Assembly: GCF_009177065.1 (NCBI RefSeq)
Contig: NZ_WEZF01000029.1
Span: 1-64,000 of the forward strand
DNA length: 64,000 nt
DNA from: Tautonia marina
GTDB lineage: Bacteria; Planctomycetota; Planctomycetia; Isosphaerales; Isosphaeraceae
Direction: 5' to 3'
A program made the translations under genes and the position numbers. The notes below the pieces were generated by a model, which saw nothing but the letters and a program-made list of their open reading frames with translations, did no database searches and had not been told where the DNA came from. Shown in pieces: positions 1 through 64,000 of this stretch. The first letter of the stretch is position 1, and the number at the start of each line of letters is the position of its first letter.

Positions 1-488
1 TGGCGCGGAACCCGGGGCACCCAGAGTCCACCCATTGGTACGAGAAGCGGCACTCGGCGGCTGTCAGATCCACCAAGCAGGGCCACTGGCGGGCGGGTGT
101 CCTCTCGCCATGCCGGGACGACCCGCCCGCACGGCTTCCCGCATTGGGGCGATCTGGGCACGATTTCCCGAAACGAATGGGTCTGATCGACGTAACTCCT
201 TTTCGGAGAACACCAATTGCTCAGAATCCTTTGCGCACCGGAGTGCGCACCGACCAGCGCACCTCCAGCCTGACACGACCCTCAACGCTCCCAGAGGCTC
301 ACCATCCGGTACATCCGGCCGTTTCCCCTGAACGACGAGCGGCCCGCGACGCGACTGGCGAAGCACTTCAAAAAAAGTCGATGAAGAATGGATCGCATTG
401 GAGAACCCGATCTGATAAGCTCAACGGTTGTTTGATCGTCCCCCCAGAGGGCAACGAACTGCTCCCCACCCCTGCGAGGTGTTCGTCA
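1..488. other. Gene-free left edge
   Basis: No convincing gene seen. Short open frames exist on both strands but show no recognisable domain or ribosome binding site. The frame of the following gene is open back to about 144, but its signal peptide begins at 489, so the extra residues are unlikely to be coding. Confidence 0.5.
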
Positions 489-3017
489 ATGACCAGGGCC
501 CTCCTCTCCCCCTCCCGCCATCCTGCTCCTTCCTCGATCCTGATTCTCCTGACGATCGGCCTGCTCGCCGCCCCGGCCCTCGCCCGATCCGACGACGACG
601 CCGAACGCGAAGGGCTCCAGCTCTTTGAATCCCAGGTTCGGCCCATCCTGATCGACCGCTGCCAGCGCTGCCACGGCGAGGAGAAGCAAAAAGGGGATCT
701 GCGGGTCGACTCCCTCGCCCACCTGCTCGGAGGCGGTCGAACCGGCCCGGCGGTCGTCCCGGGGGACCTGGTCGAGAGCCTCCTGGTCGAGGCCGTCCGC
801 TACGAAGGCTTCGAGATGCCCCCCGACGGCCAGCTCCCTGCCGATGAGGTCGAGGCCCTCGTCCGCTGGGTCGAACTCGGCGCCCCCTGGCCCGGTGAAG
901 ACCAAACCGCCGCCATCCGGGAAGCGCCCGAGACCTTCACCGACGCCGATCGCTCCTACTGGTCCCTCCAACCGGTCGCCGAGGTCGAACCCCCCGCTGT
1001 CTCCGACTCCGGCTGGAGCCGTAACCCGATCGACCAGTTCATCTTCGAGCGACTCAATGCCGCTGGCCTTTCTCCCGCTCCCGAGGCCGACCGCCGCACC
1101 CTGATCCGTCGCGCCACCTTCGACCTGCACGGCCTGCCGCCGACCCCCGAGGAGGTGGAAGCCTTCCTCGCCGACGACGCCCCCGACGCCTTCGACCGCC
1201 TCGTCGATCGCCTCCTCGAATCCCCCCGATACGGCGAGCGCTGGGGCCGCCACTGGCTCGACCTCGTCCGCTTCGCCGAGTCCGACGGCTACCGGGCCGA
1301 CGCCTTCCGCCCCTTCGCCTGGCGCTACCGCGACTACGTCATCGACGCCCTCAACCGCGGCCTGCCCTACGACCAGTTCATCCGCGAGCAGATCGCCGGC
1401 GATGAGCTGGACCCCGAAAGCCCCGTCGGCCGCGTCGCCACCGGCTACCTCCGCCTCTGGGTCTACGAGTCGAATCAGCGCGACGTGGAAGGCCAGTGGG
1501 ACGGCATCCTCGACGACATCACCGACGTTACTGCCGACGCCTTCCTCGGCCTCGGCATGGGTTGCGCCCGCTGCCACGACCACAAGTACGATCCGATCCT
1601 TCAGAAGGATTACTACCGGCTCCGCTCCTACTTCGCCGCGCTCATCCCCCGAGACGAGCTTCATGTCGTTCCCGACGCCCCCGCCACCGGCGAGGCCGAG
1701 CGCCGGGCCGCCTGGGAAGCCCTGACCGCCGCCACCCGCGCCGAGATCGCCGACTTGGAAGCCCGCTACCGCGAGCGAGCCGCCCAGTCGGCCATCAAGC
1801 TCTTTCAGCCCCAGATGCAGGCCCTGATTCGGGAAGACAGGGACGCGCTCTCCCCGCGAGAGCAGCAGCTCGCCACCCTGGCCTTCCGCCAGGTCATCAT
1901 GGAGTACAACAAGGTCCCGAACCAGCTCAAGGACGAGAAAGCCCGCTGGGAAGAACTCGTCGCCGACCTGAAGCGGTTCGACGCGATCCGCCCGGCCGAG
2001 CCGAACGTGGAGACCATCGCCGACGTCGGCCCGGTCGCCCCTCCCACCACAATCCCCGGCGACCGCTCCGTCGAGGACATCCCCCCCGGCATCCTCTCCA
2101 TTCTCGACCCCGAACCAGCCTCGATCGCTCCCCCGCCTGGTTGGCCCGACTCCACCGGCCGACGCACCGCCCTGGCCTCCTGGCTCTCCGACCCGAGCAA
2201 CCCGCTCGTCCCCCGAGTCATGGTCAACCGCCTCTGGCAGTACCACTTCGGCAAGGGGATCGTCGCCACCAGCAGCGACTTCGGCCGCCTGGGAGAAACG
2301 CCCACCCATCCCGAGCTGCTCGACTGGCTCGCTTCGACCTTCATCGACGAGGGCTGGAGCCTCAAGTCGTTGCACCGCATGATGATGACGTCGAGCGCCT
2401 ACCGCCAGGACTCGTTCCGCGACGACCTCGAATCGTGCCAGGCCGTTGATGCTGAGAACACCTTGCTCTGGCGCTTCCCCCCGCGCCGCCTGGAAGCCGA
2501 GCCGATCCGAGACGCCATGCTCGCCGTCAGCGGCGAGCTTGACCTCGACCTGGGCGGCCCCAGCGTCTCGGCCGACCAACCCCGGCGGTCCATCTACACC
2601 AAGTTCATCCGCAACGAGAAAGACCCCGTCCTGGGGGCCTTCGATATCGCCGACGGCTACCTCAGCACCGCCCAGCGCAACGTGACGACCGCCCCCACCC
2701 AGTCGCTCATGATGATCAACGGCGCCTGGACCTTGAAACGGGCCGAGGCCTTCGCCAATCGCCTCCTCGATCTGCCCGACCACACCGACGCCGACCGCGT
2801 CCGTCACGCCTTCCGGCTCGCCTACGCTCGGTCCCCCGACTCCGACGAGGTTGCCGCCGCCCTCGTCTTCCTGCGAGGACCTGCCCCCGACGGTGACGAC
2901 CTGGCCGCCGCCGGCCTGCCGTGCGACGATGGGACCGAGGCCCCGGTCGATCGCGCCACCTGGGTCGACTTCTGTCACGTCCTCCTCAACGCCAACGAGT
3001 TTCTCTATGTCGACTAA
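489..3017 (+). CDS. PSCyt1-DUF1549-DUF1553 secreted cytochrome-like protein
   Basis: Planctomycete-type protein of 842 residues. The start at 489 is chosen because it is followed directly by a hydrophobic export signal (about residues 15-32) ending ALARS. Next comes the PSCyt1 domain with a covalent haem motif CQRCH (Cys58, Cys61, His62), then DUF1549 (about 170-380) containing a second CxxCH (Cys359, Cys362, His363), and C-terminal DUF1553 (about 560-820) with the conserved segment around RVMVNRLWQYHFGKG. The two CxxCH motifs indicate a periplasmic c-type haem protein, seen directly; the substrate is unknown. In planctomycetes such genes usually pair with a DUF1501 gene, as here 94 bases downstream. 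The pair is often linked to turnover of complex polysaccharides, but that is inference and nothing local identifies a substrate. Confidence 0.93.
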   Translation: MTRALLSPSRHPAPSSILILLTIGLLAAPALARSDDDAEREGLQLFESQVRPILIDRCQRCHGEEKQKGDLRVDSLAHLLGGGRTGPAVVPGDLVESLLVEAVRYEGFEMPPDGQLPADEVEALVRWVELGAPWPGEDQTAAIREAPETFTDADRSYWSLQPVAEVEPPAVSDSGWSRNPIDQFIFERLNAAGLSPAPEADRRTLIRRATFDLHGLPPTPEEVEAFLADDAPDAFDRLVDRLLESPRYGERWGRHWLDLVRFAESDGYRADAFRPFAWRYRDYVIDALNRGLPYDQFIREQIAGDELDPESPVGRVATGYLRLWVYESNQRDVEGQWDGILDDITDVTADAFLGLGMGCARCHDHKYDPILQKDYYRLRSYFAALIPRDELHVVPDAPATGEAERRAAWEALTAATRAEIADLEARYRERAAQSAIKLFQPQMQALIREDRDALSPREQQLATLAFRQVIMEYNKVPNQLKDEKARWEELVADLKRFDAIRPAEPNVETIADVGPVAPPTTIPGDRSVEDIPPGILSILDPEPASIAPPPGWPDSTGRRTALASWLSDPSNPLVPRVMVNRLWQYHFGKGIVATSSDFGRLGETPTHPELLDWLASTFIDEGWSLKSLHRMMMTSSAYRQDSFRDDLESCQAVDAENTLLWRFPPRRLEAEPIRDAMLAVSGELDLDLGGPSVSADQPRRSIYTKFIRNEKDPVLGAFDIADGYLSTAQRNVTTAPTQSLMMINGAWTLKRAEAFANRLLDLPDHTDADRVRHAFRLAYARSPDSDEVAAALVFLRGPAPDGDDLAAAGLPCDDGTEAPVDRATWVDFCHVLLNANEFLYVD

Positions 3018-3111
3018 CCCAAGACACAGGCCCCCGGCGGATCGGCCTCGCTCCTAGCCGGTCCCGATCGGAACCTCCGATATCCTCCCCGCCGAGCCGA
3101 GAGGTCGACCC

Positions 3112-4578
3112 ATGACCACCCCCTTCGAATCACGACCGAACCCGATCCCGCACCGAATCCACACCCTCTCCCGCCGCGAGATGCTCCTCCGCGGCGGGGC
3201 TGGATTCGGAGCCCTGGGCCTCTCCTATCTGCTCGGCGGTCCGTCAGCCTCGGCCTCGGCCGACAGCCCGTCCCTCCTGCCCGACGCCTCCGCCTGGAAA
3301 CGGCCCGATGGCGGCGCCAAGAGCGTCATCTTCCTGTTCATGGAAGGCGGCCCGAGCCAGATCGACACGTTCGACCCCAAGCCCGAGGTCAACCGCTTCG
3401 CCGGCCAGTCCTTGCCGTCGAGCATCAAGCGGGTCATCCTCCCGATGGGAGAGATGGAATCTCCCCTACTCGCCTCGCAACGCAAATGGTCGCGCCGGGG
3501 CGAATGCGGCATGTGGGTCTCCGACTGGCTCCCCCATATCGGCGACTGTGCCGATGACCTGGTGGTCGTTCGCTCCTGCATCTCCGACGGTCTGAACCAC
3601 GTCAACGGCGTCTGCCAGATGAACACCGGCTCGATCCGAGGGGGTCGCCCGTCCCTCGGAAGCTGGGTGACCTACGGGCTCGGCACCGAGAACGAGAACC
3701 TTCCCTCCTACGTTGTCCTTCAGGACAACGAACGCGCCACCGTCGCCGGTGGTCCCCGCAACTGGGGGGCCGGCTTCATGCCCGCCGTCTATCAGGGAAC
3801 CAAGCTCGCGTCTGGTGAGGAGCCGATCCCCGACCTCCTGCCTCCCGACGGCATCGACGACGCCCGCCAGCGTCGCAAGCTCGCCTTGCTCGACCAGTAC
3901 AACCGGCGCCACTCTCTCGACCGCCCCGATCAGTCCGAGCTGGATGCCCGGATCGCCTCCTACGAGCTTGCCTTCCGCATGCAGGCCGAGGCCCCCGAGG
4001 CGGTCGACATTGACGCCGAGTCCGAGGAAACGAAGCACCTCTACGGCCTCGATCGCGAGGAAACGGCCAAGTTCGGCCGCAACTGCCTGCTCGCCCGCCG
4101 CCTCGTCGAGCGAGGCGTCCGCTTCATCCAGCTTTATCACGGCGCCGGCAGCAAGTGGGACGCCCACACGAGCATCGAGAAGAACCACACCGAGAACTGC
4201 CGGTCGATGGACTACCCCGTCGCCGGTCTCATTAAGGACCTCAAGCGCCGCGGCCTGCTTGACTCGACCCTCGTGGTCTGGGGTGGCGAGTTCGGCCGTA
4301 CTCCCATGTCCGAGAAAGGGGACGGCCGCGACCACAACCCCTACGGCTTCACCATGTTCATGGCCGGGGCCGGTCTCCAGGGTGGTCGCGTGATCGGCGA
4401 GACCGACGACTTCGGCCTGCACGCAATCGAGGACCGGATCCACGTCCACGACCTGCACGCCACGATCCTGCACCTTATGGGCCTCGACCCCGACCGCCTC
4501 GTCTTCCTTCACAAGGGACGCCCCGAACGGGCCACCCTCAACGAGGGCGTGGTGGCCGATCGAGTGGTCCTCGGCTGA
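3112..4578 (+). CDS. DUF1501 family protein, Tat-exported
   Basis: 488 residues, full length for DUF1501 (PF07394). The N-terminus carries a twin-arginine signal, SRREML with Arg21-Arg22, followed by a hydrophobic stretch ending near residue 45, so export of a folded, probably cofactor-bound protein is expected. The body has the family segments FLFMEGGPSQIDTFDPKP near residue 70 and VVWGGEFGRTPMSEKGDGRD near 390, with Asp/His-rich motifs reminiscent of the alkaline-phosphatase/sulfatase fold; that relation is general family knowledge and no activity can be assigned. It follows the DUF1549/DUF1553 gene on the same strand with a short gap, the usual planctomycete pairing, so the two products probably act together in the periplasm. 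Confidence 0.93.
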   Translation: MTTPFESRPNPIPHRIHTLSRREMLLRGGAGFGALGLSYLLGGPSASASADSPSLLPDASAWKRPDGGAKSVIFLFMEGGPSQIDTFDPKPEVNRFAGQSLPSSIKRVILPMGEMESPLLASQRKWSRRGECGMWVSDWLPHIGDCADDLVVVRSCISDGLNHVNGVCQMNTGSIRGGRPSLGSWVTYGLGTENENLPSYVVLQDNERATVAGGPRNWGAGFMPAVYQGTKLASGEEPIPDLLPPDGIDDARQRRKLALLDQYNRRHSLDRPDQSELDARIASYELAFRMQAEAPEAVDIDAESEETKHLYGLDREETAKFGRNCLLARRLVERGVRFIQLYHGAGSKWDAHTSIEKNHTENCRSMDYPVAGLIKDLKRRGLLDSTLVVWGGEFGRTPMSEKGDGRDHNPYGFTMFMAGAGLQGGRVIGETDDFGLHAIEDRIHVHDLHATILHLMGLDPDRLVFLHKGRPERATLNEGVVADRVVLG

Positions 4579-4604
4579 CTCGACCCGTTGATGGCCCCCC
4601 CGAA

Positions 4605-5114
4605 ATGACCGACCTCATCGTTCGGCTCGTCACCGCCGCCGATGCCCCCCTGTTCGAGCGTGTGGCGGACGACGTGTTCGATCATGAGGTCCGTGACGAT
4701 CTCGTCCGGGCCTTTCTGGACGATCCCCGCAGCCTGATGGCGGTGGCCCTGGACGCCGAGGTCATCGTCGGCATGGCCTCAGGGCTCGTCTACGTTCACC
4801 CCGATAAGCCGAACCAGCTGTTCGTCAACGAGGTCGGAGTGGCTCCGCCTTACCAACGTCGCGGTCTGGGCAAGCGGCTCGTCTCCACCCTGCTCGATCA
4901 GGCTCGGGAACGAGGTTGCACCGAGGCCTGGGTGGCCACCGAGGTCGACAATCACCCCGCTCGGGCCCTCTACGAATCGCTGGACGGAGTCGAGGATTCA
5001 CCTCCGGCGGTCATCTACCTGTTCGATCTGGCCCCCTCCGCTTCGGCCACGACTGAGGCCGATGGCCCTGAACACCCGCCTCGAGATGGAGTGCAGCGTC
5101 CCCCAACCGCCTGA
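4605..5114 (+). CDS. GNAT family N-acetyltransferase
   Basis: 169 residues. The acetyl-CoA binding motif A is clear at residues 76-95: NEVGVAPPYQRRGLGKRLV, with the Q/R-x-x-G-x-G loop at 84-89. The C-terminal ALYESL matches the usual GNAT motif B. Its arrangement, including an HPDKP segment before the core strand, resembles small GNATs sometimes named AAC(3)-I-like, but the acceptor substrate cannot be read from the sequence and no resistance function should be assumed. The gene starts 27 bases after the DUF1501 stop, so it may be co-transcribed. The last ~25 residues are low complexity and probably disordered. It is followed by a strong hairpin terminator. Confidence 0.88.
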   Translation: MTDLIVRLVTAADAPLFERVADDVFDHEVRDDLVRAFLDDPRSLMAVALDAEVIVGMASGLVYVHPDKPNQLFVNEVGVAPPYQRRGLGKRLVSTLLDQARERGCTEAWVATEVDNHPARALYESLDGVEDSPPAVIYLFDLAPSASATTEADGPEHPPRDGVQRPPTA

Positions 5115-5147
5115 GATGGTGCTACTTCCGACGATCCGATCGATGCA

Positions 5148-5195
5148 AACAGGCCACGCCCATCGTGTCGACGGGCGTGGCCTGTTCTTCTTCTG
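5148..5195. terminator. Bidirectional intrinsic terminator
   Basis: A perfect 14-bp stem (AACAGGCCACGCCC at 5148-5161 with GGGCGTGGCCTGTT at 5173-5186), an 11-base loop and a following CTTCTTCT tract. It lies between converging genes and can end transcription of the upstream plus-strand operon; the minus-strand side has a weaker T-tract. Confidence 0.85.
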
Positions 5196-5220
5196 AATCA
5201 CTGAGACTCGATCGGGACGA

Positions 5221-6804
5221 TCAGAAGGGCGAGTTTGCCTCGGCCTCCTGGCGACGGCGTTCGAACTCCTCGGTCCCCGGCAAGGGAACGGTCGTTCCTT
5301 CGGGGTTCAGCAGTCGTTCGATGGCCTCGGTGTCGGCCGCCTCAACCACGCCGGGAATGGTCATGCCGTACGAGTAGCCGAGCGAGCTGAGCAACCGTTC
5401 GACCGGCAGCGGACGAAGCCCCAGGCGACGAGCTTCCTCGATAACCTCGGTCCGGGTGGTGGCGAAGGCCATGTCATCGAGGTTCATTTCCTGAACCGAC
5501 CGCATGTTCGAGGGCGTCCGGATCGGGTCGCGTTCGTCGATGATGTAGTAGCTGATCTTCGCGTTCAGCTCACCTTGTTCCTGTCCCACGGAAGGGGTGG
5601 GCAAGTCGTAGTCGACCACGCCACCGGCAGCCTGAATCAGGCGCTTCAGGTCTTCGCGATCGTCGACGCCATCGCGGTTCATGTCGATCTTGCCGATCAG
5701 GGCGAACCGTTGCGGCCCGTCGGGGCTCCAGGCGGCCGAGTACAGTTGATCTCCCACGCGAAGCGGGTTGTTCTTGTCGAACTGTTCCTCGATCGAGGCG
5801 ACCGTTTCCTGATTGCCCACGTCGATCAGCTTAATCCGAGCCTTCGGCTTATCGCTCGGTAGGCCGGGGGCGTCGGCGTCGAAGACCGACAGGATCATCT
5901 GAGGCCGGGCACCCATACTCCGGGTCAGGTTCGTCCGAATTCTCCGCGTCGTGTAGTCCACGAAGGTCACGTACCCGTCCGCGTTGTCCAGAACGACCTC
6001 AGTCTTTTCCGACTGATCTCGCCAGTATTTCATCTGTTCGAGAATGTCGGAAATCCGGTCCTCGTAATCCGCTTTCTGCGAGGCCAGATTGGTCGTCAGA
6101 CCGTCGTTCTGGACCCGAAGTTCCGCCACCTGACGCTGAAGCTGGCTCAACTGATCGCGTTGTTCTTCAAACAGACCTTCGTACTTCTGGTGCTCGTTCT
6201 GAAGGTCGGTCTGCGCGGTCTGGGCGGCCTGCTGCTGACGGTTCAGTTCCGCCTGGTTCACGTTGTCGACGTTTTCCAGTTGCCGGCGAAGCCGGACATT
6301 GTCGGTAGCCAGGGCCGTGGCCAGCCGAGACTGATTGGCCGTCAGGGCGGCGAGGGTTTCCAGCGATCCTTTGAGGGTCGGGGACAGAGTCGATTCATCA
6401 GTAAAGGTCTGAATCAGCCCGGTCAGGTTTTCCCGGTAGCGAGCGACCTCAGTGCCGGTCGCTCCATCCTGCTGGGCCTGTTGAATGGTTTGATTTGCCT
6501 CGGCCAGTTGCTCGCTGAGTGAGGCCACCAGCGCTTGCTGGTCCGTGTCGATGGTCGTCAGAACGGCAGCCGTATCCGACTGAACCTGATATCCTGCCCG
6601 GTCGAGGACCGAGATCAGGTTATTGTTGGCCTGGCTGGCCTTGGTGTTGGCCTGCGTTGCTTCGTTCCGGGCCGTGGTCGCGTCCTGGTTCGCCTTGCTG
6701 TACTCGGAGTACAGGAAGTACGACGTCACCGCCAGGATCACCGTCAGTGAGACGAAAATCGCGACGGCGATTTTCAGTCCCTGCGATTCGTTGGCAGATG
6801 CCAT
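5221..6804 (-). CDS. Membrane-anchored coiled-coil protein with EF-hand-like loop
   Basis: 527 residues, no named family recognised. One N-terminal membrane segment (about residues 10-32) is followed by a long Gln/Ala/Glu-rich coiled coil (about 35-275) and a globular C-terminal part. The C-terminal part contains DMNRDGVDDRED at 374-385, which fits the EF-hand/dockerin calcium loop pattern DxNxDGxxDxxD. The next segment, around GGVVDYDLP, begins a further small domain. The region near 280-310 (DGYVTFVDY ... QMILSVFDA) has the same plan as the C-terminal domain of the coiled-coil protein at 57719-58579, suggesting paralogy. The protein most likely sits on the cytoplasmic membrane with its coil in the periplasm. 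Its start has GGGAG about 10 bases upstream. Confidence 0.8.
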   Translation of the reverse strand: MASANESQGLKIAVAIFVSLTVILAVTSYFLYSEYSKANQDATTARNEATQANTKASQANNNLISVLDRAGYQVQSDTAAVLTTIDTDQQALVASLSEQLAEANQTIQQAQQDGATGTEVARYRENLTGLIQTFTDESTLSPTLKGSLETLAALTANQSRLATALATDNVRLRRQLENVDNVNQAELNRQQQAAQTAQTDLQNEHQKYEGLFEEQRDQLSQLQRQVAELRVQNDGLTTNLASQKADYEDRISDILEQMKYWRDQSEKTEVVLDNADGYVTFVDYTTRRIRTNLTRSMGARPQMILSVFDADAPGLPSDKPKARIKLIDVGNQETVASIEEQFDKNNPLRVGDQLYSAAWSPDGPQRFALIGKIDMNRDGVDDREDLKRLIQAAGGVVDYDLPTPSVGQEQGELNAKISYYIIDERDPIRTPSNMRSVQEMNLDDMAFATTRTEVIEEARRLGLRPLPVERLLSSLGYSYGMTIPGVVEAADTEAIERLLNPEGTTVPLPGTEEFERRRQEAEANSPF

Positions 6805-7260
6805 GGATCAATATCTCCCGCCGGCCGGGCCGGATCCTCGGGGGTGGCCGGTCCAGGCTGTCCGCTGGTGCGTAAGATGGTCGAATGGGGTCGAGAGGCG
6901 GCGATCGCGGGATCATTCGGACCGGATCGCGAGAAGAGAGGAGCATCCGAAAGAGCAATCACTTCCAGATTTTAGGAGCCATTCCGGCGCCGGTCAAACC
7001 AACCACGAGCGGCTGGAACGTGCTTGCCGTCCTGACCGGCAGGGTCGACACAGAACGATCTGGAGCGACCGTGACGACTCGATTCGTTGGACGAGCGAAC
7101 CCCGCAAACCGTTCCCACCGATTTCTTTTGCCCATCTTCCTTCTGCCCTCGGGGTCGGCAGGTCCCTTGACGCTCGCCAGCCGATCGACCGACAATCCGT
7201 TGTCTCCTGGATCGTGGTGTTCGTTCCTTTTTTTTCTGTTCGCTCTGATGGAACCGGCCG
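6805..7260. other. Divergent intergenic region
   Basis: 456 bases between a minus-strand and a plus-strand gene, so it should hold both promoters. Only the plus-strand one (7167-7196) is reasonably clear. Base composition is less GC-rich than the genes, with a T-run at about 7228-7240 just before the peptidase start. Small open frames here look non-coding. Confidence 0.5.
7167..7196 (+). promoter_or_regulatory. Candidate sigma70 promoter for M28 peptidase
   Basis: TTGACG at 7167-7172, an 18-base spacer and GACAAT at 7191-7196, about 65 bases upstream of the peptidase start. The -10 matches only four of six consensus positions. A short dyad GACAA-tccg-TTGTC (7191-7204) overlaps the -10 element. 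Confidence 0.4.
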
Positions 7261-9174
7261 ATGTCTTCGATCCTTCGTGCTTCGATTCAAACCGTGGCTC
7301 GTCCTCTTGCGATTGCCATTCCCTGGGTCGTGCTGCTCGGGACGGTCACGACGGCTCGATCCCAGGAGGCTGAGCCTGCGCTGGCCCGGCTCCAGACCGA
7401 CGTCTCCTTCCTCGCCGACGATGCGCAGGAAGGACGCGATCCCGGTTCCGCCGGGATCGAACGCGCGGCCCAGTACATCGCCAAGGTGTTCAAGGAGGCG
7501 GGCCTGGCTCCTGCCCCGGGCCTCGACGATTACTACCAGCCTTTCACCATCACCGGCTCGGCCCGGCTCGGCCGCTCTCAGAGCTTGGCCGCGACCGGGG
7601 ACGACGGCGAGACGATCGAGGGCCGACTCCGGCGCGATTTCATGCCGTTGAGCATCGGCGGCGCCGGCTCGTTCGAATCCCTCCCCATCGCCTTCGTCGG
7701 TTACGGCATCACGACTCCCGACGACGCCGAGTTCTCCTACGACGATTACGCCGGGATCGACGTTGACGGGAAGGTCGTCATCCTGCTCCGACGGGCGCCG
7801 AAGTACGACGTTCCGGGAAGCCCGTTCGCTCCCGATGGAGCCCGGCCGGTCGATGTAGCCACCTTCCGCCACAAGGCCATCAACGCCTTCCGCCACGGCG
7901 CGAGGGCCGTCTTCATGGTCAACGACGAGGCCGGGTTGAAGGGCGAGGAGGATGAACTCCTGCTGTTCACCTCCGCCGGCACCGATCGCATCACGACCAT
8001 TCCCTTTGTCATGGCCCGGCGAGCCTTTGTCGATCAGATTCTCCAGGCCGCCGACGCCCCGAGCCTGTCGGAACTCGAAGCCGCAATCAACGCCGACGAC
8101 CAGCCCAAACCCGCCAGCCGATTGCTCGACGGTGTCTCCCTGACCGCGTCGATCGACGTGGAACAGCCGACCATCGTGGCCAAGAACGTGGTCGGGGTGC
8201 TTGAAGGCTCCGGCCCGCTGGCCGACGAGACGGTGGTCATTGGTGCTCACTATGATCACCTCGGCAAAGGGGGGGCCGGATCGCTCGCCCCCTTCTCCCG
8301 AGACATCCACAACGGGGCCGATGACAACGCCTCGGGCACGTCGATGATGCTGGAGATGGTCCGACGCCTGGCCGCTCGTCCCGATCCGCTCCCTCGTCGC
8401 GTCGTCTTCATGGCCTTCTCGGCCGAGGAGCGCGGCTTGCTCGGCTCGCGGTTCTATGTTGAGGATCAGCCGCTTGTTCCGCTCGACCAGACCGTCTTCA
8501 TGTTCAACTTCGACATGGTTGGCCGCCTGAGCGAGTCGAGCGATCTGACCGTCTTCGGCGTTGATTCCACCCCCGGCCTGCGTGATCTGGTCATGGCGAT
8601 CGGCTCGTCTCATGGGTTCAACATCCGACCGAACGCCCAGGTGGCCGGCAACAGCGATCACGCCCCGTTCCACGATCGCGGCATCCCCGTGGCCTTCCTG
8701 TTCACCGGAACCCACACCGACTATCACCGTCCCAGCGACACGGCCGAGAAGGTCAATTACGAAGGGATGGCTCGCATTGCCGACTACGCGGAACTGCTCG
8801 TCCTCGATGTTGCCCGACGACCCGAACGCCCCGCCTTCTCCGTCAGCGAGGAGGCCGAGCCCGAGCCTCGCCGCATGGCTGCCGGCAACGGGGCTTCGCT
8901 TGGCACGATCCCCGATTATGATGAGAGCGTCGAAGGGCTTCGCCTCAACGGCGTCCGGGAAGGCAGCGCCGCCGACAAGGCAGGCCTGACCGGGGGCGAC
9001 ATTATCATCGGTTTCGCCGGCAAGCCCGTCGGCACGATCTACGACTTCATGGAAGGGCTCAACGAGTCGAAGCCCGGCGACCGCGTGAGCATCGAGATCC
9101 GCCGAGGCGACGAAACCCTGACCCTCGAAGCCGTCCTCGACGCCTCCGCCCCCCGAGAAGGGCACGGCGACTGA
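7261..9174 (+). CDS. Secreted M28 zinc aminopeptidase with PA and PDZ domains
   Basis: 637 residues. An export signal covers about residues 10-35. A PA-like insert (about 160-230, around GIDVDGKVVILLRRAPKYD) precedes the M28 core. Predicted zinc ligands and catalytic residues are visible: His330 in GAHYDH, Asp354 in GADDNASG, the Glu389-Glu390 pair in AEERG, Asp in NFDMVG, and the final His in HTDYHRPSD. The C-terminal ~80 residues form a PDZ domain (GSAADKAGLTGGDIIIGFAGK). This architecture is known for secreted aminopeptidases of planctomycetes and related bacteria. It probably trims peptides in the periplasm or outside the cell; the PDZ domain may bind substrate C-termini. All metal-site residues look intact, so it should be active. 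Confidence 0.93.
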   Translation: MSSILRASIQTVARPLAIAIPWVVLLGTVTTARSQEAEPALARLQTDVSFLADDAQEGRDPGSAGIERAAQYIAKVFKEAGLAPAPGLDDYYQPFTITGSARLGRSQSLAATGDDGETIEGRLRRDFMPLSIGGAGSFESLPIAFVGYGITTPDDAEFSYDDYAGIDVDGKVVILLRRAPKYDVPGSPFAPDGARPVDVATFRHKAINAFRHGARAVFMVNDEAGLKGEEDELLLFTSAGTDRITTIPFVMARRAFVDQILQAADAPSLSELEAAINADDQPKPASRLLDGVSLTASIDVEQPTIVAKNVVGVLEGSGPLADETVVIGAHYDHLGKGGAGSLAPFSRDIHNGADDNASGTSMMLEMVRRLAARPDPLPRRVVFMAFSAEERGLLGSRFYVEDQPLVPLDQTVFMFNFDMVGRLSESSDLTVFGVDSTPGLRDLVMAIGSSHGFNIRPNAQVAGNSDHAPFHDRGIPVAFLFTGTHTDYHRPSDTAEKVNYEGMARIADYAELLVLDVARRPERPAFSVSEEAEPEPRRMAAGNGASLGTIPDYDESVEGLRLNGVREGSAADKAGLTGGDIIIGFAGKPVGTIYDFMEGLNESKPGDRVSIEIRRGDETLTLEAVLDASAPREGHGD

Positions 9175-9189
9175 TCGAATGGATCGGCT

Positions 9190-9220
9190 CTGGCTGGGGT
9201 CGGATGATGACCCCAGTCAG
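9190..9220 (+). terminator. Hairpin after M28 peptidase gene
   Basis: A 12-bp stem with one G-U pair: CTGGCTGGGGTC (9190-9201) with GACCCCAGTCAG (9209-9220) and a 7-base loop, 15 bases after the stop. No T-tract follows, so it may stabilise mRNA or work with Rho rather than as a classical terminator. Confidence 0.55.
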
Positions 9221-9345
9221 CGAGGCCGAGCTGGCTGGCGCTGAGGCTTAGGGCCGATCAGTTCGTCGTCTTCGACTCTCTCCCGTCCTGACTCGATTTC
9301 CGGCGATCGCGTCCTTTGGGGAACCGATCCCAGAACCGCCCCCTC

Positions 9346-10458
9346 ATGACTCGAACCGGATCATCGACGCTACTCCTCGGTTTTCTGCCGGCCGTTCTCC
9401 TGATTCTCTCGGGATGTTCGGACGATCGGTCCCCGGTCGTGATCGCGACCCCCTGGGGTCGCGCGACCTGCCGGCAGTTCACCACCCTCCTCGCCGAGTC
9501 TCCCGGCGATCCGATGCCCCCGATCCGCTGGGTGCGCCTCGATCGCTGGGACGACCCCGCTCACCTGCTCGACGCGGGACGAACTGTCCATCTGCTCCTC
9601 GGCTGGCCGACCGCGACCCTCCAGGAACTCGGTGATCGCAACCTTCTCGACGAGTCCGAAGACGCTCCGTTCCGCTGCCTCGGTCTCGAAGGTGCGGAAT
9701 CGTTTCCAATGTCCGACGCGGATCGGCGTTTCTCAGCGATCCTGCCCGGTGATCCTCGGATCGACCCGGTCGCCCGCGATCAGGTCGCCAGGCAACTGGC
9801 GTGGGCCGAAGGCCGAGACGCGGACCTCTCCCTCCTCGAACTGGGGGCCTCGTTCATTCCCGGCTCGGTCGATTCCCCTTCGATCGATCCCGATACCCGA
9901 GGCTTTAGCGTGGCTTCGATCGCCGCTCCTTCGAATTCCGGGGTCCAGGCTCTCCTCGACCGGCTCCGCCGAGGGTCGCTCATCGAGCCGCTCCCGATCC
10001 AGACCCCCTCTCCCGAGCGGACGCTCGCGGCCGAGCTGATCGGGGCCACGATCCTCGACGCCGGACCTGAGCTGCGTCGAGCCTTTCAGGCCATCGAGCA
10101 ATCACCGAACCCTCAGCTCGGTCGAGCCGTCCTCGCCGAGCCTCCCCCCTGGCCTCCCGACTCAATCCAACGGCTCACCACGAACGACCCGTCGTCTCGG
10201 TCCATGATCGAAACCTTGGCCGAGGCCCTGGTGGATGATCCCGAGTCGAGGGCCTGGCTGCTCGACTCCTGGCAGACACCCCCTCGCCCCGTCGATCGTG
10301 CCCTGCTGGATGCCCTGGCGACGGCCAACGACGGCCGCTTGCTGCAGTCGTCTCGGGTCTTGCCCTGGCTCCGCGCCGAATGGACGGCGTGGGCTCGACA
10401 GCGATTCTCCCAGCTTGCTCGGGAACTGGCCGCCGAAGCCGAGGAGGCCGCCCGATGA
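9346..10458 (+). CDS. Lipoprotein, divergent solute-binding component of ABC importer
   Basis: 370 residues from the ATG at 9346; an in-frame TTG lies 30 bases earlier, but the ATG gives a normal lipoprotein signal with lipobox LSGC near residue 24. The body resembles a shortened and diverged periplasmic solute-binding protein rather than a clean family member; I assign the role mainly from context. Its stop overlaps the next gene's start in an ATGA arrangement, and the following two genes encode an ABC ATPase and a fused permease of the ferric/sulfate-type importer class. The central part is proline-, arginine- and aspartate-rich. An alternative is a lipoprotein of unknown role co-transcribed with the transporter. 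Confidence 0.65.
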   Translation: MTRTGSSTLLLGFLPAVLLILSGCSDDRSPVVIATPWGRATCRQFTTLLAESPGDPMPPIRWVRLDRWDDPAHLLDAGRTVHLLLGWPTATLQELGDRNLLDESEDAPFRCLGLEGAESFPMSDADRRFSAILPGDPRIDPVARDQVARQLAWAEGRDADLSLLELGASFIPGSVDSPSIDPDTRGFSVASIAAPSNSGVQALLDRLRRGSLIEPLPIQTPSPERTLAAELIGATILDAGPELRRAFQAIEQSPNPQLGRAVLAEPPPWPPDSIQRLTTNDPSSRSMIETLAEALVDDPESRAWLLDSWQTPPRPVDRALLDALATANDGRLLQSSRVLPWLRAEWTAWARQRFSQLARELAAEAEEAAR

Positions 10459-11570
10459 GCCGCTTGCTCTGCGAAGGGCTTTCGAAACGCTACGATCGGA
10501 TCGCGGTCGTCGATGAAGTGAGCCTCGATGTCCGCTCCGGACAATGGCTCTCGGTCCTCGGTCCCGCCGGATCGGGCAAATCGACCCTCGCCCGCCTGAT
10601 CGTCGGGCTCGACCGTCCCGATCGCGGCGAGATTTTCGTTGACGATCGTTTGATCCAGTCTACCCGGCCCCACGAGCGCGGGTTCGGCTATCTGGGGCAG
10701 TCCGAGGCCCTCTGGCCTCATCTGACGATTGCCGAAAATGTCGGCCACGGGCTCCGCGCCCGGGGAATCGCTCGCAAGGACCGACGCCGCAAGGTTGAGG
10801 AAGCCCTCACGACGATCGGCCTGGAAACCCTGGCCGATCGGCTCCCTGCCGCCCTCGACGACCTCCAGCGCCGACGGGCCGAGCTGGCCCGAGCGATCGT
10901 CGATGACCCCCGCATCCTCATCCTCGACGAGCCGACCGAGCCCCTCGAACCGCGCAATCGCCCCGCCTTTCGAGAGGAGTTGCGACGGCTCCGCGCCGGT
11001 TGGGATCGAACGGTCGTCGTCTTCACCCAGCATCGCGACGACGCCTTCGCCTTCTCCGATCACCTGGCCGTGATGGACCTGGGGCGGATCGTTCAGGTCG
11101 GCTCGTCCGAGGTGGTCTACAGCACTCCGGCCGACGCCTTCGTTGCCCAGTTGCTCGGGCCGGTCAACCTGTTACAAGGACAGGTGGCCGGGGCCTCGAT
11201 GTCGGGAGAGCTGTTCGTCCGCACCACCATCGGCCGCCTCGTCGGCCGCCTGGCAACCCGCGGCGAGCCTCCGGTCGGCACGCCGGTCACGGTGGCCATC
11301 CGGCCCGAGTCGATCCGGCTCGGTCCGAACTTGCCGGTCGATGCCAACCGGTTTCAGGTGACCGTCGAGCGCCAGGTCTTTCAAGGGGCCTTGCGGTCGA
11401 TCGACCTGCGAGGCCCCGGCGACTGGCCACTGGTGGCCTCGGCCCTGCATCCGCAGGCCCCCGACCTCCGCGAAGGCCAGCCCTTGACCGTCGCCGTCAC
11501 CCCCGATCATGTCGTGGTCCTGCTCGGTCGCTATGCCACCGTGCCGAAGTCCGGCGAAGCGGTCTCGTGA
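10455..11570 (+). CDS. ABC importer ATPase with degenerate signature motif
   Basis: 371 residues. The ATG at 10455 overlaps the upstream stop by four bases. The N-terminal 230 residues are an ABC ATPase of the FbpC/PotA/MalK type: Walker A GPAGSGKST (36-44), Q-loop LGQSEALWP (80-88), Walker B ILILDEP (154-160) and switch His193. The C-terminal ~120 residues look like a TOBE domain (TVAIRPESIRLG). Two motifs are wrong: the signature normally reading LSGGQ is LDDLQ (134-138), and the D-loop, normally SxLD, reads PLEP. The rest of the helix after the signature (RRRAELARAI) is conserved, so the alignment is not in doubt. It should power the permease encoded downstream; whether it hydrolyses ATP normally is open. 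Confidence 0.88.
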   Translation: MSRLLCEGLSKRYDRIAVVDEVSLDVRSGQWLSVLGPAGSGKSTLARLIVGLDRPDRGEIFVDDRLIQSTRPHERGFGYLGQSEALWPHLTIAENVGHGLRARGIARKDRRRKVEEALTTIGLETLADRLPAALDDLQRRRAELARAIVDDPRILILDEPTEPLEPRNRPAFREELRRLRAGWDRTVVVFTQHRDDAFAFSDHLAVMDLGRIVQVGSSEVVYSTPADAFVAQLLGPVNLLQGQVAGASMSGELFVRTTIGRLVGRLATRGEPPVGTPVTVAIRPESIRLGPNLPVDANRFQVTVERQVFQGALRSIDLRGPGDWPLVASALHPQAPDLREGQPLTVAVTPDHVVVLLGRYATVPKSGEAVS

Positions 11571-11587
11571 CGCTCTTGGAGAGGCCG

Positions 11588-13264
11588 ATGACCCGACTCG
11601 TCAGGCTCCTCGGAGCCCTGCTCGCCCTGGCCGTGATGATCGCTCCGGTGATCGGCCTGGCCCTGGCCTCGATCTTCGCCGTCGAGCCGGCCGACGACCT
11701 CCGCGCAACCGTCGTCCACTGGGGGCTGACCCTCTCCGATCCGTTTGCGCGCGACTGCCTTGGTCACAGCCTGGCGATCACCGTCGTGGTCGTCGCGCTG
11801 GCCACACTCACCGGTATCACGCTCGCCCGCATCGCCTGGGGATGCCGAGGGTGGCGAAGGGCCATCCCCCTCACCTTGATTCGCCTCGGCGCCGGATGCC
11901 ACCCCTTCGTGATGGCAATGGCCTGGATGATGGTTCTTTCACGCCTTGACCCATCGATCCGTTCCTTCCCGCGCTGGGAATGGCTCGACGGCGACCGTGG
12001 CCGATGGCTCCTGCTGGGATTGGCGCAGTTCGGGTTTGCCTCGGCCTGGATTGCCTGGTGGACCGGCCGGGCGCTCGATCGGATCGGGCCGCAGTGGCAG
12101 CGGGTGGCCTCCATCTCCGGAGCCGGTCGCGGATGGGTCTGGCGCACCTCGATCTGGCCCCTCGTCCGGCCGACGGTCGCCCGCGTCTCGGCCTCGGTCT
12201 TCGCCGTCCTCCTCATCGAGCCGGGAGCGCCTCTGGTGCTTGGCCTTCGCCAAACCCTTGGCGCTCAAATCGTCGGCTCCCTCTGGATGACCTCCCGCAA
12301 CGACGCCCCTCGGGCTGCGATTCTGACGGCCCTGGCCCTCGTGCTCTCACTGCTGGTCCGTCTGGCCTTGAAACGCTGGGGAGGCCCCGACCACCTGGCC
12401 TCCCTCCCTCGATCCTCCAGTGATCCTGCCGAGCCGATCGTCCCGTGGGGCCGTTTCCGATCCTTCGCCGCCGTCGTCGCGCTGATCGGCTGGGCGGCAA
12501 TCACCCTTGGCCCGGCCGTGGCGCTGGCGATCGAGTGCTTCCGATCCCCTCAAGTCCTTGCTGGGTCGGCCACCGCTGCACAAGCCATCTGGCGAGAGCT
12601 GGCTCCCCTGCTCGGAGGGGCGCTGGCGCTAGGGGGGGCTTCGACCTTCCTCGCCATGACCCTGGCCTGGCCCCTCTCGGCCTTCCGACGCACCGGATCG
12701 GCCGTCAGCCTGCTCAACGCGGTTCCGCCGTTGGCAATCGGCGTTGGGTTGCTTGGGATCTGGCAGATGGCCCGGTCGTGGACCTCGACTGGAGCCGATC
12801 CGGTCGGTGCGGTCCTCCCGACGCTCGGCCTCTGGCTCGATCCCTACCGCTTCCCCTGGCTCCTCGTGTCCTGGGGAACGGCCCTCGTCCTTTTGCCCTG
12901 GGCCGTCGAGGCCGCCCGATCGGCGCGATCGCTCGACGCGACGGCCCTTCAAGAGGAGGCCCGCGTGGCTGGTCGTCGCCTGGCCTTCAGCCGGACCTTG
13001 CTCTTTCTCCCGATCGCGCTGCGGCGCTGCGTCGTGCCCGCGCTGGGGATGGTCCTGCTTGCGGCGTCCGGCCTCTCACCGGCCCTGGTGCTGACCCCCC
13101 TGGAACCCTTCCGACCGGTAGCCGCCTGGGTCGTTCGAGACGCGATCCACGAGCCGATCGCAGGACCGGCCATGCTCCTGACTCTGGTGGGCCCGATGCT
13201 CGGTGGGTTGCTGCTGCTGCGTCGGGATCGAGCCCCAGAATCCCTGACGATCCTCCGGAGCTGA
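11588..13264 (+). CDS. Fused-type ABC importer permease (FbpB-like)
   Basis: 558 residues from the ATG at 11588, which has GGAG about 7 bases upstream; a GTG at 11567 overlapping the ATPase stop is the alternative. About twelve hydrophobic segments in two halves match the duplicated binding-protein-dependent permease seen in ferric-iron and thiamine importers (two BPD_transp_1 domains in one chain). The EAA-type cytoplasmic loops are weak: ALQEEARVAGRRLAFSRTLL near residue 455 in the second half fits, while the first-half loop is around RVASISGAGRGWVWRTS. It closes the lipoprotein-ATPase-permease operon. Substrate unknown; iron, thiamine or a phosphonate-like compound are all possible by family. 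Confidence 0.82.
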   Translation: MTRLVRLLGALLALAVMIAPVIGLALASIFAVEPADDLRATVVHWGLTLSDPFARDCLGHSLAITVVVVALATLTGITLARIAWGCRGWRRAIPLTLIRLGAGCHPFVMAMAWMMVLSRLDPSIRSFPRWEWLDGDRGRWLLLGLAQFGFASAWIAWWTGRALDRIGPQWQRVASISGAGRGWVWRTSIWPLVRPTVARVSASVFAVLLIEPGAPLVLGLRQTLGAQIVGSLWMTSRNDAPRAAILTALALVLSLLVRLALKRWGGPDHLASLPRSSSDPAEPIVPWGRFRSFAAVVALIGWAAITLGPAVALAIECFRSPQVLAGSATAAQAIWRELAPLLGGALALGGASTFLAMTLAWPLSAFRRTGSAVSLLNAVPPLAIGVGLLGIWQMARSWTSTGADPVGAVLPTLGLWLDPYRFPWLLVSWGTALVLLPWAVEAARSARSLDATALQEEARVAGRRLAFSRTLLFLPIALRRCVVPALGMVLLAASGLSPALVLTPLEPFRPVAAWVVRDAIHEPIAGPAMLLTLVGPMLGGLLLLRRDRAPESLTILRS

Positions 13265-13422
13265 GTCTTCTTCCAAAGGGGACCGAATTCCCCCCGGCGG
13301 GCTCACATTCCCGATGACCGCACCGAGGCTCGTTCAGGTTAAAAAAACTCGCGTGTCACACGACCTTGGTGGTAGCTTCAGAATCGGGGGACAAGGATTC
13401 CTCATAGATGTCGAGGTGTGTG

Positions 13423-16143
13423 ATGAATGCCGATCGTGAGTTGCACCTCTTGTTGTTGGCGATTCAGAAACACGTGATCGACCCTGCCCTGCTGACCGAA
13501 GTGATTGCCGACTGGGCTCCCCTGGGTTCGGACGACGGCTTCATGTCCTTCCTGGTCGGTCGAGGAGCGCTCACCCCCGACGACCTGAAACGCCTCGAAT
13601 CCCTCTCCACCTTCCCCGGGGCTCAAGGCACAGAGTCTGCCTCCTCGATCGCCTTGCCATCGCTTCCTCTGAGCCCGCACGCGACGACCGCGGGCGACCC
13701 GCTGACGGGGAGTGAAACGATTCCCTTTGAATCCGGGAGCGAGTCTGCCCCATCGAACGGACGGGGCGGACCCTTCGTCCCCCCTCAACGTTACGAGATC
13801 CTCGAACTGCACGAGACAGGTGGCCTGGGCCTCATCTGGAAGGCCAGGGATACCGTGATCGGCCGAGAGGTCGCGCTGAAGACCCTCCGTCCCGACCGAG
13901 CTGCGACCGAAACCGCCCGATCTCGGTTTGTTCGAGAGGCCCAGGTTACGGGCCAGCTTGAACATCCGAGCATTGTTCCGCTGTATGATCTCTCCAGCAG
14001 CGGAGACGACCCGTTCTATGTGATGCGGTTCATCTCCGGCCGGACCCTGTCTCAGGTTTCGGCCGAGTATCACCGCCGCCGACAGGCCGATCAGGTCGGC
14101 CCGCTTGATCTGGTGAGCCTGCTCGACGCTTTCGTCGGCGTCTGTCGAGCGGTCGCCTTCGCCCACCGGCACGATGTCTTGCACCGCGATTTGAAGGGGC
14201 AAAATGTTGTCGTCGGCGAGTTCGGCGAGGTCTTTCTGCTCGACTGGGGCCTGGCCAAGCACGTCGGCGATCTGGTCGATCCGGTCGGGGCCGCGTCCAT
14301 CGACGGCGGTCTCGGCGGCGAGGACACCGCGCCCGGTTCCGCCGTCGGCACCCCCGGCTACATGGCCCCCGAGGTCGCGCGGGGGGCCGGCTCCACGAAG
14401 CAGTCCGACATCTACGGTCTGGGGGCGGTCCTCTATTCCCTCCTGACCGGCAAGGCACCCTATTCCGGATCGTCCGTCAATGAGGTCTTGCGCAAGATCC
14501 TCGCGACCGATCCCGAGCCGATCCGGTCGATCAACCCCCAGGTCCCCCCCCCGCTCGAAGCCATCTGCCAGAAGGCGATGGCCCGTACCCCGGATGATCG
14601 GTACGACTCGGCCGAGGAGGTTGCCACCGAGGTCCGTCGATGGCTCGCCGACGAGCCGGTCACCGCCTACGCCGAACCCTGGGGCATCCGTCTCGCCCGT
14701 TGGGCCAGGCGTCGGAAAACCACGGTTATCGCGGTGGCCATCTTTCTCATGACCGCCGCGCTGGTCGCCGCCCTCGCCGCGGTCTTGCTCTGGCAGGAGG
14801 AACAGCAGACCGAGGCCGCCAGGGGCCTTGCCGAACGCAACGCTCAGCGTGCCCAGCAGGAACAAACACGGGCCGAACAAAACGCCCGGCGTGCCCAGGC
14901 CGAACAGATCGTCGCCGAGCAGAACGCCGAGCTTGCCCGATCCGTCAGCGCCGATGCCCTGGCCCTCGTCCAGAACGTCGAGTGGGTTCTCGCCTCGACC
15001 GAGCCCCTGCATCGCTTCCGCAAGGACCTGCTCGATTCCGGCAGCCGGGCCTTCCGCGACCATCTCGCCCGCGATCCCGACGACACCGTCACCATTTCTC
15101 AGGCCGCCTCCGTCTTCCTCTACACCGCCAACGTCTTCCGCCTGGAAGGAGACGACGCCACCGCCGACACCCTCTACCGCGAGGCCGTCGAGCAACTCGA
15201 ACGCCTGATCGCCACCGATCCGGCCGACCCCGCCCCTCGGCTCCGGCTCGCAAACGCCCTGAAGGACTGGGCCGTCCTCCACACCCGAACCGGGCCCCAG
15301 GCCGATGCCCTCGCCCTCTACCAGCGGGCGAGGGACGCGCTGGAGCCCCTGCGAGGGCCGGAGGACGAACGGGCCGAGGTCCGACGCTCGCTCGGCCGGA
15401 TTCGCGTCAACCAGGCCGTCAGCCTCGACCATCTCGCGGATCAAGCCGCCGCCCTCGCGGCCGCCCGGGAAGCCGCCGACCTGTTCGCCGAGCTGCTCGA
15501 CGCCCCCCCGGCCGACCGCCACCCTTACGACCCCTTGATGCTCGCCCGAGCCCTGACCCTCGTCGCCGCCCGAGAGCGGGACCTCGGCCGGATCGATCGG
15601 GCCAAAGAAATCCACGTCGAGGCGGTTCGGGCCTACGAGGCCCCCAACCGATCGACCCCTTACGGCGTCACTCAGGCCGATGTGGCCTGGACCGTCGCCC
15701 TCTGCCGCCTGGAACGGGGCAAGACCTGGGCCCTTGACCGCGATCCGAGAGCCTGGGGAGCCCTCGACGCGGCCATCAGCGCCTTCGAACAGCTCGACGC
15801 CGGCTTCCCTTGGGTCATCGGCTACTCGTCCGGACTGGCCGAGGCGCTGCTCACCCGAGCCGACGCCAAGGCCGCCGTCGGCTTCCCCGACGCCTTCGAC
15901 GATTACGAACGAGCCCGAGCCGTCGCCGATCGTCTCGTCACCCAGCACCCCGACGTGGCCGAATACCTCCGATTGCTCGGCAAGAGCCTGTTGGGCCTGG
16001 CCCAGACCACCCGAGACGACCCCGATCGCCGCCTCGATCGGCTCCGCCAGGCCGAGCAGCACCTTGCCGCCGCCGTTGAGGCCGACCCCGAGGTCGTCGT
16101 GGCTCGGGAGGCCCTCGACGAGGTCCGGGCCGCCCTTCCTTGA
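13423..16143 (+). CDS. Membrane Ser/Thr protein kinase with TPR C-terminus
   Basis: 906 residues from the ATG at 13423, which has GAGG 6 bases upstream; an in-frame ATG at 13408 is possible. A ~115-residue N-terminal region precedes a PknB-type kinase domain (about 122-420). The ATP lysine (VALKTL, Lys153), catalytic HRDLKGQN (Asp256, Asn261) and APE motif (YMAPE) are present. The Mg-binding DFG reads DWG, a substitution common in this planctomycete kinase group, and the glycine loop is weak (TGGLGL). After one membrane helix (about 433-457) comes a Glu/Gln/Ala-rich coiled stretch and a TPR-like helical repeat region (about 550-900), probably periplasmic. The layout suggests a sensor kinase; partners are unknown. 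No terminator is obvious upstream, and the gene has its own leader. Confidence 0.92.
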   Translation: MNADRELHLLLLAIQKHVIDPALLTEVIADWAPLGSDDGFMSFLVGRGALTPDDLKRLESLSTFPGAQGTESASSIALPSLPLSPHATTAGDPLTGSETIPFESGSESAPSNGRGGPFVPPQRYEILELHETGGLGLIWKARDTVIGREVALKTLRPDRAATETARSRFVREAQVTGQLEHPSIVPLYDLSSSGDDPFYVMRFISGRTLSQVSAEYHRRRQADQVGPLDLVSLLDAFVGVCRAVAFAHRHDVLHRDLKGQNVVVGEFGEVFLLDWGLAKHVGDLVDPVGAASIDGGLGGEDTAPGSAVGTPGYMAPEVARGAGSTKQSDIYGLGAVLYSLLTGKAPYSGSSVNEVLRKILATDPEPIRSINPQVPPPLEAICQKAMARTPDDRYDSAEEVATEVRRWLADEPVTAYAEPWGIRLARWARRRKTTVIAVAIFLMTAALVAALAAVLLWQEEQQTEAARGLAERNAQRAQQEQTRAEQNARRAQAEQIVAEQNAELARSVSADALALVQNVEWVLASTEPLHRFRKDLLDSGSRAFRDHLARDPDDTVTISQAASVFLYTANVFRLEGDDATADTLYREAVEQLERLIATDPADPAPRLRLANALKDWAVLHTRTGPQADALALYQRARDALEPLRGPEDERAEVRRSLGRIRVNQAVSLDHLADQAAALAAAREAADLFAELLDAPPADRHPYDPLMLARALTLVAARERDLGRIDRAKEIHVEAVRAYEAPNRSTPYGVTQADVAWTVALCRLERGKTWALDRDPRAWGALDAAISAFEQLDAGFPWVIGYSSGLAEALLTRADAKAAVGFPDAFDDYERARAVADRLVTQHPDVAEYLRLLGKSLLGLAQTTRDDPDRRLDRLRQAEQHLAAAVEADPEVVVAREALDEVRAALP

Positions 16144-16181
16144 TCCGCGACGATTCCAAGGCGTGCCGAACCCGCGTTCGA

Positions 16182-16925
16182 TCACCCCTTGACCGGTTCC
16201 GGCTCCGGTTGCGGTTCCGTCAGGGGTTCCTCTTCGTCGTCGTACTCGACCTCGACCGTTGGCCTTCCAGGAATGTTAATCGGGTCCAACGTCACCACGA
16301 TCGTCCCATCGGTCGGCGACTCAACCTCCGGATCCTTGCCTCGGCCCGCCAAACCAGGGACTTCGATTGCGACAATCAGCGTTCCCGGACCTCGAAGGCC
16401 GGGCGTCGCGCTGCGGAGACTCCAGGGAACCTGGCCTCTGGGGTCCTCGACCGCCCGGATCGTGGGCGGCGTGCCGCGATTGAACCAACCCGGTGGCCCT
16501 TGAATCGCGAGCCACGAGGTGGTCCCCGGCGCGGTCCTCACTACACCCTTCGACCGCAAGGGAAACGCGACCGCAAGTTTCAGGACCGTTTCCAGGGGAT
16601 TCAGCGTCGGTTCCTCGGGAGCCTTGAGGATCACCGTCACGTCCCGCTCACCCACCAGAGGAGACTCGACGACCTGTTTCACGCTGGCCTGAAGTGTTGC
16701 AATAATGAACGTCTCACTCCCTTTCTCCACCGCGACCGCCGCACCATCGGACCAGACGACCTCCGCGCAATCGTCCGCCGCCCCCGCCGGTGAAACGATC
16801 TGAACACTCAACCCCTCGGTCGCCAGGCCAATCTGACCGAGACGAAACATGATCGTGCTCGTTGATCCATCGGTGGGGTTGAGGACGCAATCCAACGCCT
16901 GGAACTCGGGCATCACGGGGTCCAT
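16182..16925 (-). CDS. Hypothetical protein, all-beta
   Basis: 247 residues from the ATG at 16925, preferred over one at 16961 because AAAGGAG lies about 9 bases upstream of the former. No family recognised and no signal peptide or membrane helix. The composition, rich in Val, Thr, Pro and Gly with repeated short beta-like segments (TVILKAPEE, GTLIVAIEVPGL, GTIVVTLDP), suggests an all-beta fold. The C-terminus is an acidic, proline-rich tail (EPLTEPQPEPEP). It converges on the kinase gene with 38 bases between stops. An open frame upstream on the same strand ends inside its first codons (13-base overlap), which could mean translational coupling. Confidence 0.65.
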   Translation of the reverse strand: MDPVMPEFQALDCVLNPTDGSTSTIMFRLGQIGLATEGLSVQIVSPAGAADDCAEVVWSDGAAVAVEKGSETFIIATLQASVKQVVESPLVGERDVTVILKAPEEPTLNPLETVLKLAVAFPLRSKGVVRTAPGTTSWLAIQGPPGWFNRGTPPTIRAVEDPRGQVPWSLRSATPGLRGPGTLIVAIEVPGLAGRGKDPEVESPTDGTIVVTLDPINIPGRPTVEVEYDDEEEPLTEPQPEPEPVKG

Positions 16926-17464
16926 TCTTCGAGGCTCCTTTCCAATCCGATCAGTCGGCACACCAGCATCATCGTTTGCACGAATGACCTGCGCAGGACG
17001 CCATCACGCTTCCAGTCACCCACGACGGAATCATGACACGCGAACGACAATTGCTCTCGCCTCGCTTCGAGGAATTCGCAGATCAGCCGCACTTTACGAT
17101 CAACGAATCGTCTTCTCCAATCTTTTTTTGACTTCGGGCGACTCAGGCGGTCGCCATTGAAGCGATTCACTCCCCCTGCCGGAGCAATTTCGGAGCGATC
17201 CCGCTTGCCCGCCCCTGGCCTTCGCCCGACCAGATTGTGTGACTGCCGCTCCCGAAAATCACGATGATGTAAGAATGAGCGTGAGTGATCCCGACACGCA
17301 CCCCCGACTCGTTCAGGCAAAGCGATCACCCCCGGTGCAACTCCCCCCTTTCGTTCCAGCCGGCCTCCCCTGGTTCCAGGTCAGCGATTACGCTCGACCA
17401 ATTCGAAGGACTTCTTGTTTGCTTGTGTGCATGTCTTTCTTCCTGGCAGCTCGAATGCGTCACC
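16926..17464. other. Gene-poor stretch with one possible minus-strand ORF
   Basis: No gene is certain. A minus-strand frame from about 17329 to 16913 (up to 138 codons) overlaps the start of the hypothetical protein gene; its C-terminal ~60 residues (FLEARREQLSFACHDSVVGD and onward) have a protein-like composition, but I see no domain and no well-placed ribosome binding site. The stretch has lower GC content than the surrounding genes. Confidence 0.3.
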
Positions 17465-17568
17465 AAACAAACCCAATGGCCCGACGAAACAAACCCAATG
17501 ATCTTGACCAAACAAACCCAATGGCCCGACGAAACAAACCCAATGGTCTTGACCAAACAAACCCAATC
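17465..17568 (+). repeat. 45-bp tandem repeat with AAACAAACCCAAT core
   Basis: Five copies of the core AAACAAACCCAAT begin at 17465, 17487, 17510, 17532 and 17555. They are separated alternately by GGCCCGACG and by a TCTTGACC-type spacer, giving a 45-base period (22+23). The two full periods differ by a single base (A at 17501, G at 17546). On the plus strand the period keeps frame and would read QTNPMARRNKPN(D/G)LD, but the surrounding frame has no clear start or domain, so I treat it as a DNA repeat rather than a gene. Confidence 0.85.
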
Positions 17569-17874
17569 CTCATGGTCGAACGTGTTCAACCGGATGGGTG
17601 TTTTGACGTAAACTTCTGCAACGCAAGTGAATGTGTCGCGGTCTCCGGGTTGGTTGTCTCGCTTGATCCGCCGAGACTCGGGGGGGAATCGGTGAGGGAG
17701 GTTCCCTCGGTTCGAGGCGGAGGCGACGGCCGACCGGGCTGGGGAATCCGGCGCCGATTCGGAGGGGGTGACGAACTCCCCTGGTTTCCCGACCCATCAG
17801 GCTGCTACGATTGAGCCGGGTCATTCCGGCGATACGGTCGCTCTGGACGCGCTAACGGGAGTCACGCGACGGCA
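17569..17874. other. Leader region before carA
   Basis: 306 bases without a supported gene. A short dyad GAGGGA-ggt-TCCCTC lies near 17695. The sequence TTGAGC with TACGGT 16 bases later, ending about 40 bases before carA, is a weak promoter candidate. Confidence 0.35.
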
Positions 17875-19026
17875 ATGGGCATTGCGAAACTGGCCTTGGA
17901 GGATGGCACGGTCTACACCGGCCGCTCCTTTGGAGCATCCGGCGAGATCGACGGCGAGGTCGTCTTCAATACGAGCATGACCGGCTATCAGGAGATCCTG
18001 ACCGATCCGTCCTATCACGGCCAGATCGTCGCCATGACGTACCCGTTGATTGGCAACTACGGCGTCAACGCCGAGGACGAGGAGAGCCCCCGCCCCTGGG
18101 TTCGCGGCTTCGTTGTTCGAGAGCTGAGCCGCCTGGCCAGCAACTACCGATCGCGCGAAGACCTGCCGAGCTACCTGGCCCGTCACGGGGTCATCGGGGT
18201 GGAGGGGATCGACACCAGGGCCCTCGTCCGCCGGACCCGAGAGGTCGGCGCCATGAAGGGCTACCTCTCCACGACCGATCTCGACGACGCTTCGCTCGTC
18301 GAGAAGGCCCGCCGCAGCCCCGGCCTGGTCGGCCGCGATCTGACCCGAGACGTGATGCCCCAGCAGATCGCCCGCTGGGACCTTGGCTTCGAAGGCCCCT
18401 CGGCCGAGGGCCTCCGGGCGACCGAAGGCCTGCAACGGCATCAGGCCACCACGCCTCATGTCGTCGCGCTCGACTTCGGCATGAAGCGGAACATCCCGCG
18501 CTTTCTGGTCGAGAGTGGTTGCCAGGTGACGGTCGTGCCCGGCTCGAGTCCCCCCCAGGCGATCCTCGAACAGAAGCCCGACGGTATCTTCGTCTCCAAC
18601 GGTCCCGGCGATCCCTCGGCCCTCCCTGGTGCGATCGATGCGCTTCGGACCCTGGTCCGGTCGGCGGCCGAGGATCGGGGAGTGCCGATCTTTGGCATCT
18701 GCCTCGGCCACCAGTTGCTCGGCCAGGCCCTGGGAGCCCGGACCTTCAAGATGAAGTTCGGCCACCGAGGGGCCAACCACCCGGTCCGCGACGAACGCAC
18801 CGGCAAGATCGAGATCACGACCCAGAACCACGGCTTCGCCATCGACGCCGAGTCGTTGCCGAAGGAGGTCGAGGCCTCTCACACGAACCTCTACGACGGC
18901 ACCCTCGAAGGGCTCCGGCACACCCGGCTCCCCATCTTCGCCGTCCAGTATCACCCCGAGTCGTCGGCCGGGCCGCACGACAGCGGGCACCTGTTCGGCG
19001 AGTTCCGACGCTTGATGGATCGCTGA
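17875..19026 (+). CDS. carA: Carbamoyl-phosphate synthase small (glutaminase) subunit
   Basis: 383 residues, normal length. It releases ammonia from glutamine for CarB, feeding carbamoyl phosphate into pyrimidine and arginine synthesis. The N-terminal CPSase_sm_chain domain starts immediately (ALEDGTVYTGRSFGASGE) and includes TSMTGYQEILTDPSYHGQI. The class I glutaminase domain has the full triad: Cys276 in GICLGHQLLG, then His360 and Glu362 in QYHPESSAGP. carB is not in the window. The next gene, purA, has its own promoter, so the two are neighbours in nucleotide synthesis but probably not one tight operon. The ATG start is weakly supported by GGGAG about 11 bases upstream. Confidence 0.97.
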   Translation: MGIAKLALEDGTVYTGRSFGASGEIDGEVVFNTSMTGYQEILTDPSYHGQIVAMTYPLIGNYGVNAEDEESPRPWVRGFVVRELSRLASNYRSREDLPSYLARHGVIGVEGIDTRALVRRTREVGAMKGYLSTTDLDDASLVEKARRSPGLVGRDLTRDVMPQQIARWDLGFEGPSAEGLRATEGLQRHQATTPHVVALDFGMKRNIPRFLVESGCQVTVVPGSSPPQAILEQKPDGIFVSNGPGDPSALPGAIDALRTLVRSAAEDRGVPIFGICLGHQLLGQALGARTFKMKFGHRGANHPVRDERTGKIEITTQNHGFAIDAESLPKEVEASHTNLYDGTLEGLRHTRLPIFAVQYHPESSAGPHDSGHLFGEFRRLMDR

Positions 19027-19067
19027 TCCGATCGCCGCTCTGCCAGGCCTCGCCTCGGGCGAATCGC

Positions 19068-19096
19068 TTGACGGATCGGATTGGCATTCGTATCGT
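19068..19096 (+). promoter_or_regulatory. Promoter of purA
   Basis: TTGACG (19068-19073), a 17-base spacer and TATCGT (19091-19096), about 50 bases upstream of the purA start. The same -10 hexamer at the same spacing is seen before the Rad52-like gene (60499-60527). Confidence 0.6.
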
Positions 19097-19109
19097 ATTT
19101 CCTTTGCTC

Positions 19110-19123
19110 CGTAACGCGTTACG
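19110..19123. promoter_or_regulatory. Perfect palindrome, candidate operator at purA
   Basis: CGTAACGCGTTACG is a perfect 14-bp palindrome beginning 13 bases after the purA -10 element, so it would cover the first transcribed bases. Its even symmetry around a central CG resembles operators of LacI/GntR-type repressors. No regulator gene lies next to it. The role is inferred from position alone. Confidence 0.45.
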
Positions 19124-19148
19124 CGAAAAAAAGACCTTCATCAGGAGG

Positions 19149-20462
19149 ATGGCCGTGCCATCGACGTGCGTCGTGGGGTTGCAGTGGGGAGACGAGGCCA
19201 AAGGAAAGATCGTCGATGCCCTCTGTGACCGGCATGACATGGTCGTCCGCTACCAGGGGGGGGCCAATGCCGGCCACACCGTCGTGACCGGCGGCGTGAC
19301 CTACAAGCTCTCGCTGCTGCCCTCGGGAATCCTGCGAGAGGGGATCACCTCGGTTCTCGGCAACGGCCTGGTCATTCATCCGCCCACCTTGCTGGAGGAG
19401 ATCGAGCGGCTGGCCGGTCAGGGGATCGACGTGAGCGGCCGCCTGCTGGTCGGCGACCGGGCCCACGTCATCATGCCCTACCACCTCGTCGAGGAACGCC
19501 TCACCGAGGAATCGACCGAGGCCGCCGAGCAGCTCGGGACGACCCGTCGCGGGATCGGCCCCTGCTACCGAGACAAGGTCGGCCGGGTCCACGGCATCCG
19601 GATTGCCGACCTCTACTACCCCGACTCGTTCCGCGAGCAGGTCCGCCGCGCCGTCGAGTTCAAGAACCGCTCCCTCTCGGCCCTCCTGCACGACTTCACT
19701 CCCCTCGATGCCCGAGCCATCACCGAGGAGTACCTGGCCCTGGCCGATCGCATGAAGCCCTACGTGGGCGATGCTACCGACCGGCTCCACCTGGCGATCG
19801 ACTCGGGCAGCCGCCTCTTGTTCGAAGGGGCCCAGGGCACCTTGCTCGACATCGACCACGGCAGCTATCCGTATGTGACCAGCTCGAACAGCAGTGCCGC
19901 GGGCATCTGGTCCGGCTCGGGGGTTCCGGCCCGTCACGTTGACCGCTGGATCGGCGTGGTCAAGGCGTACACGACCCGGGTCGGCGAAGGCCCCTTCCCG
20001 ACCGAGCTGCACGACGAGGTCGGCGAGCGCATCCGCCGCGTTGGGCGAGAGTTCGGCACCGTGACCGGCCGCCCGAGGCGTTGCGGATGGTTCGACGCCG
20101 TGGCTGGTCGCTACACCGCCCGGGTCTCCGGATCGACCGAGCTGGCCGTCATGCTGCTCGATGTGCTGAGCGGGATCGACCGGCTTCGGGTCGCGGTCGC
20201 CTACGAGGACGAGTCGGGGGCCCGCGTCTCGGCCTTCCCGGCCCACCTCGACCGGCTGGCCCAGTGCCGCCCGGTCTTCCACGAGCTTCCCGGATGGTCC
20301 GAGGACATCTCCGGGGTCCGCTCCTGGTCCGACCTGCCCGAGAACGCCCGGCGCTATGTGCGGTTCCTGGGAGAACAACTCGGCGTTCCGGTGCGTATCG
20401 TCTCGGTTGGCCCGGACCGCGACCAGACCATCTGGATCGATTCCGCAACCGACCGCTCGTAA
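19149..20462 (+). CDS. purA: Adenylosuccinate synthetase
   Basis: 437 residues, family length. It converts IMP, aspartate and GTP to adenylosuccinate, the first committed step to AMP. The N-terminal GTP-binding segment GLQWGDEAKGKIVD carries the catalytic Asp, and NAGHTVV has the catalytic His. Later landmarks are TTRRGIGPCYRDK (about 137-149), FEGAQGTLLDIDHG, and the C-terminal CGWFDAVAGRYT with TELAVMLLDVLSG. A strong AGGAGG (19143-19148) abuts the ATG at 19149 but sits exactly six bases from an in-frame GTG at 19155, so translation may really begin at the GTG; the protein would lose only two residues. A palindrome in the leader suggests repression control. Confidence 0.97.
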   Translation: MAVPSTCVVGLQWGDEAKGKIVDALCDRHDMVVRYQGGANAGHTVVTGGVTYKLSLLPSGILREGITSVLGNGLVIHPPTLLEEIERLAGQGIDVSGRLLVGDRAHVIMPYHLVEERLTEESTEAAEQLGTTRRGIGPCYRDKVGRVHGIRIADLYYPDSFREQVRRAVEFKNRSLSALLHDFTPLDARAITEEYLALADRMKPYVGDATDRLHLAIDSGSRLLFEGAQGTLLDIDHGSYPYVTSSNSSAAGIWSGSGVPARHVDRWIGVVKAYTTRVGEGPFPTELHDEVGERIRRVGREFGTVTGRPRRCGWFDAVAGRYTARVSGSTELAVMLLDVLSGIDRLRVAVAYEDESGARVSAFPAHLDRLAQCRPVFHELPGWSEDISGVRSWSDLPENARRYVRFLGEQLGVPVRIVSVGPDRDQTIWIDSATDRS

Positions 20463-20505
20463 CACCGACTGACCCGCCCGTATCCGGGGATGGAGCACGC
20501 CCCGC

Positions 20506-21309
20506 GTGAGCACTCCGACCGCGACCTCAAAGGCGATCGCGACCATGACCGACCCCAAGGTCCTGCCCCCCGAGCAACGGCCTCGGCACGTCGCCATCAT
20601 CATGGACGGCAACGGCCGATGGGCCGAAGCTCAGGGGCTTCCCCGGATCTTCGGCCATCGCTCCGGCATCCGCAGCGTCCGATCGGTGGTCGAGGAAGGC
20701 TGCCGGATCGGCCTGGAGCAGATGACCCTCTACTGCTTCTCCAGCGAGAACTGGAAGCGGCCGAACCGCGAGCTGCGCTTCCTGTTCCGCCTGCTCCGGC
20801 ACTTCCTCATCGTCGAACGCTCCGAGCTGATGGAGCAGAACGTCCGCCTGACGATGATCGGCCGTCGCGAAGGGCTGCCCGAGGACGTCCTCGACGAGTT
20901 CGACCGCACGGCCGCCATGACCGCCCCGAACACCGGCATGACCCTCTGCCTGGCCGTCAACTACGGCGCGAGGGCCGAGATCGCCGAGGCCGCCCGCCGG
21001 ATCGCCCAGGATGCGATGGCCGGGCGGCTGGACCCCGATCGGATCGACGAGGCAACCTTCTCCGGCTACCTGACGACCGCCGGTATGCCCGACCCCGACC
21101 TCCTGATCCGAACCGCCGGCGAGCTTCGGCTGAGCAATTACCTGCTCTGGCAGATCTCCTATGCCGAGCTGTATATCACCGAGGTTCTCTGGCCCGACTT
21201 CCGGGCCGAGCACCTGCAGCGGGCCGTGCTCGACTACGCCCGTCGCCAGCGGAAGTTCGGGGGCTTGCCCGGTCGGGCTCCGGCCCCAGAGCCCACTCCC
21301 ATCGGCTGA
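20506..21309 (+). CDS. uppS: Isoprenyl transferase (undecaprenyl diphosphate synthase)
   Basis: 267 residues from the GTG at 20506; an ATG at 20545 would give a 254-residue protein starting just before the conserved core. It adds isopentenyl units in cis to farnesyl diphosphate to make the C55 carrier lipid for peptidoglycan and O-antigen assembly. Landmarks: HVAIIMDGNGRWA with the catalytic Asp, GHRSGIRSVR, YCFSSENWKRP, and the C-terminal RTAGELRLSNYLLWQ with an Ala where Ser is usual. It lies 43 bases after purA and 90 before cdsA. The uppS-cdsA order is a widely conserved envelope pair, although dxr and rseP do not follow here. Confidence 0.96.
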   Translation: MSTPTATSKAIATMTDPKVLPPEQRPRHVAIIMDGNGRWAEAQGLPRIFGHRSGIRSVRSVVEEGCRIGLEQMTLYCFSSENWKRPNRELRFLFRLLRHFLIVERSELMEQNVRLTMIGRREGLPEDVLDEFDRTAAMTAPNTGMTLCLAVNYGARAEIAEAARRIAQDAMAGRLDPDRIDEATFSGYLTTAGMPDPDLLIRTAGELRLSNYLLWQISYAELYITEVLWPDFRAEHLQRAVLDYARRQRKFGGLPGRAPAPEPTPIG

Positions 21310-21399
21310 TCCTCTGTTGCGTGTGCGGCGTCTGTCTTGTCGGCCTGCCCGGCCATCGCGTGAGCAAGGATTCCGAGTGATGTCGACTTCGGTGGTATC

Positions 21400-22299
21400 A
21401 TGCTCCTGACCCGGTTGCTCATTGGCCTCCCGATGGCGGCAGGGTTCGTGGCCATCCTGCTCATCGATACCCTCTATCTCGCCCCCTGGTTCCCCCTCTG
21501 GCTGGTGGCGATGCTGGTGGCGATGGGCCTGGCGGCCCGAGAGATCACCAACCTGTTTGAGCAGACCAGCGCCCGGCCCGACGGGGTCGTCGTCTTCGGA
21601 GGCGTCCTGGTGGTCGTCCTCTCGAACTGGGGGCCGCACGTCTCCCGAGCCCTGATGGACCTCGACGCCCGGCCCGGAGCCGCCGTCGAAGCCCTGGCCT
21701 GGCCGCTCTGGGCGTTCGTGGCCGTGGTGATGACCACCTTCATCACGCAAAGTGCCCGGTTCGAGCATCCCGGCGGATCGATGGCGACCATCTCCGGCAC
21801 GGTTCTGGCCGTGGCCTATGTCGGTCTGCTCGGCAGTTTCCTGGTCCAGATCCGATGGCTCGAAAGCCCGTATCAGGGGCTCGTTCCCCTGGCGGCCCTG
21901 GTGGCCACGGCCAAGGGGGCCGACATGGGAGCCTACTTCGCCGGTCGAGCCGCCGGGCGGCACAAGCTCTGGCCCCGACTCAGTCCGAACAAGACCATCG
22001 AAGGGGCGATCGGCGGCCTGATTCTTGCAGTAATCTTTGCCCTAATCGTGTTCGGTCTGACCCGGTTCTTGTTCCAGACCTCGGTCCTGAGCTGGCCGGC
22101 GGTCATCGGCTTTGGCGTGCTGGTGGGAGGTGCGGCTCAACTGGGTGACCTGATGGAGTCGATGATCAAACGCGACTGTGAACGCAAGGACTCGTCGGCC
22201 ACCCTTCCCGGATTCGGCGGAGTGCTTGACGTGCTCGACTCGTTGCTCTTTGCCGGTCCTGTGGCCTACGGCTACTGGCTGATCTTCGGGCCGGCCTGA
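21400..22299 (+). CDS. cdsA: Phosphatidate cytidylyltransferase
   Basis: 299 residues with about eight membrane helices. It makes CDP-diacylglycerol from phosphatidic acid and CTP, the branch point to all anionic phospholipids. The C-terminal signature is readable as SMIKRDCERKDSSATLPGFG followed by GVLDVLDS. Compared with the usual pattern PGHGGxxDRxD, the His is Phe and the Arg of DRxD is Val, while both Asp residues are kept. The upstream half has the expected substrate segment GRHKLWPRLSPNKTIEGAIG. The ATG at 21400 has only a short GGTGG four bases upstream. It probably shares transcription with uppS. The altered residues may be a lineage trait. Confidence 0.93.
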   Translation: MLLTRLLIGLPMAAGFVAILLIDTLYLAPWFPLWLVAMLVAMGLAAREITNLFEQTSARPDGVVVFGGVLVVVLSNWGPHVSRALMDLDARPGAAVEALAWPLWAFVAVVMTTFITQSARFEHPGGSMATISGTVLAVAYVGLLGSFLVQIRWLESPYQGLVPLAALVATAKGADMGAYFAGRAAGRHKLWPRLSPNKTIEGAIGGLILAVIFALIVFGLTRFLFQTSVLSWPAVIGFGVLVGGAAQLGDLMESMIKRDCERKDSSATLPGFGGVLDVLDSLLFAGPVAYGYWLIFGPA

Positions 22300-22446
22300 T
22301 CCGTCGGAACCTTGGCGCGATCCGGTGTGTCTGGAAGGACCGTTGCCTTCGATGGCTCCATTGTCCAATAATACGGGTGATTCGGCGGGCCGGCCTTCTC
22401 GTGTTCAGAGCGCCTGGCATCGCTGTGTGGCAAGGTAGGAACTTGA

Positions 22447-23487
22447 ATGCAGGCAGTGACGATTCGCCTGGCCGATCACGACGAGGAGCTGGCAATCTTC
22501 GGCAGCCGTGACCAGTTTCTCCGCCAGGTCCGGGATGCGCTGGGAGTCAAGGTCCTCGCCAGGAACGGAGAGATCCGGCTTGAGGGAGAATCGGATCGGG
22601 TGGATCGTGCCTCCCGGGTCTTCGAAGGTTTGCGCCGCCGCTACCGACGACAGCGGATGATCACCACTCAGGACGTTGCCGACGCCATCGACGCGGTCAC
22701 TCCCATCGACGGCGGTTCAGGCGTCTCGAACGTCGAGATCCGGGAAGGGAACCGCCTGGTCCGCCCTCGGACCGACGGGCAGACCCGCTACCTGAGAGCC
22801 TTGCTGGAGAACTCGCTGGTCTTCTGCATCGGTCCGGCCGGCACCGGCAAGACCTACCTGGCCGTCGCCGCCGCCGTGGCAGCCCTGCGTCGGGGAGAGA
22901 TCAAGAAGATCGTCCTGGTTCGTCCGGCCGTCGAGGCCGGGGAACGCCTCGGCTTCCTTCCGGGCGACCTGGAAGCGAAGATCAACCCCTACCTTCGCCC
23001 GTTGCTCGACGCCCTGCGCGACTTGATGGACTACGAGCAGCTTCGCCGTTACATGAGCAACGACCTGATCGAGATCGCCCCCCTGGCCTACATGAGAGGC
23101 CGGACCCTCAACGAGGCGGTCATCATCATGGACGAAGGGCAGAACGCCACCGTCAATCAGATGAAGATGTTTCTGACCCGCATGGGGACCGACGCCCGGA
23201 TCGTCGTCACCGGAGACACGACCCAGGTCGACCTCGAACCCGGAACCCCCGATGGCCTCTCCGACGCCGTCCGGCGGCTCGAAGGGATCGACGGCATCGG
23301 GGTCGTTCGTCTGGATCGCTCCGACATTGTGCGTCACCCCCTGGTCCAGGCGATCGTTAATGCCTACGAGCGTACCGGCTCTCCGATCGAGCCGGGGATG
23401 ATGGCCGCCCCTTCCCCGCTCGACTCGGCGGGCTCACCGGGCGACTCTCCACGATCCGAACCGGGCCTTGCCCCGGAGCATCCGTGA
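22447..23487 (+). CDS. phoH: PhoH-like ATPase
   Basis: 346 residues, typical for YbeZ/PhoH-type proteins. The N-terminal ~110 residues contain a KH-like RNA-binding segment, followed by the PhoH ATPase core: Walker A GPAGTGKTYLAVA near residue 135, conserved LVRPAVEAGERLGFLPGDL, Walker B IIMDEGQNAT, and TRMGTDARIVVTGDTTQVDL. It starts 148 bases after cdsA with AGGA about 7 bases before the ATG. Downstream are the HD phosphohydrolase and ybeY, the classical PhoH-YbeY association in rRNA processing and RNA quality control. The C-terminal ~30 residues are Pro/Ser/Gly-rich and probably disordered. Confidence 0.95.
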   Translation: MQAVTIRLADHDEELAIFGSRDQFLRQVRDALGVKVLARNGEIRLEGESDRVDRASRVFEGLRRRYRRQRMITTQDVADAIDAVTPIDGGSGVSNVEIREGNRLVRPRTDGQTRYLRALLENSLVFCIGPAGTGKTYLAVAAAVAALRRGEIKKIVLVRPAVEAGERLGFLPGDLEAKINPYLRPLLDALRDLMDYEQLRRYMSNDLIEIAPLAYMRGRTLNEAVIIMDEGQNATVNQMKMFLTRMGTDARIVVTGDTTQVDLEPGTPDGLSDAVRRLEGIDGIGVVRLDRSDIVRHPLVQAIVNAYERTGSPIEPGMMAAPSPLDSAGSPGDSPRSEPGLAPEHP

Positions 23488-23533
23488 GCGACGGTTCTGA
23501 CGCCATGCCGGCCGACCGGCGGAGCTTCTCCCC

Positions 23534-25771
23534 ATGACGCCTGGTAAACGCAAGCCCAAGCCCGTCCGCGCGCAATTGCGCGGGGCCGAGTTGATCGACC
23601 TCCGCAAAAGCCGACTCACCCGGCAGCGCCAGCGCCTCGCCTGCCTGATCCCCGCCGTGCTCGCGGCTCTGATCAGCGCGGCGATCGTCTGCGGCTCCGG
23701 GCCGGCCTTCCCGTACCGAGTCGGCCAGCGGGCGACGCGAGACCTTCGGGTCAACGTCCCTGAATTCCAGCGCTTGAACCTCGTTCAGACCAACCGCCTC
23801 CGAGAGCAAGCCGCCCGGCAGATCTCTCCAATTTTCTCGAACGACCCTGCGCCGATTCTCGAACTCCAGAAACTCTTGGAAGACCTCGTCGAAACGGTGG
23901 CCAACGCTCGACGCGAGACAATCGCATCGTTGCCCCCCGATGTGGTTGAATCCTGGGGCCTTGATGCGAATATCTTCGAAGATCTCCGCGAGGCGAGCGA
24001 CACTCCCTTGCGTCGCGACGACCTCCGCCGCTCGATCGCCGAGGCCTTCGCGCCGATCATCCGCCACGGTGTCCTCGGCAGGGGCCTGCTTCCGCTCGAC
24101 GAAGAATCGGGCACGATGATCCAGGTCTTGCAGGATGATCGCCGCGTCTCGGTGAGTCGAGACCGCGTCTTCCCCGAACGCCTCGTGCGTCCCGATGGCC
24201 TGGTCGCCGAGGATTTCATCGCCACGTTCAATTCCCCTGAGCTGGGTAAGACTCTGTTCGGCCTGGTCGCCGAACGCCTGGCCCAGACGACGACCCTCCA
24301 CTTCGAGAAGGAAGCCACAGCCGAGGCTCGACAGCGGGCTCGGAATCGAGTCCGAGACTACTACGACACCTATACTCGGGGGCAGTTGCTCGTCGAGAGG
24401 GGTCGCATTATTACCGAGGATCAACTGGAACTGCTCCGGCTCGACCATCAGGCCTCGCTGGCTTCAATGACTTCGGCCGACCGCCTGAAGCGGGTCGGGG
24501 CCTTTGTCGTTCTGGTGGCAAGCCTGTACGGCTTGACGGGGGCCTTGCTTCAGCGGTTCGACCCCAGGATCGCCCGCGATCCGATTCGGATCTCGGCCCT
24601 CTGCTTCGTTGCCGTGCTGGCGCTGGGGCTGAGTCGGTTGATCGCCATTCATCCCTGGGGGGCCGAGTTGATCCCGATCGCCCTGGCGGCTCTGATGCTC
24701 GCCGTGGCCTATACTCCCATGACGGCACTGGTCTTCACCTTCGGCACGAGCCTGCTGATCAGCCTCGCGCTGGGGACGGGCCTGGGTTACTTCATCATGC
24801 TGATGGGAGGAACGGCCGCCGGGATCCTCTTGCTCGGGGAGGTCCGCACGCGGACCAAGCCGATTCAGGTCGGAGCCGTGGCGGCCCTCGGCTATGCGGC
24901 GCTCTCGGCCGCTGCCGGACTCTGGCAAGAGCAACCCGTGGAATTGATTGCCGCCGAGAGCGGCATTCGGGCCGGCTGGGGACTGCTGACCGGGTTCCTC
25001 CTCGGTGGCAGCCTTCCCTATGTCGAGCGCATGTTCGGGATCGTCACCGGCATCAGTCTCCTGGAACTTGGCGATGTGAACCACCCGTTGTTGCAAGAAC
25101 TGGTTCGACGCGCTCCCGGCACGCACAATCACTCGATCACCGTCGGCACGATCGCCGAGGCCGCTGCCGAGAAGATCGGGTGCGATGGCCTACTCGTCCG
25201 GGTCGGGGCCTACTTCCACGACATCGGCAAGATGCTCAAGCCGAACTACTTCATCGAGAACCAGACCCCCGGCACGGTCAACCGGCATGCGAACCTGGCG
25301 CCGGCGATGAGTACCTTGATCATTATCGGTCACGTGAAAGACGGCGTCGAACTGGGCCGCCAGCACAATCTGCCGGCCCGGATCATCGACCTGATCGAGC
25401 AGCACCACGGCACGACCCTGGTCGAATACTTCTACCACGAGGCCAACCGCCGACGAGACGGCAACCCCGACGCCTCGATCGTCCTCGAAAGTGCCTTCCG
25501 CTATCCCGGCCCGAAACCGCAAACCAAGGAGGCGGCCATCCTGATGATGGCCGATGCCTCCGAGAGTGCCAGCCGGGCCCTGTCCGACCCGACCCCCGCC
25601 CGGCTCGAAGGGCTGGTCGAGGACTTGATCGACAAGCGCCTCCGCGATGGGCAGTTCGACCAGTGCGAGCTGACGATCCGAGAGATCGCCGCCATCCGAG
25701 ACAGCATTACCAAATCCCTCATCGGCATCTACCACGGCCGCGTGAAGTACCCCCAGCAACGAACTGCCTGA
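23534..25771 (+). CDS. 7TM-HD phosphohydrolase, PgpH/YqfF-like
   Basis: 745 residues. The N-terminus has one membrane helix, then an extracytoplasmic 7TMR-HDED domain (about 60-300), a bundle of seven membrane helices (about 320-500), and a cytoplasmic HD domain. The metal site is intact: GTHNHS near residue 535, the paired HDIGK with His562-Asp563, and further His residues in EQHHGT. In Listeria PgpH, a protein of this architecture, degrades cyclic di-AMP; the same role is plausible here but unproven, because no di-AMP synthase is in the window. The position between phoH and ybeY matches the conserved Firmicutes order. The start has GGAG about 9 bases upstream. Confidence 0.93.
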   Translation: MTPGKRKPKPVRAQLRGAELIDLRKSRLTRQRQRLACLIPAVLAALISAAIVCGSGPAFPYRVGQRATRDLRVNVPEFQRLNLVQTNRLREQAARQISPIFSNDPAPILELQKLLEDLVETVANARRETIASLPPDVVESWGLDANIFEDLREASDTPLRRDDLRRSIAEAFAPIIRHGVLGRGLLPLDEESGTMIQVLQDDRRVSVSRDRVFPERLVRPDGLVAEDFIATFNSPELGKTLFGLVAERLAQTTTLHFEKEATAEARQRARNRVRDYYDTYTRGQLLVERGRIITEDQLELLRLDHQASLASMTSADRLKRVGAFVVLVASLYGLTGALLQRFDPRIARDPIRISALCFVAVLALGLSRLIAIHPWGAELIPIALAALMLAVAYTPMTALVFTFGTSLLISLALGTGLGYFIMLMGGTAAGILLLGEVRTRTKPIQVGAVAALGYAALSAAAGLWQEQPVELIAAESGIRAGWGLLTGFLLGGSLPYVERMFGIVTGISLLELGDVNHPLLQELVRRAPGTHNHSITVGTIAEAAAEKIGCDGLLVRVGAYFHDIGKMLKPNYFIENQTPGTVNRHANLAPAMSTLIIIGHVKDGVELGRQHNLPARIIDLIEQHHGTTLVEYFYHEANRRRDGNPDASIVLESAFRYPGPKPQTKEAAILMMADASESASRALSDPTPARLEGLVEDLIDKRLRDGQFDQCELTIREIAAIRDSITKSLIGIYHGRVKYPQQRTA

Positions 25772-25778
25772 CACCCCG

Positions 25779-26300
25779 ATGACCGCATCCCCCGACGATC
25801 TTGACCGGCCGACGCTGGAGATCGACCTGAGCGATACGCAAAGGCACCTCCGCCTCGATCCCGACCGCGTCCGCTCTCTGGCTCGCCGCACCCTGGAACT
25901 GGAAGGGGTCGACCAGGGCTGCCTGTCGATCGCCGTCGTGGACAACCAGACGATTCACGAGGTCAATCGACGCCACCTCGATCACGATTGGCCGACCGAC
26001 GTGGTCAGCTTCCTCCTCTCGGAGCCGGAAACGCCCGAGTTCTCCGGTGATCTGGTCATCTCGGCCGAGATGGCCGTCTCGGTCGCAAGCCAGTGCGGCC
26101 TTGACCCCAACGCGGAATTCGCGTTGTACTTGGTTCACGGACTGCTTCATCTGTGTGGTTACGACGACCTCTCCGAGCAGGAACGCATTCGGATGCGGCG
26201 TCGGGAGGACGAGATCCTCGAGGTTCTGGGCATCGCCCGTCCCCCTCGCGACCTTGAGGGGAGCGAGTTCAAGGCATCGGCACAGGAGGCAGGTTCTTGA
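25779..26300 (+). CDS. ybeY: Endoribonuclease YbeY
   Basis: 173 residues. YbeY is a zinc-dependent RNase acting in 16S rRNA 3' maturation and ribosome quality control. The metal motif reads HGLLHLCGYDDLSEQE: His120 and His124 are present, but the third ligand, normally His in GYDH, is Asp130. Asp can also bind zinc, so activity is not excluded. The upstream core DWPTDVVSFLL and GDLVISAEMA are typical. Only seven bases separate it from the HD-phosphohydrolase stop and its own stop overlaps the next gene's start, so expression is probably coupled on both sides. Confidence 0.95.
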   Translation: MTASPDDLDRPTLEIDLSDTQRHLRLDPDRVRSLARRTLELEGVDQGCLSIAVVDNQTIHEVNRRHLDHDWPTDVVSFLLSEPETPEFSGDLVISAEMAVSVASQCGLDPNAEFALYLVHGLLHLCGYDDLSEQERIRMRRREDEILEVLGIARPPRDLEGSEFKASAQEAGS

Positions 26301-27595
26301 GCGCCTTGGCCTTCGGGATCATCCTGGTCGCGGCTCTACTGATCGCCGCCTGGCACGGCCTGGCGGTCCTGATTTCCCGAGCCCTGTTGACCTACTCTCG
26401 CAGTCAGTTGGAAGCGCAGTGCGAGGCCAACGGCCGGCCCGATCGGGCCGACGCGATCGAGGCCGATTGGGAACGCACCGAACGCTCGTGCGCCGTCCAT
26501 GCCACGGCCTCGGGCTTGCTGCTGCTCGCTCTGCTCGGCGTCGCCGAGGCCAATCATCCGGCGATCGTCAACGCTTGGGCCTTGATCACCGTCTGGATCG
26601 TGGCGGGCCTGATTCTTCGCGTGATCGCCGGGGTTGCCGGTCGCGTGCATGCCGAGGCGGTGCTTGACTGGTCGTGGCCGATCATCCAGGTGCTGAACCG
26701 CCTGGCCGTGCCGGTTCTCTCGGCGGGTGCTGCCCTTGAGGCCGCCGTTCATCGCCGACGGAAAGGCCCGCGTCGCACCACCCGGCCTCGCCCCCTGAGC
26801 GTCGAGGTCGAGATCCGGTCACTCCGCTCCGCCGCCGAGGCGGAGCATGAATTGACCGAGGCCACCCGCGATCGGATCGAACACCTGGTCGCGCTCGAAC
26901 GGCGTGACGTGGGAGAGATCATGACTCCCCGATCCGCGATGGTCGCCCTGGCCGCGAGTACCCCCGCGGCCGAAGCGGCCCGGACGATCATCTCGTCGGG
27001 CCACAGCCGGATCCCCCTCTTTGGAGAGAATCGCGACGACATCGTTGGAATTCTCTATGCGAAGGATCTCTTTGGCGAAATCCTCGACGGATCGAGTCTC
27101 GACACGGTCCGGCTGCGACGCCTGGTTCGACCGCCGCTCCGCGTGCCGGAAACCAAGCGAGCCTCGGACCTGATCGACGAGATGCGCCGACAGCGTGTTC
27201 ACCTGGCCGTCGTGCTCGACGAGTACGGCGGTGTCGCCGGCCTGGTCACGCTCGAAGACCTGCTCGAAGAAATCGTCGGGGCGATCGACGATGAATATGA
27301 TAATCCGACTCCGGAAGATCCGGTCGTTCTGATTGCCGAGTCGCTCTACGAGGTCGATGCCGGTATGAGTCTTGATGACCTGAACGAACGGCTCGACCTC
27401 GACCTGCCGACCGATGCCGACTACCAGACCATCGGCGGATTCGCATTCAATGCCCTCGGCCGCTTGCCCGAGCCGGGCGTTTCGTTCCTCGATCGCGGGG
27501 TTGAGTTCACCGTGATCGAAGTGGGGGATCACTCGATCCGGAGAGTTCGGATCGACCTGCGGCCGAGGGAGAGCCTGGAACACTCGGTCGGCTAA
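26297..27595 (+). CDS. CNNM/CorC-like transporter-associated protein
   Basis: 432 residues. The TTG start at 26297 overlaps the ybeY stop and is decided by a perfect AGGAGG (26284-26289) seven bases upstream. Domains in order: DUF21-type membrane region with about three to four helices (residues 1-150), a CBS pair (about 210-345; IMTPRSAMVALAAS and RRQRVHLAVVLDEYGG with VTLEDLLEEIVG), and a C-terminal CorC_HlyC domain (about 350-430; DAGMSLDDLNERLDLDLP). Family members are tied to magnesium/cobalt efflux. The equivalent gene ybeX follows ybeZ-ybeY in enterobacteria, where it is linked to ribosome maturation, so the neighbourhood supports the identification. Confidence 0.92.
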   Translation: MSALAFGIILVAALLIAAWHGLAVLISRALLTYSRSQLEAQCEANGRPDRADAIEADWERTERSCAVHATASGLLLLALLGVAEANHPAIVNAWALITVWIVAGLILRVIAGVAGRVHAEAVLDWSWPIIQVLNRLAVPVLSAGAALEAAVHRRRKGPRRTTRPRPLSVEVEIRSLRSAAEAEHELTEATRDRIEHLVALERRDVGEIMTPRSAMVALAASTPAAEAARTIISSGHSRIPLFGENRDDIVGILYAKDLFGEILDGSSLDTVRLRRLVRPPLRVPETKRASDLIDEMRRQRVHLAVVLDEYGGVAGLVTLEDLLEEIVGAIDDEYDNPTPEDPVVLIAESLYEVDAGMSLDDLNERLDLDLPTDADYQTIGGFAFNALGRLPEPGVSFLDRGVEFTVIEVGDHSIRRVRIDLRPRESLEHSVG

Positions 27596-27630
27596 TCCGG
27601 GACATTGAACCAACGACGGAACTTCCCCCT

Positions 27631-28371
27631 TTGGCCGCGATTCGCACCCCTGCCCTGGTGATCCGATCGGTCGAGGTTTTCGAGACCAGTCGGGTCCTGA
27701 CGCTCTTTACGAGAGAGCTGGGGAAGGTTTCGGCCCTGGCCAAGGGGGCAAGGCGGCTGAAGTCGCCGTTTCAGTCCGGGCTTGACCTGTTGAGCGTCTG
27801 CGATATCGTGGTGCTTCACAAGGCGTCCGATGCCCTCGACCTGCTGACCGAGGCCGTGCTTGACGAGCACTTCGAACCACTTCGCCGCGATCTCGCGGCC
27901 CTCTACGCCGGCTGTTACGTCGCCGAGTTGCTCGACGCCCTGACCGACCGCCACGACCCGCACCCGAAGCTGTTCGACGCGGCCCGAGTGACCCTTCGTC
28001 ACCTGGGCGATCCCGTCTCTCGCCCGAGCCGGACACTCCGGTTCGAGCTGGCCTGTCTCCGGGAGTTGGGTTTGATGCCGGCACTTGATACCTGTGTTCA
28101 CTGCGGCCGACCGCCGACGGCCTTCGACGATCGGGTTGCCTTCGGCCTGGCCACCGGCGGTGTCCTGTGCGCCGATTGCCGCCCCGGTCAGCCGCACGTT
28201 GCGACCCTCTCGGCCGCGACGCTCGACGCGATCCGAGCCCTCGCGTCTCCCGGCGATGCCTGGAAAGCGACCTGGGGGCATCCGGAAGTGCTTGGGCCGG
28301 TGCGGTCGACCGTCGGGGCGATCATCAGCCATCTGATGGGCCGAAGGCCACGCCTCCTTTCGTTCGTCTGA
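27631..28371 (+). CDS. recO: DNA repair protein RecO
   Basis: 246 residues. RecO anneals single strands and loads RecA with RecR in the RecFOR pathway. The N-terminal OB fold opens with ALVIRSVEVFETSRVLTLFT and GKVSALAKGARRLKSPF. The C-terminal zinc finger is present as CVHCG and CADC. The start is a TTG at 27631 without a visible ribosome binding site; an in-frame GTG at 27658 would remove part of the OB fold, so the TTG is preferred. It follows the CorC-like gene by 35 bases, continuing the phoH-pgpH-ybeY run; in Firmicutes recO also closes that cluster after era, which is absent here. Confidence 0.92.
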   Translation: MAAIRTPALVIRSVEVFETSRVLTLFTRELGKVSALAKGARRLKSPFQSGLDLLSVCDIVVLHKASDALDLLTEAVLDEHFEPLRRDLAALYAGCYVAELLDALTDRHDPHPKLFDAARVTLRHLGDPVSRPSRTLRFELACLRELGLMPALDTCVHCGRPPTAFDDRVAFGLATGGVLCADCRPGQPHVATLSAATLDAIRALASPGDAWKATWGHPEVLGPVRSTVGAIISHLMGRRPRLLSFV

Positions 28372-28500
28372 TCGGCTCGGGCCGCCGCCAGGAACGGCGC
28401 CCGCAACCGGTTGGTGTGAGGATGGACGCGAAGCGGGTCGGCCGGTGGGGTCGACGCGGCCTCTTTCTGAGCCGACTCAGTCAGTCGGAGCGAGACACGG

Positions 28501-29841
28501 ATGTCCGAGCCCCTGTCCCGATCCTGGACCTTCCCTTCCCCGGACCTCGCGGTGGCCGTGCTGGCGATGGCGGTCGCGCTGGCCACGGTCGGCTGCCGGG
28601 GCGGCTCGTCTCCCGGGCTCCGCGGAGTGCTTCCGGCCGCCCAGCGGGGAGCGGACGTCGAGGCGCCCGAAAGCCAGGCCTTGATGTCCCGCTGGATCGG
28701 CGCTCCTCGATCTGATGATCGGGTGCGCCGCGTGGGAGGCTTGATCCTTCAGCCCGACGGTTGGGCCTCGAAGGAAGTTCCCACCGACGACCAGCGAGCC
28801 GCCGAGTTCGAGGCGGCCGAACAACTCTATCTGCAAGGCGATCTCGACGCCGCCGAACGGGCCTTCGCCCGGATCGCCCGCAAGGAGCGGCCGTCAGGCA
28901 TCAAGCGATTTGCCGACTCCCTCACGGAACTGGAGGGGCTCGACGACTTCGACCGCCGCCGATCGCCTTGGGGGATGCGGTCGCTCTACTACCTGGGCGA
29001 AATTCGCTTCAAGAAAGGGAATTACGTCGGGGCACACGACACGTTTGAAGAGTTGCTCAAGGAATATCCGGGCACCCCGCACCTCGACGAGGCGGTGTCT
29101 CGGGAATTCCAGATCGCGCAGACCTGGCTCAATCAGGTTCGACCCGCCGACGACCAGCCCCCCCTGCCCTGGCATGCCCGGTTCCGCGGGGGTTTGCCGC
29201 TGATCGACACCGGCGGCCATGCTGTCTCCGTGCTCGAACACGTTCGGCAGAACGACCCGGCCGGACCGCTGGCCGACGACGCCGTGAAGCTCATCGCCGA
29301 CCACTACGCCAGCGCCGGTGATCACGAATCCGCGGGCTTTTATTACGATCAGCTCGCCAACGATCACCCCAAGAGCCCGTTGCTTCACGATGCCTTGATG
29401 TCGAGCGTCGATTCGAAGCTTAACGCCTACATTGGTCCCGAGTACGACTTTACCGGCCTGGCCGAGGCCCGCGATACCGCGAAGCGGGCCATGCAACTGT
29501 TCCCCGAACGCCTGACCAGCACTTCGGACGACCTTTACCACACCCTCGACCTGATCGCCGATCAGGAAGCCGAACGCGACTACACGATGGGCGAATGGTA
29601 TCGGAGCGCCGGCTATGTCATCTCGGCGGAATACTATTTCGGTGGCATCGTACAGAAGTGGCCTCGGAGCGAGTGGGCCGAGAAGGCCCGCGTCCAGCTG
29701 GCCGAGTTGGCCAAGATGCCGCGCAAGGAAACCGCCCCCTCGAAGATGATGGTTCAGCCCGGCGGCAACGACCCGTTTGCACAGGGAATCAGCTCGGGGA
29801 ACCCCGGCGGGCTCGGTCCCGGCACGTCGATCGGCCCCTGA
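28501..29841 (+). CDS. BamD/YfiO-like TPR lipoprotein
   Basis: 446 residues with a lipoprotein signal (hydrophobic segment about 17-32, lipobox TVGC). TPR-like helical repeats run from about residue 95 to 430, including AEQLYLQGDLDAAERAFARI and YYLGEIRFKKGNYVGAHDTF. The protein matches the outer-membrane assembly lipoprotein group, of which BamD is the studied member in Proteobacteria, though it is longer. In planctomycetes the exact role is uncertain. The lptE-like gene lies directly downstream, so both could serve the outer envelope. The last ~25 residues are Gly/Pro-rich. The ATG has GGAG about 11 bases upstream. Confidence 0.82.
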   Translation: MSEPLSRSWTFPSPDLAVAVLAMAVALATVGCRGGSSPGLRGVLPAAQRGADVEAPESQALMSRWIGAPRSDDRVRRVGGLILQPDGWASKEVPTDDQRAAEFEAAEQLYLQGDLDAAERAFARIARKERPSGIKRFADSLTELEGLDDFDRRRSPWGMRSLYYLGEIRFKKGNYVGAHDTFEELLKEYPGTPHLDEAVSREFQIAQTWLNQVRPADDQPPLPWHARFRGGLPLIDTGGHAVSVLEHVRQNDPAGPLADDAVKLIADHYASAGDHESAGFYYDQLANDHPKSPLLHDALMSSVDSKLNAYIGPEYDFTGLAEARDTAKRAMQLFPERLTSTSDDLYHTLDLIADQEAERDYTMGEWYRSAGYVISAEYYFGGIVQKWPRSEWAEKARVQLAELAKMPRKETAPSKMMVQPGGNDPFAQGISSGNPGGLGPGTSIGP

Positions 29842-29931
29842 TCAGGTGACGATCGTCCCGAACACGACCCGATCAGAATCAAGGACGCGCCCCGAGGCGC
29901 CCGGCGGAGAGCCGGCACAGGAGGTCCCGTG

Positions 29932-30471
29932 ATGGCGATGGCTCGAACCAAACCCCGATGCGGCCCCGGCCCCTGCGCATTGCTCGCCGCGATCGCCGCC
30001 CTGGCCACGATCGGCGGGGGGTGCGGCTACACGCTGCGGGCCCCGTTCGACGAGTCGATTCGCACCGTCTACGTGCCGATCTTTCGCTCCTACTCCTTTC
30101 GGGATGATCTCAACATCCGATTGCAAGAAGAACTCATCAAGGAGATCGAGGACCGCACTACCTACCGGGTGGTCGATTCGGCCGAGAAGGCCGATACGAT
30201 CCTCTCCGGCACCGTGCTTTACGCACCAAAGTTCAACGCCGTCGTCAGCCCGAACAACCTGCCCCGTCAGTTGTTCGCCGACCTGACCATCGAGGTGAGC
30301 TGGGAAGACCTCCGCAATCCGACCGATCCCGACAAGGAACCTCCCAAGGTCACGCTCACGCAGACCGTCCCCTTCTTCCCCGAGCCGGGCGAGACCGCCT
30401 TTCTAGCCTACCAGGAAGCCATTCGCCGCGCGGCGGTCGATATCGTTAATATGATGGAGGAGCCCTGGTAA
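29932..30471 (+). CDS. lptE: LptE-like LPS-assembly lipoprotein
   Basis: 179 residues. The ATG at 29932 is chosen because AGGAGG ends seven bases upstream; a GTG one codon earlier is too close. A hydrophobic signal precedes the lipobox GGGC, then GYTLRAPFDESIRTVYVPIF, the hallmark LptE opening, and a short alpha/beta domain with IRLQEELIKEIEDRTTYRVV and ADTILSGTVLYA. LptE plugs the LptD barrel during lipopolysaccharide insertion into the outer membrane. Presence next to a BamD-like lipoprotein supports a diderm envelope. A hairpin follows the stop closely, so this is probably the end of a transcript. Confidence 0.88.
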   Translation: MAMARTKPRCGPGPCALLAAIAALATIGGGCGYTLRAPFDESIRTVYVPIFRSYSFRDDLNIRLQEELIKEIEDRTTYRVVDSAEKADTILSGTVLYAPKFNAVVSPNNLPRQLFADLTIEVSWEDLRNPTDPDKEPPKVTLTQTVPFFPEPGETAFLAYQEAIRRAAVDIVNMMEEPW

Positions 30472-30480
30472 TCGCTCGGG

Positions 30481-30518
30481 GAGCCCCCAGTCCGGCCGAT
30501 TGATCGGCCGGGGGCCTC
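30481..30518 (+). terminator. GC-rich hairpin after lptE-like gene
   Basis: An inner perfect stem CCGGCCGAT (30492-30500) with ATCGGCCGG (30503-30511) is extended by GAGCCCC with GGGCCTC. No T-run follows, so termination may be Rho-assisted. Confidence 0.6.
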
Positions 30519-30558
30519 GCCGTCACCGGGGCATCGGTTCGGATCGGAAGCTCTGCCG

Positions 30559-31449
30559 GTGTCGTCTGACCTGTTCCTGCTGTTGATCGCGTTCGTGGTG
30601 CTGGGAATCCTGCCGGGCCTGGCCGACTGGTCGCTGCCCGGCCGGGTCGTTCGTCGTCCGGCGATCATGGGCATCCTGAACCTGACCCCCGATAGTTTCT
30701 CCGACGGCGGCCTGATTCCCGACCTCCCGACCGCCGTGCGTCGGGCCGAGCAACTCGTCGAAGCGGGGGCCGATCTGCTCGACCTCGGCGGCGAGTCGAG
30801 CCGACCCGGCGCCGATCCCGTCTCGATCGACGAGGAGATCCGCCGGGTGGTTCCCGTCGTCGAAGCCCTTGCCAGCCGCATCGGGGTCCCCCTGTCGATT
30901 GACACGACCAAGGCCGAGGTTGCCCAGGCCGCGCTCCGGGCCGGAGCCGCGGTGATCAACGATATCCAGGGGTTGCTCGGTGACGACCAGATGCCCCGCG
31001 TGGTGGCCGAGTCCGGGGCCGGGGTCGTCTTGATGCACATGCAAGGCTCTCCGCGAACGATGCAAGCGAACCCGACGTATGCCGATGTCGTGACCGAGGT
31101 CTACGACGCTCTGGCGTTTCGGATCGACCGGGCCGAGTCATTCGGGATCGATCGATCGCGGATCGCCATTGATCCTGGCATCGGGTTCGGCAAGACCGCC
31201 GACCACAACTGGCAGTTGCTCCGCCATCTCGATCGATTCGCCGGGCTGGGCTGCGCGATCCTGATCGGCACGTCTCGCAAGCGGTTCCTGGGAGCCCTGA
31301 CCGGCCGGGACGTGTCGGAGCGGACGACCGCCTCGGTCGTGTCGTCCCTGCTGGCGATCGAGGCGGGGGCCGACATCGTCCGGGTCCACGACGTGGGGCC
31401 GATGGCCGATGCCGTGAAGGTCTGGTCGGCGATGCGACCCTCGCGTTGA
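30559..31449 (+). CDS. folP: Dihydropteroate synthase
   Basis: 296 residues from the GTG at 30559. It condenses para-aminobenzoate with hydroxymethyl-dihydropterin diphosphate in folate synthesis. Family landmarks: MGILNLTPDSFSDGG (from Met37), DLGGESSRPGA, SIDTTKAEVA, VLMHMQGSPRTM, DPGIGFGKT and GTSRKRFLGAL. The first ~20 residues (LFLLLIAFVVLGILPG) are strongly hydrophobic, which is unusual for this soluble enzyme; they might be a membrane anchor, or translation may start at an internal GTG such as 30595. It follows the lptE-like gene after a hairpin; proA comes next, with an out-of-frame TTGA junction at 31446. Confidence 0.95.
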   Translation: MSSDLFLLLIAFVVLGILPGLADWSLPGRVVRRPAIMGILNLTPDSFSDGGLIPDLPTAVRRAEQLVEAGADLLDLGGESSRPGADPVSIDEEIRRVVPVVEALASRIGVPLSIDTTKAEVAQAALRAGAAVINDIQGLLGDDQMPRVVAESGAGVVLMHMQGSPRTMQANPTYADVVTEVYDALAFRIDRAESFGIDRSRIAIDPGIGFGKTADHNWQLLRHLDRFAGLGCAILIGTSRKRFLGALTGRDVSERTTASVVSSLLAIEAGADIVRVHDVGPMADAVKVWSAMRPSR

Positions 31450-31496
31450 TTGATCGAACCACGCTCACTTACGCTTCAACGACGGAACGAAATCCG

Positions 31497-32774
31497 ATGG
31501 CTTCACAGGTGATGTCCGAGTCCCTTCTCGACCAGTGCCGATCGCTCGCAAGCCGGGCCAAGGCCGCCTCCCGATCGCTCGCCTCGGCGTCGGGGGCCGC
31601 AAAGAATGATTGGCTGACGCGATCGGCCGAGGCCCTGCGCGCCAACGTCGAGACCATTCTCGACGCCAACGCCCGGGACGTTGCGGCCGCTCCCGAATTC
31701 GGCCTGACCTCGGCGGCCGTCGATCGCCTGACACTCAACCCGGCCCGCGTCGATCAGATCGCCGTCGCCCTGGAAGAAGTGGCCGCCCTGCCCGATCCGG
31801 TGGGCGAGGTGATCGAAGGCTACCGGCGCCCGAACGGTCTGGACGTGACAAAGCTCCGCGTGCCGCTCGGCGTCATCTTCATGATGTACGAGAGCCGACC
31901 GAACGTGACCGCCGACGCCGCGGCCCTTTGCGTCAAGAGCGGCAACGCGGTCATTCTTCGCGGCGGCAAGGAGGCTCGCCATACAAACCTGGCCCTGCAT
32001 GCCGTGCTCGCCGATCAGCTTGACGCCTCGGGCCTGCCCCGCGAGGCGGTGCAGTATGTCGGCGTGACCGACCGCGAGGCCGTCGGCCTGTTGCTCGGCA
32101 TGCCCGAATTCATCGACCTGGCGATCCCTCGGGGGGGCGAGAGCCTCATCCGTCGGGTCGTGGCCGAGGCAAAGATGCCGGTCCTGAAGCATTATCAAGG
32201 CAATTGTCACGTCTATGTCGATGCGAAGGCTGACCCGGCGATGGCCGTCTCGATCATCCTCAACGCCAAGGCCCAGCGTCCCGGAGTCTGCAACGCGGCC
32301 GAAACCTTGCTCGTTCACCGCGACATCGCCTCCCGATTCCTCCCGGATGCCGCCGAAGCCCTGTCCAAGGTCGGCGTCGAACTGCGCGGCGACGAGGCCA
32401 GCCGCGCGATCGTGCCGTCAATGACTCCCGCCTCGGCCGAGGACTGGGACACCGAGTACCTCGATCTGATTCTCGCCGTCGGTGTCGTGGACGACCTCGA
32501 CGCCGCCATGAGCCACATTGCCCGATTCGGCTCAGGGCACACCGAGACGATCGTGACCGACGACCTCCGCGCGGCCCGCCGATTCGTGACCGAGGTGGAT
32601 AGCTCGGCCGTCCTCGTGAACGCCAGCACCCGGTTCAACGACGGCGGTCAGCTTGGCCTTGGGGCCGAGATCGGCATCAGTACCGACAAGTTCCACGCCA
32701 GAGGCCCCTGCGGGCTCCGAGAATTGACCACGACCAAGTGGGTCGTTTTCGGCAACGGCCATCTTCGCGGTTGA
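31497..32774 (+). CDS. proA: Gamma-glutamyl phosphate reductase
   Basis: 425 residues from the ATG at 31497; the frame stays open to a TTG at 31446 that overlaps the folP stop, and an ATG at 31512 is also possible. It is the NADPH-dependent second step of proline synthesis, reducing gamma-glutamyl phosphate to the semialdehyde. The aldehyde-dehydrogenase-like core includes GVIFMMYESRPNVTADAAAL, SGNAVILRGGKEA, IPRGGESLI and the catalytic cysteine in QRPGVCNAAETLLVH. The C-terminus ends RGPCGLRELTTTKWVVFGNG, as in full-length ProA. proB is not in the window. Confidence 0.96.
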   Translation: MASQVMSESLLDQCRSLASRAKAASRSLASASGAAKNDWLTRSAEALRANVETILDANARDVAAAPEFGLTSAAVDRLTLNPARVDQIAVALEEVAALPDPVGEVIEGYRRPNGLDVTKLRVPLGVIFMMYESRPNVTADAAALCVKSGNAVILRGGKEARHTNLALHAVLADQLDASGLPREAVQYVGVTDREAVGLLLGMPEFIDLAIPRGGESLIRRVVAEAKMPVLKHYQGNCHVYVDAKADPAMAVSIILNAKAQRPGVCNAAETLLVHRDIASRFLPDAAEALSKVGVELRGDEASRAIVPSMTPASAEDWDTEYLDLILAVGVVDDLDAAMSHIARFGSGHTETIVTDDLRAARRFVTEVDSSAVLVNASTRFNDGGQLGLGAEIGISTDKFHARGPCGLRELTTTKWVVFGNGHLRG

Positions 32775-32793
32775 ACCGCCGGTCGAGGGTCGC

Positions 32794-33696
32794 TCAGGGC
32801 TCGGCGCGGCAACGGTCGAGCCCGGCTTCGAGGGTTGGCCGCGAGAGCCCTCGAAGCGCGGCCTCGATCTTGCTCGAATCGAGCGAAATGTCACGCGGTC
32901 GAGGCTCGGGGGCGGGCACGTCTTCCTGGCGGTTCTGGCCGATCAGGTCCACGGGCAAGCCCTCATGCAGAGCAAGCCGGCCGATCATCTCGAACCGGGT
33001 CAGCCGCTCGATGCCTCCCAGGTGGAAGACCCCCGAATGCTCCCGTTCCTCGGCCATCCGGACGATCGCATCGGCCGCGGTGGCGTAGTCGAGGGGGGTG
33101 CGGAACTCATCGACGAAGAAGGCTTGCCGCTGACCGGCTCGCAAGGCATCGAAGACCCGATCCAGGGTTGTCGGCTTCCCGATTCGGGAGGGGCCGTAGA
33201 GCAGGCTCAGCCGCACCACGGCATTGTTCAGAGCGCTGGGGTAGGGAAGAAAGAGTTGGCGCTCCCCCTCCTTTTTCGAGGCGCCGTAGGTCGAAATCGG
33301 TTCGGCGTCGTCCTCTTCCTCACGCCAGCCTCGAACGCCGTCGAAGACCATGTCGGTGGACGCATAGACGACCCGGCAGCCGCTCACGTCGGCCCGGGCG
33401 GCGATGAAGCCGGTGGCCCTGGCGTTCACGGCGAAGGCGGTTTCGGGGTCTCGGAAGGCCTGGTCGACAGAGCTGATCGCGCCCAGGTGGAGGATCGTAT
33501 CCGGCTGGTCGCGTTCGATCGCCCGACTGATGGCTTCAAGGTCAAGCAGATCGACTTGCTCGATCGGAAAGCCGGACCGGTGGCCGGGTGAGGACCGGCT
33601 CCAGCCGATGACCTCGTGACCCGAAGGCCCGAGCCGGTCGAGGACATAAGCGCCGAGCTGCCCGCTCGCGCCGGTGACGACAATCCGAAGTTGCAT
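32794..33696 (-). CDS. dTDP-4-dehydrorhamnose reductase-like SDR protein
   Basis: 300 residues, extended short-chain dehydrogenase of the RmlD type. The nucleotide-binding loop is TGASGQLG (8-15), the adenine-side Asp is in EQVDLLDLEAI, and the active-site pair is Tyr137 and Lys141 in YGASKKEGE. It would reduce a nucleotide-sugar keto group for surface polysaccharide synthesis. No other rml genes are nearby, so the substrate could differ from dTDP-4-keto-rhamnose. It is transcribed against proA with 19 bases between stops. The ribosome binding site before the ATG is weak. Confidence 0.88.
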   Translation of the reverse strand: MQLRIVVTGASGQLGAYVLDRLGPSGHEVIGWSRSSPGHRSGFPIEQVDLLDLEAISRAIERDQPDTILHLGAISSVDQAFRDPETAFAVNARATGFIAARADVSGCRVVYASTDMVFDGVRGWREEEDDAEPISTYGASKKEGERQLFLPYPSALNNAVVRLSLLYGPSRIGKPTTLDRVFDALRAGQRQAFFVDEFRTPLDYATAADAIVRMAEEREHSGVFHLGGIERLTRFEMIGRLALHEGLPVDLIGQNRQEDVPAPEPRPRDISLDSSKIEAALRGLSRPTLEAGLDRCRAEP

Positions 33697-33838
33697 GAGA
33701 GACGTTCCCGCTCTGTCCCGAGTTGCGGTTCACAGCCCCGGCATCTTGCGATAGAGTCTGCCTCGTGTCGACCCCGCTCCGGATCGCTCGGCGGGGCCGT
33801 CGGAATCGAACAGCCCGAGCGGCCAGGGAGGGCCGCCC

Positions 33839-34738
33839 ATGGATGCTCGTGAATTGCCGGTCGATGAGATCGTGCTCGATCCCGCCTTGAACCTGCGCGA
33901 TCAGCTCGATCCGGAGACCATCGAACGCTACGCCGAGGCGAGCGAAGACCTGCCGCCGGTCACGGTCTTCGACGTGGACGGCCAGTGGCTCCTGGCCGAC
34001 GGCTTCCACCGCCACGCGGCCTTCGTGTCGCAGAATCGGCCAAAGATTCCTGCACAGGTTCATGCCGGATCGTACAACGAGGCGCTCCTTTTCGCCGCCG
34101 GGGCGAACCTGACGCATGGCCTTCCGCTCCGCCGTCAAGAGCGTCGCCGGGCCGTCGAGATCCGCTTGCGGCTCGATCCCGAACGCTCCGATCGCCAGCT
34201 CGCCCGAGAGCTGGGGGTCAGTCGCGATCTGGTCGCCAGGGTCCGCAACGATCTGGTGGGAGCCGGTCAAATTGGCCCAGGCGAAGGCCGAGTCGGCGCC
34301 GACGGCAAGTTCTACCCCAATCCCGGCCTGCCCCGCGATCCGAACGAACGCCTCCCTGGTCGCGGCGACATGCCCGAGGAACCCCGAGCCCGCCGCAGCG
34401 ACGAGGACGACGGGTTCGGCCCCCCTCCTCGTCGCGGTCGAGCTGAGGCCGACACCGAGCCAGGTGCCACGTCTCCCAACACGGAGGTCCCCCCGTTTCC
34501 GGGAGGCACTCTCGGCGAGCTTCGCGACCTGGCGCGCTCCGGGCCGGTTCCCGTCGCCACGCCGACAATCGACGAGATGCTCGAACTCATGACCCGGCAG
34601 GTGATGGAGGTCGTTTGCTGGGTCGAGGGAGACGACTTTGCCTCGGCCTTCGCCTCGGCTGGTCCCCAGGCCCGTCAACGGTTCCGGGTCGCCGTGCAGG
34701 CCCTCGTCGATGCCTCCGGGCAGCTTGAGGACGGGTAA
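33839..34738 (+). CDS. Stand-alone ParB-like protein with HTH
   Basis: 299 residues. The N-terminal ~95 residues are a ParB/Srx-type domain: PVDEIVLDPALNLRD, then the conserved LADGFHRHAAF. A helix-turn-helix follows at about 113-140 (SDRQLARELGVSRDLVARVR). The rest is Pro/Arg/Asp-rich and likely disordered until a short C-terminal helix. ParB-family domains are now known as CTP-binding switches, but the chromosome-partitioning ParB is longer and sits beside parA, which is missing here. A role as a DNA-binding regulator, phage- or plasmid-derived, is more likely. Its promoter would lie in the 142-base gap shared with the divergent SDR gene. Confidence 0.8.
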   Translation: MDARELPVDEIVLDPALNLRDQLDPETIERYAEASEDLPPVTVFDVDGQWLLADGFHRHAAFVSQNRPKIPAQVHAGSYNEALLFAAGANLTHGLPLRRQERRRAVEIRLRLDPERSDRQLARELGVSRDLVARVRNDLVGAGQIGPGEGRVGADGKFYPNPGLPRDPNERLPGRGDMPEEPRARRSDEDDGFGPPPRRGRAEADTEPGATSPNTEVPPFPGGTLGELRDLARSGPVPVATPTIDEMLELMTRQVMEVVCWVEGDDFASAFASAGPQARQRFRVAVQALVDASGQLEDG

Positions 34739-34901
34739 CCCGCGATGCCCCATGATCACGGCAGCGGCTCAGGGTTCAAGGCCTTGACTCCGAGATTCCG
34801 ATGAATTTATGAACGAATGCCTCGGATTCGAGCGGGTTTGATCGAGTTCAATGCAAGCGTGATCCGGTCTGGATTCTTCTGCTGCCCGGAGGGGTCGTCC
34901 T

Positions 34902-36548
34902 GTGAGTTCGTCACTCCCCACCGATTCCGAGAGGCCCTTGGCCGATCCCCGATTGATCCGGCGATGGGCCCTCGGGTTTCTGGCACTCGGGATTGCCTTG
35001 CGGCTGATCCGATGGCTTCTGCGCTATCCGCTCTGGCACGACGAGGCGTTCGTCGCGGTCAACTTCATCAGCCGAGGCTACCGCGACCTGGCCGGGCCAC
35101 TCGACTACTTGCAGGTCTGCCCGATCCTCTTTCTCTGGGCCGAGCTGACGGTCGTCAAGCTGCTCGGGTACAACGAGTGGACGCTTCGCCTGTTCCCGAC
35201 GGTGTGCGCGATCGGGGGCCTGGTCCTGTTCGATCGGCTGGTGAAGCGAAGCGTTCCCGGCTGGGGGTATCCGATTGCCGTCGGCATCATGGCGGTCGCC
35301 TACTCGCCGATTCGGCACGGGAACGAGGTGAAGTCGTACGCCACCGACCTGCTCGCGGCGACGGCCGTTCTCTTGCTCGCGGTCCTCTGGTTGAAGGAAC
35401 CGCACCGATCGCGCCGGCTCTGGTTGCTCGCGATCGTGGCGCCGATCGCCCTGGCCGGTTCGCTCACAGCCGTGTTTGTGGTCGGAGGGGTCGCCCTGGC
35501 CCTGCTTCCGAGCGTCTGGAAGACTCGATCCCGTCGGATCTGGGCCGCATATGTCGGCGTGGGTTTGTCCTCGGCGTTGACGTTTCTGGCCCTGTTTCAC
35601 TTCCATCTGGCGACGGCGCAGAGCGAATGGCTGCGGACGGAATATCTGATTCCGTACTGGTCGAACGCCTTCCCTCCCTTGAGCGAGGGCGTGCTGGCGA
35701 CCGTGATCTGGCTCGCCCGGATTCACGCCGGGAACCTGCTTGCCTACCCGATTGGCGGAGACGACGGCGGCAGCGTTCTCACCTTGCTCGCCGTGGCCGT
35801 CGGCCTCCTGGCCCTCATTCGAGGGAAGCGCTATGCCCTGGCCGCCATGCTGGCCTTGCCGTTTGCCTTGAACCTGCTGGCAGCGGGTCTGGGACGCTAC
35901 CCCTATGGTGGAGAGGCCCGGATCGCCCAGCATCTTGCGCCGGCGGTCTGTCTGCTGGCAGGACTGGGAGCGGGCCGATTGGTGGGGCTCGTTCGATCGG
36001 ATCGGCGGGCCGTTCGCCTGCGGGTTCTGGCGGTGGGGGTGTTGCTCGTGATCGGCGCCGGCAACCTGCTTCAGGCAGTCACTTCGCCCTATCATATGAT
36101 CAGCGCCGCCCGCGACCGTGAATTCGCCCGCTGGTTCTGGCCCGAGCAGGCGCGATCGGCCGAGATCGCCTGTTTGAAGGCCGACCTCGGCCTTGATTTT
36201 GAGCCGAAGCAGTGGATCACCGGCATCTCCGCCAGCTATCTCTGCAACCAGGCCATCTACGCTCCCCGTCGACCGGCGGACTCGTCTCCCGCCGATCGAC
36301 CGCTTCGCTACGTGCTCTTTCACGTCGATTCGTATGACTCGCCGCTCGAATCGCCCGAGTTTCAGCGCTGGATGGAAGCGACGGCTCAGGACCACCGCTT
36401 CCACCGGCTCGATTCCTACGTGGTGAACGCCGATCGAGGCGAAAAGGACTGGAAGGTGGGCCGCTACTGGGTCGTCGAGTTCTTGCCCGAGTCGATCGCG
36501 GATGCGGTCATTGCCCAGGACCCTCGCTCAATGCCCCTTCGGCGCTGA
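34902..36548 (+). CDS. Membrane glycosyltransferase, GT39/ArnT-like
   Basis: 548 residues from a GTG at 34902. About ten membrane helices fill residues 20-410, followed by a soluble C-terminal part. The first periplasmic loop holds the acidic motif RYPLWHDEAF near residue 48, where GT-C enzymes of the PMT/ArnT group carry their catalytic Asp-Glu. It is expected to use a polyprenyl-phosphate sugar to glycosylate a protein or lipid on the periplasmic side; the acceptor is unknown. It stands alone on the strand, converging with the KaiC-like gene 22 bases downstream, and has no neighbouring sugar genes apart from the SDR gene 1.2 kb away. Confidence 0.8.
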   Translation: MSSSLPTDSERPLADPRLIRRWALGFLALGIALRLIRWLLRYPLWHDEAFVAVNFISRGYRDLAGPLDYLQVCPILFLWAELTVVKLLGYNEWTLRLFPTVCAIGGLVLFDRLVKRSVPGWGYPIAVGIMAVAYSPIRHGNEVKSYATDLLAATAVLLLAVLWLKEPHRSRRLWLLAIVAPIALAGSLTAVFVVGGVALALLPSVWKTRSRRIWAAYVGVGLSSALTFLALFHFHLATAQSEWLRTEYLIPYWSNAFPPLSEGVLATVIWLARIHAGNLLAYPIGGDDGGSVLTLLAVAVGLLALIRGKRYALAAMLALPFALNLLAAGLGRYPYGGEARIAQHLAPAVCLLAGLGAGRLVGLVRSDRRAVRLRVLAVGVLLVIGAGNLLQAVTSPYHMISAARDREFARWFWPEQARSAEIACLKADLGLDFEPKQWITGISASYLCNQAIYAPRRPADSSPADRPLRYVLFHVDSYDSPLESPEFQRWMEATAQDHRFHRLDSYVVNADRGEKDWKVGRYWVVEFLPESIADAVIAQDPRSMPLRR

Positions 36549-36570
36549 GAAGACTTCCCGATCGATCGGA

Positions 36571-37461
36571 TCAACTCGGCTCGAATTCCAGCCCGTGATC
36601 GGTGATCCGATACGGCACGATGGCGTCGGAGCAGGCACTCCCTCGGTGCTTGGCCACGTAAAGCGAGCGGCCCATCCGCCCTTCGTGGCGGGTGCGGCCC
36701 ATGAGGATGATCGTATTGGCGTTGGAGAAGACGTCCCCTTCGCCGATCGGCTGGGTCATCAGGTCGTCGAGCAGGACGTGAGGGGTGGTGTAGAGGTAGA
36801 GGCAGCCGATTGAGGCGTGGTCGTAGCGGTGGGCCATCACCTTCGGCTCGTTGGCCCGATAGTGTTCGCGGAACAGCTCGCGGGCAGCCCAGTCGTCCTC
36901 CTTGCGGAGGATCTGGTGATACAGGTACTCGAAGAACTCGAACTGGATCGACTCGCTCATGCGGTCGCTCGGTTCGATTCCGTCGATGACCACACGGCGC
37001 ACTCCTCGGACAAACTGGGCATAGAAGAACTCGACCGACTTGCGCAAGACGCGGGCCAGGTCGGTCTTCCAGGCGTGCCAGTCGTCGTATTCGAGGTCGC
37101 GACGAGTGACGCGGCGGCCGGTTTTCGAGAACGGGTGGAAGTAGTCGCCGAGCTCGCGGTCGAAGTCCCAGACCGAGGCGAGATCGAGGTTCGTGTCGCT
37201 TCGGTAGGGGGTGATCGACCAGTCGAACTGCGATCGGGCGTAGGCGGCGTGGTTTTGTGCGTCGCCTCGGCTGGTCAGATCGCAGAGGACGCCGCGATGA
37301 CCTTCGGCCAGGCGTCCCTGATCGGCCCAGCGAAGGCCGAGCTGGGTCTTGCCCACTCCCGTGGCCCCGGCAATCACCGTGAGGGTTCCTGGCAGCAATC
37401 CGCCGCCGAGTAACGCGTCGAGTGTGTCGATTCCGAACCCAAGCCGCTGCTGACCGGTCAT
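36571..37461 (-). CDS. KaiC/RadA-superfamily ATPase
   Basis: 296 residues from the ATG at 37461, which has GAGGA about 8 bases upstream. A single RecA-fold domain: GFGIDTLDALLGGGLLPGTL, Walker A GATGVGKT (32-39), and Walker B VRRVVIDGIEP near 165. KaiC proper has two such domains, so this is a single-domain relative like those regulating transcription or motility. The middle contains an unusual insert with many Tyr, Asp and Trp residues (YDDWHAWKTDLARVL). No clear partner genes adjoin; it is divergent from the secretin operon with 276 bases between them. Function unknown; a regulatory ATPase is the best guess. Confidence 0.75.
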   Translation of the reverse strand: MTGQQRLGFGIDTLDALLGGGLLPGTLTVIAGATGVGKTQLGLRWADQGRLAEGHRGVLCDLTSRGDAQNHAAYARSQFDWSITPYRSDTNLDLASVWDFDRELGDYFHPFSKTGRRVTRRDLEYDDWHAWKTDLARVLRKSVEFFYAQFVRGVRRVVIDGIEPSDRMSESIQFEFFEYLYHQILRKEDDWAARELFREHYRANEPKVMAHRYDHASIGCLYLYTTPHVLLDDLMTQPIGEGDVFSNANTIILMGRTRHEGRMGRSLYVAKHRGSACSDAIVPYRITDHGLEFEPS

Positions 37462-37737
37462 GAAACATTCCTCGGCCCGGAACACGAGCGGGCCTTTATG
37501 CGATCGAGAAGGTCAAGTCCGGCCATCGGGGTCGATGTCGCGTGAAGGCCGGTCCCGCATTGTGACGGGTTCGGGGCCGGTCGGGCAAGTGCGCGGGATC
37601 GGCTTAAGTTGGGAGCAGGTCCGGTCGATCAACTGATTATCGTGGCCTTAAAGTCCACAGAATCCGCACGAGTCATACGGCCGGACCGGATCAATGGCGA
37701 TGAAGGCCGATCCGGGTAACTCATCGGAGGATACCGG

Positions 37738-39600
37738 GTGTTCCAGGTGCGACACACTCACGTCCGAAGTCGGCCGGTTCTTGGGGCCGTGCGATGCTTC
37801 GTCATGCTCCCCCTGGTGGGGCTCTGCCTGGGAGGTTCCGGGCTGCACGCTCAGGAGACGGACATTCCGCCTCCCAATGCGGTCCCCCCGGTGGTGGCGC
37901 CTCCGAGTGCGGCCCCTCCGGTCGTTGCCCCGCCGGTGATCCCCGCTCCCGAAGCGCCGGCGGGCGGCCTGATTCGAATTCAGACCGACACGCCTCCGGT
38001 CCCTCCTCCCGGAGATGCCGGGCTGCCTTCGGTTCTGGAGGAGCCTGAGGAACCCGAACCGTTTCCGGTCCCCGAACAAGGAACCCTGATCGAGGCGGTG
38101 GATCTGCCCCCCTCGGAAGTCAACCTGATCATCGGGCGTTCTCAACTGTTTCGGCTCACCCGACCCCTCTCGACCGACACGTTGATCAGTTACGACAACG
38201 ATGGCGTGATCGAGGTGCAGCCGCTGACCGACCCTGAGGCACTTGACCTGCGGTTCCTCAACGTGATTGGGGTCGGGTTTGGCCGGGCGACCGTTCGCCT
38301 GATCGATCAGGAACGGAACCTCGTGCAGACGCTCGAAGCCGTGGTGTCGATCGACGAATCGGCGCTCGAAGAACGGATCAATACGATTCTCGAAGGCTCA
38401 GACATCACGGTGCGTCAGGTTGCCCAGAACGTCATCCTCGAAGGGCAAGTGGCCAATTCGAAGGTGATGGCCGATGTGCTGGAACTGGTCCGATCGGAGC
38501 TTCGCCTCTCGGGCCAGGCGGCGGTCGGCAGTGTGGCCAGCGACCTCGGATTTAGCGCTGAGGAACCAGCGCTCGGAACCCCCGTGCCCCCGGCGGCGGC
38601 CAGCCCCTCGGGTGTTCAGCCGGGCCTGGTCGTGGTCAACCGCGTGAAGGTCCGAGGGCCTAGGCAGGTGATGCTGAAGGTCAAGATCGCCGAGATCAAC
38701 CGCACCGGATTACGACAGCTTGGTGTCAACTTTCAACGGATGACCGACGGAACCGACATCAATTCGGTCGTCGGCGGCGTGGCCGGAGTGACCCAGTTTC
38801 AGCCGTTGCTCGGCATCGAGCAAATGCTCTTTGCCGACCCGCTCGACACGCAACTGTTCGGTATCTTCAACGACGGCGATTTCCGGCTCTATCTCAATGC
38901 TCTGCGGCAGAACGATCTGGTCCGCATTCTCGCCCAGCCGACCCTGATGACCCTCGACGGTCAGCCTGCCCGGTTCCTGGCCGGGGGAAGCTTCCCCTTC
39001 CCGGTCCCTCAGATCGGCATCGGCGGCGTGGCGACGATCACGATCGAGTTCCGAGACTTCGGCGCCTTGCTCGAATTCCTGCCGACGATCATGGAAGACG
39101 ATTCGATCCGGCTCGACGTGCAGCCGATCTTCTCCGAACTGAACCAGAACACCGGCATCGCCGTCGCCGGCACCGCGGTTCCCGGCCTGACCGAACGCAG
39201 CGCCCGAACCGTGGTGCAACTGCGGGAAGGCCAGACGCTGGCCATCGCCGGGCTCTTTTCGACACGGACCAACGGCTCGACCCAGCGAGTTCCCCTGCTC
39301 GGCGATCTCCCGGTCCTCGGCCCCTTGTTTAGCCGAAACGTCATTCAAACGAATGAAACCGAGCTGATCGTGCTCGTGACGCCCGAACTCGTCGAGCCGA
39401 TCGACGGCCAGGCCGCTCCCGGCCCCGGAGAGCTGTATCAGGAGCCCAACGACCTGGAATTCTACTTCCTCGGTCGCCTCGAAGGGAAAACCCGCCACCC
39501 ACACCGATCCACGACCAGTTATCTCGATCCGTTCCAGGTCATGAAGCATTTCCAGAGTGAAGACCAGTGGGTCGTCGGGCCGCACGGCTTCGCGGACTGA
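37738..39600 (+). CDS. Secretin, CpaC-like outer-membrane channel
   Basis: 620 residues. The GTG at 37738 has CGGAGG seven bases upstream. An export signal is followed by a Pro-rich segment (about 40-110), a pilus-assembly N-terminal domain (LIIGRSQLFRLTRPL), a BON-like region (about 205-260; SDITVRQVAQNVILEGQVAN), and the secretin core ending VPLLGDLPVLGPLFSRN and LIVLVTPELVEP. The plan matches CpaC/RcpA secretins of Flp/Tad pili. No pilus ATPase, prepilin or inner-membrane platform genes are in the window, so it is either a remote part of a split system or serves another export route. The next two genes, also exported, follow closely. Confidence 0.9.
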   Translation: MFQVRHTHVRSRPVLGAVRCFVMLPLVGLCLGGSGLHAQETDIPPPNAVPPVVAPPSAAPPVVAPPVIPAPEAPAGGLIRIQTDTPPVPPPGDAGLPSVLEEPEEPEPFPVPEQGTLIEAVDLPPSEVNLIIGRSQLFRLTRPLSTDTLISYDNDGVIEVQPLTDPEALDLRFLNVIGVGFGRATVRLIDQERNLVQTLEAVVSIDESALEERINTILEGSDITVRQVAQNVILEGQVANSKVMADVLELVRSELRLSGQAAVGSVASDLGFSAEEPALGTPVPPAAASPSGVQPGLVVVNRVKVRGPRQVMLKVKIAEINRTGLRQLGVNFQRMTDGTDINSVVGGVAGVTQFQPLLGIEQMLFADPLDTQLFGIFNDGDFRLYLNALRQNDLVRILAQPTLMTLDGQPARFLAGGSFPFPVPQIGIGGVATITIEFRDFGALLEFLPTIMEDDSIRLDVQPIFSELNQNTGIAVAGTAVPGLTERSARTVVQLREGQTLAIAGLFSTRTNGSTQRVPLLGDLPVLGPLFSRNVIQTNETELIVLVTPELVEPIDGQAAPGPGELYQEPNDLEFYFLGRLEGKTRHPHRSTTSYLDPFQVMKHFQSEDQWVVGPHGFAD

Positions 39601-39641
39601 TCCTCGGACCAGACCCTTTTCCATCGGCCGGGAGAAGACCC

Positions 39642-40442
39642 ATGCGAGATGATCGACGAACGCTCGGCGCGGCCCTGCTCGGCGCGGCCCTCGCCGCCAC
39701 CGGCTCGACGAGCCAGGTTCGGGCACAGGACCCGTTGCCTCCGCTTCCCCCCGCGGTGAGTGGATCAACCGAATCGATTTCGATTCTTCCCTCTGCCCCG
39801 GTGCGGATGGAAAAGTCTGCCGGAGCCCTGGAGATTCCTCCTCCGATCGTTCCGGGAACACCGGTGCCCGCGCCGATCCACGTGCACGGTCAGGGGTCCA
39901 TTCTGGGGCCACACGCCGGAGCGGGACACCTCCATCAGCCCGGCCCGATCGCCCGGACGGCTCATCACATCGGTTACACGATCAAGGACCGAATGATCGG
40001 TGAGCACGAGCGTTTCGCCGAGCCGCCGCTCGGCTGGTCGGTGAATCGGAATTTCGGAGCGCAGCAGGCCAGGGCCGAGATCCACCGCTTCACCCTCTAT
40101 CGCACCGACTTCCAGTCCGGAAGCGAGCAGTTGAACCCCGGCGGCCTGCGACGGCTCGGCCGCATGGTCTCACTGCTCCATTGCTACAACGGTCCGTTGC
40201 TTGTCGAGATCGACCCGAACCGTCCCGGTCTGGCCGAGGCCCGTCGGCTGGCCGTTCTGGAACTGGCGGCCAGCAACGGCACCATGCTTGACCCGGATCG
40301 CTTGATCGTCGGCGGTTCTCCCTTCCTCGGTGGTCGAGGAGATCTGTCTGAGATTTACAACGGAGTCGTCCTTGATCGGTCGCTCCGAGCCCCGGAAACC
40401 TATCCGGTTCCCCCGCTCCCGAACGCGGATTTCCAGAACTGA
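39642..40442 (+). CDS. Exported protein with OmpA-like C-terminus
   Basis: 266 residues from the ATG at 39642, with GGAGAAG about 5 bases upstream. A signal peptide ends at VRAQD. A Pro-rich stretch is followed by a conserved-looking C-terminal part (about 150-240): GSEQLNPGGLRRLGRMV and VEIDPNRPGLAEARRLAVLEL. Its spacing is reminiscent of the peptidoglycan-binding OmpA C-terminal domain, where Asp and Arg contact the wall, but the match is weak and inferred. Located 41 bases after the secretin gene and 15 before the TPR gene, it is probably co-transcribed and may tether the secretin to the wall. Confidence 0.6.
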   Translation: MRDDRRTLGAALLGAALAATGSTSQVRAQDPLPPLPPAVSGSTESISILPSAPVRMEKSAGALEIPPPIVPGTPVPAPIHVHGQGSILGPHAGAGHLHQPGPIARTAHHIGYTIKDRMIGEHERFAEPPLGWSVNRNFGAQQARAEIHRFTLYRTDFQSGSEQLNPGGLRRLGRMVSLLHCYNGPLLVEIDPNRPGLAEARRLAVLELAASNGTMLDPDRLIVGGSPFLGGRGDLSEIYNGVVLDRSLRAPETYPVPPLPNADFQN

Positions 40443-40457
40443 CCCGAGGCCATTTTC

Positions 40458-41537
40458 ATGACCTGCCGCACCGCGCCGCCGATCTCGAACGACCGGCCCT
40501 GGGGGATCGGACGATCGCCGAGTCAGGAACGCCTCGGGCCTGCCCGCCGAGGCAACGATCGGGCCCTCCGGCGTGATTCCTCGTGCCGACGATTGCTGTT
40601 GGCCACCCTGTTGCTCTCGGTGGTCGCGTCCTCGGGATGCCAGACCATCTCCCGAATGCGCAAGGCCGACGAACCCTCCTATTCGGGCGTCTCAACCGAC
40701 GAGGCGGCGGGATCGGCCTTGATGAACAGCATGGCCACGTCCTCCAATGCCAACTCGCCGACGAACCCCGAGCCGATGCCCGAGCTGACCTCGCAGCGGA
40801 CGGTCAACGTCCATCTCGATCTGGGCCGCGTCTTCGAGGCTCGGGGGCAGTTCCCGGCGGCCGAAGGAGAGTATCGACGGGCCATTGAGGCGATCGACCG
40901 CAAGGTGGACCGATCGACCCAGGCCCTCGCCCACCGCCGCCTGGCCGCCGCGCTCGATCGACAGGGAAAATTTGTTGACGCCGCTCCCCACTATCAGCAA
41001 GCGACCCAGATCGCTCCCAAGGACCACCGGACCTGGAACGACGCCGGCTACAGCGCCTATCTTCAGGGACGTTGGGACGAGGCCATCGAAATGCTTCGCA
41101 AGGCTGAGGAGCTGGAACCGAACGATTCCCGCGTCCTGACCAATCTTGGCCTGGCCCTCGCCGCCTCGGGCCAGGATGACGAGGCCATGACCATCCTCTC
41201 CCGAGCCGGTGGTCCCAGCGCGGCCGAGGCAAACCTGGCCTACATCCTCGCCGCGACCGGCCGCACCGACGAGGCTCGCTCGCGCTACCAGCGCGTCCTT
41301 GAGGTCAATCCTGCCAATGCGCTGGCCCAGAAAGCCCTCGGTCAGCTTCAGGTCGAGGAGGCTCGGTCGGCCGAGTCGGTCGCCTCGGCCTCTGCTCCGG
41401 TCGATCCGGCCGTGCGTCCCGCGACCTTCGAGGCCGTCGGCTCTTCCTCGATGGTGGTTGAACCCGGCGAGGGTGCACCGATCGAGAAGGAACGACCCGC
41501 TCGGAAACGTTGGCTGAAGGGTCGGAGCGATCGCTGA
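40458..41537 (+). CDS. TPR lipoprotein, TadD-like
   Basis: 359 residues with the ATG at 40458 preceded by GAGG at 8 bases. A long positively charged N-terminus leads to a hydrophobic segment and lipobox SSGC (near residue 62). TPR units run from about 120 to 290, e.g. HLDLGRVFEARGQFPAAEGE and NDAGYSAYLQGRWDEAIEML. It resembles TadD, a TPR lipoprotein of Tad pilus loci, which fits the CpaC-like secretin two genes upstream. The extended charged N-terminus is odd for a lipoprotein signal; an internal start may be used. The stop is followed by a small hairpin. Confidence 0.78.
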   Translation: MTCRTAPPISNDRPWGIGRSPSQERLGPARRGNDRALRRDSSCRRLLLATLLLSVVASSGCQTISRMRKADEPSYSGVSTDEAAGSALMNSMATSSNANSPTNPEPMPELTSQRTVNVHLDLGRVFEARGQFPAAEGEYRRAIEAIDRKVDRSTQALAHRRLAAALDRQGKFVDAAPHYQQATQIAPKDHRTWNDAGYSAYLQGRWDEAIEMLRKAEELEPNDSRVLTNLGLALAASGQDDEAMTILSRAGGPSAAEANLAYILAATGRTDEARSRYQRVLEVNPANALAQKALGQLQVEEARSAESVASASAPVDPAVRPATFEAVGSSSMVVEPGEGAPIEKERPARKRWLKGRSDR

Positions 41538-41546
41538 TCTGCCAAA

Positions 41547-41584
41547 GCGAGCGGGACGTTGCTTGCTTTCGTCGGCCCGCTCGC
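41547..41584 (+). terminator. Hairpin after TPR lipoprotein gene
   Basis: GCGAGCGGG (41547-41555) can pair with CCCGCTCGC (41576-41584) across a 20-base loop, ten bases after the stop. No T-tract. It separates the secretin group from the oxidoreductase gene. Confidence 0.45.
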
Positions 41585-41677
41585 GCTGCTAAGGTGGGAC
41601 TTTCGAGCGGTCTCTGTGTCGTTCCGATCCGGGACTCGACCCCTTCTTTTTCCCGACCCGCATTGAGATCAAACCCC

Positions 41678-42988
41678 ATGAGCTATGCCAACTGGTCGCG
41701 TCGAGGGTTCTTGAGGGCTTCGACCACCGCGCTTCTTGCCGCGGGCCTGCCCCTCTGGTACGCCCGAGAGGTTGTGGCCGCTCGTGAAGAGGCGACGAGC
41801 AAGCCCAAGCGGAAGATTGGCCCGAACGACACGATCGTCATGGCTGCCATCGGCTGCGGCGGCCAGGGGCGGGGAATCATGCGATCGGCTGCCGGGCGCG
41901 AGGGGGTCAAGTTCGTTGCGGTCTGTGATGTGGACTCCAGCCATGCCCAGCAGGCGGTCGAGGACCTCGGCGGCGGCGACATCAAGGTCTACAAGGACTA
42001 CCGCGAGCTGTTCGCCAACGAAGAACTCGATGCCGTGACCATCGGCACGCCCGACCACTGGCACACCCTGCCCGCCCTGGCCGCGATCAAGGCGGGGGTT
42101 GATGTGTACTGCGAAAAGCCCCTGACCCTGTTCCTCGACGAGGGGAAGGTGCTGGTCAAGGCCGCCCGGGAACACGACACGGTCTTCCAGGTCGGTAGCC
42201 AGCAACGTTCCGACGCCCGCTACCGCCTGGCCTGCGAACTGGTCCGCAACGGTCGGATCGGCAAGGTCAAGGAGGTCGAGGCCCGCATCGGCCGCAACCC
42301 GGTCGGCGGTCCCTTCAAGGAAGCCCGCGTTCCCGACGAGCTTGACTGGGACTTCTGGCTCGGCCAGACCCCCGAGGTCGCCTACGTTCCCGAGCGATGC
42401 CACTACGAGTACCGCTGGTGGCAGGCCTACTCCGGCGGCAAGATGACCGACTGGGGAGCCCACCACAACGACATCGCCCAGTGGGCGCTCGGCTACGACG
42501 GCTCCGGCCCGGTGAAGGTCGATGCCGACGGCTCTCCCTGGCCCGTCTTGCCGAACTCGTACGACATGCCCGAGCGGTTCGTCTGCACCGCCACCTACGA
42601 CAACGGCACCGTCTTGAAAACCATGAGCGACGGCGAGAACGGCAACCTCTTTACCGGCGAGAACGGCTGGATCTTCGTCAATCGTGGGAAGATCGAGGCC
42701 AGCGACCAGGCATTGATCGACGAGCCGCTCGGCGACGACGCGGTTCGCCTCTACGTCTCGAACGATCACATGGGGAACTTCCTCGACTGCGTCCGCAGCC
42801 GGGAAACCCCGATTTGCGACGTTGAGATCGGCCACCGCTCCGTCTCCGTCTGCCACCTCGACAACATTGCGTTGAATCTCCGTCGCGAGCTGACCTGGGA
42901 CCCCGAGCAGGAGCGCTTCGTGGACGACGACGAGGCGAACGGCTTGCTCCGACGCGAGATGCGCTCTCCCTGGACCCTCGACTTCTGA
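41678..42988 (+). CDS. Tat-exported Gfo/Idh/MocA oxidoreductase
   Basis: 436 residues from the ATG at 41678. A twin-arginine signal (SRRGFLRAS, Arg9-Arg10) precedes a hydrophobic stretch ending near AREVVAA. The Rossmann fold starts AAIGCGGQGRG, followed by the family EKP triad segment CEKPLTLF and substrate-domain motifs including DWGAHHNDIAQWALG. Exported members are typical of planctomycetes and Bacteroidota and probably act on sugars or sugar acids in the periplasm with a bound NAD(P). No sulfatase or glycosidase lies next to it to indicate the substrate. The ribosome binding site is weak. It is a stand-alone gene with its own leader. Confidence 0.92.
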   Translation: MSYANWSRRGFLRASTTALLAAGLPLWYAREVVAAREEATSKPKRKIGPNDTIVMAAIGCGGQGRGIMRSAAGREGVKFVAVCDVDSSHAQQAVEDLGGGDIKVYKDYRELFANEELDAVTIGTPDHWHTLPALAAIKAGVDVYCEKPLTLFLDEGKVLVKAAREHDTVFQVGSQQRSDARYRLACELVRNGRIGKVKEVEARIGRNPVGGPFKEARVPDELDWDFWLGQTPEVAYVPERCHYEYRWWQAYSGGKMTDWGAHHNDIAQWALGYDGSGPVKVDADGSPWPVLPNSYDMPERFVCTATYDNGTVLKTMSDGENGNLFTGENGWIFVNRGKIEASDQALIDEPLGDDAVRLYVSNDHMGNFLDCVRSRETPICDVEIGHRSVSVCHLDNIALNLRRELTWDPEQERFVDDDEANGLLRREMRSPWTLDF

Positions 42989-43109
42989 CGGCTTCGTCCG
43001 AAGCACCCCACCGGAAGACTCGACGGATGCCGAGGGATCACAGGTCCGGGGCCTCCTCACGGACCCGTGACCCTCGGCCGAGCCTCCTTCGATCGAGACA
43101 GGTTCCGTC

Positions 43110-43529
43110 ATGGATCAATCGCCACCCGCTGATCGTGAGCCGTTCGAGTTCAGACCCGATCACGGGCATCTGATCGCCGATCTCGGTTCGAAGCTGCACT
43201 TCGTCGGAATCTTGACGATTCTTCTTGGTGCAATCGCCTTGCTCTCGGGCCTCCTGAATCGTCCGCCGGGAACTCCCCTGTGGACCGGCGGGACACTGGT
43301 GGCCGCCCTGTCCGCCCTGTTCCTGGTGGCGGTCGGCTTCTGGTCGGTGCGAAGCGGTCGGGAGTTCCTCCTCGTCGCCCAGACCGAAGGGGCCGACATC
43401 CCTCATCTGATGCGAGCCCTGGAGAACCTTCGCCGCCTGGTCAGTCTTCAGTACAACCTCGCCTGGTTCGGACTGATCCTCCTCGTCCTTCTCATCGTCT
43501 TCGGCTTCTTCATCGACCCGGCTCACTGA
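43110..43529 (+). CDS. Small membrane protein, unknown
   Basis: 139 residues with three hydrophobic helices (about 32-51, 60-82, 114-135) and short charged loops. No named family recognised. The N-terminal 25 residues are polar and lie in the cytoplasm or periplasm. The loop between helices 2 and 3 (EGADIPHLMRALENLRRLVS) is amphipathic. It sits 121 bases after the oxidoreductase and 207 before the MFS gene, both on the same strand, but nothing links their functions. Length, hydrophobic pattern and codon use like the neighbours support a real gene. Confidence 0.65.
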   Translation: MDQSPPADREPFEFRPDHGHLIADLGSKLHFVGILTILLGAIALLSGLLNRPPGTPLWTGGTLVAALSALFLVAVGFWSVRSGREFLLVAQTEGADIPHLMRALENLRRLVSLQYNLAWFGLILLVLLIVFGFFIDPAH

Positions 43530-43736
43530 TCGTCAGCCCCGAAGGAGCGAACCGTCTTGTTTCCCGAGCAAGGCGTGATCTGCTCGTCCTGCCTGCGCCA
43601 CCAGTTCGATCGGGACGGTGCCGTCCCGGCAGTTGGTCCTCACTCCGAAAATTCTCCGCTTCTGAACCTTCCCCCCTTGGCCTCGGTCCTAGAATGATGA
43701 AACGTCACGGACGGGACCGAAGGGGAGCATGCAACG

Positions 43737-45308
43737 ATGTCTGCGGATGTGGAAGGCGAGGCGGAGCCGAGCCCGAGTTCCGGGGAAGCCCAGTTTCCCA
43801 ATCGTCGGATCATCACCGTCGCCCTGATGTTGGCCATGGCGGTCGCGGCGATGGAACAGACGGTTGTCTCCCCGGCGATGCCCACGATCATCGCAAAGTT
43901 TAACGGGGTTGAGATTTACGCCCTGGTCTTCTCGGCCTACTTGCTCGCCTCGACGATCACGACGCCGCTCTATGGCAAGCTCGCTGATCGACTGGGGCGC
44001 AAGCGCGTGTTGCTCTTCGGCCTCGGTGTCTTCGCGCTGGGGTCGATGCTCTCGGGACTTTCCCGGAGCATGCCCGAGTTGATTGCCATGCGGACGCTCC
44101 AGGGGATCGGCGCCGGGGCGGTCGCACCGATCGTGATTACCCTGCTGGGCGATCTCTATTCGCTGGAGGAGCGAGCCAGGGTCCAGGGGCTTTTCAGCGC
44201 TGTCTGGGGGATCTCCAGCATTGCGGGGCCGGCGCTGGGCGGGGTGCTGACCGACCATCTCTCCTGGCGGTGGGTCTTCTTCGTTTCGGTTCCCTTCGGC
44301 CTGATCTCGATGTTCATTCTGGCGACCCGGGTCCGCGAGTCGGTCGCCGAACAGAGGCACCCGAAGCCGCTCGATTGGTCGGGGGCCGCCCTCCTGACGG
44401 GCGGTACGGCCGCCCTTTTGATTGCGGTGCTTGGCGGTGAGGGCCGATCCTGGGAGGGAGAGCTGCTCTTGCTCGTCCTGGCGGCCGGTCTGATTACCGT
44501 CTTCATTCGCCACGAACGCCGAGCGGCCGACCCGATCCTCCCGATCGACCTGCTGGCTCAGCCGGCGATCGCAGCCTCGATTCTCGGCAGTTTCGTGATC
44601 GGCGGCTTGCTGATCGGCATTGATACCTATGTTCCGCTGTTCGTGCAAGGGGTCCGAGGTGGTTCGGCGACCGACGCGGGCCGATCGATCATGCCGTTGT
44701 TTGCGGCCTGGTCGATCAGTGTCTTCATCGCCGCGAAGCTTGTTCCCCGGTGGGGGTTCCGCAAGACGGCGGTGCTCGGCTCGATCCTGATTGCCGTCGG
44801 GTCGCTCGGCCTGGTCGCCGGAGCGATCTGGCCGGAATCGAGTCGGCTCGCCTTCTTCGTCGGCATGGCGGTGATTGGCCTGGGGATGGGACCAACCTCG
44901 TTGAGTTACATCCTCGGGGTGCAGAACTCGGTGCCCTGGGAGCGACGCGGGGCAGCGACCGGCGCGGTCATCTTCTCTCGGATGATCGGAGGAGCAGTGA
45001 TCGTGGGTCTGCTGGGCGCGACCCTCGGCCACGAACTGGCCTGGCGGCTGGGTGGCACTTCGGGCCTCGATGTTTCCGCGGCCCTCCGGCCCGAGACCCA
45101 CGCGCAGCTGTCCCCCGAGCAACTCAACCTCGTCCGATTGGCCATGAACGCCTCGCTCCGAGACGTCTTTCTCCAGATTTTCGTCCTGGCGGCGCTCGGG
45201 CTCGGCTGCGCGGTCCGACTGGCCGGGGGCCGTGCGGTCGATCGACGCGATCTCATGGAATCGCATGCCGAGCATCCCGATCGGATCGCCGCCGCAGTCG
45301 AAAGCTGA
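43737..45308 (+). CDS. MFS drug exporter, DHA2 (EmrB) type
   Basis: 523 residues with about 14 membrane helices, the size and count of the DHA2 family of proton antiporters. Motif A between helices 2 and 3 reads GKLADRLGRKRVLLF, and motif C-like GISSIAGPALGG is in helix 5. The N-terminus is hydrophilic. These transporters expel lipophilic cations, bile salts or antibiotics across the inner membrane; the substrate cannot be predicted. No EmrA-like adaptor is adjacent. The ATG has AGGGGAG about 9 bases upstream. The next gene, an ABC-F protein, starts 109 bases later. Confidence 0.92.
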   Translation: MSADVEGEAEPSPSSGEAQFPNRRIITVALMLAMAVAAMEQTVVSPAMPTIIAKFNGVEIYALVFSAYLLASTITTPLYGKLADRLGRKRVLLFGLGVFALGSMLSGLSRSMPELIAMRTLQGIGAGAVAPIVITLLGDLYSLEERARVQGLFSAVWGISSIAGPALGGVLTDHLSWRWVFFVSVPFGLISMFILATRVRESVAEQRHPKPLDWSGAALLTGGTAALLIAVLGGEGRSWEGELLLLVLAAGLITVFIRHERRAADPILPIDLLAQPAIAASILGSFVIGGLLIGIDTYVPLFVQGVRGGSATDAGRSIMPLFAAWSISVFIAAKLVPRWGFRKTAVLGSILIAVGSLGLVAGAIWPESSRLAFFVGMAVIGLGMGPTSLSYILGVQNSVPWERRGAATGAVIFSRMIGGAVIVGLLGATLGHELAWRLGGTSGLDVSAALRPETHAQLSPEQLNLVRLAMNASLRDVFLQIFVLAALGLGCAVRLAGGRAVDRRDLMESHAEHPDRIAAAVES

Positions 45309-45417
45309 GGCATCGGTCGCGGACCCTTTGGCCAAGCTCACCTCGAAGCCGGCCCCCCGGATCTGATACGCTGGAGTCTTCCAAGCGTCTCACTGGCCGA
45401 TCGGGTCCGAGTCCCTT

Positions 45418-47226
45418 ATGCCCTTGCTTCAACTGCGCAACGTGGTGCTGTCCTTTGGTGGTCCTCGGTTGCTCGACGGCGTCGATCTGTCCGTCGAGCG
45501 AGGCGACCGCGTCTGCCTTCTCGGCCGCAATGGCGAGGGAAAAAGTACCCTCCTGCGCCTCATTGCCAACGACCTCGACGCCGAGTCGGGCGAGATCATT
45601 CGGGCCTCGGGCCTTCGTGTGGCTCGACTGCCGCAGGAGGTTCCCCAGGGACGCGCCGGCACGGTCGCCGAGCTGGTGGCGGAGGGGCTCCCCGACGATG
45701 ACCACGCCCTCGGCCCGCTCGATCACCGGGTCCTGGCGATCCTCTCCCGCGTCGGCCTCGATCCGGACGCCCCGTTCGATTCCCAGTCGTCCGGGATGAA
45801 GCGTCGGACCTTGCTCGCGGCGGCACTCGTGGCCGACCCTGATATCCTCCTGCTTGATGAGCCGACCAACCATCTCGACATCGAGTCGATTCGATGGCTC
45901 GAAGACTTCCTCCTCCGATGGGGAGGAACGATCCTGTTCGTCACCCACGACCGTGCCTTGCTCGAAACCCTGGCCACCCGAATCGTCGAACTCGACCGCG
46001 GTCACATCTACGTGTTCGACTGTGACTATCCCACCTACCTCGTGCGACGCGAGGAACAGCTCGCCGCCGAGGAGAAGCAGGCCGCCCTGTTCGACAAGAA
46101 GCTCGCCCAGGAAGAAACCTGGATTCGCAAGGGGATCGAGGCCCGCCGCACCCGCAACGAGGGTCGCGTCCGGGCTTTGAAGGCCATGCGAGAGGCTCAT
46201 CGCGCCCGTCGCAATCGTCAGGGCGTTGCCCGGATTCAGGCCCAGGAGGCCGACCGCTCCGGGGCCCTCGTCATCGAGGCAAAGAACGTTTCCTTCTCCT
46301 TCGACGGTCGCCCGGTCATCCAGGACCTGACCACCACGATCATGCGAGGCGACAAGGTCGGCATCATTGGCCCCAACGGCGCGGGCAAATCCACCCTGCT
46401 GCGGCTCCTGCTCGGCGAATTGGCGCCGCAATCCGGGGCCATTCGCCTTGGGACGAACCTCGAAGTCTCCTACTTCGACCAGCTCAAGGCCACGCTCGAT
46501 GAGGAAAAGACGGTTCAGCAAAACGTCAGCGAGTACGAGACCATCACCGTCGATGGCCGTCAGCGTCACGTCCTCGGATATTTGCAAGACTTTTTGTTTG
46601 CCCCCGACCGGGCCCGAACGCTGGTCAAGGTCCTCTCTGGAGGAGAGCGAAGCCGGTTGCTCCTGGCGAAGCTCTTTACCCGGCCGTCAAACGTCCTCGT
46701 GCTTGACGAACCGACCAACGACCTCGATCTCGAAACCCTGGAACTACTCGAAAGTTTGCTCGTTTCGTACGCGGGAACGCTCCTGCTGGTCAGCCACGAC
46801 CGGGCGTTTCTCAACAACGTCGTGTCCAGCACCCTGGCCATCGAGGCCGGCGGGATCGTCCGCGAGTACGACGGCGGTTACGACGACTTTGTCCGGCAGC
46901 GCAAGGTGGACAGTCCGGCCGAGGAGGCTCGTCCTTCCTCCTCGTCGTCGTCCTCGTCAAAGGCGGCTGCATCGCGTCCGGCTCGCCCTCGGAAGCTCAG
47001 TTCCAGGGAGCAACGCGAGTTGGACGCCTTGCCCGCCCAGATTGAGAAACTCGAAGCCCAACTCGGCGTGCTTCACGAGGCGATGGCGTCTCCCGAGTTC
47101 TACCGTCAGGACGGTGAGCAGATCGCCGCGGCCAAGGCCCAGCTTGACACCCTGGAACAGGAACTCGCCTCGTGCTTCGAGCGCTGGGAAGCGCTCGAAG
47201 CACGTCGAGCCGAGGTTTCATCCTGA
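45418..47226 (+). CDS. ABC-F ATPase, Uup-like
   Basis: 602 residues with two ABC domains and no membrane segments. NBD1 has Walker A GRNGEGKST, Walker B LLLDEPTNHLD, and an atypical signature SSGMKRR. NBD2 has GPNGAGKST, LSGGERSR and LVLDEPTNDLD. The connecting P-site linker (about 200-275) is charged and helical. A Ser-rich segment (near 505-515) leads into a C-terminal coiled coil (about 525-600), as in Uup, which binds DNA or ribosomes. ABC-F proteins rescue or regulate ribosomes. It ends four bases from the converging TolC-like gene's stop. Confidence 0.93.
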   Translation: MPLLQLRNVVLSFGGPRLLDGVDLSVERGDRVCLLGRNGEGKSTLLRLIANDLDAESGEIIRASGLRVARLPQEVPQGRAGTVAELVAEGLPDDDHALGPLDHRVLAILSRVGLDPDAPFDSQSSGMKRRTLLAAALVADPDILLLDEPTNHLDIESIRWLEDFLLRWGGTILFVTHDRALLETLATRIVELDRGHIYVFDCDYPTYLVRREEQLAAEEKQAALFDKKLAQEETWIRKGIEARRTRNEGRVRALKAMREAHRARRNRQGVARIQAQEADRSGALVIEAKNVSFSFDGRPVIQDLTTTIMRGDKVGIIGPNGAGKSTLLRLLLGELAPQSGAIRLGTNLEVSYFDQLKATLDEEKTVQQNVSEYETITVDGRQRHVLGYLQDFLFAPDRARTLVKVLSGGERSRLLLAKLFTRPSNVLVLDEPTNDLDLETLELLESLLVSYAGTLLLVSHDRAFLNNVVSSTLAIEAGGIVREYDGGYDDFVRQRKVDSPAEEARPSSSSSSSSKAAASRPARPRKLSSREQRELDALPAQIEKLEAQLGVLHEAMASPEFYRQDGEQIAAAKAQLDTLEQELASCFERWEALEARRAEVSS

Positions 47227-47229
47227 CCC

Positions 47230-49401
47230 TCAAGGAATCGGATCAGGGGCAGGATTCGGTTCAGGGTCACGAAGGGCGTCGGGAAGCTGCGGAGGTTGCC
47301 CCGGGGCCGCCGGATTGGGGGCCGCGGGCGGGTTCGGTTCACCTGCGTCGGGTGGGACCATCTCCCCTTCCTCTCGCAGGAACTCGGGAGGCGCGGGAAT
47401 CGGGTCGGCACCGAGCGCGGCGTTGGGGATCGAGGGGGGCTCGGGGGCCGAATCGACTTCCGGAAGGATCGTCGGCGGAGCGACCATCGCCACCTCAGGG
47501 GTCACGGCGTCGAGGCCCACGGCGGCTCGGTAATCGGCCAGAGCCGAGAAGTACCGCCCTTCGGCCAAGACGCGATTCACCTGAGCATCGAGGACCTGCT
47601 GTTGCAGGATCACGAAAAACAAGAGCGGCGACGTGGCCATGATCTCCAGGCGGGTCCGCTCCGCCTCGGCCAGTTGTCGGGTGACGATCTCGACGTTTCG
47701 CAGATATTGCAGCGATTCGTACGCCGCGCGGAGGTTGGCCGCTTCTCGCAAAACATCGTTCTGGATCGTGTCTCGGGCAAACTGCGTTCGGGCCGAGATT
47801 TGCCGCATCTCCGCCTCGGCCGATCGCACACGACCCCGGGCCATCCGGCGCTGGAGAGGAACCTCGAAGAACATCGAGGCTTCCAGGATGAACGGCCGGA
47901 AGTCTCCTCGGAGCGAGACCTGTCGATCACCCACATTCTGCTCCGTGAACACATAGAAGTTGAGCGACGGGAGCATCAGGTTTCGTGCCAGATCGCGGTC
48001 GATCCGGGCTCGGTCGTACTGGAGCAAGAGATCGAAGACCTCCGGCCGCAGATTTAGGGCCACGGCAACGTCTTGCTCGACCTGCGAGGCATCGGGCGGT
48101 TGAGCGTCGGGGAAGGCCAGCGGGATATTCTCCGCGGCGGGAATGGAGGGCAGCCCACGCTCGTCTCGAAGGTAAAACGACAGCGTGATGGACGCCTGCT
48201 CGAAGTTGCGCCTTGCGTCCACGAGTTGTTGCTGTCTCCGGATCAGGACGTTCTGAAACGCGATCACGTCGATCTGAGACACCCGGCCGATCTCTGGCCT
48301 GGCCTGTTCCATCAACGTGGCCATTTGCGTCTGAGAGATCTTCAGGAGGTTCTGATTGATCGCGTAAACCTGACCGGCCGCCACCCAGGTCCAGTAGGCT
48401 TTCGCCGCGTCTCGGAGCAGGGTGATCCGCTCTCGAAGGATGCTCGGTTCCACCCGTCGCCGTTCGATCTCCGCCTGAAAGAGTCGGGCTCGCCGCGAGT
48501 CGAGGCGAAGGTTTTGCAACAGCGGTTGTTCAAACCCAGAGACGAAGGCACCACCGCCCAGCGTGTTGAGGTAGTTGTAATAGGTCGGGTAATCGCCGTA
48601 GGCCAGGCGGTAGCCGGTGAACGCCTTGCCGCCGGAATTCATGATCGGCTGTGTCAGGAAGACGCTATGCACCGCCCGATCATAATAACCGAGGGGATAG
48701 TTGCGCGAGTCGGCGTTGATCGCCAGGTCGAACGCTCCCATCGACGACTGCACCGAGCCATCGGCCTTGTTCCGGTTCTCCAAGACCGCCAGGAACGGCG
48801 GATAGAGACGCTCGGAGGACACGCGGACCTCCTGAAGCATCAACGGAGGCCCCGGCGGTTGGTTGTCGATGCGAGGGGCTCCCCGAGGAATTTCTGCCGA
48901 GCCGACTTCAAGCCGATCGACCTCGGGTAAGGTGAACGGCTCGTCGGAAGGGGGAGCCTCGCCCGGGGCTTCATCTCCTCTCCCGAACAGCCCGGGAAGG
49001 AGCAGCAGGTTTTGATCCTGCGACCCCAAGGCCGGGGGAGACGGGGCCTGCATTCCCGGGAACAGGCCCGGAAGAAAGGCTCCTCCGGGAGCGACACCGG
49101 GCATGAAGGGGACGAACGTTCCCTGCTGACCGGGGCGGAACAACGTTTCTCCCATCGCCTGAGGCGGCCCGCTCATCGGGTTCGAGAGCATGGTCGGCGG
49201 CAAGGGCTGACCGAAGGGAGAAATGCCCATTGCCTGTGGGGGGCCAGGCGTCTGGTCGGGCTGAAGGGAAAAGGGAAGTTGCGATCCAGGCGAACCGACT
49301 GGTCCCTGGAACCCTGGATAGTCTTGCGCGATCGCGGCCGGGACGATCGAGATCATTCCGGCCGCGATCCTGACGAAGAGCCTCCGCATCCTGCGGGTCA
49401 T
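47230..49401 (-). CDS. TolC-like outer-membrane efflux protein
   Basis: 723 residues from the ATG at 49401, which overlaps the adaptor stop in an ATGA arrangement. A signal peptide ends at AIAQD. The first ~200 residues are Pro/Gly/Met-rich and low complexity, unusual for TolC. The OEP region (about 215-640) follows with long helices such as EIERRRVEPSILRERITLLR and the repeat-like ATSPLLFFVILQQQVLDAQV near the C-terminus. The last ~80 residues are again Pro-rich. It would be the outer-membrane duct for the ABC exporter and HlyD-like adaptor encoded just upstream. Confidence 0.88.
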   Translation of the reverse strand: MTRRMRRLFVRIAAGMISIVPAAIAQDYPGFQGPVGSPGSQLPFSLQPDQTPGPPQAMGISPFGQPLPPTMLSNPMSGPPQAMGETLFRPGQQGTFVPFMPGVAPGGAFLPGLFPGMQAPSPPALGSQDQNLLLLPGLFGRGDEAPGEAPPSDEPFTLPEVDRLEVGSAEIPRGAPRIDNQPPGPPLMLQEVRVSSERLYPPFLAVLENRNKADGSVQSSMGAFDLAINADSRNYPLGYYDRAVHSVFLTQPIMNSGGKAFTGYRLAYGDYPTYYNYLNTLGGGAFVSGFEQPLLQNLRLDSRRARLFQAEIERRRVEPSILRERITLLRDAAKAYWTWVAAGQVYAINQNLLKISQTQMATLMEQARPEIGRVSQIDVIAFQNVLIRRQQQLVDARRNFEQASITLSFYLRDERGLPSIPAAENIPLAFPDAQPPDASQVEQDVAVALNLRPEVFDLLLQYDRARIDRDLARNLMLPSLNFYVFTEQNVGDRQVSLRGDFRPFILEASMFFEVPLQRRMARGRVRSAEAEMRQISARTQFARDTIQNDVLREAANLRAAYESLQYLRNVEIVTRQLAEAERTRLEIMATSPLLFFVILQQQVLDAQVNRVLAEGRYFSALADYRAAVGLDAVTPEVAMVAPPTILPEVDSAPEPPSIPNAALGADPIPAPPEFLREEGEMVPPDAGEPNPPAAPNPAAPGQPPQLPDALRDPEPNPAPDPIP

Positions 49402-51146
49402 TTCGGCCTCTTCACCTTGGGTTTGTCGTCCTTTGCCCCTCCGCCGTCCTTGGCGGAAGGCTCCTGATCGGCCACAACCGGAGCAAACCCGTTGAGCCGC
49501 CGCCAGATCTCGAAGCCGAGCGGGACCTCTCGCAAGAGCACCCAACCATTGGCCCGAGCCCCCTGACGCAAGTACTCGCGAGACGGCCAGGGGCTTTGAA
49601 CCCTCGCCAGCCCATCCCGCTCATCTTGAATCGGCTCGTCAGGCAGGAATTCGCCACTCATCCCGCTGATCGTCAAACGTCCTTCGCTCGGATCGTCCGG
49701 ATTGACCTCCACCGCCGAGACCGTTGCGGTCGCTCCCGACTCAAGGCCCGTCACCGTGCTGCCGACCGAAAAGCCCGTTTGGTTCAGGTCGTAGACATTG
49801 ATTTCCGGACCCGACAGATCCGGGACCGCCAGGACGCGGAACCTGCCCTTCAACGACTCACTGGCGTCGACCAGAGCCACCTTCGCCGGGAAGGTGCCGA
49901 CCGCGACCGACGGCCAGCCCATGAACTGCAAGGCGGGCCACCCTTCAAATTGCAACCGGACCGGATCGCCTGCGTGGACCAGCGGAACATCGCGGCCGGG
50001 CAAGTAAATCTCGGCGGCCAGCCGAGGGGTATCGGGAATGATAATCGCCAGCGGGTCGCCATCCTTGACCTGGGCACCGGCTCCGACGTTCGTCAAGATA
50101 CGCAGGACCGTCCCCGGTTGAGAGGTGACCACCTTGGTCCCCTGTTCCTGCTGGCGAATCTTCACCAGCATTTCCTGAACCTTGTTCTCGTAGTTCTGCA
50201 CCTCGACCTGGGCGTTCTGAATGTCGCTTCGGGCCTTCTCAACCTCGGCTTCCGCCTTGGCTTCCACGGCGTTTCGCTTCGCCTGGTAACCTTCGAGCGC
50301 CTGCTTGGCCTGTTCCAGGAGCGCTTCGGCCTGCCTGAGCTTCTGTTCGGTGGTCCGATAGGTTTGCTCGGCGACAATGACCGCCTGGCCTGCCTCCAGG
50401 CCGCGCTCATAGAGGGCGCGCACCTGCTCGTACTTCCACTTGTAGCCCTTCAGGTCCGTTTCGGTTTCGGCGACTTTTTGCCTGGACTCATTGATCTTCT
50501 CCTCGGCGCCATCGATCATCGCCTCGGCTTCAAAGATCGACTGTTCCTTCTCGGCCTGTTTTTGAACCAGGGCGGCTTCGTACGTCGAGACTTTCTGCTT
50601 GGCGAAGGCAAGCTGCTGAACGGCCAGTTCTTTCTGCTGTTCCAGGGTTTCGATGTACTGCGGGTCGATGTTCTCGACCCGGGCGATGATCTGACCCTCC
50701 TCGACCCGATCCCCTTCGTTGACGTAGAACTCGACGACCCGTCCGTAAATCGGCGAAAAGACCTGATATTCCCGGTCAAGCGGGTGGAAGGCGGTCACCT
50801 GGCCGTCGCCATAGACCGACTGACGCCAGGGCACCCAGATCATCACGAACGGCAAGACGACGCAGACGAGGATCACCCCCAGCCCGACCCTGCGCGCGGT
50901 TTTCGGCGTGCCGACCTGATGCAGGGCGGGCATCCGCGAGCCGGCGTCGAACGCTCTGGCAGGCAGGCCCGGTCGAGGACGGATCGCCGGCAAGCCGCTC
51001 GCGGGTCGGCGCATCGGTGGGCGTCGGGTCGGGAGCTCGGCCGGGAGCATCGTCGCTTCCGTCGCCAGCAGGCCCCCGTCGAGGGTTCGGGTGGCCGTTG
51101 CTCGGGTGGCGCCGGCCGTCTCCTGGGGTCTTAGCTCAGACGACAT
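49398..51146 (-). CDS. HlyD-like periplasmic adaptor
   Basis: 582 residues. The ATG has GGAG about 8 bases upstream and lies within the end of the ABC exporter gene (16-base overlap). After a Pro/Arg-rich cytoplasmic N-terminus (~85 residues) comes one membrane helix (about 87-108, LGVILVCVVLPFVMIWVPW). A lipoyl/barrel-sandwich half (PIYGRVVEFYVNEGDRVEEG) is followed by a long coiled-coil hairpin (about 170-345) and the second lipoyl half (GTVLRILTNVGAGAQVKDGD). The C-terminal ~180 residues include beta-barrel-like segments. It bridges the inner-membrane ABC exporter to the TolC-like channel. Confidence 0.9.
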   Translation of the reverse strand: MSSELRPQETAGATRATATRTLDGGLLATEATMLPAELPTRRPPMRRPASGLPAIRPRPGLPARAFDAGSRMPALHQVGTPKTARRVGLGVILVCVVLPFVMIWVPWRQSVYGDGQVTAFHPLDREYQVFSPIYGRVVEFYVNEGDRVEEGQIIARVENIDPQYIETLEQQKELAVQQLAFAKQKVSTYEAALVQKQAEKEQSIFEAEAMIDGAEEKINESRQKVAETETDLKGYKWKYEQVRALYERGLEAGQAVIVAEQTYRTTEQKLRQAEALLEQAKQALEGYQAKRNAVEAKAEAEVEKARSDIQNAQVEVQNYENKVQEMLVKIRQQEQGTKVVTSQPGTVLRILTNVGAGAQVKDGDPLAIIIPDTPRLAAEIYLPGRDVPLVHAGDPVRLQFEGWPALQFMGWPSVAVGTFPAKVALVDASESLKGRFRVLAVPDLSGPEINVYDLNQTGFSVGSTVTGLESGATATVSAVEVNPDDPSEGRLTISGMSGEFLPDEPIQDERDGLARVQSPWPSREYLRQGARANGWVLLREVPLGFEIWRRLNGFAPVVADQEPSAKDGGGAKDDKPKVKRPK

Positions 51147-53404
51147 AGCTGCGTCTCCTTCAACCAGTCTTCGAGGTCTCGACGCTGACCGCCGGCCATC
51201 TCAAGGGTGTGTTCAACGTGTCCGTCGGCCAGAATGACCGCCCGGTCGCAGTTCGTGACCACTTCCTGCCCGTGCGAGACGATCAAGAGGGTCCAGGGGG
51301 CGCTTCGGTCGAACAGGGTTTCCACCACCTTTCGGCGGGCATCGAGGTCGATGCTGTCCAGCCCCTCGTCGATGACCAGCAATCGGGGGTCTCCGGCAAT
51401 CGCCCGAGCGAGCATGACCCGACGCGACTGACCGAGCGAGAGCGGCGCGCCCGTGCTCGAAAGAATCGTGTGCAAACCGTCTGGAAGGTCCATCACTTCT
51501 TCCAGCAACCGCACCGCGTCAAGCGCCCGGCGGACATCACTGAGCGAGAGCCAGAGCCGACCGACCCGGACATTTTCGAGCACCGTGTCCTCGATGATCT
51601 CCAGCCCTTTGACCATCGCCACCTCGGCCCTGAGTGATTCGAGCCGGAGGTCTCGGGTGTTCGTTCCGTCCAGCTCGATCGCGCCATGCGTCGGGGAGCG
51701 GAGGCCGTAAATCAGGTCGAGCAAGGTACTTTTGCCGGAGCCGCTCGGCCCGATAATCGCCAGGCGCTCGCCGGGTTTGACCTCCAGATCCATGTTGTGC
51801 AGGACCGAGTGGTGACCCTCGTACGAATACGACAGATGACGGAGGACCAAATGCGCCCCCTGCTCCGGAATCTCTCGCTGGGGTTCCCCGTCGTGCCGTT
51901 CCAACGGCAGATCGACCAGAACGCCCAGCTTATCCATGGCTGCCATCAAGTCGTACCAGGCTTCCAGGTGCTTGCCCAGCTTGCTAAACGAAAGCAAGAC
52001 GGTGGCGATAATCAGTTCCGCCGCCACTAGCTGCCCGAGGGTTAATTGTTGCTGAATCACCAGGTAGCCGCCCAGGCCCAGCAAGGCCGAGCTGGCAATC
52101 GCTTGCAGGCTCAGGGCGAAGATGACCTGACGCATCACGATCGCAAAGTGCCGACGACGGGCCGACAAATACCGCCGGGTGGCCGCATCGGCCCGATCCA
52201 TCGCAAAGTCGGCGCCACCATCCACCTTGAACGTCAGAGGGGTCCGGGCGATTTCTTCCAGGCCGCCGGCCACCTCGTACTTGGACACCGACTCCTGAAT
52301 GCTCGTCCGGATCGCCCCGCGGCCGAGCAGAAAGATCATGCCGGTCATGGCAATGAGCAAGATCAGATCGAACCCGAGCAGGAACGGATGGTAGAAGGCC
52401 AGAACGATCAGGCCGATCCCCGCGCCCAGCACCACTGAGATGCCGTCGAGCATCAGCAGGGCCGCGACCTTCTGGACCGTCAACACATCGAAGAAGCGGT
52501 TGACCAGTTCCGGTCCGTGGTTGCGGTCGTAGGCATCGATCCGGACCCGAGGCAACCGATACGCCAGGTCGGCCGTGACCCGGGCGAAAATCCGACGCTG
52601 CATGATCTCGACCATGTAGGTCTGCAAGGCTCGCAGCATCGCCGCCAGCCCCAGGCAGGCCAGCAAGATCAGGGTCAGGACGATCAGTTGCTGCAGGAGC
52701 AGGTTGAGCGCCACGGTCGTCACGACCGCCTCGACCGCCAGCGGAGACGCCAGCGACAGAATGCCAACCCCCACCGCGTAGGCGACGATCACCCAGAGGT
52801 CCCGCTTCGCCTCGATCCGCAACAGACCGATCAGACGACGAACCGGTGAAATCTCCTGACCATGTCCGTGTCCGTGTCCCCCGCCATGCCCGTGTCCCCC
52901 GCCATGTCCGTGTCCGTGACCGTGAGCGTACATCTCATCGGCGTCGGGATCACGCAGGGGGTGACATGGAGCGAGAGGCAAGACCATCACCCACGAGACG
53001 ACCGCCTTCGGGTCGCTGAGCTTCAGGCGCTGAGCCAGTTGCTTCTCAGAGAGGACCGGACCCGTTCCGCCCCGCTCGGGAGCGGCAAGCCGTGCTTTCT
53101 TCCCCTTCCGTCCGACCAGGGTGACCCACGATCCCAGTTCGCCGTTCTGGCCGGGGACGAAGGTCACGACCGGCATGTCCGGCCGAGCCGAGGCGATCGC
53201 TTCCCGAATTGTCCACTGTGAGGGTGTAATGCGCAGGCCGAAATGCTTGCCCATCATCGAGAGGCGAGCCAGCCAGGCCTGGTCGGGGGACCCCGGAAAT
53301 TCCCGTTCCGACTGGTAAAACAGTTGCCGGCCCAGGACCGGGTCATATTCCAGGCCCGCAGCCTCGGTACAGGCGTCGAGCACGTCGTCGGTCGCCCAGC
53401 TCAT
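51131..53404 (-). CDS. HlyB-like ABC exporter with His-rich linker
   Basis: 757 residues; the ATG at 53404 has GGGAG six bases upstream. The first ~150 residues look like a degenerate C39 peptidase-like domain: the catalytic Cys region is absent and the usual His is Ser in SWVTLVGRKG. A linker at 161-182 has nine His in 22 residues alternating with Gly. Five or six membrane helices follow (about 205-480). The ATPase has Walker A GPSGSGKST (Lys558), signature LSLGQ and switch His in VSHGQE. The Q-loop glutamine is Lys599 (MVKGLEI), and Walker B ends in DEG rather than DEP. As first gene of the HlyB-HlyD-TolC operon it would secrete a polypeptide without cleaving a leader. Confidence 0.88.
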   Translation of the reverse strand: MSWATDDVLDACTEAAGLEYDPVLGRQLFYQSEREFPGSPDQAWLARLSMMGKHFGLRITPSQWTIREAIASARPDMPVVTFVPGQNGELGSWVTLVGRKGKKARLAAPERGGTGPVLSEKQLAQRLKLSDPKAVVSWVMVLPLAPCHPLRDPDADEMYAHGHGHGHGGGHGHGGGHGHGHGQEISPVRRLIGLLRIEAKRDLWVIVAYAVGVGILSLASPLAVEAVVTTVALNLLLQQLIVLTLILLACLGLAAMLRALQTYMVEIMQRRIFARVTADLAYRLPRVRIDAYDRNHGPELVNRFFDVLTVQKVAALLMLDGISVVLGAGIGLIVLAFYHPFLLGFDLILLIAMTGMIFLLGRGAIRTSIQESVSKYEVAGGLEEIARTPLTFKVDGGADFAMDRADAATRRYLSARRRHFAIVMRQVIFALSLQAIASSALLGLGGYLVIQQQLTLGQLVAAELIIATVLLSFSKLGKHLEAWYDLMAAMDKLGVLVDLPLERHDGEPQREIPEQGAHLVLRHLSYSYEGHHSVLHNMDLEVKPGERLAIIGPSGSGKSTLLDLIYGLRSPTHGAIELDGTNTRDLRLESLRAEVAMVKGLEIIEDTVLENVRVGRLWLSLSDVRRALDAVRLLEEVMDLPDGLHTILSSTGAPLSLGQSRRVMLARAIAGDPRLLVIDEGLDSIDLDARRKVVETLFDRSAPWTLLIVSHGQEVVTNCDRAVILADGHVEHTLEMAGGQRRDLEDWLKETQLCRLS

Positions 53405-53489
53405 CGTCGTCTCCCGCTCTGGTTGGCTTCCGACGCGGCCGACCCGGTGTCGACGGCCTTCGGTCTGATTCGCGATCGACAGTGATTGG

Positions 53490-53819
53490 TCATGCCTTGG
53501 TCACTCCGAGTCCCTCGCGAACCTCGTGTTGACGCTCGACCTCCCGGACTAACGCGCGACCGGCCCGTTCGATGGCCCGAGACACGGCTTCGAACGGCTC
53601 GTCGCCACTATCCTCCACTTTGACCAGGCCGTCGGGAAGCGACAACGTTACACCGCATCGGACCCCCGGCACCGCCGAATCGGCCGCGTCGGACAGGCGC
53701 ACCGTTACCCGCTCGACCTTCGGACTAAACCGCCCGATCGCCGATCCCACCCGACGTTCAACATGCGATCGCAACGCCGGGTCGACCGCGATCCCCAATC
53801 CCTGCACCAGCACTCTCAT
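53490..53819 (-). CDS. Short HPF/RaiA-like ribosome hibernation factor
   Basis: 109 residues from the ATG at 53819, with GAGAGG about 5 bases upstream. The single domain matches the S30AE/HPF fold: MRVLVQGLGIAVDPALRSHV, ERVTVRLSDAADSAVPGVRC, and the DNA/RNA-facing helix EPFEAVSRAIERAGRALVREV. It lacks the C-terminal dimerisation domain of long HPF, so it should act like E. coli HPF or RaiA on the 30S decoding site during stress. It lies 86 bases before the exporter operon on the same strand. It is divergent from the NhaR-like gene with two dyads between them. Confidence 0.85.
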   Translation of the reverse strand: MRVLVQGLGIAVDPALRSHVERRVGSAIGRFSPKVERVTVRLSDAADSAVPGVRCGVTLSLPDGLVKVEDSGDEPFEAVSRAIERAGRALVREVERQHEVREGLGVTKA

Positions 53820-53883
53820 GGCGCCTCTCGTGACGCTCGGGTTCGATAACGGGGTGATAACCCGCATTGTTCAATCCTGACGT

Positions 53884-53901
53884 ATTGTGGGACTCCACAA
53901 T
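53884..53901. promoter_or_regulatory. Dyad with LysR-type T-N11-A form
   Basis: ATTGTGG-gact-CCACAAT is a perfect 7-bp dyad in the gap between the HPF-like and NhaR-like genes. Its shape fits LysR-family operators, so autoregulation by the neighbouring regulator is plausible. Confidence 0.5.
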
Positions 53902-53934
53902 CCAAACGACAAGAGAAACTTTCGAGAACGATTC

Positions 53935-53949
53935 ATCGAAATTTTCGAT
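53935..53949. promoter_or_regulatory. Second dyad upstream of NhaR-like gene
   Basis: ATCGAAA-t-TTTCGAT is a perfect 7-bp dyad 51 bases downstream of the first, start to start, and about 70 bases before the regulator start. AT-rich compared with its surroundings. Confidence 0.4.
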
Positions 53950-54017
53950 GGATCGTCGATTGGTTTGGTCGAAGAATCCTCTGTGATTCATCGGGTTCTT
54001 CGTTTAATCTGGGATCA

Positions 54018-54947
54018 ATGGAAACGCTCAACTACCACCATCTGTTCTACTTCTGGATGGTCGCCCGTGAGGGCAGCATCGCCGCGGCCTGTGAACAGCT
54101 TGACGTTTCCCAGCCGACGATCAGTGCTCAGATTCGTGCTCTTGAGCGCTCGCTGGGCCTCAGTTTGTTCACCCGGGAAGGGCGGGGCCTCGTCCTCACC
54201 GACGCCGGTCGCGTGGCTTATCGCTACGCCGACGAGATCTTCTCGCTCGGTCGGGAGTTGCGCGACACGATCTCCGGGCGACCGGCTGGCCACCCCTTGC
54301 GGCTCGCCGTGGGGGTCATCGACGCCATGACCAAGCTCGTCGTTGCTCGACTGCTTGAACCGGCCTTGCGACTGGAGGAGCCGGTCCGGATCATCTGCTC
54401 CGAGGGGTCGGTCGAGGAACTGATCGGCGACCTGGCCCGTCACCGGCTCGATGTCGTTCTGTCTGATGTTCCCCTGGCGCCCGGGGCGGCGGTCCGTGCC
54501 TACAACCACCAGCTCGGTGAGAGTGACGTGGCCATCTTCGGCCCCCCTGGGCTCGCAGACGAACTGACCGCGGGCTTTCCCCAATCCCTCGACGGGGCTC
54601 CCATGCTCCTACCGGCCGAGCACACCGCCGTCCGCCGATCCCTCGAACACTGGTTCGAGTCGCAGGATCTCCGACCGCGGATCGTCGGCGAGTTCGAGGA
54701 CAGCGCCTTGATGAAAGCCTTCGGCCATTCCGGCTTTGGCCTTTTTCCCGCCCCGGCCATCATCGCCCGGGAAGTCTGCAATCAGTACGGTGTCCAGCTC
54801 GTGGGGCAGATCGAATCGGTGCGCGAACAGTTCTACGCCATCTCGATCGATCGCCGCCTAAAACATCCGGCAGTCGTGGCCATCTCCGAAGCCGCTCGGC
54901 GCCAGTTTCTCTCCACGCCAACGGCCGACCCACCAGCCGCGGAGTGA
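54018..54947 (+). CDS. LysR-family regulator, NhaR-like
   Basis: 309 residues. The winged HTH is at the N-terminus: LNYHHLFYFWMVAREGSIAA with recognition helix in SQPTISAQIRALERSLGLSL. That opening (NYxHLxYFWxVAxEGS) and GRGLVLTDAG match NhaR, which in E. coli activates the sodium/proton antiporter gene nhaA; no antiporter is nearby, so the target is unknown. The C-terminal ~200 residues form the LysR substrate-binding domain. Two dyads upstream may be its sites. The last codons form one arm of a long hairpin and the stop codon lies in its loop. Confidence 0.9.
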   Translation: METLNYHHLFYFWMVAREGSIAAACEQLDVSQPTISAQIRALERSLGLSLFTREGRGLVLTDAGRVAYRYADEIFSLGRELRDTISGRPAGHPLRLAVGVIDAMTKLVVARLLEPALRLEEPVRIICSEGSVEELIGDLARHRLDVVLSDVPLAPGAAVRAYNHQLGESDVAIFGPPGLADELTAGFPQSLDGAPMLLPAEHTAVRRSLEHWFESQDLRPRIVGEFEDSALMKAFGHSGFGLFPAPAIIAREVCNQYGVQLVGQIESVREQFYAISIDRRLKHPAVVAISEAARRQFLSTPTADPPAAE

Positions 54948-54973
54948 GTGTCTCCGCGGCTGGTGGGTCGGCC
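54923..54973. terminator. 22-bp perfect hairpin spanning stop codon
   Basis: Two perfectly complementary 22-base arms (54923-54944 and 54952-54973) flank a 7-base loop, TGAGTGT, containing the regulator's TGA stop. No T-run follows on either side. It lies between converging genes and may act in both directions. Confidence 0.7.
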
Positions 54974-55022
54974 GATCATACCCAGCGAGGGAACTTGTCG
55001 AGGCCAGGCGCGACGGTCCGGA

Positions 55023-56615
55023 TCATCGACCCCGGCTGCCGATGGTCGACCAGCCGCTTCGCGAGGAGGCTCGCCGCGAATCGGTCTTCGATCCCGACGG
55101 ATTCGAGGCTGCCTCGCCACTCGATGCAGGCCGATTGGACTGCCGAGCCGTCCCGGAGCCGCTTGAGGCGACCTGCCCGCTCGACGAACTGCCCGGAATG
55201 ACCGGCGTCCAGGCCGATCGGCCCGGACGCTCAGCGCGTCCCGTGGCCAGCTCGGGCTTCACGGCGGGACGAGGTCGGGCCTCTCGGGCCGGTTCGAGGG
55301 ACTCCTCCGGCAACTGGATGCCGAGGAATTCGGGCCGAGGCACGACGATCGGATCGACGTTCAGCATTCGGTCGTTCCGCCCTGAGTTCGCACTCGCAAC
55401 GGCCTCGTCTTCTCCGCCGTTTTGCAAGCGGTACGTGTAATCCTGTTGCGAATCCTGGCGATTCCCTGACTCGTTCGCGTTGTCGGCCAGATAGAGCTGA
55501 GGACCGCGAGGTGCTCGGTATTCGTACAGATGAGACATGTTGTTGCGGTCGAGAATCGCGTAGATCGAGTTCGGCGAGGCATACAGTCCCCGCCCGACCG
55601 ACGGATCAAACGCGAAGTTGCAGACGCCGGCCACATAGCCGTCTTCGGTGAACAGGCCGCCGCCCGATCGCCCTTGCTTCGGCGAGTGCTGGCACTCGAT
55701 CGCCTCGTAATTCCGCTTGCCCGGCACCTGATACCGCGACGTCGGGGCAAAGATGACCGTGTTCCAGGCAGTCGCGTCCTCGCCGTGCGAGCAACCGACC
55801 GTGTACATGCTCATCCGAGCCTTCGCCTGCCAGTGCTGCGGCACGACGCGGGCCGACGGCACGACCGCTCCTGGACGAATCCGAACCAGGGCCACATCCC
55901 GGTCGAAGTCGTAGTCAATCACCTCTCCCGGCATCGGTTTGCCCAGCGGGCGAACGGTCTGCCCTCCTGGACCACCCAGCTTGCCGTCAAACAGCTCCAC
56001 GAGGACTGGCAGATTGAACTGATCGGGCCTCGGCTGACGCCCTTTCACGGTGAAGATGTGCGCGCAGGTGAGGATAATCGACTCCTCCGGCGAACTTTCG
56101 ATCACCGTTCCCGAGCCGAATCCGAGCGATCCGCGGTCCTTGACCGTGATCCGCACGACCGTGGCCCACGGATCGGGGTTCGATCGCGAGGAACCGGCCG
56201 AGGCGTTCGACACGTTCCGAACCGGAGGATTGGTCTCCCCCCGAACCGGAGTCGGACGCGCGGCGTCTCGGTAGAGGTCGGCGAGTTCTCGCGTTTCGAC
56301 CAGTCCTTCGCGTCGCGACAGTTCGCGACCCTCGGCATCGACGATCACAAAGGTCGGAACGCCTTCAATCCCGTACCGCTCGACCAGTTCGGGGTGCTCA
56401 TCGACATCAATGGATTGAACGGGATAACGATTCTTGACCAGTGTCTCGACCCGAGGGCGCATCTGCTTGCAGGGTGGGCACCAGTCGGCATGAAAATCGA
56501 GAATCACCGGTCCTCGGGCACTTTGGGCCGATCCGCCGGAAACGGCGGAGGCCGAGGGGCCGGGGCCGGGAACGATCGCAAGCACCAAGGTCAGCAGCAA
56601 GGGGGCGGTGGTCAT
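55023..56615 (-). CDS. Thioredoxin-trypsin-like protease fusion, exported
   Basis: 530 residues from the ATG at 56615. A signal peptide (about 1-28) leads to a thioredoxin domain with the redox motif WCPPCK (Cys46, Cys49) and the cis-Pro segment GVPTFV. After a ~25-residue linker a trypsin-like domain begins near residue 150; its triad is His186 in TCAHIF, Asp240 in DRDVALV and Ser317 in QGRSGGGLF. The C-terminal ~130 residues are Pro/Arg/Ser-rich. The combination suggests a periplasmic protein that reduces or isomerises disulfides and cleaves the same clients, but that is inference. Both active sites look intact. It stands alone on the minus strand. Confidence 0.88.
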   Translation of the reverse strand: MTTAPLLLTLVLAIVPGPGPSASAVSGGSAQSARGPVILDFHADWCPPCKQMRPRVETLVKNRYPVQSIDVDEHPELVERYGIEGVPTFVIVDAEGRELSRREGLVETRELADLYRDAARPTPVRGETNPPVRNVSNASAGSSRSNPDPWATVVRITVKDRGSLGFGSGTVIESSPEESIILTCAHIFTVKGRQPRPDQFNLPVLVELFDGKLGGPGGQTVRPLGKPMPGEVIDYDFDRDVALVRIRPGAVVPSARVVPQHWQAKARMSMYTVGCSHGEDATAWNTVIFAPTSRYQVPGKRNYEAIECQHSPKQGRSGGGLFTEDGYVAGVCNFAFDPSVGRGLYASPNSIYAILDRNNMSHLYEYRAPRGPQLYLADNANESGNRQDSQQDYTYRLQNGGEDEAVASANSGRNDRMLNVDPIVVPRPEFLGIQLPEESLEPAREARPRPAVKPELATGRAERPGRSAWTPVIPGSSSSGQVASSGSGTARQSNRPASSGEAASNPSGSKTDSRRASSRSGWSTIGSRGR

Positions 56616-57500
56616 GCCGCGAGGACTCCTTCTTCCCGGGCAGCAATCCACCTCAGTCTTCTCGGAAGCCATCCTTGGCCGCCTTCGTGGGGCGGGGTCA
56701 GGATCGATCCGGATCGAAGGGGCAGATCGGCCGCGATTGTTCCCTCGCCGTCGGGCAAGCGGCCCGACGCGGGGGGCACCGACCTGACGGGCCGGCGCCG
56801 GGAAACCACCGAGTGCGAGGACGTGAGACGAGAGGCGATCGCATCCACAACCCGTTCCCTCGCGTCGATCTGCTCCCGAGCCACTCGGGCCCGGACGATC
56901 AACCGGGGGGCGGGTTCGACCACGGCAAGGGCCGTGGTGCGATGCGCCGAGGAAAGAGGGGATAATTCGAGAGGGGGTGCGGCATGCCGGATGGAGAATC
57001 CGGCCCTTCCTTGGACGAGCCCCAGGTCACTGACCCCGCAGCCCAACCTCATGTCGGGCTTCGGCGCCGCCGGGTCAAAACCCCTGCGCGCTCGATCTCC
57101 CCGTGATTGCCCTGCGAAGGACGGCCGGGGAAGCAATCGAGAAACTCGCGAGGGCTCATTCACGGCTGGCGGGCCTCTTTCTACTCGGAGCGGGCACGAA
57201 GGACCAGATCAGTTATCGGCCCAGGCGTCGGCTTTCTGGACGATTTCTCGAAAAAGAATCTCCGCCGGGCCGCCGGTTGTACGGTTCTTGCCGCCGATGC
57301 CGAACGTGTCGGAACCAAATCGCTCGGAAGGTCGTCTGAACAGTGTGGCCGGTTTGCCGCCGCGCGGTTGGTCGGGTAGAGTTGGCTCAGTCCGGCTGGA
57401 CGGACAGCGATTTCGGCTCTCTCGGCCCTAACCGCGTCGAGCATCGTTTTTTTGTCTCTGGCGCTGCGGCCGATTGCGGAAGTCGTCTCCTCCGGGCGAC
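56616..57500. other. Long gene-poor region
   Basis: About 0.9 kb with no supported gene. Open frames on both strands here are arginine- and proline-rich, lack ribosome binding sites and resemble shadows of GC-rich DNA. The minus-strand promoter of the thioredoxin-protease gene must lie in the first part. Codon use does not favour either strand by eye. Confidence 0.45.
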
Positions 57501-57529
57501 TTGCGAGTCGGGAATTTCGGCGCTAGAAT
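57501..57529 (+). promoter_or_regulatory. Promoter for coiled-coil operon
   Basis: TTGCGA (57501-57506), a 17-base spacer and TAGAAT (57524-57529), about 190 bases upstream of the coiled-coil gene start. Good match at -10; five-of-six logic fails only at two -35 positions. Confidence 0.55.
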
Positions 57530-57718
57530 GCATCACCTAACGTGTTTTGCTCTGCGTCGATCCGATTCCGGGTCGCTCGCCGCTCCGGTCGAGTTCACCT
57601 CCACCCACTCCACGGTCTAGCCCCCTTCCAACGCCCCGCCGAGATGATTTTTTTCGAGGCGAGACGTCCGAGGCCCGGGCGGCCGACCGTCTGACTCCGA
57701 TCGCAACGGGATGGGACC

Positions 57719-58579
57719 ATGACGTTCGTCGGGAAAATCCTCGTCATCGTGATCCTGGCCTTCGCCCTGTTCTTCCTCGCGTTGTCGACGGTGGTCTTCA
57801 CCGCCTCGACGAACTGGCGGACAGCGCACCAGGCGGTGACCGAGAAACGAAACCAACTGCAGCAAGAGCTGACGACCGCCCAGAACGATCTGGCGGCTCA
57901 GAAGACCTCCTACGAAAAGGAAATCGCCGATCGTGATGCTCGGATCGCCACCCTGGATGCTCAGAGCACCTCGCTGAGCAACCAGATCGACACCCTGCAG
58001 ACCGACATCACGAGCCTCCGCACTTCGGTTGAGGAGGCGCAGCGAACCACGCAGACCCAGGTTCAGCTCGCCCAGGCCACCACGGCTGAAGCCCAACAGC
58101 TTCGCGAGCAGTTCCAGGCCGCTCAGAAGGTCGCCAACGACTATGCGGCCCGTCAGACCGAGCTGGACGAGCAGATTTTCTTGCTCGAACGCCAGCTCGA
58201 TACCGCCACTCAGAACAATGAAGACCTGCGCAATGCCCTGGCCGATTACCAGAACTATCTGGAATCGCGTGGTCTTCCCGCCGATCCCGAACAGGTCCGC
58301 CTGGCGGCTCAGGGCACCCTGGTTTCCCCCGACATCGAGGGCCGGGTGCTTCGCGTCGCCAACGACTACCTGGAAATCTCGCTCGGGTCGGACGATGGGG
58401 TGAAGACGGGTCAGGAATACTTCGTGTTCCGAACCGGCGATTCTCCCCAGTACATCGGAAAGATTCGGATCACGCTGACCGAGGCCGACAAGGCCGTCGG
58501 CCGCCTGGTCTTCTCCAACTTGGGCCGCAAGGTGATGGAGGGTGACAGTGTCGCAGGCAAGATCCAGCCGCGGAGCTAA
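57719..58579 (+). CDS. Membrane-anchored coiled-coil protein
   Basis: 286 residues. One N-terminal membrane helix (about 6-30) is followed by a Gln/Glu/Ala-rich coiled coil (about 35-185) and a compact C-terminal domain (about 205-280) reading GRVLRVANDYLEISLGSDDG and then KTGQEYFVFRTG. The overall plan, anchor-coil-small domain, and the sequence style of that domain parallel the 527-residue protein at 5221-6804, though the larger one has an added EF-hand region. No named family. It probably extends into the periplasm and may organise the envelope. The next gene overlaps its end by 32 bases. Confidence 0.82.
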   Translation: MTFVGKILVIVILAFALFFLALSTVVFTASTNWRTAHQAVTEKRNQLQQELTTAQNDLAAQKTSYEKEIADRDARIATLDAQSTSLSNQIDTLQTDITSLRTSVEEAQRTTQTQVQLAQATTAEAQQLREQFQAAQKVANDYAARQTELDEQIFLLERQLDTATQNNEDLRNALADYQNYLESRGLPADPEQVRLAAQGTLVSPDIEGRVLRVANDYLEISLGSDDGVKTGQEYFVFRTGDSPQYIGKIRITLTEADKAVGRLVFSNLGRKVMEGDSVAGKIQPRS

Positions 58580-58784
58580 GGGGGGAGGTCGGTCTCGGGG
58601 CTCGCGCTCCCAGGCCGTCGCCACTCCTCGCGGAGGACGAGGCGTTTACGTCCAGCAGGCCCGCAGCGATATCTTCGTCGTTCTGCTCGGCGTGGCCCTC
58701 GGCTCCTTGATCATCGGGTGCCTTTTCCTGGCCCTCAAGCTCAACCAGTACGAGTTCAGCGTCGGTGGTCCTGGCGGATTCTGA
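58548..58784 (+). CDS. Small single-helix membrane protein
   Basis: 78 residues from the GTG at 58548, chosen because GGAGGG (58537-58542) sits five bases upstream; a GTG two codons earlier overlaps that site. The N-terminal ~30 residues are Arg/Gly/Ser-rich and basic, followed by one membrane helix (about 43-65, DIFVVLLGVALGSLIIGCLF) and a short Gly-rich tail. It overlaps the coiled-coil gene by 32 bases, so translation is probably coupled and the two membrane proteins may form a complex. No family recognised. Confidence 0.7.
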   Translation: MSQARSSRGAKGGGRSRGSRSQAVATPRGGRGVYVQQARSDIFVVLLGVALGSLIIGCLFLALKLNQYEFSVGGPGGF

Positions 58785-58820
58785 GTGTTCCTCCCCCGAC
58801 CAGCCAACCTCGTTTTCGGC

Positions 58821-58864
58821 AACAGGGCCGGCTCCTTCCACTGAGTGAGGGAGTCGGCCTTGTT
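58821..58864 (+). terminator. Terminator of coiled-coil operon
   Basis: A 15-bp stem with two G-U pairs: AACAGGGCCGGCTCC (58821-58835) with GGAGTCGGCCTTGTT (58850-58864), followed by CTGTTG. It begins 37 bases after the small membrane protein stop. Confidence 0.7.
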
Positions 58865-59191
58865 CTGTTGCTGGAACTCAGGCAAGCAACCGCTTCGCTC
58901 ACAGCGACGACACCGGAGCCGACGGGCCTCGGAGTCCGATCGACCTCGGCTCCGGGGAGAGGGCTTCGCAATCGTTCCCTCTCTCCTGTCCTCACACCCA
59001 CTCCCCTGGCGGGTCCGAGCGTGGCCGAAAGCCGCCTGCGAGAATCTTCCGCCAGGGTCCACCGCAACGGTCACGCGAAAACCCGGTTCACGCTCTCCGA
59101 AGCTCGACGATCCTTGATGATCGTTGGGACGCCAGCGCCACCACTCGATCCGGATTGCGTCATCCAGAAATCCATCCGTCTTCGAGCGTGA

Positions 59192-59226
59192 CAAAAAGAA
59201 AAAGGCAGGTGCCAGGCACCTGCCTT
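59192..59226 (-). terminator. Intrinsic terminator of esterase gene
   Basis: On the minus strand an 11-bp stem AAGGCAGGTGC/GCACCTGCCTT (59202-59226) with a 3-base loop is followed by TTTTTCTTTTT. This is the most classical Rho-independent terminator in the window, 53 bases after the esterase stop. Confidence 0.9.
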
Positions 59227-59278
59227 GATCGGGCTCGTTCGAGAACACTACCACGGTCAACGGAATCGGTTGGAACTG

Positions 59279-60295
59279 TTACTGGCCACCGAGTTCAGGC
59301 CCGTACGGTACGCCCGGCTTGGGCGGGCAGCGTTCGAAGAACGACATGACGGCCTCACTTCCGTCGAAGTCCTGGCTGGTCTTCCCAACCATTTCGACGT
59401 GATAGTTCGACGGCTTCCCCGGCCAGTTGTGGCCGGCCCCTTCGATTCGGTAGATCTCGACGAGCGCCCCGTTCTCGCCCGGCGGGTAGGCATAAACGCG
59501 GGTCGTTGTCCCATCGTCTTCCGGGCGATCAGGCAGACGCTCGACGCACGGTTCACCGGAAATTCCGTTGGCTTCCAGGTAGGCGGCAATGGTCTCGTCG
59601 GCCGGAGCGACCCGTCCTCGGTCCTGCGGCAGCAAGCCGGCGATCGGTCCCCCCTGCACGGGCATCAAGGGGTCATCCTCGCCGATAATCGCCATTAACG
59701 AGACCGGTTGCGGGGGATCAAAGCGGTTGGCGACCACGTCGGTCATCGCTCCGGAAACCGGCGCCACGCCCGCCACCACGTCCGAGGCATCGGCCGCGAG
59801 TCGATGGCAGAACATCGCTCCGCTGGAAATTCCGGTCGCGAACACCCGAGAGGCATCAATCAGCCCCTCGGCCGCCAGTTTTTCCACGATCGTCCGAACC
59901 ATCGCCACGTCATCGAAGCGGCGATCCATGTCCGGGTTCAAGCCGTTCCGAGACGAGAACGAGGCCAGCCCTCGGCTCCGGACGATCGGAGCCCCAGGGT
60001 CGTAGTTCCAGTTCCTTCCCTCACCCTTCGGGTAGATCACGACAAAACCGCGATCCTCGGCCAGCGGGTCGAGTTTCGCGTAATTCTGAATGGTGTCCGG
60101 GGTGCCACCTTCGCCATGGAAGACGAAGAGCGCCGGAGCAGGACGCGACCACTCCGAGGGAACGTAGAGGCGGAAGGATCGTTCCTCCTCCCCCACCGTC
60201 ACCTCCCGGTCCACTGCCGAACCGGGCACGAACCCCTTCGGAGCGTCCGACCAAATCGGTGCCAGCATCACGGAAGCAACAAACGTCCAGATCAA
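59279..60295 (-). CDS. Secreted LpqC/PHB-depolymerase-like esterase
   Basis: 338 residues. The start is a TTG at 60295 with AGAGGA about 8 bases upstream; an internal ATG ten codons on would spoil the signal peptide (FVASVMLAPIW). Alpha/beta hydrolase features: oxyanion-region FVFHGEGGTPDT, nucleophile Ser157 in GISSGA, and a C-terminal catalytic His in GAGHNWPG. This is the poly(3-hydroxybutyrate) depolymerase/LpqC-like esterase family, whose members hydrolyse polyesters or feruloyl and acetyl esters of plant polysaccharides. Which of these applies cannot be read from the sequence. It is a single gene with its own terminator. Confidence 0.88.
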   Translation of the reverse strand: MIWTFVASVMLAPIWSDAPKGFVPGSAVDREVTVGEEERSFRLYVPSEWSRPAPALFVFHGEGGTPDTIQNYAKLDPLAEDRGFVVIYPKGEGRNWNYDPGAPIVRSRGLASFSSRNGLNPDMDRRFDDVAMVRTIVEKLAAEGLIDASRVFATGISSGAMFCHRLAADASDVVAGVAPVSGAMTDVVANRFDPPQPVSLMAIIGEDDPLMPVQGGPIAGLLPQDRGRVAPADETIAAYLEANGISGEPCVERLPDRPEDDGTTTRVYAYPPGENGALVEIYRIEGAGHNWPGKPSNYHVEMVGKTSQDFDGSEAVMSFFERCPPKPGVPYGPELGGQ

Positions 60296-60725
60296 GGTTC
60301 GATTCCTCTGGTTGTGTCAATCTCAGGTGTGTGTTCGGGCGATGCCCAATGCTCACCCCTCTTGCTTTAGCATCGCTCGCAAGCCGAGGCGGTGAGACGG
60401 ACCGATCGCGACCGATTTCCGATGCTCTCGTTACATTCACACTTTTCGCGCCAATCCGATCGTTTAGAGTCCGTTTCGATTTCGCAATACTGAACCTATT
60501 GACACCATGTCGCCCCAGTGGTATCGTTTGTACACCTGGACGTGAAACGGGGCGACTCTGCCCGATAGGTCCAGGAGCCGGATCAAGGTTCGGGGCGATC
60601 GCATGCCCTGGCGTCCGGCGATGCACCCGGTGGTTCTTCTCAGCGAGGGCGGCGTTCGGCCTGATCCCTGAACGACTTACGATTCCAGGGCCGAATCGTC
60701 CGATCCTCCGGGGGGCGAGACATCC
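60296..60725. other. Divergent region with long leader
   Basis: 430 bases between divergent genes. The plus-strand promoter lies at 60499-60527, leaving a ~190-base leader before the Rad52-like gene. An inverted repeat GTCGCCCC (60509-60516) with GGGGCGAC (60549-60556) brackets the -10 element and likely start point. No small gene is convincing in the leader. Confidence 0.5.
60499..60527 (+). promoter_or_regulatory. Strong promoter for Rad52-like gene
   Basis: TTGACA at 60499-60504 is a perfect -35 hexamer, followed by a 17-base spacer and TATCGT at 60522-60527. The same -10 occurs in the purA promoter. Confidence 0.65.
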
Positions 60726-61496
60726 ATGACTCAGTATCCTGACCTGTTCGCGGCCCTCGCCGCGCCTTTTGCGTCGCACGAAGTGAAGGTCCGTCCCCAG
60801 GCGGGCCGTCAGCTCCATTACATCACCGCTCGAACGGCCATGAACCGCCTCGACAGTGTTCTGGGGCCAGAAAACTGGTGGGACTCCTATCAACCCTCCG
60901 AGCATTCGGTGCTTTGCACCCTCACGATCCGGCTTCCGGACGGCTCGACCCTCTCGAAGTCCGACGCCGGCGGCTACGCCGGCATGTCGGACCAGGGGGA
61001 CGACGACAAGAGCGGCTACAGCGACGCCTTCAAACGCGCCGCCGTGAAGTTTGGCGTGGCCCGCTACCTCTACCGCGACGGCGTCCCCGAGTTTGTTCGG
61101 GAACGTGTGGCAGCCTCGGCCCCGGCCGTCGCCGTGGCGGCGGCGGAGGGCTCGGCTCCGGCTCCTTCGACTCGGGAAGGATCGGCTCCCGAGCCCCGAT
61201 CGGAGCGTGATCGAGAGCGATCGTCTCGATCGGAACATGGCGCCTCGGGCGGCATCGTCGGCACTCCTCCTCGGAGCGGCCGGGCCCTGTTCGCCTGGGT
61301 CAAGGATCAGGAGCAGCGGCACGAGGTCGGCCTGCTCCCCTATCTGAACAAATGGGGCAAGCTCCAGGATTATCCCGGTCGCATGATCGACTGGGACGCC
61401 GAGCAGGTGGCCAACGCCTATCAGGAAGCCATCCGCAAGATCCAGGCGAGCGTGCCCGACCGTAATGAGGCCCTTGAGGAGGCGCTGGCCAACTGA
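60726..61496 (+). CDS. Rad52/Rad22-family single-strand annealing protein
   Basis: 256 residues. The N-terminal ~130 residues match the Rad52/Rad22 domain: HYITARTAMNRLDSVLGPEN, GGYAGMSDQGDDDKSGYSDA, and FKRAAVKFGVARYLY. These proteins form rings that anneal complementary single strands. A disordered Ala/Ser/Glu/Arg-rich linker (about 135-190) joins a short C-terminal helical domain (GRALFAWVKDQEQRHEVGLL). The family is best known from phages and eukaryotes, but some bacterial chromosomes have one. No phage genes surround it, so it looks resident; recO, at 27.6 kb, is a second annealing factor. It has a strong promoter and its own terminator. Confidence 0.88.
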   Translation: MTQYPDLFAALAAPFASHEVKVRPQAGRQLHYITARTAMNRLDSVLGPENWWDSYQPSEHSVLCTLTIRLPDGSTLSKSDAGGYAGMSDQGDDDKSGYSDAFKRAAVKFGVARYLYRDGVPEFVRERVAASAPAVAVAAAEGSAPAPSTREGSAPEPRSERDRERSSRSEHGASGGIVGTPPRSGRALFAWVKDQEQRHEVGLLPYLNKWGKLQDYPGRMIDWDAEQVANAYQEAIRKIQASVPDRNEALEEALAN

Positions 61497-61588
61497 CCGT
61501 TCGGATCAAACGGGACGATCGCCTGTTCGGAGCCAGCCGATCACGCCATTGCCCCGCCGAACAGTCCGAGCCCCTCAAAGGCCGTCTT

Positions 61589-61627
61589 CGCCCCCCGGCC
61601 GCTTCATGGCGACCGCGGGGGCGTTTT
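61589..61627 (+). terminator. Intrinsic terminator of Rad52-like gene
   Basis: CGCCCCC (61589-61595) pairs with GGGGGCG (61617-61623), extended by three pairs across a one-base bulge, and followed immediately by TTTTGG. It lies about 95 bases after the stop. Confidence 0.75.
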
Positions 61628-61671
61628 GGTTTCGAAACCGGATGCAATGCTCCTTCCAGCGGCCCGAGCGA

Positions 61672-62166
61672 TCAGGTCCGCAGGTCGGCCTCGCAAATGA
61701 CCTCGAATCCGGTGTCACGCAAGATCTGGCCGGCCAGCTCCACATTGTCGATATGCATCGCCACGGCGGCTCGACCGTGGGGGTGAACGATCAAGGGGTA
61801 GGCGTAGTGGATATTCACCTCCCCCTGAAGCAAGGCGGTGCAAATGTCTCCCAGCGTCCGGGAGCCTGCGGTCAACTCGGCCACGAGCAGCTCGTTTTCG
61901 GCAAACGGCAGCTCAGACTTTTGCAGGATCTCTCGGCCTTGCTCGCTATGGCTAAGCATGATTCGCACGATGCAGCAATCGGCCGAATCGGCGATCGAGA
62001 GCCCGGCAATCCGGACCTTTGTCCCGGTGAACGATCGCACCAGTTCCAGCAATTGCCCGACACGATTCTCCAGAAACACGGAGAATTGCGTGATGGTCGG
62101 CCACGAGTAGCCTTCCAGGGTCTCGAACCCCAGTCCGCTCTCGCCTCCTCCTTCGCCCAGACTCAT
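61672..62166 (-). CDS. ACT-domain protein
   Basis: 164 residues with two tandem ACT-like folds: the first (about 25-90) starts TITQFSVFLENRVGQLLELV, the second (about 90-160) includes ELLVAELTAGSRTLGDICTA and AAVAMHIDNVELAGQILRDTG. Such paired ACT proteins bind amino acids and are sometimes annotated as acetolactate-synthase-like regulators, but no ilv genes are near. The cysteine pair in DSADCCIVRI is notable. It probably senses an amino acid in the cytosol. The ATG lies at the right end; the upstream 460 bases hold its promoter. Confidence 0.82.
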   Translation of the reverse strand: MSLGEGGGESGLGFETLEGYSWPTITQFSVFLENRVGQLLELVRSFTGTKVRIAGLSIADSADCCIVRIMLSHSEQGREILQKSELPFAENELLVAELTAGSRTLGDICTALLQGEVNIHYAYPLIVHPHGRAAVAMHIDNVELAGQILRDTGFEVICEADLRT

Positions 62167-62630
62167 GGCGTCTCCCTGCTCATCCCTGGAGCCGATGCGA
62201 CGCAGCCGATCCCTTTGGGAGAGAAGTTCCCGGAGCGGCTCGGGCTCGAATCCGAATCGATGTGACTCACCCGAACCGGTGATCGTTTCAAATGTTAATG
62301 AGCAACCGGTTCCCGGTCAATCATCCTCTCTGTTCCCCACCTTCGGAACCCTCGGGCCTTCCCTTCCCGGGCACCTCGGCGATTTGGGGAAAGCCCGGCC
62401 CCTCTGGTTGCCGATGGGAAGATGACACAAGCGGATTGAATCTCTCGGGGGCCGTGGGCGTCCCTGGAGAGAATGGGGCTCTGCGCCGGTTGGACCGGCG
62501 CCGCCAGTGGTGATCGGAGCCTCTGTTCCTGTTTCAAGTTCCCCAACCGCACGTCCCGGGGCGATCCGGAATCGACCGGCTCGAACCCGCAACGGCCGGG
62601 CGGCCCGCTCCCCTCCGAGAGGTGGTATTC
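62167..62630. other. Intergenic region
   Basis: 464 bases between divergent genes with no supported gene. Longer minus-strand frames crossing it continue into the next coding region and look like shadows. I see no clear promoter hexamers on either strand. Confidence 0.45.
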
Positions 62631-63956
62631 ATGTACTGGCGACTGCGTGACCTGGTCCGGGCCGGGGCGGCCGCGGGCCTGCTCTTCGCGATGGCCGGCC
62701 CGATGCTCCGGGCCCAGGAGCCGACCGAGCCCCTGCCCGGTGCCTCGATGCTGGGCGAAACCATCGACATTCTCCGCGCCCAGCGGACCGGTGCCCTTGA
62801 GGTCGAGGCCCGAGGCGCGGGGAACGACCGGGTCGAGCTGCGACTCCGCAACACGTCCAACCGACGGCTCCACGTCGTCTTGCCTCCGGGGCTGGTGGCC
62901 TCGGCGGCGGCCGGCCAGTTCCAGAGCATGGGCCTGGGCACGCCGACCAATCAGCCCGAAGCCTTCGGCCGGTTCGAGTCCCTGGCCCCGGCCAATCTGC
63001 CCGGCTTCCGGTCGATCGCCGTCAGCAGCTCCTCGGCCGGCGAGGCGGTTACGGTTCCTGCCGGTCAGGAAGTCTCCGTCGGTCTGCCGGCGGTCTGCCT
63101 CAACTACGGCCTGCCCGATCCGAAGCCCTCGAACCGCTTCGAGCTGATGGACGTGTCCGAGTACACCCCCGACCCCCGCGTGCAGAAGGCCCTGCGGTCG
63201 CTGGCGACCCTCGGCACCGGCCGTCGGGTGGCTCAGGTCGTCATGTGGCACGCCTGCAACGGCCTCTCCGTGCCTCAGGTCGCCCGGCTCGCTCCCAAGC
63301 TCGCCAACAAGTGGGAACTCGCTCTGGCCGGTCGCTTCATCGAAGCGCTCGACGCCTCGACCGCCGGTGATCTTGTCGATCCGGCCTACCTGACCGCCAA
63401 CCGCGTCTTCGTCCGGGTTCAAGGCGAAGGCGACCTGGCCGACGACGCCGCTCGCCTGGCCGACTCGCTCGACGGCTCGACCCTCTTCGGCCTGCCCGTT
63501 CAGACCGTCCGGGGCTCCGAGAACCCGGTTGCCTCCGGTCCTGCCCTCTCGCTGGTCATCACCCTCGTCGGCTCGTCCGACAGCCAGACGGCCGGCCGCG
63601 TCGCCGTGCATGGCCTCGGGCTCGATCAGGAATGGGTCCACGGCGGATCGGCCAAGCTGGCGATCGACGTCCCCGCGACCTCGCTCGACGGCGCGATTCT
63701 CGTCTCGGCCGTCGATCGTGCCGTCGCCGGTCAGTTCGTTAAGGTCCGCCGCGTCGGATCGAGCGACGGTCTCACCCGGCTCCGCGTCGAAAACGGCCTG
63801 CCGCTGACTGTCGCCTCCTTGATCCTCGACGCCTCCCCTGAGGGTGGCGCGTATGTTCCCTTCGAGGCCGTCGGCATCAGCCCGCTCCGCTCCGTCGAGC
63901 TGACCGTCCCCGCCGCCGGGGCCCGCATCGAGTCGCTCGAATTCAACGGCCTTTGA
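62631..63956 (+). CDS. Exported hypothetical protein
   Basis: 441 residues from the ATG at 62631; GAGAGG lies eight bases upstream, while a GTG at 62622 overlaps that site. A signal peptide ends near LRAQEP. No family recognised. The body is Ala/Leu/Val-rich with beta-like segments such as DRVELRLRNTSNRRLHVVLP and EVSVGLPAVCLNYGLPDP, and a helical middle (VQKALRSLATLGTGRRVAQV). The fold may resemble a large secreted adhesin-like or envelope protein of planctomycetes, but this is only an impression. It ends 44 bases before the window edge, so a following gene cannot be judged. Confidence 0.7.
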   Translation: MYWRLRDLVRAGAAAGLLFAMAGPMLRAQEPTEPLPGASMLGETIDILRAQRTGALEVEARGAGNDRVELRLRNTSNRRLHVVLPPGLVASAAAGQFQSMGLGTPTNQPEAFGRFESLAPANLPGFRSIAVSSSSAGEAVTVPAGQEVSVGLPAVCLNYGLPDPKPSNRFELMDVSEYTPDPRVQKALRSLATLGTGRRVAQVVMWHACNGLSVPQVARLAPKLANKWELALAGRFIEALDASTAGDLVDPAYLTANRVFVRVQGEGDLADDAARLADSLDGSTLFGLPVQTVRGSENPVASGPALSLVITLVGSSDSQTAGRVAVHGLGLDQEWVHGGSAKLAIDVPATSLDGAILVSAVDRAVAGQFVKVRRVGSSDGLTRLRVENGLPLTVASLILDASPEGGAYVPFEAVGISPLRSVELTVPAAGARIESLEFNGL

Positions 63957-64000
63957 TCGGTACCGTTGACCTTCGAGCCCTCGCGTCAGCGGGACCGGAG

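Follow-up and report, generated by a model that had tools for sequence, protein, structure and literature searches.

Here, we describe a four-gene locus in the window, i.e., the entire 64,000-nucleotide stretch of Tautonia marina DNA that was analyzed, in which an M28-type peptidase, a lipoprotein, an ABC ATPase with degenerate motifs and a permease are encoded on the forward strand. The genes and their features are the following:

7261–9174, + strand: M28-type peptidase with a PDZ-like tail, first gene of the cluster (sequence reading and synteny)
9346–10458, + strand: lipoprotein, lipobox LSGC at residue 24 (codon 9415–9417; AlphaFold2, fold search and profile)
10018–10455, + strand: helical C-terminal domain of the lipoprotein, PPWPP ... 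WLRAEWTAWARQR (alignment; pLDDT above 90)
10455–11570, + strand: degenerate ABC ATPase of the FbpC/PotA type, nucleotide-binding domain (NBD) plus TOBE, 371 aa (ORF, Pfam, AlphaFold2 and fold match)
10560–10583, + strand: Walker A GPAGSGKS, residues 36–43, intact
10698–10700, + strand: Q-loop Gln82, intact
10854–10868, + strand: signature LDDLQ in place of LSGGQ, residues 134–138
10914–10931, + strand: Walker B ILILDE, residues 154–159, with Asp158 and Glu159 intact
10938–10949, + strand: degenerate D-loop EPLE where SxLD is expected, residues 162–165 (alignment with orthologs and the canonical set)
11028–11033, + strand: Gln192 at the switch-His position, followed by His193 (register from alignments)
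11292–11522, + strand: TOBE_2 domain, residues 280–356, unusually conserved relative to the NBD (Pfam and identity comparison)
11588–13264, + strand: permease of two fused halves with about 10 hydrophobic segments, alternative GTG start at 11567 (weak PF00528 and hydrophobicity)

The stop of the lipoprotein gene (10458) and the start of the ATPase gene (10455) overlap by 4 bp, and the permease gene follows directly downstream. The first-pass annotation had described overlapping genes in a complete operon, and the ATPase is indeed encoded together with a binding protein-like lipoprotein and a permease, as is typical of FbpC/PotA/MalK-type importer ATPases. Behind the cluster, the window encodes a Ser/Thr protein kinase whose C-terminal region is long (13408–16143); locus L065 has such a gene as well.

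The window ATPase has the fold of this importer type, an ABC NBD followed by a TOBE domain (PF00005, E 2e-29; PF08402, E 2e-9). Its AlphaFold2 model, which like our other structure models is of a single chain, has a pLDDT of 90.3, and the top fold match is Thermus FbpBC (9j4r), the closest solved system, with 34% identity to chain 9j4r_B in the structural match. Residues ∼27 to 240 of the lipoprotein (pLDDT 83.7) adopt a periplasmic binding-protein fold of the FbpA/ModA type, with VIA-align Z scores of up to 10.6 to ModA and 9.9 to FbpA; Pfam profiles for substrate-binding proteins match weakly (SBP_bac_11 in 4 of 32 and SBP_bac_1 in 2 of 32 members) and are not found on the window lipoprotein. 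PF00528 was detected in 12 of 25 permease members, also weakly. In the permeases, EAA loop 1 is kept while loop 2 is eroded, and its LP is lost in nearly all members across the order.

Catalytic motifs across the Isosphaerales

The first-pass annotation had read LDDLQ for LSGGQ and a degenerate D-loop next to an intact Walker A, Q-loop and Walker B, and on all these points our alignments agree with it (Walker B reads LILDE at residues 155–159). The switch His, which it had also taken to be intact, was misread: when Thermus FbpC (9j4r) and canonical relatives are aligned with the window protein, T-Q192-H193 falls opposite canonical T-H-D, so that the switch-His column holds Gln192 and the His that was seen, His193, lies on the canonical Asp.

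Orthologs of the ATPase were found in 36 of 45 Isosphaerales genomes, some of them fragmentary, at E 1e-60; three genomes of genus g19 and one with a partial sequence came from a profile search, giving 40 of 45. Motifs were counted in 38 aligned orthologs and in 27 canonical relatives that were picked by score and include 13 same-family paralogs from Isosphaerales genomes. Two classes of residues emerge. First, the Walker A Lys and the Walker B Asp are present in 38/38 orthologs, and the Walker A Ser/Thr is likewise kept in every member of the clade. Second, the residues that clamp ATP in trans or take part in hydrolysis and coupling drift. LSGGQ is absent from all orthologs found (0/38 aligned); the first signature Gly is kept in 2/38, Pro being the commonest residue at this position, and the second in 5/38 (LTPGQ type), while Ser or Thr precedes them in 30/38. 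The catalytic Glu is kept in 24/38 and otherwise replaced by Asp, Ala or Ser, the Q-loop Gln in 16/38 and the switch His in only 3/38. By contrast, Walker A, the Q-loop Gln, Ser-Gly-Gly, Glu, the D-loop Asp and the switch His are intact in 27/27 canonical relatives. Columns Q82, G136, G137 and H192 are at the 88th to 90th percentile of variability among NBD columns in the orthologs and have zero entropy in the canonical relatives. The best-scoring relatives elsewhere in the phylum (12 loci sampled) keep both LSGGQ and the switch His.

LDDLQ itself is shared by each of the four genomes sampled from the genus, including Tautonia sociabilis. Because these genomes differ from the window by a dS of about 0.6 to 0.9 and LSGGQ is lost throughout the order, LDDLQ does not reflect chance; a local mutation or sequencing error is ruled out by the order-wide loss. 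Relatives with a normal LSGGQ, named beforehand as grounds for abandoning the reading, were sought among the orthologs of the order, and none was found. LDDLQ is real, and the earlier scope of a single genome was far too narrow.

The ATPases of genus g19 (L130, L131 and L132) are the most eroded, with signatures such as LTPIES and, in one protein, a Walker A of GRPESGKT. At locus L073, the C-terminal (TOBE) region of the ATPase occurs a second time as a partial copy (11158–11808), with the full-length gene about 4 kb upstream.

Because the Glu is kept in 24/38 orthologs, slow turnover is possible in some of them, the window protein included. We consider it distinctly improbable that the system as a whole is a genuine ATP-driven importer, slow and tolerant of unusual motifs. 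Such an importer would fit the retained Glu, the Ser or Thr of the signature and the strong purifying selection described below; it fits poorly with four catalytic elements drifting together when each is invariant in canonical relatives, and with Pro as the most frequent replacement of the first signature Gly.

Descent, selection and conservation of the cluster

In a maximum-likelihood tree calculated after removal of the catalytic-motif columns, with column 192 still included, the degenerate ATPases form a single clade with a support of 99/100. The two glycines of the signature had probably already disappeared at the base of this clade. Parsimony on the same tree requires eight changes for the Glu and nine for the Gln and, therefore, these residues were lost (or regained) repeatedly.

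Strong purifying selection acts on the ATPase gene. In the comparison of the window with its nearest relative, dN/dS of this gene is 0.069, lower than that of the peptidase (0.111), the permease (0.26) and the lipoprotein (0.40), and in four other species pairs it is 0.07 to 0.18. A pseudogene is ruled out by a dN/dS of 0.07 and, with the gene cluster conserved as well, the earlier statement that this is not a decaying pseudogene is borne out. Constraint is also distributed unusually. When nine genomes are compared, identity among their degenerate ATPases is 46% for the NBD and 47% for the TOBE region, while CysA from the same genomes reaches 79% and 40%, respectively. The surplus of constraint that an NBD normally shows has disappeared, and TOBE is somewhat better conserved than in CysA. 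In the lipoprotein, the C-terminal domain is the best-conserved part (dN/dS of 0.26 versus 0.49 for the N-terminal part). The fold search, which hardly probed this domain, assigned no fold to it, and we do not present it as a new one.

At 34 of 38 Isosphaerales loci, the genes for the M28 peptidase, the lipoprotein and the ATPase follow one another in this order, and three of the four exceptions are on short contigs. Depending on the genus, the permease gene lies directly after the ATPase gene, behind an opposite-strand gene, at a distance of several kilobases or on a different contig. A permease ortholog was also sought in genus g19, and no clear one was found. In several genera, the opposite-strand gene between ATPase and permease is quinone oxidoreductase/alcohol dehydrogenase-like (L084, 7290–8354; L093, 7150–8238), and at locus L068 a transposase-like gene (7746–9215) occupies this place.

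The lack of a clear permease in g19, together with the fast divergence of the lipoprotein and the permease (beyond the genus, identity to the window is about 20 to 34%), is what would be expected of a relic that is slowly decaying after its role has gone. We regard such a relic as very improbable: the low dN/dS of the ATPase, the intact reading frames and the occurrence of the lipoprotein in 44 of 45 genomes (profile match) and of the ATPase in 40 of 45 already largely refute it.

Possible functions of the degenerate ATPase

The explanation that we favor, with somewhat better than even confidence, is that a ferric importer-type ATPase has turned into an ATP-holding subunit of an envelope complex, with a structural or regulatory function and with poor or no hydrolysis. 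The Isosphaerales-wide clade would descend from an ATPase that served an ordinary importer of the ferric type (FbpABC/PotABCD-like). With the cis ATP-holding residues (Walker A Lys and Ser/Thr, Walker B Asp) fixed, Mg-ATP binding would most likely be retained. With the trans-clamping signature and the residues for hydrolysis and coupling (Glu, switch His, Gln and D-loop) lost or drifting, the protein would not pass through a normal cycle of sandwich formation and hydrolysis. It would, instead, serve as a constitutive or ATP-responsive subunit in a complex with the binding protein-like lipoprotein and the fused permease. Such a combination of fixed cis residues with drifting trans and hydrolytic residues would be expected where ATP is held and the hydrolytic cycle is no longer selected, and the residue pattern also fits the earlier suggestion of an ATP-binding-only protein. 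We infer that ATPases of the window type bind ATP, lack turnover and form a complex; such an ATPase may sense ATP or gate the permease. In PotA, a protein of the same subfamily, the γ-phosphate is bound by a His and by the Ser of the signature, and replacing that Ser with Ala diminished ATPase activity (PMC11414716). Normal ATP turnover is likely absent. Three observations restrain this explanation. The catalytic Glu retained in 24/38 orthologs, with the slow turnover that it may allow, and the second signature Gly kept in five orthologs count against it. Moreover, loss of the consensus is by itself no proof that the sandwich is lost because SUR1 closes on ATP with FSQGQ (PMC5790381).

A bolder version, to which we give a little less than even odds, is that the cluster is an ATP-sensing pseudo-transporter throughout the order, in which the only NBD binds ATP and never hydrolyzes it, and in which the TOBE domain and the C-terminal domain of the lipoprotein are the working surfaces.

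Alternatively, the importer might still work because its permease is served by a canonical ATPase from elsewhere in the genome, paired with the degenerate one or in its place, in an MsmX-like sharing arrangement. The genome encodes many intact-looking ABC ATPases, EAA loop 1 of the permease is retained, and the Walker A, Gln and Glu of the window protein could, with the LSGGQ of a canonical partner, give one partly working site. Shared ATPases do exist; however, they had been reported only for sugar importers, according to the same source (PMC5730181). Most orthologs lack the signature and also the His or the Glu, so that neither site of a mixed dimer would be left undamaged. The cluster contains a single NBD gene, and the second, intact NBD partner of heterodimeric ABC proteins is not encoded in it. 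Finally, the LP of EAA loop 2 is gone in nearly all permeases. Altogether, we consider this arrangement unlikely.

An ATP-holding subunit as favored here can be compared with two groups of known systems. The FbpABC/PotABCD/MalK-type ATPases share with the window type the NBD-plus-TOBE fold and the gene order with a binding protein and a permease; they differ in that the window type has lost the signature, switch His and D-loop and, in many orthologs, the Glu and Gln as well. ABC proteins with degenerate sites (TM287/288, BmrCD, TmrAB, TAP, CFTR and SUR1) have similarly lost the signature, Glu or His while keeping ATP binding, and the use of an ABC protein as a nucleotide sensor has a precedent in SUR1. 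These proteins function as exporters or regulate channels, and they retain one intact site; a degenerate ABC site is known as one half of an asymmetric machine. The Isosphaerales cluster, by contrast, is importer-type, and its only NBD gene is degenerate across the whole order. In a limited search of open-license PMC papers, no published description of such a degenerate clade was found. An order-wide, conserved cluster in which the sole ATPase gene is degenerate is a natural experiment that separates ATP holding from hydrolysis; with about 40 natural variants carrying differing combinations of lost motifs, it becomes directly testable what an ABC NBD is capable of without hydrolysis.

A few other Planctomycetes carry an intact sister operon (L133 and L134; also L180 and L187) with the same order of lipoprotein, ATPase and fused permease. 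In contrast to the Isosphaerales cluster, LSGGQ, DEP-SNL and THD are intact in these ATPases, and the C-terminal domain of the lipoprotein is only partly present. The lipoproteins of L133 and L134 have a short C-terminal segment in common with the Isosphaerales lipoprotein (profile positions 244–286), and this lineage-specific domain is partly present already in the intact sister operon of L133.
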